A DNA stretch of 64,000 nucleotides from NCBI GenBank assembly GCA_947178105.1, contig CAMWXD010000009.1, positions 1-64,000 on the forward strand, written 5' to 3'. Below are positions 1 through 64,000 of the stretch, piece by piece; positions within the stretch are counted from its first letter, which is position 1; each line of letters opens with the position of its first letter. Source of the stretch: an uncultured Eubacterium sp. (GTDB lineage: Bacteria; Bacillota; Clostridia; Lachnospirales; Lachnospiraceae). The position numbers and the translations under genes were made by a program. The notes below the pieces were generated by a model. That model saw nothing but the letters and a program-made list of their open reading frames with translations, was not told the origin of the DNA and ran no database searches.

Positions 1-189
1 ATTGCTTAATATTATGGTATATATTTTCAAAAAGTATATAAGCATGGCTGTATGGCCATGCTATTCTTTTGCCTTTTTGAAGACATAGGAAGGAATCATA
101 TATAGATGAAAAGACCATGGTATCTTGTGCTTACAGGCTGCCATGGCCTTTTTTATAATTGAATGAATCGAAAAGGAGAAAACCGAAAA

Positions 190-1194
190 ATGAATGATGT
201 AATTATCAACACAAGTAATTTAATCAAACGATACCGAAGATATAAGAAAAGGGAAGGGATCTATGGAAGCATAGCCAGCCTGTGGAAACGTGATTACGAG
301 GATAAAATTGCCATAAACCAAATAGACTTATCCGTAAACAATGGCGAATGTATAGGGCTGATAGGCCCGAACGGAGCTGGGAAAACAACATTGATTAAGA
401 TGTTGACGGGCATTATAGCACCGACAGAGGGGAGCATTGATGTAATAGGATATTATCCCAATGATTTAAAAAATGAGTTTAAGAAGCAGTATGCTGTCGT
501 GATGGGACAAAAGAGCCAGTTGTTTTTTGAACTGACAGCCAATGATACTTTGTGTCTGTTTAAAGAAATATATGAAATCCCAGAGGAAGATTTCCAGAAG
601 AATAAAAGTTATTTTGTGGAGCTTTTTGGTGTCAGGGAATTGATGGATGTTCAGGTCAGAACATTGTCATTAGGCGAGCGGATGAAGATGGAACTTATTG
701 TTTCGCTGATTCATAACCCTAAGGTGCTGTTTTTAGATGAGCCAACAATCGGCCTGGATGCTGTGGCGTCCAGACAGATCCGCAGATTTTTGAAGGAAAT
801 CAATGAAAAAAAAGGTACAACAATTATTCTAACTTCACATTACATGGAGGATATTAAGGCGTTATGCAAGAGAACGGTTGTTATCAATCATGGCAGTAAA
901 ATCTATGATGGTTTGACGGAAGAACTGTTTGAAAGATACCAGAAAAATAAAAAGATTCTTATTACTTTTCATGAACCGGTAGAAAATATTGCATTGAAAA
1001 CAAAAAACGCAACCATAGTTGAAAATCATTCGTACAAAAAGGTATATGAAGTGCCAAAGCAATTTGCCAAAGATTTGGTGGCGGAAGTTATGAAATATGA
1101 ACCAGAGGATATCGTAGTGGAGGACGAAGAAATTGGAGCCATTGTAGAACGTATTTATCAGGAAGGGAGTGAATGTCATGGGCAAATATCTTGA
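190..1194 (+). CDS. ABC-2 type transporter ATP-binding protein
   Basis: Walker A GPNGAGKTT, signature LSLGERMKME, Walker B VLFLDEPTIGLD; start M at codon 10 of the ORF-track entry (163) fits a conserved N-terminus. Confidence 0.9.
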   Translation: MNDVIINTSNLIKRYRRYKKREGIYGSIASLWKRDYEDKIAINQIDLSVNNGECIGLIGPNGAGKTTLIKMLTGIIAPTEGSIDVIGYYPNDLKNEFKKQYAVVMGQKSQLFFELTANDTLCLFKEIYEIPEEDFQKNKSYFVELFGVRELMDVQVRTLSLGERMKMELIVSLIHNPKVLFLDEPTIGLDAVASRQIRRFLKEINEKKGTTIILTSHYMEDIKALCKRTVVINHGSKIYDGLTEELFERYQKNKKILITFHEPVENIALKTKNATIVENHSYKKVYEVPKQFAKDLVAEVMKYEPEDIVVEDEEIGAIVERIYQEGSECHGQIS

Positions 1195-1972
1195 GGTTAC
1201 GAAAATCTATATGAAGACGCAGCTCGTATGGCGGGCAGATGTAATATTCAATATGATTTTCACTATAACAAAAATACTTTTTGCCTATCTTCTGTGGGGC
1301 ATGGTCTATCAAAATAAAGAGGTGGTGGGACAGTTTACGTTTCATGCCATGCTGTCCTATTATATAGTTAGTTCCTTTTTATCCCAACTGGAGATGTCGG
1401 AAGGGATTAGCAGTGAAATCCATGACAGGATACGGAATGGGACATTTTCAAAATACATGGTCATACCGGTAGGGATACAGAAATACTTTATGGCAATGGA
1501 ACTGGGTATTGTATTGTTTTATATTGTATTTGATTTTATTGCAGCAGTGGTATGGATATTTGTATTCCAAATCCAGTTTGTATTTGCTACAAATGTACTG
1601 CTCATCTTGTGCGCAATGATTATGGCAATACTTGGCATGATATTTATGGTACAGCTAAATTATTTTCTGGGGCTTCTTACCTTAAAATATCAGGGAATTG
1701 GCACATTTCTGATGATTAAAAACAGCCTTGTGGCATTGGTTACAGGAAGTATTATGCCACTTGTGTTATTTCCGGAAATGATTGTAAAGATGATGCGGTT
1801 ATTACCTTTTTATTATGTTACATACCTTCCAGCTATGTTGTTTACCGGAAGGTGCAGGGAGGAAACCGTTACTGGTATTGCTGTCATTTCCTGCTGGTGT
1901 CTGCTCATGCAGCTTCTTATCCACGCTGTGTGGAAAAAATATCTTAGAAAGTATGATGGGGTGGGAATATGA
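1169..1972 (+). CDS. ABC-2 type transporter permease
   Basis: hydrophobic multi-TM protein directly downstream of and overlapping the ATPase ORF. Confidence 0.8.
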   Translation: MNVMGKYLEVTKIYMKTQLVWRADVIFNMIFTITKILFAYLLWGMVYQNKEVVGQFTFHAMLSYYIVSSFLSQLEMSEGISSEIHDRIRNGTFSKYMVIPVGIQKYFMAMELGIVLFYIVFDFIAAVVWIFVFQIQFVFATNVLLILCAMIMAILGMIFMVQLNYFLGLLTLKYQGIGTFLMIKNSLVALVTGSIMPLVLFPEMIVKMMRLLPFYYVTYLPAMLFTGRCREETVTGIAVISCWCLLMQLLIHAVWKKYLRKYDGVGI

Positions 1973-2772
1973 GAAATCATGTGAAAAAATATATGCGTGT
2001 CATAAGGGAATTGTTGTATTTGAGGTTTCACAGATTAACAGTGTTTCGGCTGGATTTTTTTGCACCTTTTTTTGTGGATGGCAGCCTGTTTTTTATCCAA
2101 CTGCTGGCATTTGGGGCAATATACGCTCACGTGGACACCATTGGAGGCTGGGGAAGGGGTGAAATGATTTTATATATTGGTACTTTTTCGCTGTTAAATG
2201 CTCTTAATATGACAATTTATTTCTTCGGCGTAAACAGCATACCGTATAAAGTCAGGTCAGGCGAGTTAGATTTATACTTATCAAAACCTGTAAGCCCTTT
2301 ATTTCGTCTGACTTTTGAAAACATCAGTCTGGGCTCTGTTCCATTAGTGATTATGAGTATATGTATCATTAGCTATGGGATCCGAATGCTGCATATGACA
2401 TTGACAATGCGAGCGGTTATTGGTTATATATTCTGGGTGATTATCATGGCGGTATTATATTATGAAATGGAAGTTATTATCCGTTCTGTTTCATTATATG
2501 TTGTATCTATGGCACGTATGGAACAACTTGAGGAGGCATGTATTGATTTGTGCATGAAGCTTCCGGGGATCGCTTTTTACGGAGGATATAAGGTGATTTT
2601 CTATCTTATTTTGCCATATGGAATAATGGCAACCTTACCAGTACAAAGGATAGCAGGTGAAATGAACCTGCGGATGGGGGTTTATGGCATAGGGATTGTG
2701 CTATTATTTTCTGTCATTACTGCGGTGCTTTGGAAACAGGGCTTGAAGCATTATAACAGTGCAAGTTCATAA
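1969..2772 (+). CDS. ABC-2 type transporter permease (second subunit)
   Basis: multi-TM protein overlapping the previous ORF by 4 nt; ATPase + two permease layout. Confidence 0.8.
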   Translation: MRNHVKKYMRVIRELLYLRFHRLTVFRLDFFAPFFVDGSLFFIQLLAFGAIYAHVDTIGGWGRGEMILYIGTFSLLNALNMTIYFFGVNSIPYKVRSGELDLYLSKPVSPLFRLTFENISLGSVPLVIMSICIISYGIRMLHMTLTMRAVIGYIFWVIIMAVLYYEMEVIIRSVSLYVVSMARMEQLEEACIDLCMKLPGIAFYGGYKVIFYLILPYGIMATLPVQRIAGEMNLRMGVYGIGIVLLFSVITAVLWKQGLKHYNSASS

Positions 2773-2920
2773 GAATGGAGCAAAAACAGCAGCGATAAAA
2801 ACAGCAGCGATAAAAACGGTTATGCTGAATAATATAATAAAAGAGCTTTGAGGATAGGACAGATCGATTGTATGTGAAAGAATTACTGTTGTAAAAGGCA
2901 GTAACAGCGAGAAACAACAG

Positions 2921-2959
2921 AAATCGCAATTCCTTGAAAAATCAAGGAGTTGCGATTTT
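2921..2959 (+). terminator. stem-loop terminator
   Basis: aaatcgcaattccttg-aaaaat-caaggagttgcgattt inverted repeat followed by T-rich sequence. Confidence 0.6.
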
Positions 2960-3024
2960 CTTATACCTGAAACTATTTTGAGAGGATAACATCATGAAAA
3001 GGGATGGAATGCGAAGAAATTTTT

Positions 3025-3072
3025 GATAGAAATATTGATGGAAGTATTGATGGAAGTATTGATGGAAGTTCC
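3025..3072. repeat. 12-nt tandem repeat (gatggaagtatt)
   Basis: gatagaaatatt gatggaagtatt gatggaagtatt gatggaagttcc. Confidence 0.8.
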
Positions 3073-3258
3073 TAAATGTTATTGAAAGAGAAAAAGAAGC
3101 GTTGTATAATATATCAGACTGATATATTTGGCGGAAACAATCTTGAATCAAAGCTTGAATGATGACAGCACCAACAAATAGTATTTGTTTACAGTAGAAT
3201 TTGGAATAAATACTTATCAGGCATATTTGGAATGGTTTCTTAGCGGGAGGGTTATTGC

Positions 3259-3738
3259 ATGTTTGGAAATTTAGGATTTTCATATATAGGATTTCTTTTT
3301 TTATTGATGTTGTTTGTTCCCAATATCATATGGTTAAAAGGAAAGCCGCAGGAATATACATCTGAAAAAGAAAATAAAATCTTGCAGTTCTTTGAAAGAT
3401 CAGGGGAAGCGTTGACCTGTTGCTGTTCATTGATATTTTCTGATTTTAATATACATAAAGCGAATCTTTGGTCTTTGTGGCTGATTGCGGCTTTCATCTT
3501 AATGATGATGTATGAAGCATGGTGGATACGTTATTTTCGGAGCGAACGCAGAGTAACAGATTTTTATAGTGACTTTTTAGGAATTCCCGTTGCCGGAGCC
3601 ACGCTGCCGGTGCTTGCATTTTTTATGTTGGGAATGTACGGAAAAGTCTTATGTATGTTAATTGCAGCGATTATCTTAGGAATCGGCCATATTGGAATAC
3701 ACATACAGCACCGATTGTGCGTTGAAAAACAGGATTGA
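3259..3738 (+). CDS. hypothetical multi-TM membrane protein
   Basis: 159 aa ORF with several hydrophobic segments, RBS upstream (gcgggagg). Confidence 0.6.
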   Translation: MFGNLGFSYIGFLFLLMLFVPNIIWLKGKPQEYTSEKENKILQFFERSGEALTCCCSLIFSDFNIHKANLWSLWLIAAFILMMMYEAWWIRYFRSERRVTDFYSDFLGIPVAGATLPVLAFFMLGMYGKVLCMLIAAIILGIGHIGIHIQHRLCVEKQD

Positions 3739-3746
3739 AATGCCTA

Positions 3747-3788
3747 TTGACGGAACGATTGTTTCGGTGTACAATCTAACCTAGTTAG
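3747..3788 (+). promoter_or_regulatory. marR promoter with operator
   Basis: TTGACG (3747-3752), 17 bp, TACAAT (3770-3775), then CTAACCTAGTTAG at 3776-3788. Confidence 0.7.
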
Positions 3789-3809
3789 GGTTTGGAAGGA
3801 GATCAAACA

Positions 3810-4244
3810 ATGGCAACAGAAGCACAGATTGAACGAGTGCTTAAGAGATTGGAACAAGTCCATCCTGCGAACTGCTTCAAGCGTATGGATGAAGTGCAGG
3901 CAGGGATCGGTGCGGTGCTCCGCCTGCTTTATGAATCAAACGAAGCGGTGACCGCAGGTAAAATCAGCGAGGTACTCGGCGTCAGTACGGCAAGGGTGGC
4001 GGTACTTCTCAGAAAAATGGTGTCCAAAGGGCTGGTTACAAAAGAACAGGGGGTCATGGATGCCCGTATCACGATTGTCAGGCTGACCGAATTCGGTATG
4101 AAGAAATTTAAAGAAATGAAAGACGATATGTGTGAGCAGATGGGAATGGTCATTGATGCAATCGGTGAAGAACGGCTGATGGAGTTTATTGCGATCGCAG
4201 AGGAAATACAAAAAACGATCGCTCCGCCCCGATTTATAACTTGA
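3810..4244 (+). CDS. MarR family transcriptional regulator
   Basis: winged-helix MarR-like sequence (ITAGKISEVLGVSTARVAVLLRKMVSKGLVTKEQGVMDARITIVRLTEFG); ATG at 3810 with RBS ggaagga. Confidence 0.85.
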   Translation: MATEAQIERVLKRLEQVHPANCFKRMDEVQAGIGAVLRLLYESNEAVTAGKISEVLGVSTARVAVLLRKMVSKGLVTKEQGVMDARITIVRLTEFGMKKFKEMKDDMCEQMGMVIDAIGEERLMEFIAIAEEIQKTIAPPRFIT

Positions 4245-4290
4245 TGGAAAAATAGTTCAGGCAGGTGCTGGAAGTATTTTTACATAAAAA

Positions 4291-4303
4291 CTAACTAGGT
4301 TAG
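4291..4303. promoter_or_regulatory. second copy of the MarR operator upstream of the ABC exporter
   Basis: CTAACTAGGTTAG is the exact reverse complement of 3776-3788; a further half-site aggttag lies at 4308-4314. Confidence 0.7.
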
Positions 4304-4336
4304 AAATAGGTTAGCAAATAAAGGAGTGACGAAGAT

Positions 4337-6094
4337 ATGTTAAAATTATTCAAAAGCTTGAAAAAAAGTGAGTGGGTGCTGGCGTTTCTTTCTTTTCTGT
4401 TTATTGTGGTACAGGTGCGGCTGGAACTTACGATGCCGGAGTATATGTCAGAGATTACGATGCTGGTACAGACAGAAGGAAACACGATGGGAGAGATCCT
4501 GTCCGCAGGCGGGAAAATGCTTTTGTGTGCATTGGGCAGCCTTGCCGCATCTGTTGTGACTGCTCTTTGTGCGGCTAAGATTGCGTCAACATTTGGAGGA
4601 ACTTTGCGGGGAAACTTATTTCGGAAAGTGCAGTCCTTTTCTATGGAGGAAATTGGGCATTTTTCTACTGCAAGCCTGATTACGCGTTCGACGAATGATA
4701 TCACGCAGATCCAGATGCTGATTGCAATGGGGCTGCAAATGCTGATAAAGGCTCCGATTACGGCGGTGTGGGCAATCTGTAAAATTGCAGACAAGGAATG
4801 GCAGTGGACGCTTACAACAGGGATTGCCGTAATTGTGCTGCTGGCTGTTGTAGGAACCTGCCTGCTGTTTGTCATACCGAAGTTTAAGAAAATACAGGTA
4901 CTGACAGATGATTTGAACCGCGTGACCCGTGAAAACCTGACAGGGCTTCGCGTTGTGCGGGCTTATAATGCAGAAGCATATCAGCAGAACAAATTTGAAC
5001 ATGCAAATCAGGCGCTTACCGGAACAAATTTATTTGCGCATCGTGCAATGTCCTTTATGATGCCGAGTATCCAGCTTATTATGAGCGGCCTGTCTCTTGC
5101 AGTCTACTGGATTGGGGCAGTTTTGCTCAATCAGGCTGGCATGGCAGGAAAAATCAGCCTGTTTTCTGATATGATGGTATTTTCCCAGTATGCAATCCAG
5201 GTCGTTATGTCTTTTATGATGTTGATTATGATTTTTATGATTTTGCCGCGTGCTTCGGTTTCTGCAAAGCGTATCCGCGAGGTACTTGATACGAAGCCGT
5301 CCATTATGGATGGAATGACGACAGAAGGTGTAAAGGGAGCCACTGGGGAAGTGGAATTTAAGAATGTATCTTTCCGTTACCCGGATGCAGAGGAATGTGT
5401 GATAAAAAATATTTCATTTACAGCAAAGAAGGGGGAAACGGTTGCACTGATCGGCTCTACAGGCTGCGGGAAAAGTACAGTCATTCATTTGATTCCGCGT
5501 TTTTACGACGCTACCGAGGGAGAAGTTCTGGTGGATGGCATCAATGTACGAAACTATACGCAGCAAAGCCTGCGCAACAAGATTGGCTATGTATCGCAAA
5601 AGGCAATATTGTTTACGGGGACGGTCAAGTCCAATGTGGCTTATGGCGATAATGGAAGAAATGATACGTCTGATGAAGATGTAAAGGCAGCAGTTGCCAC
5701 GGCGCAGGCAAGCGACTTTGTGGAAAAAATGGAGGATGGCTATGAGGGGTATGTGGCGCAGGGCGGCTCCAATTTTTCCGGCGGGCAAAAACAGAGAATA
5801 TCCATTGCCCGTGCCATTGCGAGAAAACCGGAAATCCTTATTTTCGATGATTCCTTTTCTGCTCTGGATTATAAGACGGATCGTGTGCTGCGAAAGGCAT
5901 TGGACGAGACATGCCAGGATTCGACGCGGATTATTGTGGCGCAGAGAATCGGAACAATCCGTGATGCGGATAAGATCCTTGTCCTGGATGAAGGCAGGAT
6001 TGCCGGAATGGGACGCCATGAGGAGCTTATGAAAAATTGTGAGGTATATCAGCAAATTGCACTTTCCCAGCTATCAAAGGAGGAATTGGCTTAA
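4337..6094 (+). CDS. ABC exporter (TMD-NBD), heterodimer subunit 1
   Basis: GSTGCGKST, FSGGQKQRISIARAIARKPEILIFDDSFSALD; 6-TM exporter fold N-terminal. Confidence 0.9.
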   Translation: MLKLFKSLKKSEWVLAFLSFLFIVVQVRLELTMPEYMSEITMLVQTEGNTMGEILSAGGKMLLCALGSLAASVVTALCAAKIASTFGGTLRGNLFRKVQSFSMEEIGHFSTASLITRSTNDITQIQMLIAMGLQMLIKAPITAVWAICKIADKEWQWTLTTGIAVIVLLAVVGTCLLFVIPKFKKIQVLTDDLNRVTRENLTGLRVVRAYNAEAYQQNKFEHANQALTGTNLFAHRAMSFMMPSIQLIMSGLSLAVYWIGAVLLNQAGMAGKISLFSDMMVFSQYAIQVVMSFMMLIMIFMILPRASVSAKRIREVLDTKPSIMDGMTTEGVKGATGEVEFKNVSFRYPDAEECVIKNISFTAKKGETVALIGSTGCGKSTVIHLIPRFYDATEGEVLVDGINVRNYTQQSLRNKIGYVSQKAILFTGTVKSNVAYGDNGRNDTSDEDVKAAVATAQASDFVEKMEDGYEGYVAQGGSNFSGGQKQRISIARAIARKPEILIFDDSFSALDYKTDRVLRKALDETCQDSTRIIVAQRIGTIRDADKILVLDEGRIAGMGRHEELMKNCEVYQQIALSQLSKEELA

Positions 6095-8094
6095 TGAAAA
6101 AGAAAGAATATAAGGATTTTAGCGGAACCTGGAAAAAATTGCTCGGTTATTGCCGCAAATATACGGTTGTGTTTGTAATTGCCATTGTCTGTGCAGCGTC
6201 TGGAACAGTGCTTACACTGGCTGGCCCTGATCAACTATCTGAAATGACAGATGTTATTTCAGATGGGATTGCGCCTGATACAGAAAAGCTGGAAGAAATT
6301 ATGGATATGATTTCAAAGCAAATTTCTGAAAATATGGAAACCGCAGTTTCAGCCGTATATACGGACATAGTTGTTGACGGTGTTACGATTTCAGGGCAAG
6401 ACCAGTCTGCTATGATGGATATTTTGTCTGAAACTGATATGGAGGATACAGAAGCTGCTTTGGAGGCATTTGATAAGCTTCCGGATTCTATTTATGGGTT
6501 GATCAAGCCGTCGATTGATATGGACAGGGTGTTTGATATAGGGTTTCTGCTGATTGCCTTTTATGCACTTAGTTATATCCTTTCGACCGTTCAGGGCTGG
6601 ACGATGGCGACGGTCACGCAGCGGGTTTCCAAACAGATGCGCTCAGATATTTCATGCAAGATCAACCGGCTTCCCATGTGGTTTTATAACCGTACGACTA
6701 CCGGAGATGTGCTGTCACGGGTGACAAACGATGTGGATACCATTAGCCAGTCGCTTAATCAAAGTATCGGGAATCTGATCTCAGCCGTTGTGCTCTTTTT
6801 TGGAAGCTTTTTTATGATGCTTGTTACCAATGGCTGGATGACGTTGGCGGCAGTAGCGTCCAGCCTGCTTGGGTTTGCGATTATGCTTGCCATTATGGGC
6901 AAGAGCCAGAAATACTTCACACGCCAGCAAAAGCATCTTGGCGAGCTGAATGGGCATATTGAAGAGATCTATGCCGGCCATACAGTAGTAAAAGCTTATA
7001 ATGGGGAAGCAAAAGCGCAGGAGATGTTTGATAAAATGAACAGCAATCTCTGTGAAAGCGGGTTTAAAGCCCAGGGGCTGGCGGGGCTGATGATGCCGAT
7101 TATGAGCTTTATTGGAAATTTAGGCTATGTGGCAGTCTGTGTTGTCGGCGGAGCAATGGCGTTAAATGGCCAGATCAGTTTTGGAGTGATCGTAGCATTT
7201 ATGATGTATGTCCGCTATTTTACACAGCCGCTGGCGCAGATTGCACAGGCAGTACAATCGCTGCAGTCCGCCGCAGCCGCCGGAGAGCGTGTGTTTGAAT
7301 TTCTTGAGGCGGAGGAGATGGAAGATGAGAGCGGTAAAATCGAAACACTGACAAAGACTGAGGGAAAGGTAGAATTTGAGCATGTAAGATTTGGTTATGA
7401 AGATTCCGATGTTACGGTGATTCACGATTTTTCTGCTAAGGCGCAGCCTGGACAGAAAATTGCGATTGTAGGGCCGACAGGAGCAGGAAAAACTACGATG
7501 GTAAATCTGCTGATGCGGTTCCATGAAATTCAGGGAGGGGAAATTCGGATAGATGGAATACCTACAAATCAAATGACACGGGAAGCTGTACATTCGCAGT
7601 TTTGTATGGTATTGCAGGATACATGGCTCTTTGAAGGAACTGTGCGTGAAAACCTGGTATACTGTGCAAAGAATGTCAGTGACGAGAAAATGACGGCGGC
7701 GTGCAGGGCTGTCGGATTGGATCATTTTATTCGTACACTTCCAAAAGGGTATGATACGGTGCTGAATGACCAGGTAAATCTGTCCCAGGGGCAGAAGCAG
7801 CAGCTTACGATTGCCCGCGCGATGATTGCGGATAAATCGATCCTGATTTTGGATGAGGCGACATCTTCTGTGGATACCCGTACGGAACAGATCATACAGA
7901 CAGCGATGGATCAGCTTATGGAAAATCGTACCTCATTTGTGATCGCGCATCGGCTCTCTACAATCAAAAATGCCGATTTGATACTTGTTATGAAGGACGG
8001 GGACATTATTGAAAGCGGGAGCCATGAGCAGCTTCTCCGCCAGGGCGGTTTTTATGCGGAGCTGTACAACAGCCAATTTGAGCAGGCATCGTAA
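6094..8094 (+). CDS. ABC exporter (TMD-NBD), heterodimer subunit 2
   Basis: GPTGAGKTT, LSQGQKQQLTIARAMIADKSILILDEATSSVD; overlaps previous CDS by 1 nt. Confidence 0.9.
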   Translation: MKKKEYKDFSGTWKKLLGYCRKYTVVFVIAIVCAASGTVLTLAGPDQLSEMTDVISDGIAPDTEKLEEIMDMISKQISENMETAVSAVYTDIVVDGVTISGQDQSAMMDILSETDMEDTEAALEAFDKLPDSIYGLIKPSIDMDRVFDIGFLLIAFYALSYILSTVQGWTMATVTQRVSKQMRSDISCKINRLPMWFYNRTTTGDVLSRVTNDVDTISQSLNQSIGNLISAVVLFFGSFFMMLVTNGWMTLAAVASSLLGFAIMLAIMGKSQKYFTRQQKHLGELNGHIEEIYAGHTVVKAYNGEAKAQEMFDKMNSNLCESGFKAQGLAGLMMPIMSFIGNLGYVAVCVVGGAMALNGQISFGVIVAFMMYVRYFTQPLAQIAQAVQSLQSAAAAGERVFEFLEAEEMEDESGKIETLTKTEGKVEFEHVRFGYEDSDVTVIHDFSAKAQPGQKIAIVGPTGAGKTTMVNLLMRFHEIQGGEIRIDGIPTNQMTREAVHSQFCMVLQDTWLFEGTVRENLVYCAKNVSDEKMTAACRAVGLDHFIRTLPKGYDTVLNDQVNLSQGQKQQLTIARAMIADKSILILDEATSSVDTRTEQIIQTAMDQLMENRTSFVIAHRLSTIKNADLILVMKDGDIIESGSHEQLLRQGGFYAELYNSQFEQAS

Positions 8095-8111
8095 GAAAGG
8101 AGCATGATGGC

Positions 8112-8738
8112 ATGAGGTGTAAATATCTCACGATTGAAAGGGAATACGGCAGCGGCGGGACAAAAATTGCCCGCCTGCTTGCCAGGCAGATGGGGATTTT
8201 CTGTTATGGGCAGGAAATTCTGGAGGAGGTTTCCAAGGAGAAGGATACTTCGGTCGAGAAAATCCAGTATTATGAGGAAACCGTAACGAACAGTTTTTTA
8301 TATTCAATTTATATGATTTCACAGATCACATCAGGCAAAAGCGATATGCTGACACAGGAGGGACAGATCTATGTGGCGGAACAGGCTGTGATCCGAAGGC
8401 TTGCCGCAAATAAACCGGCAATTTTTCTTGGCCACTGTGCTTCGGAAGCGCTGAAAGAATACGAAGGGGTGGTAAACGTATTTATTCGCTGTACAAATGA
8501 AGAGGCTAAAAGGCGGCGGATCGTGGATGAGTACAAGATACCAGAAGCTCAGGCAGACCTTATCCGGCGGAAATTTGACAGAAAACGTGCCAACTATTAT
8601 TCTGTAAATACCGGGAAAAAATGGGATCAGCTTAGGAATTATGATCTTGTTCTGGACAGTGGTAAACTGGGGGAGGATGCTTGTGTAAACATACTCAAAT
8701 CACTTTTACATCCTTCGGCTTTAGAGGAGGAATCTTGA
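8112..8738 (+). CDS. cytidylate kinase-like family protein
   Basis: LTIEREYGSGGTKIARLLARQMG N-terminus and R(K)xFDRKRANYYSVNTGKKW motif typical of the family. Confidence 0.8.
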   Translation: MRCKYLTIEREYGSGGTKIARLLARQMGIFCYGQEILEEVSKEKDTSVEKIQYYEETVTNSFLYSIYMISQITSGKSDMLTQEGQIYVAEQAVIRRLAANKPAIFLGHCASEALKEYEGVVNVFIRCTNEEAKRRRIVDEYKIPEAQADLIRRKFDRKRANYYSVNTGKKWDQLRNYDLVLDSGKLGEDACVNILKSLLHPSALEEES

Positions 8739-8745
8739 CAGGGCG

Positions 8746-8763
8746 GGGCAGAGAGATCTGCCC
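8746..8763 (+). terminator. stem-loop after the exporter operon
   Basis: gggcaga-gaga-tctgccc followed by tgttt. Confidence 0.5.
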
Positions 8764-8900
8764 TGTTTGATTGTTTGGCAGAAGACGAATCGTTTTAGTT
8801 TTCATTTCGTTTCGGTTTTTTGGAAAGTACTTTTTTTGCAGTGAAATGCATGTTATAATATAACGATTCTATGTGTGCTTTGCAGAAAAGAAGGTAAAAA

Positions 8901-9227
8901 ATGTTAGATGATATTATGGAGCGTACGAATCAATATATAGATAGTATGCCGAATGGTTCCACCCAGGTAAATTCGACAGAGATCAATGCGATGCCTGTGC
9001 CGGATTTAGTAAGCATACAGGAAATGGGTAAAAAACTAATGGCGAGCAAGGATATGTCAGAACATAACTGTGAGATGATATTGGAGGAATATTGTGTGGA
9101 TAAAATAGATGGGGCAAGAGAATTTTTCCTAGATAAATATTTTGAGAGGAAAAGAGACGATTTCGTTGGTATCACCAAATCAGTGCGGGATATTAGGTAC
9201 ATGCAGCAAGATGTACGATTGTGTTGA
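8901..9227 (+). CDS. hypothetical protein in operon with the Septu-like pair
   Basis: 108 aa ORF; TATAAT at about 8854; ends 21 nt before the ATPase start at 9248. Confidence 0.6.
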   Translation: MLDDIMERTNQYIDSMPNGSTQVNSTEINAMPVPDLVSIQEMGKKLMASKDMSEHNCEMILEEYCVDKIDGAREFFLDKYFERKRDDFVGITKSVRDIRYMQQDVRLC

Positions 9228-9247
9228 TATTAAGTTGGAGGATTAGA

Positions 9248-10390
9248 ATGAAGGAGCTGTTTATAACAAACTTAGCAATTAAAAAAGTCAGACATTTAAA
9301 CAATATTTCTATTCCGCTGTCAGAACAAAAAATGAAACATTTAATATTGACAGGGAAGAACGGAAGTGGAAAGACAAGCGTAACTGAAAGTTTGGCAAAG
9401 TATTTGAATAAAGTTTTCAGTGGAGAAAAAGAGCAAGCTTTTAGAAACTGCCAAAAAGAACTGGGACTAACGTTTAACATGAAAACAGATAATATTTCCC
9501 GGTTAGCAGATGAGTGCCACTATATACTAGCATATTACAGGGCAGACAGGGTATTTCAGGCGGAACAGCCTAGACATGTTGAGAAAGTACAGCTAAAAGA
9601 TGATTATGGATTAAAAGAATATCCGCGGAATGAATTTGTTAAGTATTTGTTAGACTTAAAAATGACGGAAGCATTAGCAAGAAATAATAACAAGACAGAA
9701 AAAGCGGATGGAATTAAAGCCTGGTTTGAAAATCTTGAAAAACTAATGAGGACAGTATTTGCAGATGAGACAGTGGAAATAGAATTTGATGAGGAAACGT
9801 TTGAATTTCATATATTGCAGCAAGGGAAGGAGCCTTTTGATTTTAATACTTTGTCCAGCGGTTATCAGGCAGTGTTAGATATTGTATTAGATATTATTAT
9901 GCGTATGCAGTATCAAATACAGCGCTCAATAAATTTTGATCTTCCAGGAATCGTATTGATAGATGAAATTGAAACGCATTTGCATTTGGAATTACAGAAA
10001 AAAATTATGCCATTTTTGACCACTATCTTTCCGAATATCCAGTTTGTAGTGACTTCACACTCTCCGTTTATACTTAATAGTATAGAAAATGCTGTGATTT
10101 ATGACCTAGAGAATCATTTACTGGTAGAAAATGGATTAGATAATGTACCTTATGATGGAATTGTTGAGGGATATTTTAGAGCAGATAAGCTGTCCAATAC
10201 ATTGAGAGAAAAGTTTGAAGATTATCAAGAGCTTGTGAAAAAAGAAAGGTTGTCAGATGATGAATGGAATGAAATAGCTGAATTAGAGATGTATTTGGAC
10301 GAGGTGCCAGATTATCTTGCTCTTGAGCTTTCAACAGAATATCGAAGATTAAAGCTGGAATTTATGAATCGGGAGGATATAGATGGTTAA
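9248..10390 (+). CDS. AAA/ABC-type ATPase, PtuA-like
   Basis: TGKNGSGKTS Walker A, LSSGYQAVLDIVLDI, IVLIDEIETHLH Walker B, TSHSPFIL; no TOPRIM domain; next gene is an HNH protein. Confidence 0.75.
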   Translation: MKELFITNLAIKKVRHLNNISIPLSEQKMKHLILTGKNGSGKTSVTESLAKYLNKVFSGEKEQAFRNCQKELGLTFNMKTDNISRLADECHYILAYYRADRVFQAEQPRHVEKVQLKDDYGLKEYPRNEFVKYLLDLKMTEALARNNNKTEKADGIKAWFENLEKLMRTVFADETVEIEFDEETFEFHILQQGKEPFDFNTLSSGYQAVLDIVLDIIMRMQYQIQRSINFDLPGIVLIDEIETHLHLELQKKIMPFLTTIFPNIQFVVTSHSPFILNSIENAVIYDLENHLLVENGLDNVPYDGIVEGYFRADKLSNTLREKFEDYQELVKKERLSDDEWNEIAELEMYLDEVPDYLALELSTEYRRLKLEFMNREDIDG

Positions 10391-11051
10391 AGTGTCACGT
10401 TCTTTTCCGGCACCAAATTCTTTAGCAGAAGAAGCAATGAAATTAACTGGAAGATATGACAAGCCGGATGTAATAGAAAGATTGAAAAAGGATTTTCATA
10501 ATAAATGTTATATCTGTGAAATGAAAGACTTACAAGATCCTAATGTAGAACATTTACTTCCACATAAAAACGGGAAATACTCAGAGAGAAAATTTGATTG
10601 GGAAAATCTTTTTTGGTCATGTGGGCATTGTAATGGGATTAAAAATAGAGGAAAATATGATGAAGGGATTATAGACTGCTGTAGGCAAGATCCGGAGAAC
10701 TATCTGGATTTTCAAGTTATAAAAGAGGATGTTATTATTCATGTGAAAAATATGAATGCTGAGAAATATAAAAGGACGGCTTTGCTGATAACAGAAACTT
10801 TTTCGTTGAAAAATACAGGAATGAGAACGTACACGTGTGATGTGAGATTGAAATTACTTCAAAAAGAAATGGATATTTTATATAAACAGCTTGAAAAATT
10901 TCATAATCATCCTGATTCTAAAGTAACAATACGGATGATTAGCAGTCTATTAAGGCGAGAATCAGCATTTGCAGCATTTAAAAGATGTTATGTGCGCAAT
11001 CATGCCAATGAATATCCGCAATTACAGAAATATGTGTGCTTAGATGAATAA
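10383..11051 (+). CDS. HNH endonuclease, PtuB-like
   Basis: CYICEMK...VEHLLPHKNGKYSERKFDWENLFWSCGHCNGIK; 8-nt overlap with the ATPase. Confidence 0.75.
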   Translation: MVKVSRSFPAPNSLAEEAMKLTGRYDKPDVIERLKKDFHNKCYICEMKDLQDPNVEHLLPHKNGKYSERKFDWENLFWSCGHCNGIKNRGKYDEGIIDCCRQDPENYLDFQVIKEDVIIHVKNMNAEKYKRTALLITETFSLKNTGMRTYTCDVRLKLLQKEMDILYKQLEKFHNHPDSKVTIRMISSLLRRESAFAAFKRCYVRNHANEYPQLQKYVCLDE

Positions 11052-11055
11052 AAAG

Positions 11056-11094
11056 TTAACATCTGTGCCATAGAAGGAATGAAACACAGATGTT
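11056..11094 (+). terminator. stem-loop terminator of the ATPase/HNH operon
   Basis: aacatctgtg ... cacagatgttt inverted repeat. Confidence 0.5.
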
Positions 11095-11127
11095 TGTATC
11101 AATGATTGGAGAGGAGAACAAAGATGT

Positions 11128-11373
11128 ATGAAAGCAAATCTATATTTGATATTAAAATTAGCCATAATGGCATTTCTTTGTGCAATACTTTATATTTTTT
11201 TGCATGAAGGAGGCCACGCGTTGGTGGCAGTTTTATGCGGTGCTAAAATTACTTCTTTTAGTATTATAGGAGCACATACAAGCGCGACAGGCGGAAAAAG
11301 CGCTAGAATAGATGCAGAGCAGATTTGCAAGCCAGTGTGTTCCATGACGAAATTTAGCCCGAAATACAAATGA
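11128..11373 (+). pseudogene. truncated M50-like metalloprotease
   Basis: N-terminal TM plus IFLHEGGHALVAVLCGA (HExxH-type) and then an unrelated tail; far too short for the family. Confidence 0.55.
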
Positions 11374-11460
11374 TATAGTGTGGAAATATCTGGTGATGTT
11401 TGATACAATACTTATATTATTCTGATAAGGAAACGCTGGATGAAGAAAGGAGGGCATTTT

Positions 11461-12164
11461 ATGCCAATTATAAAAGGATTAGAATGGACGTTTGACACAG
11501 TGGCGCAGCAGTATGAAAAAATGCGTCCTGAATATGTTCCGGCACTGTATGAAGATCTATTTCGGTATAAGCAGATCGATGAAACAAGCTGTGCTATGGA
11601 AGTGGGCATCGGCGGAGGGCAGGCAACGCTGCCTGTTTTAAAGACAGGCTGCACAGTAACGGCTGTCGAATATGGAGAGAATTTTTCAAGCCTGTGCCGT
11701 AATAAATTTCGGGAATTTCCTGGATTTTCTGTTGTGACATCTAAATTTGAAGATGTACCGTGTGAGAGCAATTCCTATGATCTTATTTATTCTGCATCTT
11801 TGCAAACCATCCATACAAAGACAAGGGCAGAGAGGAAATTCATCAGGCAATTCAAAAAATATATGATGTATATATGCCAAATTCTATGGAAGGCAGCGAG
11901 TATGATGAAAAGGCAGCAAAGGAGTTGGCGGAAGTGGCGCAAAAATACGGATTTACAGATATCTGCTACAAGATCTATCATCGGACGCGGACGTTTTCTG
12001 CCAGGGAGTATACGGAACTGCTGGGGACGTATTCTGACCATAGGGTGATTGAAGAAGAAACAAGAAAAGCGTTTTTCAGCGAAATTGAACAGGCGATCAA
12101 TCGATTTGGAGGGCAAATTACGATCTATGATACGATTGATTTGCAGCTTGCCAGAAAGCCTTGA
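11461..12164 (+). pseudogene. SAM-dependent methyltransferase with internal deletion and frameshift
   Basis: N-terminal part in frame of 11440; from 11802 the -ANHPYKDKGREEIHQAIQKIYDVYMPNSMEGSEYDEKAAKELAEV- continuation is in the frame of 11874. Confidence 0.75.
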
Positions 12165-12258
12165 CTTAAGCCATGGCAAGGTGCCTGGCTGTACAGAAAT
12201 GAGGCGATAAGAGAGTGCTGTAGCAGACAACATTTTTAAAAGGAGCAGTTAGAAAATC

Positions 12259-12720
12259 ATGAAAGAAATCATTGCTTATGAAATGGCATTAAAGGAAATG
12301 CCAAAGCTTAAGGAACATATAAGCTGTTTTCCATTCGAGGAAAAATATTGGGATGAATATAAGGCAATTTATAATGCATGTTTGTATGAAATGAGAAAAG
12401 ATCTGGAGATTGAGCCGGTAAATTTTTATTCTGACGGTTCTCAGATGAAAGACAAAAGCAGCGATACGTTTCTATATTTGCAGGATGACAACATCATCGG
12501 CGCTGTTTCCTGTTATGGAAATGAGATAGACGATCTTATAGTGCACAAGCCCTTTCAAGGGAAGGGTTTTGGAAAAAAACTGCTGTTATGGGGCGTGAAT
12601 CATATAAGGGAACAGGGGCATGATGAAGTGGTTTTGCATGTAGCAGAATGGAATCAGAATGCAGTGAAGCTATATTTAAAGGTGGGATTTCAGATCACGA
12701 AAAAAGAAAAAGTCCGGTGA
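12259..12720 (+). CDS. GNAT family N-acetyltransferase
   Basis: DDLIVHKPFQGKGFGKKLLLWGVNHIREQGHDEVVLHVAEWNQNAVKLYLKVGF. Confidence 0.8.
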   Translation: MKEIIAYEMALKEMPKLKEHISCFPFEEKYWDEYKAIYNACLYEMRKDLEIEPVNFYSDGSQMKDKSSDTFLYLQDDNIIGAVSCYGNEIDDLIVHKPFQGKGFGKKLLLWGVNHIREQGHDEVVLHVAEWNQNAVKLYLKVGFQITKKEKVR

Positions 12721-12756
12721 TTATGCAAAAATACAGGGAAACTATTTTGGGAGGAA

Positions 12757-13245
12757 TTGTCGATGAAAGATATGGAATATATAGCGGCTACATTGGATAT
12801 GGCAGATGCAGTTTACAATGTACTGCATACAGCAATTAAAACGATTTATCCTAAATATTACCCTAAGGAGGTCGTAGATTTTTTTTGCAGGCATCATAGC
12901 AAAGAGCATATTTTGGAAGGGATTGCGACTGGAAATATGGGCGTATTAACGGATGGAAACACGATTGTCGGGACAGGCTGCTATGACGGCAACCATATTA
13001 CGGGGGTATATGTGCTGCCTTCCAGCCAAAAACAGGGCTGTGGCACGCAGATTATGAATGCCCTGGAAGCGCAAATCATGCAAAAACATGATACCGTTGT
13101 ATTAGATGCGTCGCTTTCTGCGGTGTTATTGTATGAACATCGGGGATATCGCACCGTGGGGCACGGTATTTATGAATTGGAACATGATGTAAAGCTGGTT
13201 TACGAAATTATGGAGAAAAAACTGAGAGCTGAGATGCATTTATAG
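12757..13245 (+). CDS. GNAT family N-acetyltransferase
   Basis: GVYVLPSSQKQGCGTQIMNALEAQ...LLYEHRGYRTVGHG. Confidence 0.8.
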   Translation: MSMKDMEYIAATLDMADAVYNVLHTAIKTIYPKYYPKEVVDFFCRHHSKEHILEGIATGNMGVLTDGNTIVGTGCYDGNHITGVYVLPSSQKQGCGTQIMNALEAQIMQKHDTVVLDASLSAVLLYEHRGYRTVGHGIYELEHDVKLVYEIMEKKLRAEMHL

Positions 13246-13259
13246 AGAGGAGAGAGCGT

Positions 13260-13610
13260 ATGCTGTTTATACATTACCCAAAGTGTTCCACTTGCCAGAA
13301 GGCGAAAAAGTGGCTGGAGGCACATCAAATTGCATACACGCAGCGGCATATTGTAGAAGACCATCCTGCTTATGAGGAATTAAAACAGTGGTATGCCAAA
13401 AGCGGTTTGCCGCTGAAGCGGTTTTTTAATACAAGCGGAATGCTGTACAGAGATATGCAGTTAAAGGACAAGCTGGCTGCGATGAGCGAGGAAGAACAGC
13501 TAAAGCTTCTTGCAACGAATGGAATGCTTGTAAAGCGGCCGCTGATCATCAATGAGAACGTGGTGCTTACTGGATTTAAGGAGGCGGAGTGGGCGGAGAA
13601 GCTTTTATAA
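13260..13610 (+). CDS. arsenate reductase/Spx family protein
   Basis: YPKCSTCQKAKKWLEAH...NTSGMLYRDM...KRPLIINENVVLTGFKEAEW. Confidence 0.85.
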   Translation: MLFIHYPKCSTCQKAKKWLEAHQIAYTQRHIVEDHPAYEELKQWYAKSGLPLKRFFNTSGMLYRDMQLKDKLAAMSEEEQLKLLATNGMLVKRPLIINENVVLTGFKEAEWAEKLL

Positions 13611-13647
13611 ACGTGGGGCCTGCAATGTGCAGATCGGAAAGGTGTGG

Positions 13648-13684
13648 CGGGAGCCGGGACAGTTGTGTGCTGTTCCGGTTCCCG
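13648..13684 (+). terminator. rho-independent terminator
   Basis: cgggagccgggacag-ttgtgtg-ctgttccggttcccg followed by tatttttt. Confidence 0.8.
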
Positions 13685-13804
13685 TATTTTTTGCATGAAA
13701 CTCCATAATAGATTCAAAAAACAATGGTATGCTAGAATAGCAGGCGAGAAAAGGATATTTTTTGCAGAAGATTTGAAAAGTGCCAGAAAGGATTTGCAGA
13801 GACA

Positions 13805-14482
13805 ATGAAAAAAATTTTAATCGTAGAGGATGATTTATCAATCCAGGCATTGTTGTATGATTTTTTAAAAGAGGCTGGTTATGAGGCCAGCCTGGCTGCG
13901 GACGGAGTGGAAGCGTTATCGCTGTATTCGGCGCAGCCGTTTGACCTGGTTTTACTGGATGTTATGCTGCCAAAAATCGATGGATACGGCGTGTGCGAGG
14001 TGATACGCCAGAAATCTGATATTCCTGTCATCATGCTCACAGCGCTTGACAGCGAACAGGATCAGATCAAAGGGCTGGACTTACAGGCAGATGATTATAT
14101 TACAAAGCCGTTTTCGATGCCGGTTCTGCTCCGAAAAATAGCGGCTGTCCTGCGGCGTACACAAAAGCGGGAGGATGCGGCAAGAACCATCGCCTATAAA
14201 GAGCTGCTGCTGGATCTGGATAGTTATAAGGTTTATCGGAATGGAGTGTATATAGAGCTTACGCCCCGTGAGTTTGAGATCCTGCGGGAGCTTATGATGC
14301 ATCAGGGCAGAATACTGACACGTCAGAATTTACTGCATATGCTGTGGAAATACGAGTTTTTCGGAGATGAAAGAATTATTGATACGCACATAAAAAATTT
14401 GCGCAAAAAGCTGGGGACAACGGATTATATTGAAACAGTCAGAGGGGTGGGATATCGCATTGATAAAGAAGATCGTTTGTAA
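13805..14482 (+). CDS. OmpR/PhoB family response regulator
   Basis: receiver (VEDD...LLDVMLPKIDGYG...TKPF) and winged-helix C-terminus. Confidence 0.9.
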   Translation: MKKILIVEDDLSIQALLYDFLKEAGYEASLAADGVEALSLYSAQPFDLVLLDVMLPKIDGYGVCEVIRQKSDIPVIMLTALDSEQDQIKGLDLQADDYITKPFSMPVLLRKIAAVLRRTQKREDAARTIAYKELLLDLDSYKVYRNGVYIELTPREFEILRELMMHQGRILTRQNLLHMLWKYEFFGDERIIDTHIKNLRKKLGTTDYIETVRGVGYRIDKEDRL

Positions 14483-16040
14483 GCTGACAAGCAGGCTGGC
14501 GGTAAAGGTATTTTTGCTCACCGCAGTTTTGATGGCTGCCTGCTGCGGGATGATGTATGCTTGTATGGTACGTTTTGCCCCTTATGTATATAAACATCAG
14601 GTGGAAGAGGCGGAAGAGCTGGCTGTGGAGTTGTCGCTGTGCATGGGGGAATGTTTTAAAGAAGAAGCGGTGTTTTACATCCGTGAGATGGGAGGCATCC
14701 TAAAGGAGCAGACGGAGGATGAGTTTGTGTTTGTTGTATGCAACAGCAGCGGGGATGAAATAGATATCCGATACTGGAATACCTTTGCAGGCAGGGAAGA
14801 CGGGTGGAATGGGGATCAGGCTGCGGCTGCAAAAGAGCATGAATGGAATGAGAGCCTGTCAGAAGGCGGGCATCAGACGGTGCCTGGCTCGGAGGTGTTT
14901 ACTGGCAGGAATATGGAGGAATGGAAAGGATATGAGCAGACGGGCTGGTATCCCATCTGGTTTGCAGACAGTACGGAAGAATATTTTTTGCTTGCTGTAC
15001 AAAATATGGATAAGGAGAGCCAGGTCGTGGAGGCATTGCACAAAGCGTTCCCGATTTTGGCAGTGGTTGTTGGGGGGATGTCCTTTATGGCTTCTTTTTT
15101 TTATACATGGTATGTGACAGCTCCGATGAAAAAGATCAGCAGTATTTCAAGAAAGATGGCTGAGATGGATTTTAGCTGTGATTGCCCGCTGCGGCGTACG
15201 GATGAGATCGGCGTTTTGTCTGACAGCCTGAATGCATTGTCTGTGAAGCTTTCGGCGGCGCTTTTGGAGTTGCAGGAAGCGAACCAAAAATTGCAGGCGG
15301 ATATTGATAAGGAGCGGCAGCTCGAACGGCAGCGTTCCGAGTTCTTTTCGGCGGCTTCGCATGAATTGAAAACGCCGATTACGATTATTAAAGGGCAGCT
15401 TGAGGGGATGCTGTACCAGGTAGGGCGTTACAAAGACCGGGAAACCTATCTTGCAGGATCTTTGGAAGAGGTATGTGTTTTGGAGAAAATGGTACAGGAG
15501 CTTCTTACGATATCCAGGCTGGGGACGCCGGGTTATATGTGCCATAAATGCCTTTTTGATTTTGGAAGCCTCATCAAACAGCGTCTGGAAGCTTATGAAG
15601 ACCTGTTTATGCTAAAGGAATTAGAGCTAAAGCCGTCGGTTGAAGCGGGGGTTATGGTTGCAGGCGACCGATGGCTGCTGGAAAAAGCAGTGGATAATTT
15701 GTTCAGCAATGCAGCAGCTTATTCACCGCCGAAAAACCATGTGCAGGTAAAATTGTGGAAAGAAGCAGAAAAAATCTGGTTTGCTGTGGAAAACACAGGG
15801 GTACATATTCCAGAAGAGAAGATTCCGAAGCTGTTTGAAGCTTTTTACCGTTTGGAGCCGTCGCGCAGCCGGCAGACAGGCGGAAGCGGTTTGGGGCTGT
15901 ATATTGTAAATACGATATTGAAGCTGCATGGCGCAGAGATTACAGTCGCCAATAACGCGCAGGGGGTGGAGGTGCTGGTTCAGTTTGGAAGTGATATTTA
16001 TGATTGCAAAAACGATAGGTATGGGTATAATATAGAGTAG
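14460..16040 (+). CDS. sensor histidine kinase
   Basis: SHELKTPITIIKGQLEGML H-box, N-box, GGSGLGLYIV; probable TTG start at 14460. Confidence 0.85.
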   Translation: MIKKIVCKLTSRLAVKVFLLTAVLMAACCGMMYACMVRFAPYVYKHQVEEAEELAVELSLCMGECFKEEAVFYIREMGGILKEQTEDEFVFVVCNSSGDEIDIRYWNTFAGREDGWNGDQAAAAKEHEWNESLSEGGHQTVPGSEVFTGRNMEEWKGYEQTGWYPIWFADSTEEYFLLAVQNMDKESQVVEALHKAFPILAVVVGGMSFMASFFYTWYVTAPMKKISSISRKMAEMDFSCDCPLRRTDEIGVLSDSLNALSVKLSAALLELQEANQKLQADIDKERQLERQRSEFFSAASHELKTPITIIKGQLEGMLYQVGRYKDRETYLAGSLEEVCVLEKMVQELLTISRLGTPGYMCHKCLFDFGSLIKQRLEAYEDLFMLKELELKPSVEAGVMVAGDRWLLEKAVDNLFSNAAAYSPPKNHVQVKLWKEAEKIWFAVENTGVHIPEEKIPKLFEAFYRLEPSRSRQTGGSGLGLYIVNTILKLHGAEITVANNAQGVEVLVQFGSDIYDCKNDRYGYNIE

Positions 16041-16085
16041 CAATATGTTGGTTTGGCGTAAAATACAGAAGAAAAGGAGATGGAT

Positions 16086-16955
16086 ATGTTTGAATTACAG
16101 GAAGCATTAGAGCGGGTTTCTTACCTTACAGGCAAATTTCCGCAAGAAGAATTTCAGGTTATAAGGCAGAATTTTGAAGAAGCAAAGCCATATCTTTATG
16201 CTGCGCTGGATAAGGCGATGGTAGAAGCCGAGGAGTTGGATGAAAACTATAATCTGCATTTTTATGCGTTATTTTTTCTGGCAGAGTTTAAGGATACCGA
16301 AGCATTTGAAAAAATCATAACCTTGCTTCATCTGCCGCAGGATCTTTTAGATGATCTGATCGGTGATTTAAGTACGAGTGGCCTGGATCAAATTTTATAC
16401 AATACTTTTAATGGAGATGTGGAGCTGTTAAAAAAGACTGTTTGCAACAGGCAGATCAATGAATATGTACGTAACAGTGTACTGCATGTGTTGGGACAGT
16501 TGTATTTGGATGGTACACTGGAAAAACAGGATTGGATTGATTTTCTGAAAAAGCTGGCGGATGCAGAGGATGAGGAATTTTCTACCTGGCTGGCAGGTAT
16601 GATCTGTGAGTGCCATCTGGTTGAGCTGCTGCCGCAATTGCGGTATCTTTTTGATGAGGATTTGGTTGACCCATCTGTTTATGGTGATTATGACAGTTGC
16701 GTAGACAGGATGTTTTCCTATGAGGGGGAAGAGCAGGCAATTTTTGAAAAACAGTTATCGGCAGACAGTCTAAAAACCTGGGCGATGTTTGAACAGGAAA
16801 AAACTGGGAGCAATAAAAATCTTGCAATGAAAGATTTGCAAAAGCTGTTTGGGCAGCAGGAGCAAAAAACAGAGAAAAAAGTGAAAGTGGGACGGAATGC
16901 CCCATGCCCATGTGGCAGCGGAAAAAAATATAAGTATTGCTGCCTGATATTTTGA
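16086..16955 (+). CDS. DUF1186-like protein with C-terminal SEC-C motif
   Basis: C-terminal GRNAPCPCGSGKKYKYCC. Confidence 0.75.
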   Translation: MFELQEALERVSYLTGKFPQEEFQVIRQNFEEAKPYLYAALDKAMVEAEELDENYNLHFYALFFLAEFKDTEAFEKIITLLHLPQDLLDDLIGDLSTSGLDQILYNTFNGDVELLKKTVCNRQINEYVRNSVLHVLGQLYLDGTLEKQDWIDFLKKLADAEDEEFSTWLAGMICECHLVELLPQLRYLFDEDLVDPSVYGDYDSCVDRMFSYEGEEQAIFEKQLSADSLKTWAMFEQEKTGSNKNLAMKDLQKLFGQQEQKTEKKVKVGRNAPCPCGSGKKYKYCCLIF

Positions 16956-17138
16956 AGCTTATGGGCGAACTTACAAAAGGGGGGTGGCTTTCGTCCTCGG
17001 ATGCGAGAGCACATTTCCTTTGAAAAATTTTCAGAAATCGGCTTGTTACTGTCTTCTGTGACAGATCTAGAAAGTGGTTACCTTTTGTTTCCTGATCTGC
17101 CACAGAACAGCAACGAACTGACATGAGCGCAGTACAAT

Positions 17139-18206
17139 TTAGCGTTTTCTTGCTTTTATAACAAAAACTGTAGGCAGCATTAACGCTTTTTTGCCAAAAT
17201 CATTGTCTGCTGCGTGTGCTTTTTCCAGGTCAGTTTCTTCTATCAGTTTTTCTATGATAAATCCGTTGGCTGCCAAAGCGTTGATATAAGTACTCATCAT
17301 GCGGTTAGCCAGCATAATTTTGCTGCCGCCCAGATCGGCGCGATACCATGCTTCGTTAAAGTAGGAATTACGAAAAATAAGCCTGCCGTTCTCAATAGAC
17401 ACACATTTATGGATAGGATGTGACCAGCCGAATACAAACAAGCCGCCTGGTTTCAAATAGGAATGGATATGCTGTAATGTTTGATCCAGATTGGTAGTCC
17501 AGCCAATGCCATAGACTGAATAGACGACGTCAAAATAATCTCTGGGAAGTCCGCAGTCTTCTTCCATAGGCGAGCAGATGAGGTTTGCGCTGATGCCATG
17601 TGCACTTAGAAAGTGTCTGGCATGTTCGAGCTGATCTGCGGACAGGTCTAATCCCCACAGATCGGATGCGCCGGTATCAGCGGCGTATTTTAAGGAACCG
17701 CCATTGCCGCAGCAGATCTCAAGCACCCGTTTGCCGGACAGGCATTCAAGCAAATGAAGCTTGTCCTCAGATGGGCAATATCCGCCCCAGTCCGGCAGTG
17801 ATACGGCTTCTAAGCATTCGTTTCCTGTGGTGCTCCAAAATGTATTGTTTATTTGGTGTGTGTTTTGGGCATCCATTGCCACATGATTTGCAGAACCGAA
17901 AGCTTTGCCGCCTATAATATTTGTTTTTGTTTTTTCTGCTTCTTTTACAAGGCTCATTATGTTTTCCTCCGCTTTCTGTTTGTAGTCAGCATCGGTCAGC
18001 TTTTCACCGGAAAACAGTTCGTTCAGATCGATTTTGAGAAGCTTGCAGACAGGCTGCATATAGGATAATTCAGGCATTCCGTTGCCGCATTCCCATTTGC
18101 TTACCGTCTTATCGCTGATGCCCAAAGCGTCAGCAAGTTCACGCTGGGTCAGATGCTGCTGCTTTCTCATTTCAGCAAGAAACCTGCCTATTTTCAACTG
18201 GTTCAT
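17139..18206 (-). CDS. XRE-family HTH fused to SAM-dependent methyltransferase
   Basis: N-terminal LTQRELADALGISDKTVSKWECGNGMPELS; C-terminal VLEICCGNGGSLKYAADTGASDLWGLDLSADQLEHAR. Confidence 0.8.
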   Translation of the reverse strand: MNQLKIGRFLAEMRKQQHLTQRELADALGISDKTVSKWECGNGMPELSYMQPVCKLLKIDLNELFSGEKLTDADYKQKAEENIMSLVKEAEKTKTNIIGGKAFGSANHVAMDAQNTHQINNTFWSTTGNECLEAVSLPDWGGYCPSEDKLHLLECLSGKRVLEICCGNGGSLKYAADTGASDLWGLDLSADQLEHARHFLSAHGISANLICSPMEEDCGLPRDYFDVVYSVYGIGWTTNLDQTLQHIHSYLKPGGLFVFGWSHPIHKCVSIENGRLIFRNSYFNEAWYRADLGGSKIMLANRMMSTYINALAANGFIIEKLIEETDLEKAHAADNDFGKKALMLPTVFVIKARKR

Positions 18207-18353
18207 ACCGATACCACCTCTTTTCTTAAAAACATGATAATGCATATGGCTTCACAATCACACCCACGAATCGTAGAGTTTTCATGTCTTTGCCGGCAGG
18301 CTTATTTGACCGTCCTTCTGGCCGCATGATCCTGAAACCGAAAATAATCCGGC

Positions 18354-18363
18354 TAGAGCGTGT
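18354..18363 (+). repeat. dispersed motif TAGAGCGTGT
   Basis: same motif at 30191-30202 (-), 30694-30705 (+), 60021-60030 (-). Confidence 0.5.
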
Positions 18364-18515
18364 CATAGTCAGATCAGAACATTGTAGGGCTTGTTTAAAC
18401 ATCTGGATTTATTATAGGCCAGATAAATAAAAAGTCAAGTGAAACATCAGTTATAACGGAAAGTATGTAAATCCTTGTTAATTTGATTTATCAGATTTAC
18501 AAGGAAAAAAGAAAT

Positions 18516-18547
18516 AGCCGCCACTATTTGATATGATAGTGACGGCT
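18516..18547 (-). terminator. stem-loop downstream of agrB-like gene
   Basis: agccgccactat ... atagtgacggct. Confidence 0.6.
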
Positions 18548-18552
18548 TGCTT

Positions 18553-19191
18553 CTATGGCTTATTCCTTTTTAAATTTATGTATGATTGCAATGCAAGAGT
18601 ATTTTTGCTAAAATAACTACAGATAAACTTACTTGATTGAAGATATAGGCCTGGTATTAGCAGAACCGCTGCGGCAAACATTGCAAATAACAGAATCGTT
18701 CTTAAGCGCACAAAATATATGGCACAAAGCGTCAGTAAAACGGATAGTGTGCGCAGCCGTTTTTTCTGTAGTCGGCTGTATGCTTTAGAATAAGGATTAT
18801 TTGCAGTTCCTCTTGGTATATGTATAAAAAACAACAGGTTCGTAAATAAGCAGATCATCAGGCATACTGTCGGATCGATTTGTATGGCCTGAGCTGCCTT
18901 TCTGCCGCCAACCAGAATAAAAGTGGTTGCAGAGATGCATTTGAGCATGTGATCAAAATGAAAGCCGCCGGCAATGATACGGAGTAATCCAAAGATACAG
19001 AATAACAGAAACGTTTCCCGAAAAGAGCCGATGAAATAGAATATCCATAAAATAAAAAATGCCAGTAAAAGATTGTAAAGGATCGTTTCCAGTGCAAAAT
19101 GCATCTGCAATCTTTTTATTTTATCGCATTGTTTTTCTGGATCAAGAAAATGGATGATTTTTTCGCTTAATCTATTTAATAAGGATTCCAT
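18553..19191 (-). CDS. agrB: AgrB-like peptide-processing membrane protease
   Basis: IAGGFHFDHMLKC gives the His/Cys catalytic spacing (H+7=C); multi-TM. Confidence 0.85.
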   Translation of the reverse strand: MESLLNRLSEKIIHFLDPEKQCDKIKRLQMHFALETILYNLLLAFFILWIFYFIGSFRETFLLFCIFGLLRIIAGGFHFDHMLKCISATTFILVGGRKAAQAIQIDPTVCLMICLFTNLLFFIHIPRGTANNPYSKAYSRLQKKRLRTLSVLLTLCAIYFVRLRTILLFAMFAAAVLLIPGLYLQSSKFICSYFSKNTLALQSYINLKRNKP

Positions 19192-19307
19192 AATAACCTG
19201 CCGCCTGTCTTTGTATTTGCTATCAGTATATGACAAAATGAAAAAAAGCCCGAATAATTTCTTAAACGCAGTAAAAAAATACGTAAGCGTAAGGAGTGCT
19301 TCATCAG

Positions 19308-20039
19308 ATGATAGATGTGTATATTTGTGAAGATAATCTTGAACAGAGAAAGGTAATTGAACAATATATTAGTTCTGCTATTTTGATTGAGGAATATGAT
19401 ATGGCGCTTAAAATAGTGTCAGGAGATCCCGAAAAGATTCTGGATACGGTAAAACAATCCGAAAATATGGGGCTCTATTTTCTGGATATCGAATTGCAGG
19501 CAAATATGAATGGCCTGGTACTTGCAAACAAAATACGGGAATATGATCCCAGAGGATTTATTATATTTATAACTTCTCATTCAGAAATGTCTTTTCTAAC
19601 TTTTAAATATAAAGTGGAGGCACTTGATTTTATCTTAAAAGACCATCCGCAGCAATTACAGCAGAAGATCTGTGAGTGTATGGAGCATGTTGCAAAAAAA
19701 TACAGTAAAATTACACGCGGAAACGGGAAAACCATTACGATTACAAGGAGCAGGCGAAGCATTACGCTGGAATATCATGAGATTTTGTTTTTTGAGACTT
19801 CGTTAAATGAACATAAGATTATCGTACATACGAAAAATAAAAGCATCGAGTTTTTCGGAAAGATGAAAGAAATCGAAGATGAAGTAGGAAAGGAATTTAT
19901 ACGGTGCCATAGAGCGTATCTGGTCAATAAGAAAAATATAAAAGAAGTGAATTATGAGGATAAATATATTGTTATGAAAACAAATGCTCGCTGTCCGATT
20001 TCATACCGAATGCTTGGGAAGATAAAAAAGATGATATAG
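19308..20039 (+). CDS. LytTR-family response regulator (AgrA-like)
   Basis: VYICEDN...LYFLDIEL receiver; FIRCHRAYLVNKKNIKEV LytTR domain. Confidence 0.9.
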   Translation: MIDVYICEDNLEQRKVIEQYISSAILIEEYDMALKIVSGDPEKILDTVKQSENMGLYFLDIELQANMNGLVLANKIREYDPRGFIIFITSHSEMSFLTFKYKVEALDFILKDHPQQLQQKICECMEHVAKKYSKITRGNGKTITITRSRRSITLEYHEILFFETSLNEHKIIVHTKNKSIEFFGKMKEIEDEVGKEFIRCHRAYLVNKKNIKEVNYEDKYIVMKTNARCPISYRMLGKIKKMI

Positions 20040-20082
20040 CCGAAGAGATATTGCTTTAACGGCAGAAGTAAGGACTGGCGTA

Positions 20083-20145
20083 TACGTTTATGAAATAATC
20101 ATTTGCTTTTAGGAAAAATTATGTGCGTGTTAAAATTATGTGGTA
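20083..20145 (+). promoter_or_regulatory. candidate LytTR-controlled promoter of agrD
   Basis: TACGTTT (20083) ... TTTGCTT (20102) ... GTTAAAATTATGTGGTATTGT; similar pieces occur upstream of 22108. Confidence 0.35.
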
Positions 20146-20185
20146 TTGTTATTTTATGAAAATCAATTGTTAAGGGAGAGAAAAG

Positions 20186-20362
20186 ATGAATAAGCTAAGA
20201 AAAATAATGATCAATACGTTATGTGAGGTGGGAAAGAATGGTGTTGGTAAATCAACAGCATGGGGAATATACGAGATAAAAATTCCCGATGAACTGAAAA
20301 AGGAATCAAATAGATTAGGTTCAATAAATTCAGATCATAAAGATAAAGTTTCTTACGATTAA
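20186..20362 (+). CDS. agrD: candidate AgrD-type autoinducer precursor (58 aa, not in ORF track)
   Basis: MNKLRKIMINTLCEVGKNGVGKSTAWGIYEIKIPDELKKESNRLGSINSDHKDKVSYD; C-terminal YEIKIPDELKK aligns with the AgrD tail (e.g. DEVEVPKEL); RBS aagggagag; between the AgrA-like and AgrC-like genes. Confidence 0.7.
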   Translation: MNKLRKIMINTLCEVGKNGVGKSTAWGIYEIKIPDELKKESNRLGSINSDHKDKVSYD

Positions 20363-20389
20363 TTTTGGAAACTGCCTGTAAATTAGAAT

Positions 20390-20471
20390 AAATCTTCGGG
20401 TGTGCATAACAAACTTGCCAAAGATATTAGCTACGAAATATCTTTGGCATTTCATGTATAATCGAAGATTT
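20390..20471 (+). terminator. nested inverted repeat after agrD
   Basis: aaatcttcg...cgaagattt enclosing tgccaaagatat...atatctttggca. Confidence 0.6.
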
Positions 20472-20576
20472 ATTATATACTGGATTTTTATGTGGTAAAT
20501 AGTTGTAAAGATGAAATATTCTCAATAAAAAAGCTTTCGTTAGGATGTATTTGCGTATAAAATGGGGTGTAGATAA

Positions 20577-21878
20577 ATGAATTTACAGATTGTATTTTTT
20601 AGTATACTAATATACTTATTAATTTTTAATAGATCACTGACATTTCGGTTGACAATTGTCAATAATATAATTATTATAGTAATATTGGCTATTTATATGC
20701 TTAAGATTAATCCTTTATTGAGTTCTTTGTTTGTATTACCAATGTTTGCAACAGTATTGATATATATATGCTGGCTGAAAAAAGAAGATGCGCTATGGAA
20801 TGTTTTTCTGGTTCTGTTTTCCTATATGATAGTTGTAATTGTGGATAATGTAGCACATTTTATTTGGAGAGTGGCAGGCGTTGAACCAACAGGATATGTT
20901 CTAACTTATAATATTTATATGATGGTTGAACTTCCTATATTTTATATACTATGCGGAATTATTTCAAGAAAAGTGGTGGAAATAAAAAAGAAAGAATACT
21001 TGACTCTGTCACCGAAAATCATTGCAGTAGTAGGATCATATTTATTGTTATGTATGCTTATTTTCGCAATCCATATAACCATAACGAATGAAGCTGGCTC
21101 TCCACCGATGCTTTTATTGTGCAGTGTAGGATTATACATTACATATTTTGTGCTGACATTTATTATGATTACAATGATTGTCAGAGAATATGAGGTAAAC
21201 GCCAAAATAACAATGAAGCAAGATTCTTATGATAATCTAAAGGAATATATGACGCAAATTGAAAATTTATATCAGAATATCCGTGTATTTCGGCATGATT
21301 ATGCAAATATTATGGCAAGTATGTCTGTCTACCTGAATAATAACGATTTAGAAGGGCTAAAAGCATATTACGAAAAAAATATCTTTCCGATCAATCGTTT
21401 ATTAAATAAAGAAAAGGATACAATAAGCAGGCTGAGCAATTTAGAGAGCATTGAGTTAAAAGGGCTGATGTCCGTAAAAATAAACTATGCATTGGAATTA
21501 AATATTGCCGTCAATCTGGAAATAACAGAACGAATAGAAAACATAAATATGAATACTCTTGATCTGGTAAGAATTACAGGAATCCTGCTGGACAATGCGA
21601 TCGAAGCCTGTCAGGAGTGTGCAAACCCTTGTATTGGGATCGGTATGATCAGGACAGATCAAGGAGTTACGTTCATTGTACGGAATACTTATGTAAAAAA
21701 AGAGCTTGATTACAGCAGCCTTGGAAATCTGGGTATTACATCCAAAGGCGAGCGACGGGGAATTGGACTGTATAACATTAGGTCTATCATAAAAAAATAT
21801 AACAATGTCGTCCTGGATACGGAATACGAAGGTCAATATTTTACACAGATGATGGAAATCTATGAAGAAGGACAGTAA
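20577..21878 (+). CDS. GHKL sensor histidine kinase (AgrC-like)
   Basis: N-terminal TM region; FRHDYANIMASMSVYL; LLDNAIEAC; RRGIGLYNIRSI. Confidence 0.9.
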   Translation: MNLQIVFFSILIYLLIFNRSLTFRLTIVNNIIIIVILAIYMLKINPLLSSLFVLPMFATVLIYICWLKKEDALWNVFLVLFSYMIVVIVDNVAHFIWRVAGVEPTGYVLTYNIYMMVELPIFYILCGIISRKVVEIKKKEYLTLSPKIIAVVGSYLLLCMLIFAIHITITNEAGSPPMLLLCSVGLYITYFVLTFIMITMIVREYEVNAKITMKQDSYDNLKEYMTQIENLYQNIRVFRHDYANIMASMSVYLNNNDLEGLKAYYEKNIFPINRLLNKEKDTISRLSNLESIELKGLMSVKINYALELNIAVNLEITERIENINMNTLDLVRITGILLDNAIEACQECANPCIGIGMIRTDQGVTFIVRNTYVKKELDYSSLGNLGITSKGERRGIGLYNIRSIIKKYNNVVLDTEYEGQYFTQMMEIYEEGQ

Positions 21879-21900
21879 GAAACTTAAAAACAATATCGTG

Positions 21901-21931
21901 AAAGCGGTCTGCAAATTTTGCAGGCCGCTTA
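21901..21931 (+). terminator. stem-loop terminator after agrC-like gene
   Basis: aaagcggtctgcaaattttgcaggccgctt followed by attt. Confidence 0.65.
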
Positions 21932-22107
21932 TTTCATTTCTGATTTGTATCAAAAAATACGTTTGCGACATGTAGCTTTTGCTTAAACGTAAATGATCTT
22001 GCTTAGAGAACGCGTATAAGAAAAATTTCTATCTATTAAGATTAAATAAGATCAATTGTTAAAACATGTGGTAAAGTAATCTCATCAAAACAATACAGGA
22101 GAGAAAA

Positions 22108-23345
22108 ATGAAAATACAAAAAATTTAGAAGTACTACAATTTCGAAATAAAGTTGTATTGGCAAACAGAATCAATGGTACATGGATTCGAATTTCAGAGG
22201 AAGTATATGGGCTGCTGCAAACTTTTTTAAAAGCAGATGTTGATTGTCCAGATGAAGCAATCGAATTTTCAAATAAAGAAGACAAATTATATTTTGAGAA
22301 GATTATTGAAGAAATGCATCGGTGTTCTATGCTTGCTGATGGAAAAAAGTATTTGGAACAGGAAAAGTCGAATATGGTTATTTTTGAGACTACAAACCGA
22401 TGTAATCTTCACTGTGCACATTGCTGTATGTCGGCAGGAGATCTTGAGGCAAAAGAATTCGATACGAATACTATGATACAAATCTTAGACAAATGTATAG
22501 AATGGAAGCCGCATTTTATTGCGTTAAGTGGCGGGGAACCATTGCTTAGAAAAGATTTTTTTGAAATTTTGCAATATTTGAGGCAACATTTTTCTGGTAA
22601 GATTGGAATCTGTACAAATGCAACCTTAATTACTGAAGATAATGCGGGCATGATCTGTACAAATGTAGACCAGCTTGATATCAGCATTGATGGGGTGGAT
22701 GAAGAAACCTGTTCCTTATATAGAGGAAAAGGTGTATTTAAAAAAGTTGTGAATGCCATAAAGCTGCTACAGTCAAAAGGATTTTATAATATATCGTTAT
22801 CGATGGTTTTTTCAGATAAAAATGAAATATTGGAACATGCATTTAAACAATTGAACGAATCCCTTGGCACGAAACCTGTTTATAGAATGTTAGCTGAAAA
22901 AGGCAGAGCAAAAGAAAACAAAGAGGTTTTAGCAACTAAAAACTATGAAGCATCTTATGTTCCTAAATCCTTTATTGAAGACATGAGTGATGATACTCCG
23001 TTAGGTGCAAGTGAGTGTATGGCTGGTAACCATTCGATACTGATTCGCTATAATGGAGATATCTATCCTTGCCCATCTTTTGTATCCTATAATGAATTGT
23101 GTATGGGTAATATCTGTAAGATAGATGATATTAACAAAATTGTAGGTAAAAACATGCACTTATTGATCAAAGAGAAGCTGTACAAGGCAAATCGGGCAAA
23201 TAGTAAAGCATGTCAGGACTGCCCGGTAAAACTTTTTTGTTTTAGCTGTCCAGGAGATCCAGAACGGTTTTCGGCAGAAGAGTCATTTCAGAAATATTGC
23301 AGCATTAGTAAGCCTGTATTGATGAACAGAGTATGGGGTGTATGA
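22108..23345 (+). CDS. radical SAM/SPASM peptide maturase with N-terminal PqqD/RRE-like region; apparent 5' frameshift
   Basis: ETTNRCNLHCAHCC (CxxxCxxC), C-terminal CQDCPVKLFCFSCPGD; VVLANRINGTWIRISEEVYGLLQ RRE-like. RBS and ATG at 22108 are out of frame with the body; the track starts at TTG 22158. Confidence 0.75.
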
Positions 23346-23752
23346 TGAATAACTATACTATCTGGTTAACGGCAGATTGCAATCTAAGATGCAGCTATTG
23401 TTACGAAGGTACAAATAAAAGACGATTATCGATGAATCAACAAATGGCGGATCGTGTTGTAAAATTTATCACTAAGACTTTTTCAAAAGAGGAAGAGGAA
23501 ATCTGCATTGATTTTCATGGTGGAGAACCTTTGTTAAATTTTGAAATATTACAGTATCTAGTTGAAGTTTTGAATAAACGATACCCAGATAAAAGAAAAA
23601 ATTATTCCATAACGACTAACGCAACGCTGCTGAACGATAAGAATATTGATTATCTGGTAGAAAATATAAAAAATATATCGGTTAGTATCGATGGAACCAG
23701 GAAAAAACATGATAAATTTAGGGTATATCCAAATGGAAGTGGAAGCTACGAG
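23336..23752 (+). pseudogene. truncated second radical SAM enzyme
   Basis: TIWLTADCNLRCSYCYEGTNKRRL...DFHGGEPLLNFEIL...SISIDGTRKKHD-type N-terminus only (about 137 aa), no SPASM domain. Confidence 0.7.
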
Positions 23753-23812
23753 CAAAGGGCATTTGGTTGTTCTTTGCTATTTTTAAAATGGGGCATGGAA
23801 AGAAGTGAAAGG

Positions 23813-24094
23813 ATGAAGAATACACCCATAGTAATAGCAGTCATTGATTCAGGCATTGCTTTACAAGCCGCGAATAGTATGAAATGTAACATAAAGAGAT
23901 ACGAGATTGCAAAAAATGAAGACAGACTGGCATTTCGGCTAGGCGGCGAAGATCAAAACGGTCATGGATCCTTGTGTATTTCAGCAATCTATAAAGAATG
24001 CAGGCAAATAGAGATTATTAGTTTAAAAATATTTGATAAGGAATTGAAAACATCAATTGACTATTTGGAGTATGCTCAGCAGCAGCGACAATGA
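23813..24094 (+). pseudogene. truncated S8 subtilase
   Basis: IVIAVIDSGI (Asp) and DQNGHGSLCISAIY (His) motifs, no catalytic Ser region; own ATG and RBS (gaaagg). Confidence 0.65.
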
Positions 24095-25692
24095 CTGGAA
24101 TTGTTGCAAAAATGATGGTCGCTCATCCTGAAATGGATAAAAACGAGGTTATGAAACAGTTAAACAAAATATCTATTTTAATGGTTATGTCTTTTTTGCA
24201 ATCATGTTTAAAATATGCAGTCGCTATCATTCACACAAAAATAAAGAAAAATTATACTTACCATATTAAAATGAAAATATTTGAACATATTACAAAACTG
24301 TCTGGTTCATATTTTACCGATAAGCAGACAGGCGATCTGATTAAAATACTTGAGAGCGATGTGTATGCGATTGAAAATGCCGGTATAGATTTAGCTGTTG
24401 ATATTTTCTTTAATCTGGTTACGAGTTTATGCGCAATTGCACTATTATGGACAATTAACAGCAGGCTATTAATCATTGTCTTGTTTATGGAAGGCGGAAT
24501 TGTATTCGTTCAAAACTTTCTGATAAAAAAAATGTATCAAAAAGTAGAAGCATTAAGAAAAATTTCCGGCAAGTCAATGGGATTCACTGAGGAGTATATT
24601 TCTAATATTTTAAATCTGATCATAGCAAAAGCGGATAAAATTTTTATGAGAAATTTTAGTTCTATAGAAAGGATGAGTATTAATCAATCATTAGCTTATA
24701 AAAGATATGCGGAGGGCGGAAAGCAATTTAATCAGTTTATGAATGCATGTATTATCAGTGTGATATATTTGATTTCTGGAATGTATATTATTCAGGAGAA
24801 AATGACATATGGCACTATGGTTGCATTTCTTCAGTATGTGTATTTAATTATTAATCCTTTTTTGTTAATTATAAATTCATATTCTCAAATACAAAATATG
24901 CTTGTTTCCATTCATAAGGTTTGTGAGGTTTTAGAAATTCAACCACTCGCAGAAGGTAAAGAAATTCTAAATGCGGCAAAGTTAACAGTAGAGTTTGAAC
25001 ATGTTGATTTTGGTTATCGGGATAACGAACTAATTTTGCAGGATTTATGTATGACATTTGAACCTGATAAAATAACCGCATTAATTGGAGAGAGTGGAAG
25101 CGGAAAATCTACAATTTGTAAACTGTTGTATCGTTTGTGGCAGGTTCATAACGGTGAGATCAAAATTAATCATATTGCGTTGGCTAATTATAACATTGTT
25201 GATTTGAGAAAAAGCATTGTAATTGTAACACAGGATGTTGTATTGCTTAATGATACACTTAAAAATAATATTGATATGAATCAGGATCACAGTTTGGAGC
25301 AGATCTGGAATATATGTGAAATTGTACAGTTAAAAGATTTTATTTACAAGTTACCCAATGGCCTCGATGAACAGATTGGTGAAAATGGAAATAAATTGTC
25401 TGGAGGACAAAAACAAAGAATTGCACTTGCACGCACGTTATTAGAAAATTCATCTATTATTGTGCTTGATGAGGCCACGTCTGCATTGGACAACGTGACA
25501 CAGGAGATATTAATGAAGGAAATAGAGCCTATATTGAGGAAAAAAACAGCAATTGTAATTACGCACAGATTATCTTCAGTAAAATGTGCGGACTATATCT
25601 ATGTTTTTGGAGATCAAGGTGTAGCAGAACAGGGAACGCCCGATTACTTAAGCGAACATGGAGTGAGGTATCAGCAGTTGCAAAATAAATGA
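24091..25692 (+). CDS. ABC transporter (TMD-NBD), probably 5'-truncated
   Basis: GESGSGKST, LSGGQKQRIALARTLLENSSIIVLDEATSALD; first TM helix appears missing. Confidence 0.75.
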   Translation: MTGIVAKMMVAHPEMDKNEVMKQLNKISILMVMSFLQSCLKYAVAIIHTKIKKNYTYHIKMKIFEHITKLSGSYFTDKQTGDLIKILESDVYAIENAGIDLAVDIFFNLVTSLCAIALLWTINSRLLIIVLFMEGGIVFVQNFLIKKMYQKVEALRKISGKSMGFTEEYISNILNLIIAKADKIFMRNFSSIERMSINQSLAYKRYAEGGKQFNQFMNACIISVIYLISGMYIIQEKMTYGTMVAFLQYVYLIINPFLLIINSYSQIQNMLVSIHKVCEVLEIQPLAEGKEILNAAKLTVEFEHVDFGYRDNELILQDLCMTFEPDKITALIGESGSGKSTICKLLYRLWQVHNGEIKINHIALANYNIVDLRKSIVIVTQDVVLLNDTLKNNIDMNQDHSLEQIWNICEIVQLKDFIYKLPNGLDEQIGENGNKLSGGQKQRIALARTLLENSSIIVLDEATSALDNVTQEILMKEIEPILRKKTAIVITHRLSSVKCADYIYVFGDQGVAEQGTPDYLSEHGVRYQQLQNK

Positions 25693-25716
25693 GGAATCAA
25701 AGAAAGAAGGAGCAAA

Positions 25717-26412
25717 GTGGAAGTATTAAGATTAGAACATGTGGAAAAGACCTACGGAGCAAATGATAATGAAGTAAAGGCGGTCAGGGATGTTAGTTTT
25801 CAGATTCAGGAGAAGGAGTTTACGGCAATTGTCGGGACTTCTGGTTCTGGAAAATCTACATTATTGAACTTAATTGGAGGACTTGACAAGCCGACAAAAG
25901 GGAAAATAATTGTAAAAGGAAATGAGATCCATCATTTCATCCGGAAAGAGATGACGCTTTTCAGGAGAAGGAATATCGGTTTTGTCTTTCAAAATTATAG
26001 CCTGATGCCGGTGCTGAATGTATATGATAATGTTGCCTTGCCAATGATGTTTGATAAAAAGAGAAATAAAAGGAAAAATGATATAGAAATGCTGCTGCAA
26101 GAATTGGGGCTATGGGAAAAGAGAAAAAAATATCCAGACGAGTTATCGGGAGGCCAGCAGCAAAGAGTTGCGATCGCAAGGGCACTGGCTAATCATCCGG
26201 CTATTTTACTTGCAGATGAGCCTACGGGAAATCTGGATTCAAATACAACAAATGAAGTAATTGAATTATTAAAAAATTGTGCAAGAAGATATAAGCAGAC
26301 CGTCTTAATGGTCACTCATAATGATTTTCTTGCCAGGCAGTGTGACAGAATCATAAGGGTAGAAGATGGAAAAATTGCAAAAAACCTGGTCAGAAAGGAG
26401 AGCTTATGTTAA
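25717..26412 (+). CDS. ABC transporter ATP-binding protein (MacB/LolD type)
   Basis: GTSGSGKSTLLNLIGGLDKPTKG; LSGGQQQRVAIARAL; LLADEPTGNLD; GTG start. Confidence 0.9.
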   Translation: MEVLRLEHVEKTYGANDNEVKAVRDVSFQIQEKEFTAIVGTSGSGKSTLLNLIGGLDKPTKGKIIVKGNEIHHFIRKEMTLFRRRNIGFVFQNYSLMPVLNVYDNVALPMMFDKKRNKRKNDIEMLLQELGLWEKRKKYPDELSGGQQQRVAIARALANHPAILLADEPTGNLDSNTTNEVIELLKNCARRYKQTVLMVTHNDFLARQCDRIIRVEDGKIAKNLVRKESLC

Positions 26413-29063
26413 AATTAGCATACCAGTACATGAGATATTATAAGAGCCAGACATGTGCAATCTTTATAAGCATAGTTTTGACATCAGGCTTATTGACAGG
26501 CATTAGTTCTTTGCTGCACAGCAGTCAGATGAATGATTTGGAGCATGACAGGCTAATTTATGGAGATTGGCATTACAATATCCATGTGGAAGCAGATCTT
26601 GCAGAAGAAATACTTCACGACCAATCGGGGAAAGGCTATCAGGTCGCTATGATAGGACGGAAAATTATAAAAGACGTTGCAAGGAAGCCCTTTCAGATCT
26701 TTTTTGTCGAGACAGATATGCACTACAGGCAAATGGCACATCGGCAATTGACGAAGGGGCGGTATCCGCAGCGCGCAGATGAGATAGCGGCAGACAATTA
26801 TACACTGGGGAATCTGGGATTTCAAGGCGGAATAGGCGACAGCATAGAGATTGAAGGAAAAAAATATTATTTATCTGGAATCATGAAAAGTGAATGGTCT
26901 ACGAATACGGACAGTATGGAAGTGTTTGTAAGCAGCCAGTTCCAGGGGATAGGAGCGGAAAGCTTTCTTTATGTAAAATTTGACGAGGGCAGGGCATTGT
27001 ATAAGCAACTGGATCATTTTCTTGTCAGGTTTCAGATTTCAGGAGATAAGGTACAGGACAATGACAACGTCAATCGCTATTTATTAGGAGAAGAACCGGA
27101 TTCGATTTATGAAATTATTAAATTTGGCTTGACGAATGAACAGGGAAACTTCACATATATTATTTTAAAACTGCAAAGCGAATATAATCTGACATTTTAT
27201 GGGATGCTGCTGTTTTTGTGTTTATTCAGTTTGTTTGTAATATACAGTATTTTTAATATATCTGTATCAAAGCGAATGGCACAGTATGGGATTTTGCAGA
27301 CAGTCGGAATTGCGGAAACCAATATTCTGCAGGCGGTAGTTGCGGAGCTGTGGATTTTATTTTGCCTGGGTTACCCGCTAGGAGCGGCACTCAGTAATGG
27401 AATCTTTAAAATAGGTTATCAAAGGATTGGCGCTGTATTTGGGAATACATCTGGTATGGGGAATGAAACACTGGCAGTTTCATCTGAAATGACGCTGGCG
27501 GACAGCGGAGCAGGCCAGGCATATTTCATATCCTGGACAGCAATTTTGACTGGCTTTATCATTCTATTCGCTGCGTTGGCAGGAATAGGCTGTCTTACCG
27601 TAAAGAGGATTAAAAAACAGACGCTTCGTGAAATTATGAGTGAAAGAAGTTCCAGTGTGAGAAGGAGTAGGAAAATCTATAGTTACACACATAAGGATTT
27701 ATCTGGTGTGATTCTCCGCAAATTTATGTTTGGTAAGAAGCGAAAGCTTATAGGAATGCTATTTTCACTTTCCTTGGGCGGTTGTATTTTTTTGTGTACA
27801 TCTTATATGATTGAAAATTTGAAAATACATGCAGAGATGTCTTTAAAATCAGATGATGGATTAAACTCAGAATATAAAATTTCTTTAAAAACAAAATCAC
27901 TTTCTGATGAAATCTCAGAAGAAACGGTACAGAAAATCAAGCGTTTACCAGATTTGGATAAGGTGTATGCTACAAAGTATACATTAGGAGAGATTACAAT
28001 AGATAAAAATGAATTGGAATGGGAGCATTATTTTGATGAACACCATAATGATGCAGGAGTACAAAAAGACTATGGCGGACTGCTTGTAGAAAGGCAGAAT
28101 CAGAATTTGGGGATTAAATATGACATCTATGGATATGATGCGGATATGATTCGCGCATTGGACGAATATCTCTTGGAGGGTGAAATTGATTTAGAAAAGA
28201 TGCAGAGTTCTAATAAAATCATAGCAGTTGCAAATGTGGATGCGCAGGGCAATTATAATTTTTATGGCAAGCATCCAGGAGATTTGATAAAAGTGAAAGT
28301 CCCCAAAAGCCAGAAAAACAGTGACAGCCTTTTAAAGTTTGAATCATCACCAGATCAATATATAGAAACAGAGCTGGAGATAGCGGCGGTTGTCAGCCGG
28401 GCACTTGTGAAAGAAGAGAACTTTTTGATTCGCGGAGTATGGAAAACAGCACCGTCCATCATAATGACAAACGGGCAGATGCAGATGAACTTTGATATTG
28501 GACAGTATAAAATCATAAATGCATCTGGTAAGAAAGGAGCAGACAGGGAAAATATAACGAAACAACTGCTGGCTGAGATACAAGATATTCCAAAAGCTGT
28601 CTTGCAGGATTATACAAAAGCGATTGAGTCTCAGAAAAATTATTTACGCCAGCAACAGATGTTTTTTACAGCAATTGCTGTCATTGTGCTTATTATGAGC
28701 CTTTTTCATATTATGAACAGCATGAGCTATTCTATCTTGGCAAGGCGTTATGAATTTGGGCTGTTAAGGGCGATGGGGACAACGGACAGCAAACTGTACA
28801 GAATCATAGCAAAAGAAGGCATTTGGTACGGTGTCTTGGCGAATGTTCTGCTCATACTCTTATTTGGAACAATTTTGCAGAAGATCATGATCTATTATAT
28901 GCAGCATGTTGTTCAATTTCTGCATATATCAGCATCCGTGCCAAGGCATCTGGTGATAATGATTGTGGCATTTAATATTGTGATATCCGTCATTGCAGTT
29001 CTTATGCCGGCAGGACGGATGATCAAAGACAGCATCATTGATGAAATCAGGAAAATACCATGA
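26406..29063 (+). CDS. FtsX-like permease
   Basis: 885 aa, N- and C-terminal TM clusters, RRYEFGLLRAMGTTDSKLYRI. Confidence 0.85.
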   Translation: MLKLAYQYMRYYKSQTCAIFISIVLTSGLLTGISSLLHSSQMNDLEHDRLIYGDWHYNIHVEADLAEEILHDQSGKGYQVAMIGRKIIKDVARKPFQIFFVETDMHYRQMAHRQLTKGRYPQRADEIAADNYTLGNLGFQGGIGDSIEIEGKKYYLSGIMKSEWSTNTDSMEVFVSSQFQGIGAESFLYVKFDEGRALYKQLDHFLVRFQISGDKVQDNDNVNRYLLGEEPDSIYEIIKFGLTNEQGNFTYIILKLQSEYNLTFYGMLLFLCLFSLFVIYSIFNISVSKRMAQYGILQTVGIAETNILQAVVAELWILFCLGYPLGAALSNGIFKIGYQRIGAVFGNTSGMGNETLAVSSEMTLADSGAGQAYFISWTAILTGFIILFAALAGIGCLTVKRIKKQTLREIMSERSSSVRRSRKIYSYTHKDLSGVILRKFMFGKKRKLIGMLFSLSLGGCIFLCTSYMIENLKIHAEMSLKSDDGLNSEYKISLKTKSLSDEISEETVQKIKRLPDLDKVYATKYTLGEITIDKNELEWEHYFDEHHNDAGVQKDYGGLLVERQNQNLGIKYDIYGYDADMIRALDEYLLEGEIDLEKMQSSNKIIAVANVDAQGNYNFYGKHPGDLIKVKVPKSQKNSDSLLKFESSPDQYIETELEIAAVVSRALVKEENFLIRGVWKTAPSIIMTNGQMQMNFDIGQYKIINASGKKGADRENITKQLLAEIQDIPKAVLQDYTKAIESQKNYLRQQQMFFTAIAVIVLIMSLFHIMNSMSYSILARRYEFGLLRAMGTTDSKLYRIIAKEGIWYGVLANVLLILLFGTILQKIMIYYMQHVVQFLHISASVPRHLVIMIVAFNIVISVIAVLMPAGRMIKDSIIDEIRKIP

Positions 29064-29106
29064 TGTGGAACATATCCATTATTGCCAGGAAGCGGTATTA
29101 GGTATC
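29058..29106. repeat. direct repeat copy 1
   Basis: ccatgatgtggaacatatccattattgccaggaagcggtattaggtat; second copy at 30078-30126. Confidence 0.85.
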
Positions 29107-29135
29107 GTATGTTAAAAATATAAATATGTGCCATT

Positions 29136-29876
29136 ATGTTAGGGAGGGGTATTATGAGAAAGAAAAGACTTTGTGCAGTACTGCTATTGTGTATGGTTTT
29201 CTTATGTGCCTGCGGAAAGGCAGAGAAAAAAGAGCAGGCGGAAAATCTGGAATTTCCGGGGTTATCTTGGGATATGACACCGGAAGCTGTTTTAAAAGCA
29301 TTTCAGACTGCAAAAGAGAATGCTGTTCTTTATGATGAAAACAGCCTCACAACAAGCTTTGGCATTACGGATCTCGAAGTGTTCGGACAAAAAGCAGAAC
29401 GTGTTTTCTTTTATTTTATAGATTATGCTTCCTTATGCCAAATGCCGGGACAGCAGGCGGGAGAGCAACGTCTGTGCCAGATCCGGGCGTATTATCCGCA
29501 GGATGCAGACCTGACGCCTGTAAAAGAGAAACTGGAGCAAGCTTATGGCGCAACAGTTTCGGAATATTATCCTTTTAGCAGAGCGGTTACTTTGGAAAAT
29601 GACAGCTCCATGAGTCTGAAGCCTTTGAAAGAGTCTGAATCGCTGAAATATTGGGGCACCAGTATCCTGGGAGATATCCTTCCGGAAAATGGGCTTGACA
29701 CTTTTCAAACGTACTGGAAAAACTGCCGGAGCGGATTGAATGAGGAGAATTGGGATTTTTTTAAAGGCCATGCCAGAATGGTTTCACTCATTTTTTCCGA
29801 CCAGGAAAGTGAAGAAGGAAAAGGTGTGGAATGGGATGCGCATAATCTTGCTGTATATCAGATATTGAATAGGTAA
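29136..29876 (+). CDS. putative lipoprotein
   Basis: LLLCMVFLCACGKAEKK lipobox; likely start at MRKKRLC. Confidence 0.7.
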   Translation: MLGRGIMRKKRLCAVLLLCMVFLCACGKAEKKEQAENLEFPGLSWDMTPEAVLKAFQTAKENAVLYDENSLTTSFGITDLEVFGQKAERVFFYFIDYASLCQMPGQQAGEQRLCQIRAYYPQDADLTPVKEKLEQAYGATVSEYYPFSRAVTLENDSSMSLKPLKESESLKYWGTSILGDILPENGLDTFQTYWKNCRSGLNEENWDFFKGHARMVSLIFSDQESEEGKGVEWDAHNLAVYQILNR

Positions 29877-29921
29877 ACAATGGTTGATGATGATAACGAT
29901 AGAGAATATCAATTAACCAAA

Positions 29922-30029
29922 GAAAAGTGGCTGTCGCACTAAGAAAAAATATACAAGATAAAGTAGAATTTTATTGCAAATGAATACTATATCTTGTATG
30001 CTTAATCCTTAGTGCGACAGCCACTTTTC
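29922..30029. repeat. long imperfect inverted repeat
   Basis: gaaaagtggctgtcgcactaag...atacaagata / tatcttgtat...cttagtgcgacagccacttttc. Confidence 0.85.
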
Positions 30030-30077
30030 GTATAATAGTACTCAGCGTATTCAGGTATATGCTTCCTGACGCAAATG

Positions 30078-30126
30078 CCATGATGTGGAATATATCCATT
30101 ATTGCCGGGAAGCGGTATTAGGTACC
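30078..30126. repeat. direct repeat copy 2
   Basis: ccatgatgtggaatatatccattattgccgggaagcggtattaggtac; near-identical to 29058-29106. Confidence 0.85.
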
Positions 30127-30190
30127 ATAAAAAATATAAACAGGAATACGCTTGACCTGATGTTAAATAATGTGATAAAGTATCCTCATT

Positions 30191-30202
30191 AAACACGCTC
30201 TA
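30191..30202 (-). repeat. dispersed motif / left inverted repeat of the RelE-type TA unit
   Basis: aaacacgctcta, exact reverse complement of 30694-30705. Confidence 0.6.
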
Positions 30203-30287
30203 GAGAAAACAAGGACTTGTGCAGAAAAAATATTTCAAAATGAAAGCAAAAAATAGTAAACACGCTTAATAGGAAAGGAATGTTTGT

Positions 30288-30515
30288 ATGAGTGAAAGAG
30301 AACAAGCGAAACAAATCATTGATCAGCTCCCAGAATATAAAATGACAAAAATTTTATATTTATTAAAGGGAATACAAATTGATGATGAGATAGAAGATGA
30401 TTTATTTTGTGAAAATTTAGCGGAAAGATATTTAAACGATCCAGATCATGAAGTGATTCCTTTTGAAGAAGCTATAAAGGAAGCGGGGTTAACGATGGAT
30501 GACCTACAAGATTAG
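30288..30515 (+). CDS. putative antitoxin of a RelE-type TA pair
   Basis: 75 aa ORF overlapping the RelE-like ORF by 17 nt; DDEIEDDLFCENLAERYLND. Confidence 0.65.
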   Translation: MSEREQAKQIIDQLPEYKMTKILYLLKGIQIDDEIEDDLFCENLAERYLNDPDHEVIPFEEAIKEAGLTMDDLQD

Positions 30516-30696
30516 CATTGATAAAAAGGCACAGAAGTTTATTTTAAAGCAGCCCAAAAACATACAGAACTTCATATATAAGGCAATTTATCACTTACCA
30601 TCTGGAGATACAAGACCATTAGAAGGGCATAATGGGGAATTGATTATATGTGTTGTGGATGCCGGAAATCGTGGAGATATATACAAAAGATATTAG
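30499..30696 (+). pseudogene. RelE/ParE-family toxin with in-frame internal deletion
   Basis: MTYKISIDKKAQKFILKQPKN...LPSGDTRPLEGHNG then GELIICVVDAGNRGDIYKRY; the YRLRVGDYRVIY-type core strand is absent. Confidence 0.6.
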
Positions 30697-30705
30697 AGCG
30701 TGTTT
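30694..30705 (+). repeat. dispersed motif / right inverted repeat of the RelE-type TA unit
   Basis: tagagcgtgttt, begins inside the toxin stop codon region. Confidence 0.6.
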
Positions 30706-30734
30706 GAACATAAATGCAGCTCCTTTTGTACAAA

Positions 30735-30787
30735 GAAAAGTGGCCAGAGACATATTATGAAAATGATATGTCTCTGGTCTCTTTTCG
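30735..30787. repeat. imperfect inverted repeat
   Basis: gaaaagtggccagagacatat...atatgtctctggtctcttttc; outer bases shared with the 29922-30029 element. Confidence 0.75.
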
Positions 30788-30827
30788 TATATCTGTGCTA
30801 AATTTCATCGTTAGAAGCTTCTTCTCG

Positions 30828-30913
30828 CTTGTTTAAACAAATTTCAAAAATCCGCTTGACATGTTTAAACAAGTATGTTATAAAAGATGTAACAACAAAC
30901 TTGTTTAAACAAG
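30828..30913 (+). promoter_or_regulatory. trehalose operon promoter with three operator copies
   Basis: palindromes at 30828-30841 (CTTGTTTAAACAAA), 30860-30873 (CATGTTTAAACAAG), 30900-30913 (CTTGTTTAAACAAG); TTGACA 30856-30861, 17 bp, TATAAA 30879-30884. Confidence 0.8.
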
Positions 30914-30936
30914 AAGGAAAATGAAATGGGAAAAAC

Positions 30937-32469
30937 ATGGGTAAGTATGCAGAAGATGCAAAAGAGCTGCTGCGGCTGGTGGGCGGCAAGGAGAACATTG
31001 CAGCAGTGTCACATTGCATGACACGTATGAGGTTTGTGCTCAACGAACCAAAGAAAGCGGATATTGAAAAGATCGAAGCGATGAAGGTTGTCAAGGGCAG
31101 CTTTACGCAGACGGGACAGTTCCAGGTCATTATCGGAAATACAGTGGCGGATTTTTACAATGATTTTATTGCAGTTTCGGGCATTGAAGGGGTTTCAAAA
31201 GATGCGGTGAAGAATGCTGCAAAGCAGAATCAAAATGTCTTGCAGAGAATGATTACGGCGCTGGCGGAAATATTTGCGCCGCTGATTCCGGCAATTATTA
31301 CGGGCGGTTTGATTCTTGGATTTCGTAATTGTATCGACAGCCTGTATTTATTTGAGGACGGGACAAAGACGCTATGTGAGATCAGCCAGTTTTGGGCGGG
31401 TATTGACAGTTTTTTATGGCTGATCGGCGAAGCGGTATTTCATATGCTGCCGGTGGGAATCTGCTGGTCTGTAACGAAAAAGATGGGTACGACACAGATG
31501 CTTGGAATTGTATTAGGGCTTACGCTTGTATCCGGCCAGCTTTTGAACGCATATGCAGTCGCAGGAGCGGCGGATATTCCGGTATGGGATTTTGGGATGT
31601 TTCAGGTAAATATGATCGGCTATCAGGGACAGGTGCTGCCGGCTGTTTTTGCAGCATTTACGTTAGTTTATCTGGAAAAGTTTTTCCGCAAAATCACGCC
31701 GCAGGTAGTGTCTATGATCGTAGTGCCGTTTTGCAGCCTGCTGCTGGCAGTTATGGCTTCCCATTTTGTACTTGGGCCGATCGGCTGGAAAATCGGTTCT
31801 GCGGTTTCTGCGGTTGTGTATGCAGGGATTACAGGTTCGTTTAAAATTGTGTTTGGCGCTGTGTTTGGTTTTATATATGCCCCGCTTGTGATTACAGGGC
31901 TTCACCATATGTCGAATGCGATTGATTTGCAGTTGATTGCAGATTATGGCGGGACGATGCTTTGGCCGATGATTGCTTTGTCAAACATTGCACAGGGATC
32001 TGCGGTGCTTGGCATGACGGTGCTTCAAAGAAAAGACGCACAGGCGCAGGAAGTGAATGTGCCAGCCTGTGTGTCCTGTTATCTGGGGGTTACGGAGCCG
32101 GCGATTTTCGGTGTAAATTTAAAACATGGGTTTCCATTTGTGTGTGGGATGATCGGCTCGGCATGTGCAGCGGTTGTCTGTGTGGCAATGGGTACGACGG
32201 CAAATGCAATCGGGGTCGGCGGACTGCCTGGCATTCTTTCCATTCAGCCAGATTCGATGGCAGGATTTGCAGTGTGCATGGTAATTGCGGCTGCCATACC
32301 TTTTGTATTGACGATGGCGGCAGGAAAAAAACGTCTGCCCAAAGGGGCGGATGATAAGACAGCACAGCAGTTGGCGCAGGCTGCGGCAGGTGCCGGACAA
32401 AGTACAGCGGCAGGAACTGCAGCGGAAGTGATGGCGGATAAGAATACGCAAGATGAGGCAGTCAGTTGA
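30937..32469 (+). CDS. treP: PTS trehalose-type EIIBC component
   Basis: AVSHCMTRMRFVL EIIB motif, EIIC domain, followed by EIIA and trehalose-6-phosphate hydrolase. Confidence 0.85.
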   Translation: MGKYAEDAKELLRLVGGKENIAAVSHCMTRMRFVLNEPKKADIEKIEAMKVVKGSFTQTGQFQVIIGNTVADFYNDFIAVSGIEGVSKDAVKNAAKQNQNVLQRMITALAEIFAPLIPAIITGGLILGFRNCIDSLYLFEDGTKTLCEISQFWAGIDSFLWLIGEAVFHMLPVGICWSVTKKMGTTQMLGIVLGLTLVSGQLLNAYAVAGAADIPVWDFGMFQVNMIGYQGQVLPAVFAAFTLVYLEKFFRKITPQVVSMIVVPFCSLLLAVMASHFVLGPIGWKIGSAVSAVVYAGITGSFKIVFGAVFGFIYAPLVITGLHHMSNAIDLQLIADYGGTMLWPMIALSNIAQGSAVLGMTVLQRKDAQAQEVNVPACVSCYLGVTEPAIFGVNLKHGFPFVCGMIGSACAAVVCVAMGTTANAIGVGGLPGILSIQPDSMAGFAVCMVIAAAIPFVLTMAAGKKRLPKGADDKTAQQLAQAAAGAGQSTAAGTAAEVMADKNTQDEAVS

Positions 32470-32915
32470 AAGCATTTTTAACAGGGCAGGTGATTGAGCT
32501 GAAAGAGGTTGGAGACGGAGTATTTTCAGAAGGCGTCATGGGAGAGGGCGTTGCAATCCTTCCAGAGACAGATATTTTGTACGCCCCGGCGGATGCTAAA
32601 GTCAGCGTACTGATGCAGGAGTCCAGACATGCGTGCGGGCTGACGCTTGCCAATGGGGTGGAACTTTTGCTTCACGTAGGGATCGATACGGTGGATATGA
32701 AGGGAGACGGCTTTCAGTATCTTGTTTCAGAAGGGCAAAAAGTAAAAGCAGGGACGCCGCTGCGTCGGTTTGACCGGGAAAAGATTCGCGCAGCCGGGCA
32801 TCCAGATACGACCGTATGCATTATTACGGATGCGGCCGAAACAAAAAGCGCACAGTTTCATACCGGTATAAGAGGAGAAGCAAATGTGACGGTAGTGGCA
32901 GATATACAGAGCTGA
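32466..32915 (+). CDS. PTS glucose-type EIIA component
   Basis: GVELLLHVGIDTVDMKGDGF His-phosphorylation motif. Confidence 0.9.
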   Translation: MKAFLTGQVIELKEVGDGVFSEGVMGEGVAILPETDILYAPADAKVSVLMQESRHACGLTLANGVELLLHVGIDTVDMKGDGFQYLVSEGQKVKAGTPLRRFDREKIRAAGHPDTTVCIITDAAETKSAQFHTGIRGEANVTVVADIQS

Positions 32916-32928
32916 CGGGAGGAAAGAG

Positions 32929-34566
32929 ATGGATTTTAAAAGCAGTGTCATTTATCAGATTTATCCAAAGTCATTTTGTGACAGCAATGGCGACGGAATC
33001 GGCGATATACGAGGAATCATTCAGAAATTAGATTATATCCAAAGCCTGGGAGTGGATTATATATGGAGCACGCCGTTTTTTGCATCCCCGCTGCGGGATA
33101 ACGGCTATGATGTGGAGGATTATCGGAAAATCCATCCGCTGTTTGGGACGATGGAGGACGTGGAGGAGCTGATTGAAAAGGCACAGGAGCGCGGTATGGG
33201 GCTGATGCTAGATATGGTATTTAACCATACGTCTACACGGCATGAGTGGTTCCAAAAAGCATTGGCAGGCGACCAAAAATATATGGATTATTATATTTTT
33301 AAAGATGGAGAGCCGGGAGAGCCTCCAACAAACTGGCAGTCCAAATTCGGCGGCCCGGCTTGGGAGTATGTGCCGTATTTAAAAAAGTGGTATCTGCATT
33401 TGTTTGATGTTTCCCAGGCGGATTTAAACTGGAAAAATCCTGCGGTAAGGGAGGAATTAAAAAATGTAATCCGGTTTTGGAAAGAAAAGGGTGTAAAAGG
33501 ATTTCGGTTTGATGTGGTAAACCTGATTTCCAAGCCGGATGTATTTGAGGATGATCCCGCAGGCGACGGCAGAAGGTTTTACTCCGACGGGCCGCAGGTG
33601 CATGAGTATCTGAAAGAACTGACGGCGGATACGGGAATCGGAGATATGATTACAGTAGGGGAAATGTCCTCCACTAGCCTGGAGCATTGTATCCGGTATT
33701 CCAATCCGGCTGAAAAGGAATTGACGATGTGTTTTAATTTTCATCATCTCAAGGTGGATTATAAGGATGGAAATAAATGGGAGCTGGCAGGGCCGGATTA
33801 CCACAACCTGAAAACGTTGTTTGAGACATGGCAGACGCAGATGGAGCAGCAGCACGGCTGGAACGCTCTGTTTTGGTGCAACCATGACCAGCCAAGGATC
33901 GTATCCCGTCTTGGGGATGATAAAAAATACTGGAAGGAATCTGCGAAAATGCTTGCTACATGCATTCATTTGCTGCGGGGCACGCCGTACATTTATCAGG
34001 GAGAGGAACTGGGTATGGCAAATGCCGGATATCAGTCGATTGACGAATACCGTGATGTGGAAAGTATTCATTACTATCAGATCCTGATGCAAAGCGGAAA
34101 AACGCAGGAAGAAGCGCTGGAAATACTTAGAGCGCGGTCAAGGGATAACAGCAGGACGCCGATGCAGTGGAACAGCGGGAAATATGCGGGATTTTCAAAG
34201 AAGCAGCCATGGATTGGAATACCAGGAAATTATAAATATATCAATGCAGAAGCACAGGAGCAGGATACGGATTCGATTTTGCATTATTATCGAAAGCTGG
34301 TTGCGTTAAGAAAGCAGTACAGGGTGGTGCAGGATGGTACGGTGGAATTTTTGTATCAGGAACAGGCTGAAGTCTTTGCGTATCGCAGGGTATGGGAAGG
34401 ACAAGAGCTGCTTGTGCTGAACAACCTTTCGGGCAGGGAAGTGGTATTGCAGGAAGCGGTTTCAGGCACAGGATATCAGTGCCTGCTGGGCAATTACAGG
34501 CAGGAGGAGGTGGAAGGCTTGGAGGTATTGCGGCCGTATGAAAGCGTTGTATGGATGAAGATGTAG
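32929..34566 (+). CDS. treC: alpha,alpha-phosphotrehalase (GH13)
   Basis: VIYQIYPKSFCDSNGDGIGDIRGI, GFRFDVVNLISKP, FWCNHDQPRIVSR. Confidence 0.9.
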   Translation: MDFKSSVIYQIYPKSFCDSNGDGIGDIRGIIQKLDYIQSLGVDYIWSTPFFASPLRDNGYDVEDYRKIHPLFGTMEDVEELIEKAQERGMGLMLDMVFNHTSTRHEWFQKALAGDQKYMDYYIFKDGEPGEPPTNWQSKFGGPAWEYVPYLKKWYLHLFDVSQADLNWKNPAVREELKNVIRFWKEKGVKGFRFDVVNLISKPDVFEDDPAGDGRRFYSDGPQVHEYLKELTADTGIGDMITVGEMSSTSLEHCIRYSNPAEKELTMCFNFHHLKVDYKDGNKWELAGPDYHNLKTLFETWQTQMEQQHGWNALFWCNHDQPRIVSRLGDDKKYWKESAKMLATCIHLLRGTPYIYQGEELGMANAGYQSIDEYRDVESIHYYQILMQSGKTQEEALEILRARSRDNSRTPMQWNSGKYAGFSKKQPWIGIPGNYKYINAEAQEQDTDSILHYYRKLVALRKQYRVVQDGTVEFLYQEQAEVFAYRRVWEGQELLVLNNLSGREVVLQEAVSGTGYQCLLGNYRQEEVEGLEVLRPYESVVWMKM

Positions 34567-34776
34567 AATTTATAGAAAACAAGGATGAAAAATGCAAGGA
34601 AAAATGATTGTGAAATGAAAGCCTTTAAAAGGCAGGAAACTTTCAAAGATGGCAAGTGAAGAATTTGATTGAGGAAATTACACATTTGATATATAATAAC
34701 CTAAAGAGTGAATGCTTTCCTTTAGATGCAAATTGCTACAGCAACAAACAGAGCGAGCAGAAAGGAATGATGCCAT

Positions 34777-35406
34777 TTGGAACAGCATAAAGAGAATTTA
34801 AAAGATTTAGAGATGGCAAAAAAGAGGGATCACAAAATTGAGATTACAGAGGAAGCCATCAGAAAGGTACCAAGAATAAAATATAAAAATATACCAGAAA
34901 ACGAGTATGATACAATTCAGGAATTGGCAAGAAATGTTCTGCTTATTTCTAAAAAAGAAAACGATTCAAATGAAGTTGCAATTACATATGAAATGGACAG
35001 TCGCAAACGTATTTTGAAAGGGGAAGATTATATCGGGGTAGCATTGGGCAGTGAGCATGAGGTTGATCCTTTAAGCAGTACAATTTCATACCATTTAGTA
35101 GCGTCTGCAAAAAAATGTATAGTTATTGTATTGCATAATCATCCTTCATTATCTGATTTTTCTTTGTCAGATGTGCAATTCCTGTTGAGGTATGCAGGTA
35201 TTAAAATGATGGTAGTTGTTACGAATCTTGGCAGCATATCCTATCTCGTAAAAGGGAAAAAATATGCTTATGAAAAAGCGGTTGCGTTGTTTAATGAAGC
35301 AGTTAATGCAAACAATGAAGCGAGGGACTTAAAAGGCCTGCAGAAAGCGTCAGATTATTTCTTAAAAAATTGTCATGTAGCCGGGATTGATTATGATAAC
35401 CGTTAG
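34777..35406 (+). CDS. stand-alone JAB/RadC-like protein
   Basis: IVLHNHPSLSDFSLSDVQFLL metal-binding motif; start codon uncertain (TTG at 34777). Confidence 0.7.
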   Translation: MEQHKENLKDLEMAKKRDHKIEITEEAIRKVPRIKYKNIPENEYDTIQELARNVLLISKKENDSNEVAITYEMDSRKRILKGEDYIGVALGSEHEVDPLSSTISYHLVASAKKCIVIVLHNHPSLSDFSLSDVQFLLRYAGIKMMVVVTNLGSISYLVKGKKYAYEKAVALFNEAVNANNEARDLKGLQKASDYFLKNCHVAGIDYDNR

Positions 35407-35419
35407 AAAGGAGATAGTT

Positions 35420-35581
35420 ATGGAAGGTCATACAATTTTAAGCGAACGGTTAGAGGAACAGATGAAAGCTATTGAATGGGCAAGAACAGAACAGAAAAGA
35501 CTCTTAAAAGAAAAAGGAGAGCGTTTGTCCAAAGAGTTAATGGAAAAGATGGCTCCATTTATTTTAAACCAAAAAGAATGA
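35420..35581 (+). CDS. small helical protein co-transcribed with the RadC-like gene
   Basis: MEGHTILSERLEEQMKAIEWARTEQKRLLKEKGERLSKELMEKMAPFILNQKE, RBS gaaaggag. Confidence 0.5.
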   Translation: MEGHTILSERLEEQMKAIEWARTEQKRLLKEKGERLSKELMEKMAPFILNQKE

Positions 35582-35735
35582 CAGGTCTTTTCTGGGGCTA
35601 CCAAGCCGCAAAAGCACATGGTTTTCTCCATAGAAAAAACATCCACACTACAAATTCACTACAAAAACTCCCAGTATCCTAAAAGTAACAGGTATATACC
35701 TGGAAAATCTGACAGGAATCAGGGAGGGGATCTTT

Positions 35736-37655
35736 ATGAAGAAACAGTTATCAGGAACCATGGCTGCGTTACTGGCACTTGGCATGTTGGCAGGGTGTGC
35801 GCAGCAAAGCAGCCATACAGGCAGCAGCAGTAAGCCGGTTCATATGTCAGCGATGCATTCGGCATGGGACAGTGCGGCTGCACCTTCTTTTACAGAGCAG
35901 GAGTACGAAAAGCTGCGCAGGCTGCAATTAGACGGATATGAAGATATGAGTATTTCCAGCTTTCAGGAGAAAGTATGGGGTCTGACGGATACGGCAGAGT
36001 ATCACAGCCTGCTGGAGCGTTTTGCGCAGAGCGAATCGTTTTATGCCAGCAAAGACAGTGATCCATTGGCTTCTTTTTTCTTTTATATACTGTCGCCGCT
36101 TACTTCTGAGCAATGGCAGACAAGAGAATATGGAGATTTTGTAAAAACGGATAAACCAGAGCCTTGTGACAATGCAGTGTTGGAATTTTTCTTTACATTT
36201 ACGGTGCAGGATGCGGGCCGGCTGAAGGTAGGGGATTACAATGCAGCGCGCGTAGGCATGACAGAAGGATTCGAAGCCATGCTAGAGGGCGTCTCCGATG
36301 CGCAGTTGCAGGACGAAGCGTATATGCAGAATAAAATTGAACGGGAAGCGAAACAGCTTACGAAGCGGTGGGCAAGCGAAAAGCTATTGATTGAAACAGG
36401 CTATAGCTATATGCCGCTGTCGCAGCCAGAATCTGGCAGCGGTGAGCAGACAGGACAACAGGGGCAGGAAGAACGCCTGTATCCGAATGGGACGCAGAAC
36501 GATTACGATTCCCTGCTTGCCCTGAAAACAGAGGATTACAAAGAGCTGCCGCTTGCGGAGTTTAACGAGTCGCTTTTGGAGTGGGCAAATGAAAATTATG
36601 AGCGGATGGAGCGAGTAAACGGCGACATTGGAAGCGGGGACTATCAGGCAGCGCTTACAGAGGAGGAGCGGGAGTTTGTAAGCCTGACGGTAAATCTTTC
36701 AGGGATAGAAAATGGAAAGTATGTGCAAAGCAATTATACGGGCAGAGTGGAGGAAGATCCTTCGTATCAGCAGTATCTGCCGGAGAAATCGGCAGGAGGA
36801 AATGCACGCAGTGCTTGGTGCGACTTGTTCTATAGGTTTTCGTACCATATTGCAGACAAAAAAACAATGACCGTTGGAGAACGTGACCGCTGCATTGCAG
36901 GAGTGTTGTCTGGCATACGTAAATATTGGGATCAGGCAAAGCTGGAGGATTTGCTGAAAATGGAGAAAGCAGATCTTGTGGCGCAGCTACAAAAAATTGC
37001 GGATGCATACAGTACCAAGCAGTTGGTGATTACGATGGATGAAGATCAGGTATCTTTTGAGCGCATGGATGCAGCGAATGCAGAACAAACGTACGCAGAT
37101 GCATACCAGATGCTTGCTGCATTTAAAACAAAAGGATATTCCAAGAAAAGTGTGGCTGATTTTTATGCGATGCTTGCTCCTGACATAGATGCTACGGATG
37201 AATTGTTTTCCGCATATGCGCTGGTTATGGAACACATTTCTAAGGAGGATGAAAATTATACATTTTTTGACGTTACTTTGCAGGCGTCGCTGAACGAATT
37301 GTACTGCAAGGTGTTTCAGGAACAACCGTTTCGTTTCCTGAGCTTGAACAAAAAAGAACGGCCGTATGGAACAGACAGCGATGGAGATGTGGTATATGAG
37401 TTTTGCTTTTATGCAGATGCGTATGTCAACTACCGTATTTGCAAACCGCAGGCATTGACAGTCGCGGAGAGAGACCAGGTATTGACGGCATTTTGCAAAA
37501 GGTTGCAGAATGTGCTGGATCATATGAGTGAAGCTGAGATTAAAGCAGGAAATATCAAAAAAGTACTGGAAGACAAGGCGGCTGCGATAGCGAAAGAGTT
37601 ATCTTCGGATAAAATGAAATTATCCTGTGAAATAGGATTGGTTGAGCTCTTTTAG
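35736..37655 (+). CDS. large putative lipoprotein
   Basis: MAALLALGMLAGCAQQSS lipobox, RBS gggagggg. Confidence 0.75.
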   Translation: MKKQLSGTMAALLALGMLAGCAQQSSHTGSSSKPVHMSAMHSAWDSAAAPSFTEQEYEKLRRLQLDGYEDMSISSFQEKVWGLTDTAEYHSLLERFAQSESFYASKDSDPLASFFFYILSPLTSEQWQTREYGDFVKTDKPEPCDNAVLEFFFTFTVQDAGRLKVGDYNAARVGMTEGFEAMLEGVSDAQLQDEAYMQNKIEREAKQLTKRWASEKLLIETGYSYMPLSQPESGSGEQTGQQGQEERLYPNGTQNDYDSLLALKTEDYKELPLAEFNESLLEWANENYERMERVNGDIGSGDYQAALTEEEREFVSLTVNLSGIENGKYVQSNYTGRVEEDPSYQQYLPEKSAGGNARSAWCDLFYRFSYHIADKKTMTVGERDRCIAGVLSGIRKYWDQAKLEDLLKMEKADLVAQLQKIADAYSTKQLVITMDEDQVSFERMDAANAEQTYADAYQMLAAFKTKGYSKKSVADFYAMLAPDIDATDELFSAYALVMEHISKEDENYTFFDVTLQASLNELYCKVFQEQPFRFLSLNKKERPYGTDSDGDVVYEFCFYADAYVNYRICKPQALTVAERDQVLTAFCKRLQNVLDHMSEAEIKAGNIKKVLEDKAAAIAKELSSDKMKLSCEIGLVELF

Positions 37656-37663
37656 AAGGAAAT

Positions 37664-37736
37664 TAGTGCTCCATCCGGCCAGAAATTAGAGTCCTGCACA
37701 GCACAGAACTCTAATTTCTGATAGGATGGAGCACTA
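37664..37736. repeat. long inverted repeat (about 30-bp arms)
   Basis: tagtgctccatccggccagaaattagagt / actctaatttctgataggatggagcacta. Confidence 0.85.
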
Positions 37737-37833
37737 GCGGATAAAAGCGATTGGAAGGAAAGCAAGGGAGACAGCAGGGGTGTCAATATGGCATGCCTGC
37801 TGTTTGGCGTTTTAGAGGAAAACTAAATTTTTG

Positions 37834-37881
37834 TTGACAAACAGAGCTTTTGCGTATATACTGTACTTATCGAATAAGTAC
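37834..37881 (+). promoter_or_regulatory. GntR-operon promoter with palindromic operator
   Basis: TTGACA 37834-37839, 17 bp, TATACT 37857-37862; GTACTTAT-CGA-ATAAGTAC at 37863-37881. Confidence 0.75.
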
Positions 37882-37917
37882 ATAAAGTACAGACAATACA
37901 CATGAAGGGAGGACTGC

Positions 37918-38289
37918 ATGGAGATACTGATTAGCAACAGCAGTGATAAACCGATTTATGAACAGATCTGCGTACAGGTCAAAAGCCTGATTATGAATGG
38001 TACATTAACCGCAGGCGAGGCGCTGCCGTCGATGCGTGCATTGGCAAAGGATCTGCATATTAGCGTGATTACGGTGCAGAGGGCTTATGAAGACCTGACA
38101 CGCGACGGATTTATTGAAACCGTGTCAGGCAAAGGCAGTTTTGTAGCTTCGCAGAATAAGGAGTTTATAAAGGAAGAACAACTGCGGATTGCGGAAGGAT
38201 TGCTGCTGGAAGCAGCACAGATCGGCAGGGCGCATGGGATTGCCTATGAGAAGCTGGCTGAGATTTTAAAGCTGTTTTATGAAGAATAA
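37918..38289 (+). CDS. GntR family regulator (YtrA type)
   Basis: PIYEQICVQVKSLIMNGTLTAGEALPSMRALAKDLHISVITVQRAYEDLTRDGFI. Confidence 0.9.
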   Translation: MEILISNSSDKPIYEQICVQVKSLIMNGTLTAGEALPSMRALAKDLHISVITVQRAYEDLTRDGFIETVSGKGSFVASQNKEFIKEEQLRIAEGLLLEAAQIGRAHGIAYEKLAEILKLFYEE

Positions 38290-38304
38290 CAGGGAGGGAA
38301 TACG

Positions 38305-39171
38305 ATGGAGGAATACAATATTTGCGTAAACGATCTGAGTAAAAGCTTTGGGGGTTTTACCCTTGACCATATTTCTTTTCGGGTTCCGAAAGGCAGGATT
38401 GTCGGGTTTATCGGCGAAAATGGGGCTGGAAAGAGTACTACGATACGTTTGATTTTAAATGAGCTGAAAAAGGACAGCGGGGAAATTAAAATATTCGGAG
38501 CAGATTATACGGATTGTTCGCTAAAGGAAGAGATCGGGGTTGTGTTTGACGAATGTAATTTCCATGATGTGTTTACCCCGCAAAATATAGAAAAAATACT
38601 TTCCGGCGTGTACCATTCGTGGGACAGCAGCCTGTACCATCAGTATCTGCACAGGTTTGGGCTGCCTATGCGCCAGCCGGTCGGTTCGTTTTCCAAGGGA
38701 ATGAAAATGAAATTGTCGATTATAAGCGCCCTGGCGCATAAGCCGAAGCTTTTGCTGCTGGACGAAGCTACGTCTGGGCTGGATCCTGCTGTGCGGGAGG
38801 AAATGCTGGATTTGTTTCTGGAATTTATACAGGATGAAGAGCATTCCATTTTTCTGTCCTCGCATATCATATCGGATATTCAAAAGGTAGCGGATTATGT
38901 CATTTTGATTCATCAGGGAAAGGTTATTTTTGAGGAGCTTAAGGATGTACTCATATACCAGTATGGGATTTTAAAATGCAGGAAAGAAGCGTTTGCAGCA
39001 GTTGACCCGCAGGATTATCTGATTCACAGGCAGGCAAGCGTATGCGAGGAATGCCTGGTACGTGACAGGGAGGCGGCAAAGCGCAAATATAAAGACGCTG
39101 TTGTGGACAGCGCTTCATTGGAAGATATTATGCTTTTTTATATCAAAGGAGGGACATCATGCGCGGATTGA
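38305..39171 (+). CDS. ABC transporter ATP-binding protein
   Basis: GENGAGKSTT; FSKGMKMKLSIISALAHKPKLLLLDEATSGLD. Confidence 0.9.
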   Translation: MEEYNICVNDLSKSFGGFTLDHISFRVPKGRIVGFIGENGAGKSTTIRLILNELKKDSGEIKIFGADYTDCSLKEEIGVVFDECNFHDVFTPQNIEKILSGVYHSWDSSLYHQYLHRFGLPMRQPVGSFSKGMKMKLSIISALAHKPKLLLLDEATSGLDPAVREEMLDLFLEFIQDEEHSIFLSSHIISDIQKVADYVILIHQGKVIFEELKDVLIYQYGILKCRKEAFAAVDPQDYLIHRQASVCEECLVRDREAAKRKYKDAVVDSASLEDIMLFYIKGGTSCAD

Positions 39172-39791
39172 TCTACAAAGAAGTTGCTGTTTTTTATAAA
39201 TGTATGGATAAAAAAATGCTCGGCATGGCGGCTGCCTTTTCTTTGCTGCTTCTTTACAGTGCCGGTATTTATGGCGGATTGATGGCTTCGGTTATGCTCG
39301 CTATGACAATCGGCGCACAAAATGTCATAAGCTATGTGAGTGATGATAAGGCACACTGGAAGTGGTATGAGATGGCAATGCCGGTCAGCAGCTTTCATGT
39401 GGTGGCGAGCAAGTATATCTCCGTGATCTGTACATTGGGATTTGGCATTGCAGGAAGCCTGCTGTTCAACCTGATATCCAGTGTGTGTTTTCAGGCCTTT
39501 GACGGCATGGTTTGGGGGCTTTCGGTATTTGCTGCTGTTTTTATACCGCTGTTTTGGACGGGGCTTTGTCTGCCGCTGACGTATTGGTTTGGCGTACAGT
39601 CTGCGCAGGCGCTGGGGCTGTTTTTTGTGATCCCTGTATTTTATATGGTGAAGTATTTTGAGGACGGAGCCGGAATATCGTTGATGACAGGCGCACTGTC
39701 CCCTTATATTTTAACGGCGGGAACGGCGGCAGTTGTTTTGTTTGCGCTCTCGCTTGCCGTCAGTACGGCGGGGTATGCACGCAGAAAGTAG
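39159..39791 (+). CDS. ABC-2 type permease
   Basis: multi-TM protein overlapping the ATPase gene. Confidence 0.75.
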   Translation: MRGLIYKEVAVFYKCMDKKMLGMAAAFSLLLLYSAGIYGGLMASVMLAMTIGAQNVISYVSDDKAHWKWYEMAMPVSSFHVVASKYISVICTLGFGIAGSLLFNLISSVCFQAFDGMVWGLSVFAAVFIPLFWTGLCLPLTYWFGVQSAQALGLFFVIPVFYMVKYFEDGAGISLMTGALSPYILTAGTAAVVLFALSLAVSTAGYARRK

Positions 39792-39858
39792 CATTGGGAC
39801 AGAGCGCGCGTGGACGGATTGTGATGCAAAGACGCTTTGTATCGGGAAGGAATGGAGT

Positions 39859-40560
39859 ATGAAGATTTTATTAGTGGAAGACGATATAGAAATCAGTGAG
39901 ATGTTAAAAAATTTTTTGCTTACGGAAAATTTTGAAGTCGTCACTGCCTATGATGGAGAAAGCGCCTGCAACAGCTTTTTTGCGGATGAGTACAGCCTTG
40001 TGCTGCTTGATCTGATGATTCCAAAAAGGAGCGGCATGGAAGTCATGAAGATCATCCGGGAAAAGAGTACGGTGCCGATTATGATACTCTCTGCAAAGGA
40101 TACGGATTCAGACAAGACGCTGGGACTGGGGCTTGGCGCTGATGATTATGTGACCAAGCCATTTTCCGTTACGGAGGTACTGGCAAGGATTAAGGCAAAT
40201 ATCAGAAGAAGTACACAGTATACGGCAAGCGCAGCAAAGGATGAAAAAGAACAGGCCGTGTTTCGAAAAGGGCAGCTTGTGTTAAATACAGAAGATTTTT
40301 CTGTATGCAAGAGCGGGCAAAGGGTAGAGCTTACAGCAAAAGAATTTGAGATCTTACAGCTTTTAATGAAGCACCCGAAAAAAGGCTATACAAAAGAGCA
40401 GCTTTATGCTTCTGTCTGGAAAGATGTGTATATTGGAGATGAAAATGCGGTCAATGTGCACATCAGCAGGCTGCGGAACAAGATCGAGGACAATCCCCGT
40501 AAGCCGCAATATATCGTTACGGTCTGGGGGATTGGGTATAAGCTGGGCGATATGGATTGA
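39859..40560 (+). CDS. OmpR family response regulator
   Basis: MKILLVEDDIEISEM...LLDLMIPKRSGMEV...TKPF; internal start at 39859. Confidence 0.9.
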   Translation: MKILLVEDDIEISEMLKNFLLTENFEVVTAYDGESACNSFFADEYSLVLLDLMIPKRSGMEVMKIIREKSTVPIMILSAKDTDSDKTLGLGLGADDYVTKPFSVTEVLARIKANIRRSTQYTASAAKDEKEQAVFRKGQLVLNTEDFSVCKSGQRVELTAKEFEILQLLMKHPKKGYTKEQLYASVWKDVYIGDENAVNVHISRLRNKIEDNPRKPQYIVTVWGIGYKLGDMD

Positions 40561-40595
40561 ACACATCGTTTTAAAACGACACAGGGGAGAGCGAT

Positions 40596-41549
40596 ATGAA
40601 CGGGCAACTAATCGTGTTTTTTTTAACAGGCGCATTGATTTTGCTGCTGGTGGTGATTACGTACCAGCGTATTTCTTTTAAAAAAGGAATACATACCGAG
40701 ATAGAGCAAATCGGCAAAACATTGTCGGATATTCTGGAAAACGGAAGCGAAGAAAAAGTGATGGTATTTACAGATGACCAGGCGGTTCAGAGATTGTGTG
40801 AACAGATCAACAGGCTGCTATTAGACCGTCAGAAAATCAGCGTGGAATACCGCAGACAGGAACTATCCTCGAAAAAAATGCTTTCCAATATTTCACATGA
40901 TATGAAAACACCGCTGACAGTCATTCTTGGTTATTTGGAAATCCTGCGTTTACAGGATGCAGAAAATGAAGCGCTGCAAAAAGCAGAGGCAAAGGCAAAG
41001 CAGGTGATGGAGCTGATCGACCAGTTTTTTACATTGGCAAAGCTGGAGGCAGGGGAAAGGAACCTGGAGCTTACCAAAATCGATATCAGCGAAGTATGCA
41101 GGGAGAATGTGCTGGAATTTTACGAGCTTTTGCTGCAAAAGGAATATACGGTAGAGCTGTCCATCCCGGAAAAAAGCATTTTTGTGCAGGGAGAACGAAA
41201 ATCCATAGACAGGATTTTAAACAATCTGATATCAAATGTGCTGCGTTACGGCAATGATGGAAATTATATCGGGATTTTCATGCGGGAAGATATGGATGCT
41301 GTTTTTATCGATGTCGCAGACCATGGAAAAGGGATTGAAAAGGAGTTTGCGGACAGTGTGTTTGAACGGCTGTATACGATGGAGGATTCCCGCAACCGAA
41401 AGATCCAGGGCAACGGGCTGGGACTGACAATCGCAAGAAACCTTGCAAGGCAGATGGGAGGGGATCTTTTACTGGAGAGTGAGCCGGGCAGGAGGACAGT
41501 GTTTACAGTCGTATTAAAAAGGTATATTTCCCGCGAAAGAAATTTGTAA
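40596..41549 (+). CDS. sensor histidine kinase
   Basis: NISHDMKTPLTVILGYLEIL; NGLGLTIARNLARQMGG. Confidence 0.9.
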   Translation: MNGQLIVFFLTGALILLLVVITYQRISFKKGIHTEIEQIGKTLSDILENGSEEKVMVFTDDQAVQRLCEQINRLLLDRQKISVEYRRQELSSKKMLSNISHDMKTPLTVILGYLEILRLQDAENEALQKAEAKAKQVMELIDQFFTLAKLEAGERNLELTKIDISEVCRENVLEFYELLLQKEYTVELSIPEKSIFVQGERKSIDRILNNLISNVLRYGNDGNYIGIFMREDMDAVFIDVADHGKGIEKEFADSVFERLYTMEDSRNRKIQGNGLGLTIARNLARQMGGDLLLESEPGRRTVFTVVLKRYISRERNL

Positions 41550-41613
41550 GAATTGCGCAAGGCTTTTGCAAAACTGAGGTGTTATCATGTCTTTCAGAAG
41601 GGAGGCAGATACG

Positions 41614-42546
41614 ATGACAAATTTATTACAGACAAATCAGTTGACTAAGATCATCGATGGAAAGACATTGGTGAAAAATGTAAATATGCACGTTAACAAA
41701 GGGGAGATCTATGGATTTCTTGGCCCAAACGGCGCTGGGAAGACGACGGTGATGAAGATGGTGACAAACCTCTGGAAGCCGACGACAGGGATGATTGAGC
41801 TGTTTGGAGAGAGGCTTACGCCAACGTCTTATGGGGTGTTAAAACGAATCGGCAGTATGATAGAGTTTCCTTGCTTTTACAATCATATGAGCGGGAAAGA
41901 AAACCTGCGTCTGCATTGTGAGTATATGGGGTATTATGCGTCAGGCAGTGTGGAACGTGCGTTGGAAGCGCTGGAGCTTGCGAATGCGGCGGATCAGGCG
42001 GTAAAGAGCTATTCCCTGGGGATGAAGCAGCGGCTTGGGATCGCTCGTGCGATCCTGAGCAAGCCAGAGCTGTTGGTGCTGGATGAGCCGACAAATGGAC
42101 TGGATCCAGCCGGAATAAAGAAAATCAGGGAACTGTTAAAGCGGCTGTGTACGGAATATGGGATTACGATTCTCCTGTCCAGCCATATCCTGTCTGAAGT
42201 AGAAAGCATTGCGGATACGATCGGCGTGATCGTGCATGGAGATCTGAAAAAGGAAATCTCAATGCAGGAAATCTCGGAAATGAATACGGCATATATTGAG
42301 ATTGACGTTGAAGATGCAAAAAAAGCCGCGTATGTGCTGGATGACAAAATGGGATTAACGAATTTTAAGCTGGTCGATGAGTATAAGCTCCGCATTTATG
42401 ACCCGAAGGTAACGCCGGAAGAGGCTGCGAAGACATTGGCGCTGCATGACGTCGAGATTCACTCGATCGGCAGAAAGACGGCGAGCCTGGAGGATTATTT
42501 TCTGAAAGTAACAGGGCAGGGCAAAAGCACTGATAAAGCAGTCTGA
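41614..42546 (+). CDS. ABC transporter ATP-binding protein (peptide-antibiotic resistance type)
   Basis: GPNGAGKTT; YSLGMKQRLGIARAILSKPELLVLDEPTNGLDPAG. Confidence 0.9.
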   Translation: MTNLLQTNQLTKIIDGKTLVKNVNMHVNKGEIYGFLGPNGAGKTTVMKMVTNLWKPTTGMIELFGERLTPTSYGVLKRIGSMIEFPCFYNHMSGKENLRLHCEYMGYYASGSVERALEALELANAADQAVKSYSLGMKQRLGIARAILSKPELLVLDEPTNGLDPAGIKKIRELLKRLCTEYGITILLSSHILSEVESIADTIGVIVHGDLKKEISMQEISEMNTAYIEIDVEDAKKAAYVLDDKMGLTNFKLVDEYKLRIYDPKVTPEEAAKTLALHDVEIHSIGRKTASLEDYFLKVTGQGKSTDKAV

Positions 42547-42565
42547 TTTGGGAGGGGGAAATAAG

Positions 42566-43270
42566 ATGTTAAAGCTGATTCGCTTGGAATGGAATAAAAA
42601 TAATGTTGGGAAATATATCCGCAACGCCTGTATTTTGGCAGCGGTGCTTTGCCTGTTTGTATACGCGCTGGCGTTTTTAGGCATAGCCAACGACCCGGAC
42701 GGGACGCTGGACGCGGTAGAAGGAATGGATACTATATCGTCCCCGATTGAGCTGTTTACAAGTATGTCGTTTTTAGTGTTTACAGGCGTGATGCTGGCTT
42801 CTTTTATCGTAAGCGCATACAAAAATAAAACCATGGATCTGATGTTTTCTTATCCGATTAAACGGCAAAAGATTCTTGCATCGCAGATGGCTGCTGTGTG
42901 GATCTTTAATTTTACGGCGCTTGTAGTCACCAAGCTGCTGATATACGGTTGCATAGCGATTGAGGCAAGGAGAATGCAGTCGTCTTTTGGCATAGACTTT
43001 GATATGGGCAGCGCCGGCTTTTATATCCAGCTACTGATAAAGTCAGCGGTGATCGTCAGCATGGGCTTTATTGCATTGTTTGTCGGGCTGAAAATGCGTT
43101 CACAGGCAGCGGTGATCGTTACATCGTTTGTACTGATTCTGCTGACCCAGGCAAATATCGGAGATTATTCTCTTGCTGGCAATGCTGTGTTTCCTCTGCT
43201 GCTGGTTGCAGTATCTGTAATGTTTGCAGTGCTGTCTGTCTGGAATGTGGAGGAGCGGGATTTGCTGTAA
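42566..43270 (+). CDS. ABC-2 type permease
   Basis: multi-TM, directly downstream of the ATPase. Confidence 0.8.
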   Translation: MLKLIRLEWNKNNVGKYIRNACILAAVLCLFVYALAFLGIANDPDGTLDAVEGMDTISSPIELFTSMSFLVFTGVMLASFIVSAYKNKTMDLMFSYPIKRQKILASQMAAVWIFNFTALVVTKLLIYGCIAIEARRMQSSFGIDFDMGSAGFYIQLLIKSAVIVSMGFIALFVGLKMRSQAAVIVTSFVLILLTQANIGDYSLAGNAVFPLLLVAVSVMFAVLSVWNVEERDLL

Positions 43271-43411
43271 TAGAATGTAAACCTCTGGATGACATTTTTT
43301 GGCTAAATTGCGTTTCCGGCGTGGTGGATTTTCCGAAACAGCTTTGTTATTCTGAATTAGGACATAAGGGATGCGGCGCCGCGAGTATATGTGTTTTGAA
43401 GGAGGAGTATC

Positions 43412-44146
43412 ATGAGCTTAGGAAAAAATATTCAGTATTTAAGAAAACAAAAGAAGATGACACAGGAACAGTTGGCTGAGGCTATGGCCGTTTCCCGCCA
43501 GACGATATCCAGATGGGAAACAGACGAAATTATACCGGAGCTGAATAAACTGGTTGCGTTAAGCGAGCTGTTCGCCTGTAAACTGGATTCCCTGGTCAGA
43601 GAAGATATGGGCGCCTGCGATGAGATCTATTCAGAGGTTACAGTAAAAACAGTAAAAGCGTTTCGGATGGCAAGATATGTCATGCTTACACCGAATCCAG
43701 AAGACGATGTAAATGGCTATATGGATAACTGGGCAAGGCGTTCAGGTTTGCTGGAATTGCAGCCGGATGCAATGAGGATTGGCTGGGATTTCCCTTTTGT
43801 TCCGCCTGAAATGCACACGAGGTTTGGCATTCATGGCTATGTGGCAGCGTATATTTTACCAGAAGGGTTTGCAACAAGCTGCCCAGGGGTGGAATTTGCC
43901 GATCAAAAGGAAGCCGATTATGCGGTTATAACAATCTATGATCCTTTTGCAGCGGTAGACCGTATCCGAAAAGGCTATAAAAGAGTCCTGGAGTTTTTGC
44001 AGGCAAATGGGTTTTGCGAAAAGCCGAAGGAGGGGGTCTTATCCTGCTTTGAATATGTATATGAAAAAGAAGGGATGACTTGTATGGACGTATATCTCCA
44101 TGTGGACAGTGTTTCAAAGACAGATAGTTTTACAAACTTTTCGTAG
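43412..44146 (+). CDS. XRE HTH regulator with GyrI-like C-terminal domain
   Basis: MTQEQLAEAMAVSRQTISRWETD...; C-terminal effector-binding-like region. Confidence 0.75.
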   Translation: MSLGKNIQYLRKQKKMTQEQLAEAMAVSRQTISRWETDEIIPELNKLVALSELFACKLDSLVREDMGACDEIYSEVTVKTVKAFRMARYVMLTPNPEDDVNGYMDNWARRSGLLELQPDAMRIGWDFPFVPPEMHTRFGIHGYVAAYILPEGFATSCPGVEFADQKEADYAVITIYDPFAAVDRIRKGYKRVLEFLQANGFCEKPKEGVLSCFEYVYEKEGMTCMDVYLHVDSVSKTDSFTNFS

Positions 44147-44260
44147 GATGTATTGTATATAATAAATCTGTCTGGATTGCGGAGAAGAGGCAGGGCTTGG
44201 TTTGACTTTTCACATTAGTGGTGATAGCATATAGAATAAAGGTGAAAGGGGAATAGCATT

Positions 44261-44602
44261 ATGCCAGTAACTGTAAATACTCTATTGGGGGAATATGTGG
44301 AACAGGTGAGTAAAATATTCGGGGAGCATTTAAAATCAGTGATTTTATATGGGTCTTATGCCAGAGGAGATTTTACGGCAGATTCGGATATTGATATTAT
44401 GATTTTGCTAGACTTGACAGATTTGGAGATTGAAAAGTATAGTCAACAGTTGTCATGGGCGACTTACGATTTTAACGAAGAACACGGTACGGATATTAAA
44501 CCTATTGCAAAGAGTGATACGCATTTTAAAAAGTGGTTGGGAGTTTATCCTTTTTATACAAATGTACAAAAAGAAGGAGTGACGCTATATGGATTTGTAT
44601 GA
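44261..44602 (+). CDS. MNT nucleotidyltransferase (MntA-like antitoxin)
   Basis: LYGSYARGDFTADSDIDIMILLD. Confidence 0.85.
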   Translation: MPVTVNTLLGEYVEQVSKIFGEHLKSVILYGSYARGDFTADSDIDIMILLDLTDLEIEKYSQQLSWATYDFNEEHGTDIKPIAKSDTHFKKWLGVYPFYTNVQKEGVTLYGFV

Positions 44603-45011
44603 AAGAGGAAGTGTCAGTGATTTGGTACGCTATCGTATTGAAACGGCTAAAAGTGATTTACAGTCAGCGAATATTCTGATGAAAGAGGGAGAATTCAGAG
44701 GAGCTAATAACAGGGCTTATTATGCGATATATCATGCAATTTCGGCTGTCCATGCATTGAATGGGAATTCCTATAAAAGACATAAAGATACATTGGCAAA
44801 TTTTAATAAGGATTATATCAAAACGGAAATCTTTCCGAAAGCATTTGGGAGGAAGATTGCCAGGGCGGAAGAAATCCGCCATGCCAGTGACTATGATGAT
44901 TTTTACATTGCTACAAAAGAGAAAGCAGAAGAACAGATTATGACAGCAAAGGAATTAATTGAATTAATAGAGGCATATTGTTTAAAGAAATGCTCTATCC
45001 AATCAATATAA
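44589..45011 (+). CDS. HEPN domain protein (HepT-like)
   Basis: RIETAKSDLQSANILMKEGEFRGANNRAYYAIYHAISAVH; 14-nt overlap with the MNT gene. Confidence 0.85.
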   Translation: MDLYERGSVSDLVRYRIETAKSDLQSANILMKEGEFRGANNRAYYAIYHAISAVHALNGNSYKRHKDTLANFNKDYIKTEIFPKAFGRKIARAEEIRHASDYDDFYIATKEKAEEQIMTAKELIELIEAYCLKKCSIQSI

Positions 45012-46284
45012 CAACCCGAAACGACTGTCCATCATAAGTAATATCCAGCGTTCCCTCATATCTCTCAACAATTCCCTGCACAGAAGATATGCCGATACCA
45101 TGTATCCTTTGGTCTTCTTTATCGGTCAGGTAGCGGTCTTTCCTGCGCTTGATTTCATTGTTTTTTGTATTTACCAGAGAAAAGCTGAAATAGCCGTTTT
45201 CGGTATAGCGGCATTTCAGTTCGATGCTGCGTTTGGATGGATCTTCGATTTTACGGCAGGCTTCAATGGCATTATCCAGTGTGTTGGCGAATATGGTGCA
45301 TAGGCTGACGTCGTCAAGCAGCATCATCCCATCTATGCTGATATGGAAAAACAGGTCAATGCCAGCTTCCGTGGCAAGTGTATATTTGGCGTTTAAAACG
45401 GCATTCACGACGCTGTTGGCGCAGAACCGCCGGCTTGCAGTCTGTATGGAACCGGAGATCTTGGCAAAGTATGCTTTTGCCTCGTTGGTGTTGCCGTTTT
45501 CCAAAAGCTGGCCGACCACAGCCAGATGGTGATTCAGGTCATGGCGGAATTTACGGATCTGGTTTTGGCTGTGTTCCAGCTCTTCGTAGTAGTTTTTCTG
45601 GAGCTGGAGGTTTTTGCGTTCCAGGTCGGCGAGAATCCCGTCGGCAAGGGAAGAGGCAAGCTGTAGGCTGCCGATATTGGCAGCGATACAAGCAAAGGCA
45701 CATGGCCATATATAATAGGACTTTTGCTCTGGCGACAGAAAGAGGCAGCTAAAGATCCCTGTAAAGGATGCGGCGCAGATGACGCTGGTGATACCCCAGG
45801 CACTGTCTGTAAAAGTCTCCTGTATTTTTGCCAGCTTTTTATGAAAAAAATGATAGAAAGCGGCAAAAAAAGCGGCTGGCAGTATCGTGGACAGATTTGA
45901 GCAGATGCTGTTTGGCAAGGTGTCTTCAGCTTTATAATGGATAAAATACAATTTTCCTGTGATATCAAATACTAAAAAATTTAAGGCAGAAGAAATCGGC
46001 AGCAGGATAATGGCAAGCGCCAGCTTTACAGAGCAGTTTCCCTTGTATAACAGGAAATTTAACAAGAGAAATAAAACGAAAGCAAAGCTGATATTATATA
46101 GATCCTGCGGGAAGATCACGATGGACGATACGACCGTGTACCCGACAAGCCCTGCTGCAAACGGCAGTATTCCGTGTTTTCTTTTCAGGCAGCAGTCTAT
46201 GCACTTCATAAAAAACCAGCCTTCGATAAACTGCAAAAGATTGCCGAGTGTTTGAAACAAAAAAATGATAACGGTAGTGTCCAT
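44995..46284 (-). CDS. GHKL sensor histidine kinase
   Basis: FRHDLNHHLAVVGQLLENG; TLDNAIEACRKI; RIHGIGISSVQGIVERY. Confidence 0.9.
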   Translation of the reverse strand: MDTTVIIFLFQTLGNLLQFIEGWFFMKCIDCCLKRKHGILPFAAGLVGYTVVSSIVIFPQDLYNISFAFVLFLLLNFLLYKGNCSVKLALAIILLPISSALNFLVFDITGKLYFIHYKAEDTLPNSICSNLSTILPAAFFAAFYHFFHKKLAKIQETFTDSAWGITSVICAASFTGIFSCLFLSPEQKSYYIWPCAFACIAANIGSLQLASSLADGILADLERKNLQLQKNYYEELEHSQNQIRKFRHDLNHHLAVVGQLLENGNTNEAKAYFAKISGSIQTASRRFCANSVVNAVLNAKYTLATEAGIDLFFHISIDGMMLLDDVSLCTIFANTLDNAIEACRKIEDPSKRSIELKCRYTENGYFSFSLVNTKNNEIKRRKDRYLTDKEDQRIHGIGISSVQGIVERYEGTLDITYDGQSFRVVILIG

Positions 46285-46306
46285 AAATGTCTCCTGTCAG
46301 TAGGTT

Positions 46307-47008
46307 TTATTTTAAAATCATCTGTGCGAAAGAAGAAGCAAGCGCCAGTTTATAAGTACGGCTGACAGGCAGCTCTTTTTCGTTGCATATACACTTTGCA
46401 GCTTCTACTCTGGAAATATAGTGCAGGTTTACGATGTAGCGGTTATGTATCCGCTGAAAAAAACCGGGCAGTTCTGCTTCGACTTCGCCCAGCTTGCGGT
46501 AAAAGGAGACAGTGCTTCCATCCTGGATTTTGGCATGGATTGTGCGCCTGTCACTTTTAAAATAACAGATTTCATGAAAAGGGATACGCAGTGTGCCGGA
46601 TTTTTGTTCTATAAGAAAGTATTGTGCTGCATGGGTATGCAGCTCATCGATTGCCCGATCCAGGATTTGTTTGATCTTTGTTTCCTGATAAGGCTTTAGG
46701 ATATATTGGAATGCCTGCACCTCATATCCTTCAAATACATAATCGGGATAAGCCGTTATAAAAATTATCAGCATTTTGAATCCGGCTAAGCGCAGGGCTT
46801 TTGCGGTATCCATCCCGCCCATGCCAGGCATTTCAATGTCAAGAAACAAAAGGTCAGGCGGATTGTCATTTACTTTTTGCAGCAATGCATTGCCGGATTC
46901 ATATTCTGTGATCTCGCAGGCAATGCCTTTTAGCGCTAAGTGTATTTTGGCCAGATGTTTCAACTGCCTGCGCAGGCTCTTTTCATCGTCGCAGATTGCA
47001 AGCTTCAT
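46307..47008 (-). CDS. LytTR-family response regulator
   Basis: LFLDIEMPGMGGMDTAK receiver; FQRIHNRYIVNLHYISRVEA LytTR. Confidence 0.9.
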   Translation of the reverse strand: MKLAICDDEKSLRRQLKHLAKIHLALKGIACEITEYESGNALLQKVNDNPPDLLFLDIEMPGMGGMDTAKALRLAGFKMLIIFITAYPDYVFEGYEVQAFQYILKPYQETKIKQILDRAIDELHTHAAQYFLIEQKSGTLRIPFHEICYFKSDRRTIHAKIQDGSTVSFYRKLGEVEAELPGFFQRIHNRYIVNLHYISRVEAAKCICNEKELPVSRTYKLALASSFAQMILK

Positions 47009-47213
47009 GTTTGGTTCTCCTTCCGGTTTCAGATCTTTTTTAGTTTAGCATACGGATTTTGAAAAATCTATAAGATATACAAATATTACAAAATCTGTGC
47101 CAAACTTAACATCAAACAGCCGGACAGCGACAGGATAAAGCGTTATGATAAGCATGGTATTTTACAGCTTGGAAGCTGTAAACCTGCATTGTTACGAAAA
47201 AGGAGGCAGACAG

Positions 47214-47969
47214 ATGTTGGAAGTCAATCACTTAAACAAAAGCTATACAAATGGAACAACCACGTATCCGGTGCTTAAGGATGTATCTTTTCAGATTCAA
47301 AAGGGAGAATTTGTGGCGGTCATGGGACCGTCGGGAAGCGGGAAAACGACGCTGTTAAATTGTATTTCCTGCTTTATTCCGCATGACAGCGGCAGTGTGC
47401 GGCTGGGCGGACAGGAATTGTCAAATATGAATGAAACACAGCTTGCGGCGGTCAGAAACCAAAAGCTGGGGTTTGTATTTCAGGATTTTATGCTCTTGGA
47501 CGGCCTGACGGTTAGGGAAAATATCTGCCTGCCGCAGATCATTGCAGGAAAACCGATTCCGCAGATGGAAGCAAAGTCGGAAAAATTCTGTGCGCTTTTT
47601 GGCATAGACAAAATCATGGACAAATATCCGGCGGAAATATCCGGAGGGGAAAAGCAGCGAACGGCAGTCGCAAGGTCGCTGATGAATAACCCATATATCA
47701 TTCTGGCGGATGAGCCGACCGGAAATCTTGACAGCAAGTCATGCAACGCAGTGATTACGGCGTTTTTGCACGCAAAGGAACGGGTTGGCGCTACGATTTT
47801 TATGGTAACACATGACAGCTATGCGGCATCGTTTTGTGACCGCGTGATCGTATTAAAAGACGGCGTGATCTATCGGGAAGCAGGAAGAAGGGGTGACCGG
47901 CGCCAGTTTATGGATGAGTTGCTGGACATTCTGCGAGGCATGGGAGGTGATGGCAATGACCATGCGTAA
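47214..47969 (+). CDS. ABC transporter ATP-binding protein (BceA type)
   Basis: GPSGSGKTTLLNCIS; ISGGEKQRTAVARSLMNNPYIILADEPTGNLD. Confidence 0.9.
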   Translation: MLEVNHLNKSYTNGTTTYPVLKDVSFQIQKGEFVAVMGPSGSGKTTLLNCISCFIPHDSGSVRLGGQELSNMNETQLAAVRNQKLGFVFQDFMLLDGLTVRENICLPQIIAGKPIPQMEAKSEKFCALFGIDKIMDKYPAEISGGEKQRTAVARSLMNNPYIILADEPTGNLDSKSCNAVITAFLHAKERVGATIFMVTHDSYAASFCDRVIVLKDGVIYREAGRRGDRRQFMDELLDILRGMGGDGNDHA

Positions 47970-50067
47970 AGTATATGACAGTCTTCGCAAAAGCAGCAGA
48001 GGCCAGTATTTGCTGTTGGGATTTTGTATTTTTTTATCGGTGCTGCTTATGACATCTTTTGCGCTGATGTACTATGGCCCTACGGTACAGGAATTTTTGC
48101 CGGAAGGCGGCGATACCCGCAAAATGGCATCCCTGCTTTTGGCAGTTACAGCAGTCGGATGTTTTCTTTTTACCGTCTATGCATCCAGCCTGTTTTTTCG
48201 GTACAAGTCCAGGGAATATGGGGTACTGATGGCGCTTGGGATGCAGAAAAAAGCGCTGCGCAGGCTGCTGTTTCAGGAATTGCTGCTTTTAACAGCAGCG
48301 GCGTCCCTGCTTGGATTTGCCTGCTCTGTGCCGGTTTCTTTTTTTATCTGGAAGCTGTTTGAATTGTTTATCATATCCAATGAACAGATGGCGTACCATT
48401 TTGGGTGGACGGGATTTTTACCAGGGATCCTTTTTGGTACAGCGATGGTATGTGCACTTGGCCTTGCAGGAAAGAAATTCATAAATCGTTCCAATATTAT
48501 GGAGATTCTGCGCACGCAGCAAAAGTCTGAAATGGTAAAAGAAATCAAAAGCTGGACATTTCCGGTGGGTTGTATTTTGATGGTTCTTGGCGTCTTGCTC
48601 GGCAGCGGCCTGTCGCAGTTTGTGGCAAATATATGGAAGATCAATCTGCCGTCGGTATTTTATCTTGTATATTTGCTTTCCTTATATGGCATCTATTTGC
48701 TGCTTCTGTCGATCGTGGCACAGAACCGGACACGGAAAAACAAGAAAAAATATTACGCCAATCTGGTATCCATCAGCCTCATGCGATTTACGGCAAAAGC
48801 AACGACGCGCAATATGTGCGTGATTGTGCTGCTGCTGTTCGTCTGCTGCTTCTCTGTCTTTTACGGCACACAGTATACAATGGCGCCAGGACTATTGTAC
48901 GATGGCAGCGGAAAGGCATTTGCGATGCATTACCCTGCAAAAGAAACGCAGATAGAAACACAGATTGGCAGCGATGAGATTGAGGATACCGCGTTACGCT
49001 ATCAAATACAGGTGACAGATTTTGCAGAAGCTGATGCGGCAAACCTGGTGATATCGTATCACAGGCGTGATTTTAATGAGGACGGAACAAGGTATCTGGA
49101 CTTGTACAGCGACCGGGAAAAAGCGGCGCTGTTTATTCCAGAAACTGCATATCAGGCTGCAACGGGGAAAGAGGTATCGGTACTGGCGGGGCATTATAAG
49201 GCCGTGTTAACTGCGGATTTTCACGAGTTTTTTGATTTTGCGGACGGATTAAAGGAAGCCATGAATCCCGATACTGGCGAGAGCTTTCCGCTCGTATTTG
49301 ACGGGAAGCTGGAAAACAATACACTTGCACAGATGAGCAAGCCGTTTTTATATGTGGTGAATCAGGCTGATTATGAAATTATGACACAAGGGCTGGATAC
49401 AGAGTATCAAGAACATCTTGTCTTTTTCAATGTCACAGATTTAGAAAATTCCTATGATTTTGCAAAAGATCTGCTCGGGCAGTATGTCAGCGCTTGCAGT
49501 GCTCGCTCGGATCATATCGGAAACTGGGATATTTGGGAACAAAAGCTTGCAGACAGCGCTGGAGAACAATATGGCTACGAAGGAGGCTGCAACCTGTCGA
49601 TTGAAAATCCGCTTCTGCTAAGCGACTGGAAATATGCGCCGCAGTTTCAGATCCTGACAGTACAGGACAGAATGCAGCTCATCAGCGTATATGTGATGCT
49701 TAGCCTGTATATTTTTATTATTTCCATTGCCGCAGTCAGTGTGATGTGCTATGTCAGAAGCATATCAGTAGCGAACGACAACCAGGCATTGTTTGTCAGC
49801 CTGTCCAGGCTCGGAGCCGGTCGGGCTTACCAGCGAAAGGTCTTAAAAAACCAGCTCGCCCGGATCTTCCAGTACCCGGCAGTAATCGGCTGCGGGCTGG
49901 GATACCTGTTTTCCTTTGTTATGGAATATTTTAATGATGGAAAGCTCGTGAAAGCAGAAGTGACAGCGATGGGGCTGCTTGCAGTGATAATTGCAGGCGT
50001 AGCCGCTGTGCTGTATGTTGTGTATCGGTATGCGGCTAAGAAGGCTGAGGAGATTGTGGGGATTTGA
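47950..50067 (+). CDS. FtsX-like permease (BceB type)
   Basis: multi-TM with large extracellular insert; RBS gggaggtg before ATG 47950. Confidence 0.85.
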   Translation: MAMTMRKVYDSLRKSSRGQYLLLGFCIFLSVLLMTSFALMYYGPTVQEFLPEGGDTRKMASLLLAVTAVGCFLFTVYASSLFFRYKSREYGVLMALGMQKKALRRLLFQELLLLTAAASLLGFACSVPVSFFIWKLFELFIISNEQMAYHFGWTGFLPGILFGTAMVCALGLAGKKFINRSNIMEILRTQQKSEMVKEIKSWTFPVGCILMVLGVLLGSGLSQFVANIWKINLPSVFYLVYLLSLYGIYLLLLSIVAQNRTRKNKKKYYANLVSISLMRFTAKATTRNMCVIVLLLFVCCFSVFYGTQYTMAPGLLYDGSGKAFAMHYPAKETQIETQIGSDEIEDTALRYQIQVTDFAEADAANLVISYHRRDFNEDGTRYLDLYSDREKAALFIPETAYQAATGKEVSVLAGHYKAVLTADFHEFFDFADGLKEAMNPDTGESFPLVFDGKLENNTLAQMSKPFLYVVNQADYEIMTQGLDTEYQEHLVFFNVTDLENSYDFAKDLLGQYVSACSARSDHIGNWDIWEQKLADSAGEQYGYEGGCNLSIENPLLLSDWKYAPQFQILTVQDRMQLISVYVMLSLYIFIISIAAVSVMCYVRSISVANDNQALFVSLSRLGAGRAYQRKVLKNQLARIFQYPAVIGCGLGYLFSFVMEYFNDGKLVKAEVTAMGLLAVIIAGVAAVLYVVYRYAAKKAEEIVGI

Positions 50068-50306
50068 CGGGGATAAGGATTCAGGCCGCTCCAGGAAGAA
50101 TTGCAGGGATTTGTGTTTTTTGCAGGCCGCTGCGGTTCTTTCTGGCAGTTGTGCATGGTATGAATAAGCGATGTTAGGGTTCAGCTATTTTCACTTCCAT
50201 TGTTTGCCAGTTATATGTGATAAGAACGGCAGTAAAAGTACTATAATGATAAATTGTTTAAAAATAATGAAAAAAAGATATTGTTGTGGAGCGTCAAAAG
50301 ATGTGT

Positions 50307-50376
50307 TATAATCTCAAAAGAGCAATCGTGTTACAGGGTGCGTTGACCTCATTCTAAAAAGAATGGGGGTGATGCT
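50307..50376 (+). promoter_or_regulatory. promoter and 5' UTR of type I toxin 1, with SD-sequestering stem
   Basis: TATAAT 50307-50312; cctcattct-aaaa-agaatgggg pairs with the Shine-Dalgarno. Confidence 0.55.
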
Positions 50377-50490
50377 ATGAAAAAGAGAAAACATAAGAAA
50401 CATAAGATTCATATTTCTCTTATGGAGTTGCTGACTTTTGGCATATTCCTTTTAGCATTACTTACATTCGTGTTTACGTTTTGTAAGTAA
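50377..50490 (+). CDS. putative holin-like type I toxin (37 aa, not in ORF track)
   Basis: MKKRKHKKHKIHISLMELLTFGIFLLALLTFVFTFCK; RBS gggggtg. Confidence 0.7.
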   Translation: MKKRKHKKHKIHISLMELLTFGIFLLALLTFVFTFCK

Positions 50491-50496
50491 TCATAC

Positions 50497-50595
50497 ATAG
50501 CAAAAGCCACCCTGATACTTTGGTCGGTCTTAGGGTGGCATTGCTATCTCAATAATCGGTCAACCCCTTGTGGGCGGTTGCTCTTTGCTTTGTGT
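50497..50595 (-). ncRNA. candidate antisense antitoxin RNA 1
   Basis: minus-strand TTGCAA (50623-50628), 17 bp, TATAGT (50600-50605); ends in stem atagcaaaagccaccct/agggtggcattgctat. Confidence 0.65.
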
Positions 50596-51078
50596 CTATA
50601 CTATAGCATATCTTAGATTTGATTGCAAGAGACTTTTTTAGCAGGCAGCTCTGAAAGGTACTTTTTCTATTTTTTATTCAGATTATAAAAACCATTCTAA
50701 AATTTAGACTGTTTTTTAACTTGAATTTCTTGTCCATAACCATCCATATTTTTGGGATAGTTTTCCACAGTTCCAAAACAGAAAGAAGCAGTAGCTTATC
50801 TTTTGTGGAAAACTAAATTTTACGTCTTGCCATAAACCACTTCCTTCTGCTATAATAAATTTTATTCATCGGCTTTTACATATCCATAAGCCGCAATGAA
50901 AGATATATCTTCTCCTGTGAGCAGTTGCCCAAAACTTTTCAGCAGACTAGAAGATATATTTTTTATTGTACCCTTTCCTTTCCGTATGCCGGGCCGTCCT
51001 TTTTCATAAAGCTGCAGCAGGATAAATGACAAATGCACATATTTTACAGACAGATTCTGTCAGCCCGGGTGGCACTGT

Positions 51079-51690
51079 TTAAGGTTTCGTATGCACTGTT
51101 TTCCGCAGTATTAGATTGAGCCATTTCTCATCACCCCTGTTTTTCCGAACATCTGTTGTTACCCACAATTCTTCTATTGCGATATCGCTGATATCCTTTA
51201 TCCATGCTTTAAATTCGGTTTCTGTAAAATCGGTAAAATACCGTCCGTTTCTCATTCCTTCAAAAGTGCCATACTTAAACGAAACATAAAGGATGCCATC
51301 TTGTTTTAATGCTTTTATTAACCGGCACATTACGGTAAACAGTTCCTGTTTCGGCAGATGAAGGATGGATGAGCACGCCCAGATGCCATCATACAGGCCG
51401 GTTTGGTTAAATTGCTGGAACAGCATTTGCTCTACTTGTATTCCTGCATAAGCACTTGCAATTTTACAGAGCTTTTCGGAGCCGTCAATGGCGTGCACCT
51501 GCATCCCATGATCCAAAAAATACTTGGTATCGCGGCCGGAACCGCATCCAAAATCCAGGATCAGAGAGGCGCTTGGAAGTTTTTTTAAAAATTTCGTCTG
51601 AGTGGATGTAAAATCTACGGATTGTGTACCAGCAACGAAATTTTCTGCATTTACGTTATAATAGTCCAAAGTAGTTTGTAATGTATTCAT
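51079..51690 (-). CDS. SAM-dependent methyltransferase
   Basis: LILDFGCGSGRDTKYFLDHGMQVHAIDGSEKLC. Confidence 0.85.
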   Translation of the reverse strand: MNTLQTTLDYYNVNAENFVAGTQSVDFTSTQTKFLKKLPSASLILDFGCGSGRDTKYFLDHGMQVHAIDGSEKLCKIASAYAGIQVEQMLFQQFNQTGLYDGIWACSSILHLPKQELFTVMCRLIKALKQDGILYVSFKYGTFEGMRNGRYFTDFTETEFKAWIKDISDIAIEELWVTTDVRKNRGDEKWLNLILRKTVHTKP

Positions 51691-51912
51691 TTTATATTCC
51701 TCATTTAGAATATGGATATCTCCTGTCCTTTCTGTCACTCCAGTATATCATGTGTATTTAGAATTGTAAATATTTGATCTCTATGTTTGAATTCTAAATG
51801 TTTGCTTCCTCTATGACTTGTTTTTCGATTAATGAAGCGAAATAGTTAAATTTTATAGATTTTATGTAAGATTTTTTCCTCAATCCATAGTAAATTAAGT
51901 AAAGAAGAAAGG

Positions 51913-52482
51913 ATGGTGGCAAAATTGGACGACAGCAGGATTATCGAATTGTTTTACGCGCGCAGTGAACAGGCGGTCACAGAGCTGTCAAAGAAATATG
52001 GGGCTGTATGCAAAAAAGTTGCGGGAAATATTTTACATAATCCGCTTGACGCAGAGGAATGCGTCAATGATGCTTATTTGGGTGTGTGGAATACGATACC
52101 CCCGCAAAAGCCAGAACTGTTGCTGGCATATGTATGCCGGATTGTGCGTAACATTTCTGTTGCAAAATATCATGCCGTTACGGCTGTAAAGCGGAACAGC
52201 AATTATGATGCTGCGTTAGATGAACTGGAGGGTTGCTTTGCATCAGTAGATACGGTGGAATCAGAATTGGCAGTAAGAGAATTGTCCCACGCGATCAATG
52301 GGTTTTTGGCATCATTGGATCAGGAGAGCCGCATTATTTTTGTATGGCGCTATTGGTATGCGGATTCGGTTACTGTAATAGCAGCCAGGTTAAGGCGCAG
52401 TGAAAACAGCGTATCGGTAAGGCTGTTCCGTATTCGGGAAAAGCTGAAAAAATATTTAAAGAAAGAAGGTTATGAGCTATGA
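51913..52482 (+). CDS. ECF-type sigma factor
   Basis: NPLDAEECVNDAYLGVWNTIPPQKPE; VTVIAARLRRSENSVSVRLFRIREKLKKYL. Confidence 0.85.
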   Translation: MVAKLDDSRIIELFYARSEQAVTELSKKYGAVCKKVAGNILHNPLDAEECVNDAYLGVWNTIPPQKPELLLAYVCRIVRNISVAKYHAVTAVKRNSNYDAALDELEGCFASVDTVESELAVRELSHAINGFLASLDQESRIIFVWRYWYADSVTVIAARLRRSENSVSVRLFRIREKLKKYLKKEGYEL

Positions 52483-53120
52483 AGCGGGATATGATTTCAA
52501 GAATGATTGGCGGAATTGACCAGCAGTTTATTCAGGAAGCAGAGGACTATCTGGAAGCAGTGGGCAATCCGGCAGGCGGCAGGCGCTTTAGGTGTGCAGG
52601 AGCTATCCATAAAAAAATAATTGCGGCAGCAGCCGTGTTTGTATGTATTATTGTGGGATGCCTGCCGTCTGCGGCAAGATCTTTGCAGGGGTACTTTCAC
52701 GATATTGTCCGTTGGGACGGCGCTGTGACGGGAACGGAGTATGAGGCGGCAGAGCAGGAAGTAAAGATTTGTGTTTCTGAAATGATACAGGAAAAAGAGA
52801 AGCTGCTGCCGGTGCATATTACGTTTTCTGATATGACAAAAGCGCCGTACAGTGATCTTAGCGCAGGTGAAGTGGCATTGGGGGATTATCGGATTCTGGA
52901 TGTGTTCGATCATGTGATTATGTCAGCAGAAGGGTTGCAGGAAGAAATTATTGGAAAGGTACAGGATGGGAAAGTAACAGTGATGCTGCCTTTCAGTAAG
53001 GAGGCGGTTGCTGCTGGGAGTGAGTATAGACTGGTAATTGAGGGTATCTATGGGATAAAGAAGGCAGATCAGCCTTTGCGGATCAGGGGATGTTGGGAAT
53101 GTAAATTTATGGTAGAATAG
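52479..53120 (+). CDS. putative anti-sigma-like membrane protein
   Basis: single TM (IIAAAAVFVCIIVGCLP), 4-nt overlap with the sigma factor gene. Confidence 0.6.
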   Translation: MKRDMISRMIGGIDQQFIQEAEDYLEAVGNPAGGRRFRCAGAIHKKIIAAAAVFVCIIVGCLPSAARSLQGYFHDIVRWDGAVTGTEYEAAEQEVKICVSEMIQEKEKLLPVHITFSDMTKAPYSDLSAGEVALGDYRILDVFDHVIMSAEGLQEEIIGKVQDGKVTVMLPFSKEAVAAGSEYRLVIEGIYGIKKADQPLRIRGCWECKFMVE

Positions 53121-53389
53121 AATATGTTGATTATGCAAGCGCCAGTGGTACAAAATAAATATTTTTCGCAAAGAAGAAATGTATCTATGGGCAGTATGAA
53201 GAAAAGAGAAGAATGGGTAACAAAAAAATTAAAACGGGAAAAGAAACAGGGGGATAAGAGTCTCATTGACTTTATACAAGTTCAATGACATTTTTTTAGA
53301 TATGAATGCATGTATTGAATCGCTTTCTTTTTTTCAGGAGGCCAGCCACTAGATGAAATGCCTTATACTATTGATGAACAAACAAAAAG

Positions 53390-53545
53390 CTCTTGCAATC
53401 AAACCTAATATATGCTATATTTTAGACATGAAAGGAGCAACCGCCCATAGTATGGCCCACAGGGTACAAAGTGGTTGGCCTCCAAAGTTAAGTTTACAGA
53501 ATAAACCTACCTCTACCAGCCAAGTACAAGGTAGGTTTATTTATT
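53390..53545 (+). ncRNA. candidate antisense antitoxin RNA 2 (with promoter)
   Basis: TTGCAA 53393-53398, 17 bp, TATATT 53416-53421; terminator aaacctac...gtaggttt 53503-53538; homologous to antisense RNA 1. Confidence 0.65.
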
Positions 53546-53635
53546 TTCGTTTGTTATTCCTATCATGTAGGCAAGCAGCGCGATCAGGAAATTACCGCCT
53601 AAAAGTAACAGGCTCAGAACTTCATATGTATCCAT
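53537..53635 (-). CDS. putative holin-like type I toxin (32 aa, not in ORF track)
   Basis: MDTYEVLSLLLLGGNFLIALLAYMIGITNENK; RBS gggaggtgg, SD paired with upstream acctccct. Confidence 0.75.
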   Translation of the reverse strand: MDTYEVLSLLLLGGNFLIALLAYMIGITNENK

Positions 53636-53919
53636 TCGCACCACCTCCCTTCTTTTTCAAATTAGGGAGGTTTACCACCTTGTAACACGATTACTCCATA
53701 GAATAATCATATCGCAGGTGGTATATTACTTCAATAATTTTCCAAACAATTCTCTCTGGTTTTAAGATTATTTTATTGAACTTTTTGATTTATGAAAATC
53801 AAATTTGCAAGGGCTACTATTCCTTTATTGGGCAACTATTTTATTTTCCCCACCTTTCTGGGGCTGAATAAAAAGTACTTGCTGGATTAAATATATCCCA
53901 AATTTATGAAAAGTTTTTA

Positions 53920-54065
53920 GTTACTATTCACACCAGGACTTTGCATTTACTGCAAAGTCCGTAAAAATGCGTAAATTCAGCCGAGAGAGAAATCAGCCCT
54001 TCGCGAAGCGAACTTCAAATGGGCTGATTTCCGTTATTGTGAGCACCGAAGGTGTGAACAGTAAC
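53920..54065. repeat. 146-bp nested inverted-repeat element
   Basis: outer arms gttactattcacacc/ggtgtgaacagtaac; inner hairpins ggactttgca...tgcaaagtcc and gaaatcagccc...gggctgatttc. Confidence 0.8.
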
Positions 54066-54147
54066 AGTTTTTAAAGCTTGCGTCTGCCATGTAAAAGATT
54101 ATGTTGTAGATTGCCCAAAGGGATGTTATAATTTTACAAGAATATCT

Positions 54148-54957
54148 GTGCTACTCTTTTTTACAGGAAGTGTGCAGACAATTAAAAAAGCAGAAGGGAC
54201 ATTGAAAGAGAAATTGAAAGAGAAATTGAAAAAACAACGTAAATACAGGAAAATGGCGGCGGTACCTGCGCTATGCATGGCACTCGCCAGTATCATGCTG
54301 ATTTGTTGCCAGCCAGATACCATAAGTGCGGCAGAGCCGGCGGCTGCGGTCGGGTACACGATGAAAACAGAAAAAGCCGAATATAAGGACAGCAGCGGCA
54401 GGGTCAGAGGAATTGTGTCTTTTGAGTATCCGCAGTTTGAAGGGACATCAAAAGGAATTCAGGCTGTGAATCAGAAAATTGTGAAACAAAAAGAAAAGTT
54501 TATGAATTCAGATGACGCGAAAAGCATAAAACAAAGTACAGAATGGGCAGTTCAAAACGATAGATTTTACGACGAATATGAGCAGTATTTCTGCCAGAGA
54601 TTCTGTAATGTGACTTATAATAAAAATGGAATTGTCAGTCTGAGTATGCTGAGGGAATGGTACGGCGGAGGCGTTCATAATTCATCGGTATACGGATTGA
54701 ATTATAATCTGAATACAGGAAAAAAGCTTACTGTCAGGGATGTGATTTCTGGAAATGTGAAAAAGAAAATAGAAAAAGCCCTAAAAAAGCAGATGCCAGA
54801 GGCAGGTATTTCTTATGATCCGTCAGAAGTGGTAAGGAACAGAAAGGATTATCAATTTTATCTGAAGGATGGAATGGTATATATCTGTTTTGATTCTTAT
54901 GAGCTAAATCAGGGCGGCAGAGGAGTATCGTTTACAGTGGGAGGAAAGTATAAGTAA
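54148..54957 (+). CDS. DUF3298/DUF4163-like exported protein
   Basis: TM/signal segment, GGGVHNSSVYGLNYNLNTGKKLTVRDVI; start uncertain. Confidence 0.65.
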   Translation: MLLFFTGSVQTIKKAEGTLKEKLKEKLKKQRKYRKMAAVPALCMALASIMLICCQPDTISAAEPAAAVGYTMKTEKAEYKDSSGRVRGIVSFEYPQFEGTSKGIQAVNQKIVKQKEKFMNSDDAKSIKQSTEWAVQNDRFYDEYEQYFCQRFCNVTYNKNGIVSLSMLREWYGGGVHNSSVYGLNYNLNTGKKLTVRDVISGNVKKKIEKALKKQMPEAGISYDPSEVVRNRKDYQFYLKDGMVYICFDSYELNQGGRGVSFTVGGKYK

Positions 54958-54970
54958 AATAAGGAGTATT

Positions 54971-55376
54971 CAGTATGATGGTGTGCAAAACATATCCATT
55001 GTATGAGCTGGGGCAGTACCGTTATGTTGTAATACTGTCAGCCTGCAATGGAAAAATTTTATTAAGCCGCCATAAAGAACGTACAACGTGGGAGACGCAG
55101 GGCGGGCATATAGAGCCTGGCGAAACGCCTTTGGAAGCAGCGAAAAGAGAGCTGTATGAGGAGTCGGGTGCTGCGGTATATACGATTCAGCCTCTGTGCG
55201 ATTATTGGGCGGGAGATCCGCAGGCAGGGACAGGTGCCAATGGTATGGTATTTACAGCGCAGATCCTGCGTACAGGCGCAAAGGCATTGCGTATAAGATG
55301 AAGGCGGCCATGAAGTTTGCGGATTATATTGAAAGCTGCTTTTGACAGGAGGATGGCAAGTGCAAGGGCTATCCGG
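54971..55376 (+). pseudogene. collapsed partial duplicate of the NUDIX-GNAT / GH127 region
   Basis: three consecutive segments match about 56456-56745, 57147-57187 and 57932-58007. Confidence 0.9.
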
Positions 55377-55403
55377 TAATAGTGATTTTTCAAGGTGGCT
55401 TAA

Positions 55404-55631
55404 TTACTGCATATTTTTTACAGCTTCTTCAAACTCTTGTTCTGTTTCCAAAAAATGGTATGGCGCGTATTCCCCATAGGCAGATGGGCGGCTGATTGTC
55501 ACAAATTGAATTGTGTCATATCCCACTGCCATTATTAGCTTCTTCTTAAACTTTGCCAGATGCTGTCCATGTTCTGTCTGCAAAGCCAGACAGCCTACAT
55601 CATTAAACTTCTTCGCTATTAGATAACACAT
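55404..55631 (-). CDS. small protein (resembles DUF6718), partner of the RelA/SpoT protein
   Basis: MCYLIAKKFNDVGCLALQTEHGQHLAKFKKKLIMAVGYDTIQFVTISRPSAYGEYAPYHFLETEQEFEEAVKNMQ; overlaps the upstream gene by 29 nt. Confidence 0.7.
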   Translation of the reverse strand: MCYLIAKKFNDVGCLALQTEHGQHLAKFKKKLIMAVGYDTIQFVTISRPSAYGEYAPYHFLETEQEFEEAVKNMQ

Positions 55632-56226
55632 GCCGAAGCACCTCCTTAAACTCATTCTCATTTTTAATATTGCCACATTCATATTTTTGACGCAGGCAAT
55701 ATCCGACCTCATTTTTATATTTTCGCTTATACACATATTTATGCAGCCAATTATTAAGCTGGCGGTCATAATAGGTATTGTACTGAATTTCTATCGGATA
55801 GTGATAATTGCTTAACTGAAAATACACATGAACGCCTCGGTACCCGTCATCATTCGACTTTCCATTAGACATATCCGCTGTCCGGATATTAGTATATCCA
55901 GCTAGCTGAAGCACATCTTCATAATTATCACAAAAAGTGCGAAAACCTAACAGATCGTTAAATACTTTTGCTGTCTGATGGTCAGGATAATATCTTTCAT
56001 ATTTTAGTATTGCTGACTGGATGCTTTTTATTCGGTAATCTATGGCAATCTCCTGAAGCTGGTTGCACAAATCATACCATTCATTTACATTTTGCAATTC
56101 ATCAAACAGCTCCTGCTTATTGAAATAGTGCAAGTTCTTTTTTAAGCGTATACCAAGGCTGGACTGATATGACAGCTTCTTTAACAATTCAAATGATAAT
56201 CCATCTTTTTTCAGAATATCTTCCAA
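55603..56226 (-). CDS. RelA/SpoT-domain protein (small alarmone synthetase-like)
   Basis: YRIKSIQSAILKYERY, FNDLLGFRTF, DDGYRGVHVYFQ, YPIEIQYNTYYDRQLNNWLH. Confidence 0.8.
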   Translation of the reverse strand: MEDILKKDGLSFELLKKLSYQSSLGIRLKKNLHYFNKQELFDELQNVNEWYDLCNQLQEIAIDYRIKSIQSAILKYERYYPDHQTAKVFNDLLGFRTFCDNYEDVLQLAGYTNIRTADMSNGKSNDDGYRGVHVYFQLSNYHYPIEIQYNTYYDRQLNNWLHKYVYKRKYKNEVGYCLRQKYECGNIKNENEFKEVLRHVLSNSEEV

Positions 56227-56458
56227 ATGCTCACCTCACACTAATAGAAATTGTCTTTGTTGTTTCCATTTTATCATACAACACAACTTTTCACAATAAA
56301 AATTGAATTCACCACCACAGTAAACTGTTATTTCGAAATTTATAGAAAATTTATAAAGCTTGCGTTTACCGTGCGGGAGGGGGAGTTCATTTTATATTGC
56401 ACAATCATCCAATGCGCGCTATAATGAAACAATAACCTAGGAGGAGGAATCATCCAGT

Positions 56459-57328
56459 ATGATTTGCAAAACATATCCATTGTATGAGCTGGGGCAGTAC
56501 CGTTATGTTGTAATACTGTCAGCCTGCAATGGAAAAATTTTATTAAGCCGCCATAAAGAACGTACAACGTGGGAGACGCAGGGCGGGCATATAGAGCCTG
56601 GCGAAACGCCTTTGGAAGCAGCGAAAAGAGAGCTGTATGAAGAGTCGGGTGCTGCGGTATATACGATTCAGCCTCTGTGCGACTATTGGGCGGGAGATCC
56701 GCAGGCAGGGACAGGTGCCAATGGTATGGTATTTACGGCGCAGATTCAAAAGCTGGGAGAAATGCCGGACAGTGAGATGGCAGAAGTGCAGATGTTTGCT
56801 CTGCTGCCGCAAAATCTGACCTATCCAGAGATTACGCCGGTATTATTTGCAAAGATTGGGCATTATTTTTATAAAAAAGCAGATCTTGGGGACCTGGAGG
56901 TGCTGGTAGAGACGCGCATGAAAGTGCTGCGGGCGGCAAATAAACTGCCGGAAGATACAGGTATGGCTGAGACAGAAGCAGAGTCCGTTAAGTATTATGA
57001 AAGGGCATTCAAAGACGATTTGTGCGCTGTTTATCTTGTTTATGATGCAGATATGGTGATTGGTACAGGCGGGATCAGTTTTTATCAGGTGATGCCGACA
57101 TACCATAATACAAGCGGCAAAAAAGCTTATATTATGAATATGTATACAGATCCTGCGTACAGGCGCAAAGGCATTGCGTATAAGATGCTGGACGTGCTGA
57201 TGAAAGAGGCGGCTGACAGGGGAATAGAACAGGTCTCTCTGGAAGCTACGCAAGCAGGAAGGCCGCTGTATTTAAAGTATGGATTTGTGCCAATGCAGGA
57301 TGAGATGGAGTGGAAGGGTAAGGAATAA
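56459..57328 (+). CDS. NUDIX hydrolase-GNAT acetyltransferase fusion
   Basis: GGHIEPGETPLEAAKRELYEESGA NUDIX box; MNMYTDPAYRRKGIAYKMLDVLMKEA GNAT motif. Confidence 0.85.
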   Translation: MICKTYPLYELGQYRYVVILSACNGKILLSRHKERTTWETQGGHIEPGETPLEAAKRELYEESGAAVYTIQPLCDYWAGDPQAGTGANGMVFTAQIQKLGEMPDSEMAEVQMFALLPQNLTYPEITPVLFAKIGHYFYKKADLGDLEVLVETRMKVLRAANKLPEDTGMAETEAESVKYYERAFKDDLCAVYLVYDADMVIGTGGISFYQVMPTYHNTSGKKAYIMNMYTDPAYRRKGIAYKMLDVLMKEAADRGIEQVSLEATQAGRPLYLKYGFVPMQDEMEWKGKE

Positions 57329-57349
57329 AACAGATACAATGAAAGGAGA

Positions 57350-59395
57350 ATGAAAACTATGGGGAATAAAAACCACCCGATCTCTCTGCGCCAGTTTCAG
57401 GCGGCAGACGGGTTTTGGAAAGAGAAAATGGAGCTTGTGCGCAGGGAGGTTATTCCATACCAGTGGGAAATTTTAAATGACCGTGTAGAGGGCGCAAGCC
57501 CTAGCTTTTGTATGCGTAATTTTAAGGTCGCTGGCAGGCTGATGAAGGAAAAAAGGGAAAAAGGGGATGCGTTTGAAGAGCCGGTATATACGTTTCGCGG
57601 ATTTGAGGCGCTGCCGGAGGATATGGAGCATCTGGAGGATCGGTTTTATGGCTTTGTCTTTCAGGACAGTGATTTTTCTAAATGGATCGAAGCGGTTGCT
57701 TATTCCCTTGTCAGCCATCCGGATCCAGAACTGGAGCGGACTGCGGACGAAGCGATTGACGTCGTATGTGCAGCGCAGATGGAAAACGGGTATCTGGATA
57801 CGTACTATATTATCAACGGCATGGATCGAAGCTTTTCTAACCTGAAAGACCATCATGAGCTGTACTGCCTGGGGCATCTGATCGAAGGGGCGGTTGCTTA
57901 TTATCAGGCGACCGGAAAAGACAGGCTGTTAAAGGCGGCCATGAAGTTTGCAGATTATATTGAAAGCCGCTTTGGACAGGAGGATGGCAAGTGCAAGGGC
58001 TATCCGGGGCATGAGATTGCGGAAATGGCGCTGGTGCGCCTTTATGAAGAGACGGGACAGGAACGTTATTTGAAGCTGGCACGTTATTTTATTGATGAAA
58101 GAGGAAGGCAGCCATATTATTGGGACTGCGAAGAGGAAGGAAAGCAGAGCAAGGCAGCGCAGTCAGAGGGAGAGCGTTACCAGTATTACCAGGCGCATCG
58201 TCCGGTGCGCGAACAGGACGAAGCTGTGGGACATGCGGTCAGGGCTGTTTATTTGTATTCCGGCATGGCGGATGTGGCAAGGATTACGGATGATGCGCAG
58301 TTGAAAGAAGCGTGCAGGCGCCTGTGGGACAGCATCGTACAGGAAAAAATGTATATTACCGGAGCTATCGGCGGGACGCATATCGGGGAGTCTTTTTCAT
58401 TTCCGTTTGATCTGCCAAATGATACGGCATATGCAGAGACCTGCGCTTCGATCGGGCTGATGTTCTTTGCAAGGCGAATGCTGGAGATGGAACCGGATGC
58501 GGCTTACGGCGATGTGATGGAGCTGGCGCTTTATAATTCGGTATTGAGCGGCATGGCATTGGACGGAAAGAGCTTTTTTTATGTGAATCCGCTGGAAGTG
58601 CTGCCGGAAGCGTGCCATAAGGACGAACGCAAATTTCATGTAAAGCCGGTGCGCCAGAAGTGGTTTGGATGCGCCTGCTGTCCTCCGAACCTGGCAAGGC
58701 TGATTAGCTCTATACCGACGTATGCATATACGGAAAATGAGGATACACTGTTTATGCACCTGCATCTGTCGGGTGAAGTGAAAAAGCAGCTTGGCAGCCA
58801 GACGGCTTCTTTTCTTGTGGAATCTGGGATGCCGTGGGATGGGAAGGTAACGATCACCTATACAGGCGAAAAGGCTGCTGCAATGAAGCTTGCCGTGCGG
58901 ATTCCGGGCTGGTGTGAGCACTGGCAGGCAGATGGGCTGGCAAAATTCCAATGCAGCGAAGAAAAGGGATATTATTATCTGGAAGGCACATGGGAACAAG
59001 GCTGTCAGGTTATATTTACATTTGAGATGGAGACACGGTTTTATCAGGCAGACGACCGTGTGCGGGAAGATATCGGCAAAGTTGCGGTTATGCGTGGGCC
59101 GGTCGTATACTGTGCAGAAGAAGCGGACAATGGAACAAGCCTGCATTTATACCAGATCCTTTCTTCCTCACAGCCTGCTCAGGCAGGAGAGGTGACGATT
59201 GCAGGCAGTCACTATCCTTTGTTAAACGTATCTGCGCGAAAGAAGGTAAAAGCAGAAAAAGCAGGCAGGCTTTATACGAAATATAAAAAACCAGAGTACG
59301 AGCCTGCACAGCTTTATATGATCCCTTATTTTGCATGGGCAAACAGAGGGGAAAATGAAATGGCTGTCTGGTTTACAGACGCTGGTATGCCGTAA
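57350..59395 (+). CDS. GH127-family glycoside hydrolase (beta-L-arabinofuranosidase-like)
   Basis: CVAAQMENGYLDTYY-type, GHLIEGAVAYYQATGKDRLL, ETCASIGLMFFARRML, WFGCACCPPNLARL. Confidence 0.9.
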   Translation: MKTMGNKNHPISLRQFQAADGFWKEKMELVRREVIPYQWEILNDRVEGASPSFCMRNFKVAGRLMKEKREKGDAFEEPVYTFRGFEALPEDMEHLEDRFYGFVFQDSDFSKWIEAVAYSLVSHPDPELERTADEAIDVVCAAQMENGYLDTYYIINGMDRSFSNLKDHHELYCLGHLIEGAVAYYQATGKDRLLKAAMKFADYIESRFGQEDGKCKGYPGHEIAEMALVRLYEETGQERYLKLARYFIDERGRQPYYWDCEEEGKQSKAAQSEGERYQYYQAHRPVREQDEAVGHAVRAVYLYSGMADVARITDDAQLKEACRRLWDSIVQEKMYITGAIGGTHIGESFSFPFDLPNDTAYAETCASIGLMFFARRMLEMEPDAAYGDVMELALYNSVLSGMALDGKSFFYVNPLEVLPEACHKDERKFHVKPVRQKWFGCACCPPNLARLISSIPTYAYTENEDTLFMHLHLSGEVKKQLGSQTASFLVESGMPWDGKVTITYTGEKAAAMKLAVRIPGWCEHWQADGLAKFQCSEEKGYYYLEGTWEQGCQVIFTFEMETRFYQADDRVREDIGKVAVMRGPVVYCAEEADNGTSLHLYQILSSSQPAQAGEVTIAGSHYPLLNVSARKKVKAEKAGRLYTKYKKPEYEPAQLYMIPYFAWANRGENEMAVWFTDAGMP

Positions 59396-59449
59396 CCGTG
59401 CAGGCAGGTTCTGAAAGTTTGCTTTATGTAGTTTGCTGCGTGTAACAGG

Positions 59450-59941
59450 TCATAGGCTGCAGTAATAAGGACAGATGTCCGCATAGCTGCCGTCTTTCAT
59501 CCGAAAACCTTTAGGAATTGTTCCAAGCTGGGTAAATCCCAGGCGTTCATACAGATGGCGTGCATGGATATTGGAAGCAACCACAGCGTTAAATTGCAGG
59601 ATGCTAAAACCATGCTGCTTTGCCTGTGAGAGGCAGTGAAGCACTAATTTTTCGCCGATATGCAGTCCTCGTTTTTCAGGATGGACTGCAAAGCTGGCAT
59701 TGCAGATATGGCCGCATCGTCCCACGTTGTTGGGATGCAGAATATAAATGCCGCAGACCTTTCCGGTATTCTGACAGACGGCTGCCGCAGTATAGGTCTG
59801 TGAATCAAAAAATTGTTTTCCCGTCTGGAGGGTTAAAATATCTTCCTGCGGGAAAGCAATGCCTTCTTCCACGACCTCATTCCAGATCTGGATCATAGCA
59901 GGCAGTTCTTTTTCCTCATAAGCTCTTATTTCAATCTCCAT
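59450..59941 (-). CDS. GNAT family N-acetyltransferase
   Basis: SFAVHPEKRGLHIGEKLVLHCLSQAKQHGF...HARHLYERLGFTQLGTIP. Confidence 0.85.
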   Translation of the reverse strand: MEIEIRAYEEKELPAMIQIWNEVVEEGIAFPQEDILTLQTGKQFFDSQTYTAAAVCQNTGKVCGIYILHPNNVGRCGHICNASFAVHPEKRGLHIGEKLVLHCLSQAKQHGFSILQFNAVVASNIHARHLYERLGFTQLGTIPKGFRMKDGSYADICPYYCSL

Positions 59942-60020
59942 ATATGATTCTCCTCCGTTTGGAACAGCAGGCGGTTGTCCGCTGACAATTCCGATGTTGT
60001 TATGGGTGCCTTAGATAAAG

Positions 60021-60030
60021 ACACGCTCTA
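60021..60030 (-). repeat. dispersed motif TAGAGCGTGT
   Basis: acacgctcta; see 18354, 30191, 30694. Confidence 0.5.
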
Positions 60031-60292
60031 GTATTGTAGCATTTTCATAGCTGAAATGCAATCTGTATTTTGCTGTAGAGATTTCATGGAAAATTTCATT
60101 ATTTCAAAAACGATATTGACAAATTGAATGAATATTGTATAATGAATTTAAAAAGAATAATGATTTTATATTTTAAAATTCTTATACAATCAATTTGAAA
60201 TTATAACAGTTATCTGATAATAAGTATTTATACCTATTATTTGGATTGGTTATTGTTCAGGCAAAAAAATGTAATTTAAGGAGTGATATGAA

Positions 60293-61276
60293 ATGAAAAA
60301 CGGAAAGAAAAAGGTATTCGCATCTGTGTTCATTGCGGTGGCATTGATAGCAGCCATAACTGTCTGTATAGGATATGTTTATGTCAGGAAAGCAGATCAG
60401 GGGCAGACGAAGGAGCAGAAACAAGGCTTTAAGCTGAATGACGATGGGACAGTTACGCTGGGGCTTGGATATTCGGCTCATGGTTTTTTTACAACAGATG
60501 GAAATCTGGTTAACTCTGGAGATGATATTTTATGTGAGGACGGCTATATCAGAGGACAGATTGAGTTTCAGAAAAACTTAACAGAGCCGATGGAATATGG
60601 CTTGATTATTATGAATGATTTTATGCAGAAAAAATTTGCAGTTGATAATGAATGGTTTGACTGCTATCGTTTTTCTCTATCGGGAAACGGGACAATCAAA
60701 ATAGCGGTGGAGGTTCCGGTTGAGGACAATGCATATGAAATGGAATATTTGATCGTGCCGGAGCCGGATGCAAAAAATTTTTCTATGGACAACGAATCTG
60801 GATGGCACAATTTTCTGGCAACAAAAGAAGTGAGCGTCAGCAGCTACCGGATTACAGATAAAACTGGAAAGCGGCGGGTTCCGCCGGTATTTGATCAGAT
60901 CGATACAGAAAAACTGGAAGAATTGGAGTCTGAGGGGAATACCGGGTTTGAGCTTGTAAAAAGCAGCAAAGACGTGAGTGCGTTTGCATCCGCAAAAAGC
61001 GGAAGCCATGCGTGTATGTGTTTAGGCAGCATGAGGAAAGAAGTGGACGCATATGCAGTGATCGCTTTTTGCGACTGGAAGCAAACAGAAATTACAAAGG
61101 GGCAGTGGGTGCGCTGTTATACTTCGGTTCCTGACAAAAATTATTTTGAAGAAATCATTTTACCAAATGAACAAGAAGATGCTGTTTATCAAATGTTTGC
61201 GTTCGAACTGCCGATTGAGTCCAGGCTGAAAACTCTGGTGTATCAGACATTTCGGATAAAATTAGAAAGGAGCTAA
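60293..61276 (+). CDS. hypothetical exported/membrane-anchored protein
   Basis: N-terminal TM VFIAVALIAAITVCIGYVYV, RBS aaggagtg. Confidence 0.6.
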   Translation: MKNGKKKVFASVFIAVALIAAITVCIGYVYVRKADQGQTKEQKQGFKLNDDGTVTLGLGYSAHGFFTTDGNLVNSGDDILCEDGYIRGQIEFQKNLTEPMEYGLIIMNDFMQKKFAVDNEWFDCYRFSLSGNGTIKIAVEVPVEDNAYEMEYLIVPEPDAKNFSMDNESGWHNFLATKEVSVSSYRITDKTGKRRVPPVFDQIDTEKLEELESEGNTGFELVKSSKDVSAFASAKSGSHACMCLGSMRKEVDAYAVIAFCDWKQTEITKGQWVRCYTSVPDKNYFEEIILPNEQEDAVYQMFAFELPIESRLKTLVYQTFRIKLERS

Positions 61277-61280
61277 AGAT

Positions 61281-61780
61281 ATGAAAAAGCATGTATTCTA
61301 TTATTAATAATGTTGGTTTGTATGGGAAATATGCACACCGTATATGCAGGAAGTATGGATGCTGCATTGCTTCCGGCTGATGTGAAAGATCTGGACTTTG
61401 ACGAAGAGCTGTATTATGGTGAAGAGATCATGCAGAAAGATACAAATGAAGATATTGCTTACTATTCAGATTCTTCTATTAGGTGTGAATATTGGTTAAG
61501 AGCGTATAATGATTATACATATATTTGGGCATCTTCTACCGCTTATGGAGGTCTTATGGATACAATTACTACCATATGTACCGCATATTATGAAAGCGGT
61601 AAACGGATAGATGAAGTTGTAAACTCAATTTCTGGAAATGTACAGAATAGCTCTGCAGTAGTTGAAGTTCCAAAAACGCCGCTTAATCTGAAAGCTGCTT
61701 ATGCGGTATCTTCACATTCATTCTACAAAGAAGGTTATATACCAGTTCAAGGAGTTGCATCGTGGCAAAGACCAAAATAA
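61281..61780 (+). pseudogene. small secreted protein with frameshift in the signal peptide
   Basis: ATG 61281 with RBS reads MKKHVFYY*; the other frame reads KACILLLLIMLVCMGNMHTVYAG, a good signal peptide leading into the 61310 ORF. Confidence 0.65.
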
Positions 61781-61896
61781 TAATAGCCTGATATAAGCGG
61801 CTGATATAAACATATTTACAAGGAGAAAACAGCATATTTGGAAAATGATTTTATAATTGTAAGGTTTTATTTTACAAATAAAACCTTGCAATTTTG

Positions 61897-62124
61897 TTAT
61901 AGCGGAGTCCATTCCGAATCTTCCCAGCGGTTATAAGTATAAGACCACAATCTTTTCCAAATGATTCCATTTTCTGCTTTATATTTATATCCAGTGCGAT
62001 TAATAAAAGGCTGTATGTAATGATTCTTAGTCTGTATATTTGTAAGTCTTGAGTCGGCAAATGTATTTACAGGTGCAGATATCAATAACAAGCAAAGTAA
62101 AGGGATCAACTTTTTCTTTTCCAT
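61897..62124 (-). CDS. small secreted protein
   Basis: MEKKKLIPLLCLLLISAPVNTFADS signal peptide, RBS ggagga. Confidence 0.6.
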   Translation of the reverse strand: MEKKKLIPLLCLLLISAPVNTFADSRLTNIQTKNHYIQPFINRTGYKYKAENGIIWKRLWSYTYNRWEDSEWTPL

Positions 62125-63272
62125 TTTTGTTTCATCTCCTCCATATCACTATAAATTTGCAGCCATGGCAAACAATTTTTTTTGTTATCGATATGATCCA
62201 GAAAACGTTCTGGATATTCATATAAATCGTAACCATCATCTGTCTCAATATAAAAGAAATTTTGGTCAGTTGATGTATCTACATGCCCATAGTCGGCAGG
62301 TGTCGGTTCACTGTAAGGCTGCAAAACAAAGGTATAGGACAATAAAAAGGTGCACAGGGCAAAAGCAGCGATACCCGGCAGCAATTTTGATTTTGACTGG
62401 TAACGATTTTCCAATATCATCCGAAAACGCTGCTGCAAATCTATGCTGTCTGGATGCTCTAAAAGGCCACAGGTGAAAGCGGACGGCGATTCTTTCTGGT
62501 TTGCGTTCATAAAGACTTTGAGAATCGCATGTAGGTATTTTTGCTGCTGCTTCTGATTCAGCTTTGTACAAACAGTTTGATCGGAATGCATTTCCAGGGC
62601 ATATGCCGTTTCTGAGAATAGATCCCGCAAAATTGGATTCCACCAAAAACAGATACAAATAAGCTCCATGACAAGCTTGACCAGATGGTGTTTTAATTGA
62701 AGGTGAGCAGCTTCATGGATAAAAATGCCAAGCAGTTCTTCATCGTCAAAGCAGATATCCGGCAGGAGGATGACGGGGTGAATCAATCCAGCAGATGCTG
62801 GGGAGGTAATCGAGCTATGTTTGATGATTTTCACATGATTCAGTGGCTTTTGCAGTCCTGCATTTGCAAGCAGATAGTATAAGCGTTCGTCATCAGATGC
62901 AGGAAGCAGGTATAGCACATGCTTTAGGCGCCGGTATTCAAGGATCTGCCGAATGAAAAGAACAGCGGCTCCTGTGAACCATACAGTCGTAAGCAGGAGC
63001 GCTGGAGTCATATGTACAGGCTCACAGGTGAAAAGCGGCTTTCGAAGAAAAAGCTGGAAAGCGGGCATGATCTTTGTAGATTCTAAAGGCCTTGAATATG
63101 GCAATTCCAATGGAAATAAGAGCCTTAGCGCACACAACAGCAGGAGAAAAAGTAATGCATGAATTGAAAAATGCTGCATATATGGCATTCGCTTTCTTAA
63201 TACGGATATGATCTTTGTAAAAACAGTTACCCACAGCACAGAAGTGAACAAAGAAAAAACGGAAATATGCAT
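62106..63272 (-). CDS. BlaR1-type M56 metallopeptidase
   Basis: IFIHEAAHLQLKHHLVKLVMELICICFWWNPIL; directly follows the BlaI-type gene. Confidence 0.85.
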   Translation of the reverse strand: MHISVFSLFTSVLWVTVFTKIISVLRKRMPYMQHFSIHALLFLLLLCALRLLFPLELPYSRPLESTKIMPAFQLFLRKPLFTCEPVHMTPALLLTTVWFTGAAVLFIRQILEYRRLKHVLYLLPASDDERLYYLLANAGLQKPLNHVKIIKHSSITSPASAGLIHPVILLPDICFDDEELLGIFIHEAAHLQLKHHLVKLVMELICICFWWNPILRDLFSETAYALEMHSDQTVCTKLNQKQQQKYLHAILKVFMNANQKESPSAFTCGLLEHPDSIDLQQRFRMILENRYQSKSKLLPGIAAFALCTFLLSYTFVLQPYSEPTPADYGHVDTSTDQNFFYIETDDGYDLYEYPERFLDHIDNKKNCLPWLQIYSDMEEMKQKWKRKS

Positions 63273-63275
63273 GGC

Positions 63276-63686
63276 TTATTCCTCCCTATTTTCATATTCT
63301 TTTAAAAGCATCTGGAGGGATGCTATGATCTCACTGTTTTTTGCGGAAGTGCTTCCTAAAAGGGATGAGATCATGGAATAGCATCCTGGCTGGTTATTCT
63401 GGTAGAACCGATGAAACTGCATGATGGCATATTCATTTGCGGATAAAGTGGGGCGGAAAAGCCTGCCGAATGATTTGCCAAGCCTTGTGATAGAAGCTAC
63501 TTTAATGGCATTTTTCTTTTCCAGGCCGCGCAGGATGTTCTGGATAGAAGATGCGGGCCAATTCCTGTCAGGAATCCTTTCAGCGATCTCAGAGGCACTT
63601 AACGCATCTTCGGTTTGCCATAGTACGTTCATTGCCTGTTCTTCTTTTGGAAGTAAGTAAAAATAACGATTATCTTTTTCTGGCAT
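63276..63686 (-). CDS. BlaI/MecI family repressor
   Basis: MNVLWQTEDALSASEIAERIPDRNWPASSIQNILRGLEKKNAI. Confidence 0.85.
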   Translation of the reverse strand: MPEKDNRYFYLLPKEEQAMNVLWQTEDALSASEIAERIPDRNWPASSIQNILRGLEKKNAIKVASITRLGKSFGRLFRPTLSANEYAIMQFHRFYQNNQPGCYSMISSLLGSTSAKNSEIIASLQMLLKEYENREE

Positions 63687-63718
63687 TATTTGGATTGTCC
63701 TTTCAGATGTTTGGCATT

Positions 63719-63747
63719 ATTATATATGCTTTTGAAAAGCATGTCAA
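63719..63747 (-). promoter_or_regulatory. consensus promoter with palindrome-filled spacer, upstream of blaI
   Basis: minus strand TTGACA (63742-63747), 17 bp, TATAAT (63719-63724); palindrome atgctttt(g)aaaagcat 63726-63742. Confidence 0.8.
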
Positions 63748-63757
63748 ATGAAAGAAA

Positions 63758-63788
63758 CAGAATTCCAGATCAGCCATCTGGAATTCTG
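63758..63788. terminator. bidirectional-looking stem-loop
   Basis: cagaattccagat-cagcc-atctggaattctg perfect 13-bp stem. Confidence 0.6.
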
Positions 63789-63833
63789 TAAAGCAATGAA
63801 ATAGCTTCATGTCATGGTTTTTTGCAGAAATTT

Positions 63834-64000
63834 TCAATCTGTTGTGTCGTCTGCATCCGGTTTTTCTGTATCTGGCGCTGGCATATCATCCGGCAGAAAG
63901 CCATTTCTTCTTTTGCGGTTTCTTATAGGTGTTTTTTTGATCAATAAGGCTGCAATCAGGATGGCCACTGCAAGCGGCAGCAAGATTGGCAGGGAGCTGA
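63834..64000 (-). CDS. C-terminal part of a membrane protein (truncated by window edge)
   Basis: minus frame reads ...SLPILLPLAVAILIAALLIKKTPIRNRKRRNGFLPDDMPAPDTEKPDADDTTD*. Confidence 0.5.
   Translation of the reverse strand, partial: SSLPILLPLAVAILIAALLIKKTPIRNRKRRNGFLPDDMPAPDTEKPDADDTTD

Follow-up and report, generated by a model that had tools for sequence, protein, structure and literature searches.

A probable six-residue serine lactone from a complete agr system whose AgrD propeptide escapes the standard AgrD model

In the 64,000-nucleotide stretch of DNA analysed here (the window), a short ORF between an agrA-like and an agrC-like gene has the appearance of agrD without a cysteine at the ring position. 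This raises the question of whether it encodes an AgrD propeptide and, if so, which residue closes the ring of the signal. A previous examination of the letters alone (the sequence-only reading) had described an RBS-preceded ORF of 58 aa at this place, with its sole Cys at position 13 and Ser23, Thr24 and Ile28 as the residues relevant to the ring, and had favoured a five-residue lactone closed by Thr24 over a six-residue one closed by Ser23. The ORF was found exactly as described, and its translation places all four residues as stated.

The agr locus and its surroundings

The ORF starts with ATG and its product is MNKLRKIMINTLCEVGKNGVGKSTAWGIYEIKIPDELKKESNRLGSINSDHKDKVSYD, in which the string NGVGKSTAWGIYEIKIPDELKKESNR is present. 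The genes of the locus and the parts of the precursor are the following:

18553-19191, minus strand: agrB, cysteine-protease processing enzyme (PF04647, E 1.1e-22), with catalytic-type His78 and Cys85 (GGFHFDHMLKC)
19308-20039, plus strand: agrA-like response regulator, receiver plus LytTR (NF046049, E 1.5e-66, below cut-off; PF04397, PF00072)
20186-20362, plus strand: agrD precursor gene, 58 codons, RBS AAGGGAGAG upstream; its orthologue in the congener G003 is under purifying selection
20186-20251, plus strand: N-terminal leader, residues 1-22, basic and hydrophobic, without significant amphipathicity in the window
20252-20269, plus strand: predicted ring, residues 23-28 (S-T-A-W-G-I, Ser23 to Ile28); first position Ser or Cys in 13/13 members of the AgrB clade described below
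20270-20359, plus strand: C-terminal recognition tail YEIKIPDELKK..., which AgrB presumably removes, with P34 conserved and an hhalign match to classical AgrD tails
20577-21878, plus strand: agrC-like receptor histidine kinase (NF046015, E 2.6e-59 over residues 11-424, below cut-off; PF14501)

All four agr genes are intact, agrB and agrD being encoded on different strands at a distance of about 1 kb. AgrB reaches 80.8 bits against PF04647 (cut-off 23) and has the catalytic His-x6-Cys arrangement, while the other two genes encode the receiver-LytTR regulator and GHKL kinase of an AgrA/AgrC pair, with scores under the NCBIfam AgrA and AgrC equivalog cut-offs. The source assembly is fragmented, with an estimated contamination of 8%, and the agr locus lies intact on a 93-kb contig. 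A genome-wide search returned no second AgrB. A cysteine-containing AgrD, which the sequence-only reading had named as a possible refutation, was also sought, and neither the surroundings of agrB nor the rest of the genome yielded a credible one; a weak match (C23:8503, E 0.04) was discounted, as it contains a stop codon. A scan of the genome contigs with AgrC gave one relative only, which is the same contig as that of the congener G009, and AgrB had no match among the PDB sequences searched.

The ORF is a real gene, conserved and coding in the congener G003, where the orthologue MKKLKKQIINILCEVGKNGVGKSISWGIYEIKVPMELKKERQMNNSILSNR is located between the same agrA and agrC. Comparison of the two over 43 codons gave 18 identical, 13 synonymous and 12 non-synonymous codons, and base differences at codon positions 1, 2 and 3 numbered 8, 7 and 21. 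The hydrophobic moment of the leader was matched by 2227 of 20000 shuffles in the window copy (p ~0.11) and by 196 of 20000 in G003 (p ~0.01). The tail is charged and its P34 nearly invariant (family alignment A2), as expected of an AgrD, and the family profile, of which the ORF itself is part, matches it with an E of 3.6e-26. A small ORF beside agrB, agrC and agrA was found in the window, in G003 and in the relatives of the clade. Given the position of the ORF between agrA and agrC, the agrB gene 1 kb away and the bipartite site that agrB and agrD share, it encodes the AgrD propeptide, and the agr system is complete (agrB, agrA, agrD, agrC). Conservation, genomic context and AgrB clade thus support the AgrD candidate of the sequence-only reading, which had made conservation in related genomes one of its checks.

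The loci nearest to this one are damaged, a point against the lactone system proposed below. In G003 (L021, G003:C7, reverse complement 7019-8318) agrC is split by a frameshift and agrB, agrA and agrD are intact. In G009 (L022, G009:C74, reverse complement 6628-6717 and 5480-5740) agrD encodes MGEKLKKIFIEILCKAGKYSINKSAAFGM, and its stop codon falls precisely where the ring is predicted to end; a decayed agrB remnant is found between intact agrC and agrA, and agrD retains its upstream AgrA-type site. That a linear signal made without AgrB, with its free C-terminus directly encoded, took the place of a six-residue serine lactone in this lineage is a speculation to which we give little weight.

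Three further elements were identified in the intergenic regions of the locus:

19259-19290, minus strand: bipartite AgrA-like operator ACGCTTACG-N12-GCGTTTAAGAA, upstream of agrB; 2 mismatches in the G003 counterpart
20084-20115, plus strand: bipartite AgrA-like operator ACGTTTATG-N12-GCTTTTAGGAA, upstream of agrD; 0 mismatches in G003 and 3 in G009
20384-20482, plus strand: long hairpin between agrD and agrC (z -5.3; G003 counterpart, z -5.6)

The consensus ACGYTTAYG-N12-GCKTTTARGAA, which precedes both agrB and agrD, was derived from these two sites, whose zero mismatches are therefore by construction; what is informative is its presence at both promoters. It has 2 exact matches in the 4.95-Mb genome, both at agr; all other sites have at least 3 mismatches, and those with 3 are no commoner than in a reversed control. 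LytTR regulators usually bind a direct repeat with a period of about 21 bp, and the resemblance of the shared site to such a repeat suggests that AgrA could autoregulate agrB and agrD through this putative operator. A wider AgrA regulon was sought genome-wide with the strict site, and nothing beyond the two agr sites stood out; a possible third site, at around 22011-22046 and ahead of the radical SAM genes, is weak and lies in a stretch that aligns to G003. The hairpin is possibly a terminator or attenuator. Its G003 counterpart has equal position and outer arm (AAATCTTCG/CGAAGATTT) and a different inner part, and no further copy was found in the genome.

Downstream of agrC, the radical SAM/ABC block at 22108-25692 looks damaged and is absent from G003. 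The radical SAM reading frame and the ATG at 22108 are in different frames, ORF 23333-24094 joins half a radical SAM enzyme to a subtilase-like piece, and at the start of ORF 24091-25692 the end of a subtilase runs into an ABC exporter. The block showed no precursor peptide and may be a decayed RiPP-type cluster or a misassembly. Further on, a lipoprotein gene without Pfam match (29136-29876) has homologues on the flanks of the agr loci of G003, where there are two, and of G009, and may for this reason be part of an agr-linked cargo.

The residue that would close the ring

Cys-less relatives were sought with a four-sequence profile seeded with GKS peptides, which retrieved GKSFPIGMHE, GKSVVVGVYE, GKSIFWGVYE, GRSIPAGIYE and GKSMPWGMHE beside agr genes of the same bacterial family. 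Against the bias of such seeding, 109 AgrDs near AgrB genes were selected on the features of the tail only, with one genome per species and from the better-scoring AgrB matches. Positions were counted from the tail Pro, so that -10 is the place of Cys28 of S. aureus (published AgrD aligned on the tail); in the window AgrD, Ser23 is at -11 and Thr24 at -10.

Position -10 held Cys in 67 of these AgrDs, Ser in 28 and Thr in 3. Serine thus accounts for 28 of the 42 that have no Cys there, compared with a background of 3.9% Ser inside the ring (p 1e-29). Of the 14 AgrDs lacking both Cys and Ser at -10, nine have Ser and two have Cys at -11, versus 11 of the 95 others (Fisher p 4.8e-7, with the tail-only candidates L204 and L166 dropped as spurious; 3.8e-6 with them kept); the other three (L140, L155 and L198) lack both at -11 as well. 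The Ser23 position is invariant among the relatives except for its exchange with Cys, as in GKCMVPGL, while at the Thr24 position G003 has Ile, and the relatives show Ile, Val, Ala, Leu, Pro, Tyr, Phe or Met. The pairing of a Cys, or rarely Ser, nucleophile with a hydrophobic ring end, characteristic of AgrDs, is seen at the sequence level as Ser or Cys at -11 and a hydrophobic residue at -6. It is not the arrangement of the S. intermedius type, where a five-residue ring has Ser at the canonical -10. Cys13 was ruled out as nucleophile, being conserved within the genus only and demanding a ring of 16 residues.

The explanation that we consider probable is that the complete agr system makes a six-residue serine lactone, cyclo-(STAWGI), closed by Ser23 with Thr24 not acting as nucleophile. 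The lactone proposed by the sequence-only reading, with no Cys at the ring position, gains support from conservation, context, the AgrB clade and the Ser/Cys interchange at position 23, and the Ser23 ring that it gave as its second option fits the pattern of conservation.

Four other explanations have to be weighed against cyclo-(STAWGI). Ser23 could be the nucleophile with AgrB cutting one residue earlier, to give the five-residue cyclo-(STAWG) and a tail starting IYEIKIP. Five-residue rings are by far the commonest, several members have Gly at -7, and small ring-end residues are known elsewhere. Against this, the tail in the clade starts with [YHF][EQ] at -5/-4 like that of classical AgrDs, whose ring ends at -6, this last position is mostly I, M, V or L in the clade, and both Cys-11 members have an identical six-residue spacing. 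From this classical-type tail start and the hydrophobic residue at -6 we infer a cut after -6, and we regard the shorter ring as unlikely.

Comparably unlikely is that no macrocycle is formed, the signal being linear or the Ser merely a conserved leader or recognition residue. This would account for GKS being kept even where Cys comes next (G141, GKSCPAYF) and for the early stop of the G009 precursor, in a locus that retains agrC and agrA next to a decayed agrB. It does not agree with the enrichment of Ser at -11 specifically where -10 is neither Cys nor Ser, with the replacement of that Ser by Cys in two clade members, or with the intact catalytic residues of AgrB.

A Thr24-closed five-residue lactone, cyclo-(TAWGI), is what an ungapped alignment of the tail favours, since it sets Thr24 at -10, the Cys site of classical AgrDs. 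This was the preferred ring of the sequence-only reading, and it is very improbable: with Ile in its place in G003, variability in the relatives, Thr at -10 in only 3 of 109 AgrDs and the neighbouring Ser23 invariant except for Cys, Thr24 is ruled out as nucleophile by conservation. Just as improbable is a decayed, non-functional precursor that lost its cysteine, which the decay of congener loci (agrC frameshift in G003, agrB remnant in G009) might evoke, as none of the four window genes is damaged, purifying selection acts on the ORF, and relatives without the Cys are spread over about a dozen genera.

Two observations concern other AgrDs of the sample. Three of the nine rings with Ser at -11 hold a Cys elsewhere (SPICGL, SAIFCM, SYPLCA), and a smaller thiolactone is possible in these. 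In a second group (L050, L099, L164, L212, L127 and L116) Ser at -10 is followed by Cys at -9 (ASCVIM, TSCIGF); relatives have this Cys swapped for Gly, Ser or Trp (TSGIGF, ASSVVA, TSWVGL), which suggests that Ser, not Cys, may close the ring in this group.

The AgrB clade and its detection

In a tree of 109 AgrBs, the enzymes of all nine systems with Ser at -11 (S-11) and both with Cys at -11 (C-11) fall in one clade of 13 (support 99/88), which includes the window AgrB, in a tree with some long branches and a bootstrap not fully settled. Ser is at -11 in the remaining two members too (SSLAGL and SCPAYF), so that Ser or Cys opens the predicted ring in 13 of 13, Cys being found in G177 (GKCMVPGL) and G162 (CVVWIF). 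The sister lineages G140 (SVVVGV) and G177 (CMVPGL) differ by a Ser/Cys swap in the same column. None of the 109 AgrBs deviates in the catalytic His and Cys columns, and clade-typical columns include Thr144 and Asn147 (numbering from the upstream TTG), where other AgrBs have mostly N/H/S and K/R.

An AgrD HMM search had been suggested as a check of the ORF, and a lack of match as a refutation. No match was obtained with Pfam or NCBIfam, including TIGR04223, NCBIfam's AgrD subfamily definition; yet this is not a refutation, as the same models miss the relatives. None of six S-11/C-11 precursors, the window one included, passed the TIGR04223 cut-off (best 15.2 versus 19 bits), while the Cys-10 and Ser-10 precursors tried were detected. 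The profile of the S-11/C-11 precursors is, judged by profile comparison, homologous to classical AgrD (hhalign 95.3%, E 2e-8). Order- and class-level searches beyond the family gave chiefly -10 systems, with some Ser/Cys interchange (GSKS, GSKC), and a few C-11 rings outside it, such as SDKCFLIGFHEP. Our best reading is that cyclo-(STAWGI) is the product of an AgrB clade of Lachnospirales-type bacteria whose precursors fall outside the NCBIfam AgrD model; we infer this label from the genomes found alongside and from one relative, an uncultured Eubacterium sp. MAG. Because the standard model does not detect this clade, its signals are likely missing from the current annotation of gut-type bacteria.

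Proposed pathway and comparison with known systems

Gene, conservation, context, shared site, AgrB clade and the interchange at position 23 are observed; cleavage, cyclisation, export and signalling in the window system can be pictured by analogy. In S. aureus, AgrB acts through His77 and Cys84, with an acyl-enzyme preceding ring closure (PMC10482373). By analogy, the window AgrB (Cys85/His78) would cut after Ile28, releasing the tail and keeping the ring-end carboxyl as a thioester, which the hydroxyl of Ser23 would attack to give cyclo-(Ser-Thr-Ala-Trp-Gly-Ile). The leader would be removed by another protease, and the lactone would leave the cell and bind AgrC; phosphorylated AgrA would then drive agrB and agrD through the shared operator.

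The clade has its nucleophile one residue earlier than usual, mostly Ser, swapping with Cys between sister species. As the S. aureus AgrB enzymes are unable to process Ser-containing AgrD (PMC10482373), the related Ser- and Cys-type AgrBs offer a handle on how AgrB accepts an alcohol and sets ring size.

No report of a Ser-closed six-residue AIP was found in the literature searched, which covered few subscription papers. Serine lactones and a six-residue thiolactone are each known, and their combination appears unreported in that literature; the window signal nevertheless stands less alone than the sequence-only reading had proposed, with Ser at the canonical ring position in 28 of 109 same-family AgrDs.

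Among the known serine lactones (PMC12312760, PMC10301443), that of S. pseudintermedius/intermedius, RIPT[STGFF], also has Ser for Cys, and is made by AgrB and a demonstrated functional autoinducer (PMC12312760, PMC3673130); its Ser occupies the canonical Cys position of a five-residue ring, whereas that of the window is one residue earlier, in a predicted six-residue ring. E. faecalis FsrD/GBAP, QN[SPNIFGQWM], is likewise a serine lactone made with an AgrB-type enzyme (PMC7028047, PMC12312760), but with a nine-residue ring and fsrD in frame just downstream of fsrB. The C. difficile agr2 peptide, NSA[SSWVA], is another predicted Ser-closed clostridial AgrD (PMC12312760, PMC10301443), with Ser at the canonical -10 and a five-residue ring, and resembles instead the 28 AgrDs with Ser at that position. 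The clostridial agr system of C. acetobutylicum, [CVLVTL], shares with the window the six-residue ring size (predicted for the window) and the separation of agrBD and agrCA into more than one operon (PMC12312760, PMC10301443), but its ring is a Cys-closed thiolactone, and its LanM-like gene was not seen beside the window locus. Finally, the classical Lachnospiraceae AgrDs, such as NSACVFLGYQPKMP of the congener G004, have a homologous precursor profile and the same tail logic, and differ from the window precursor in their Cys at -10 and in being detected by TIGR04223.
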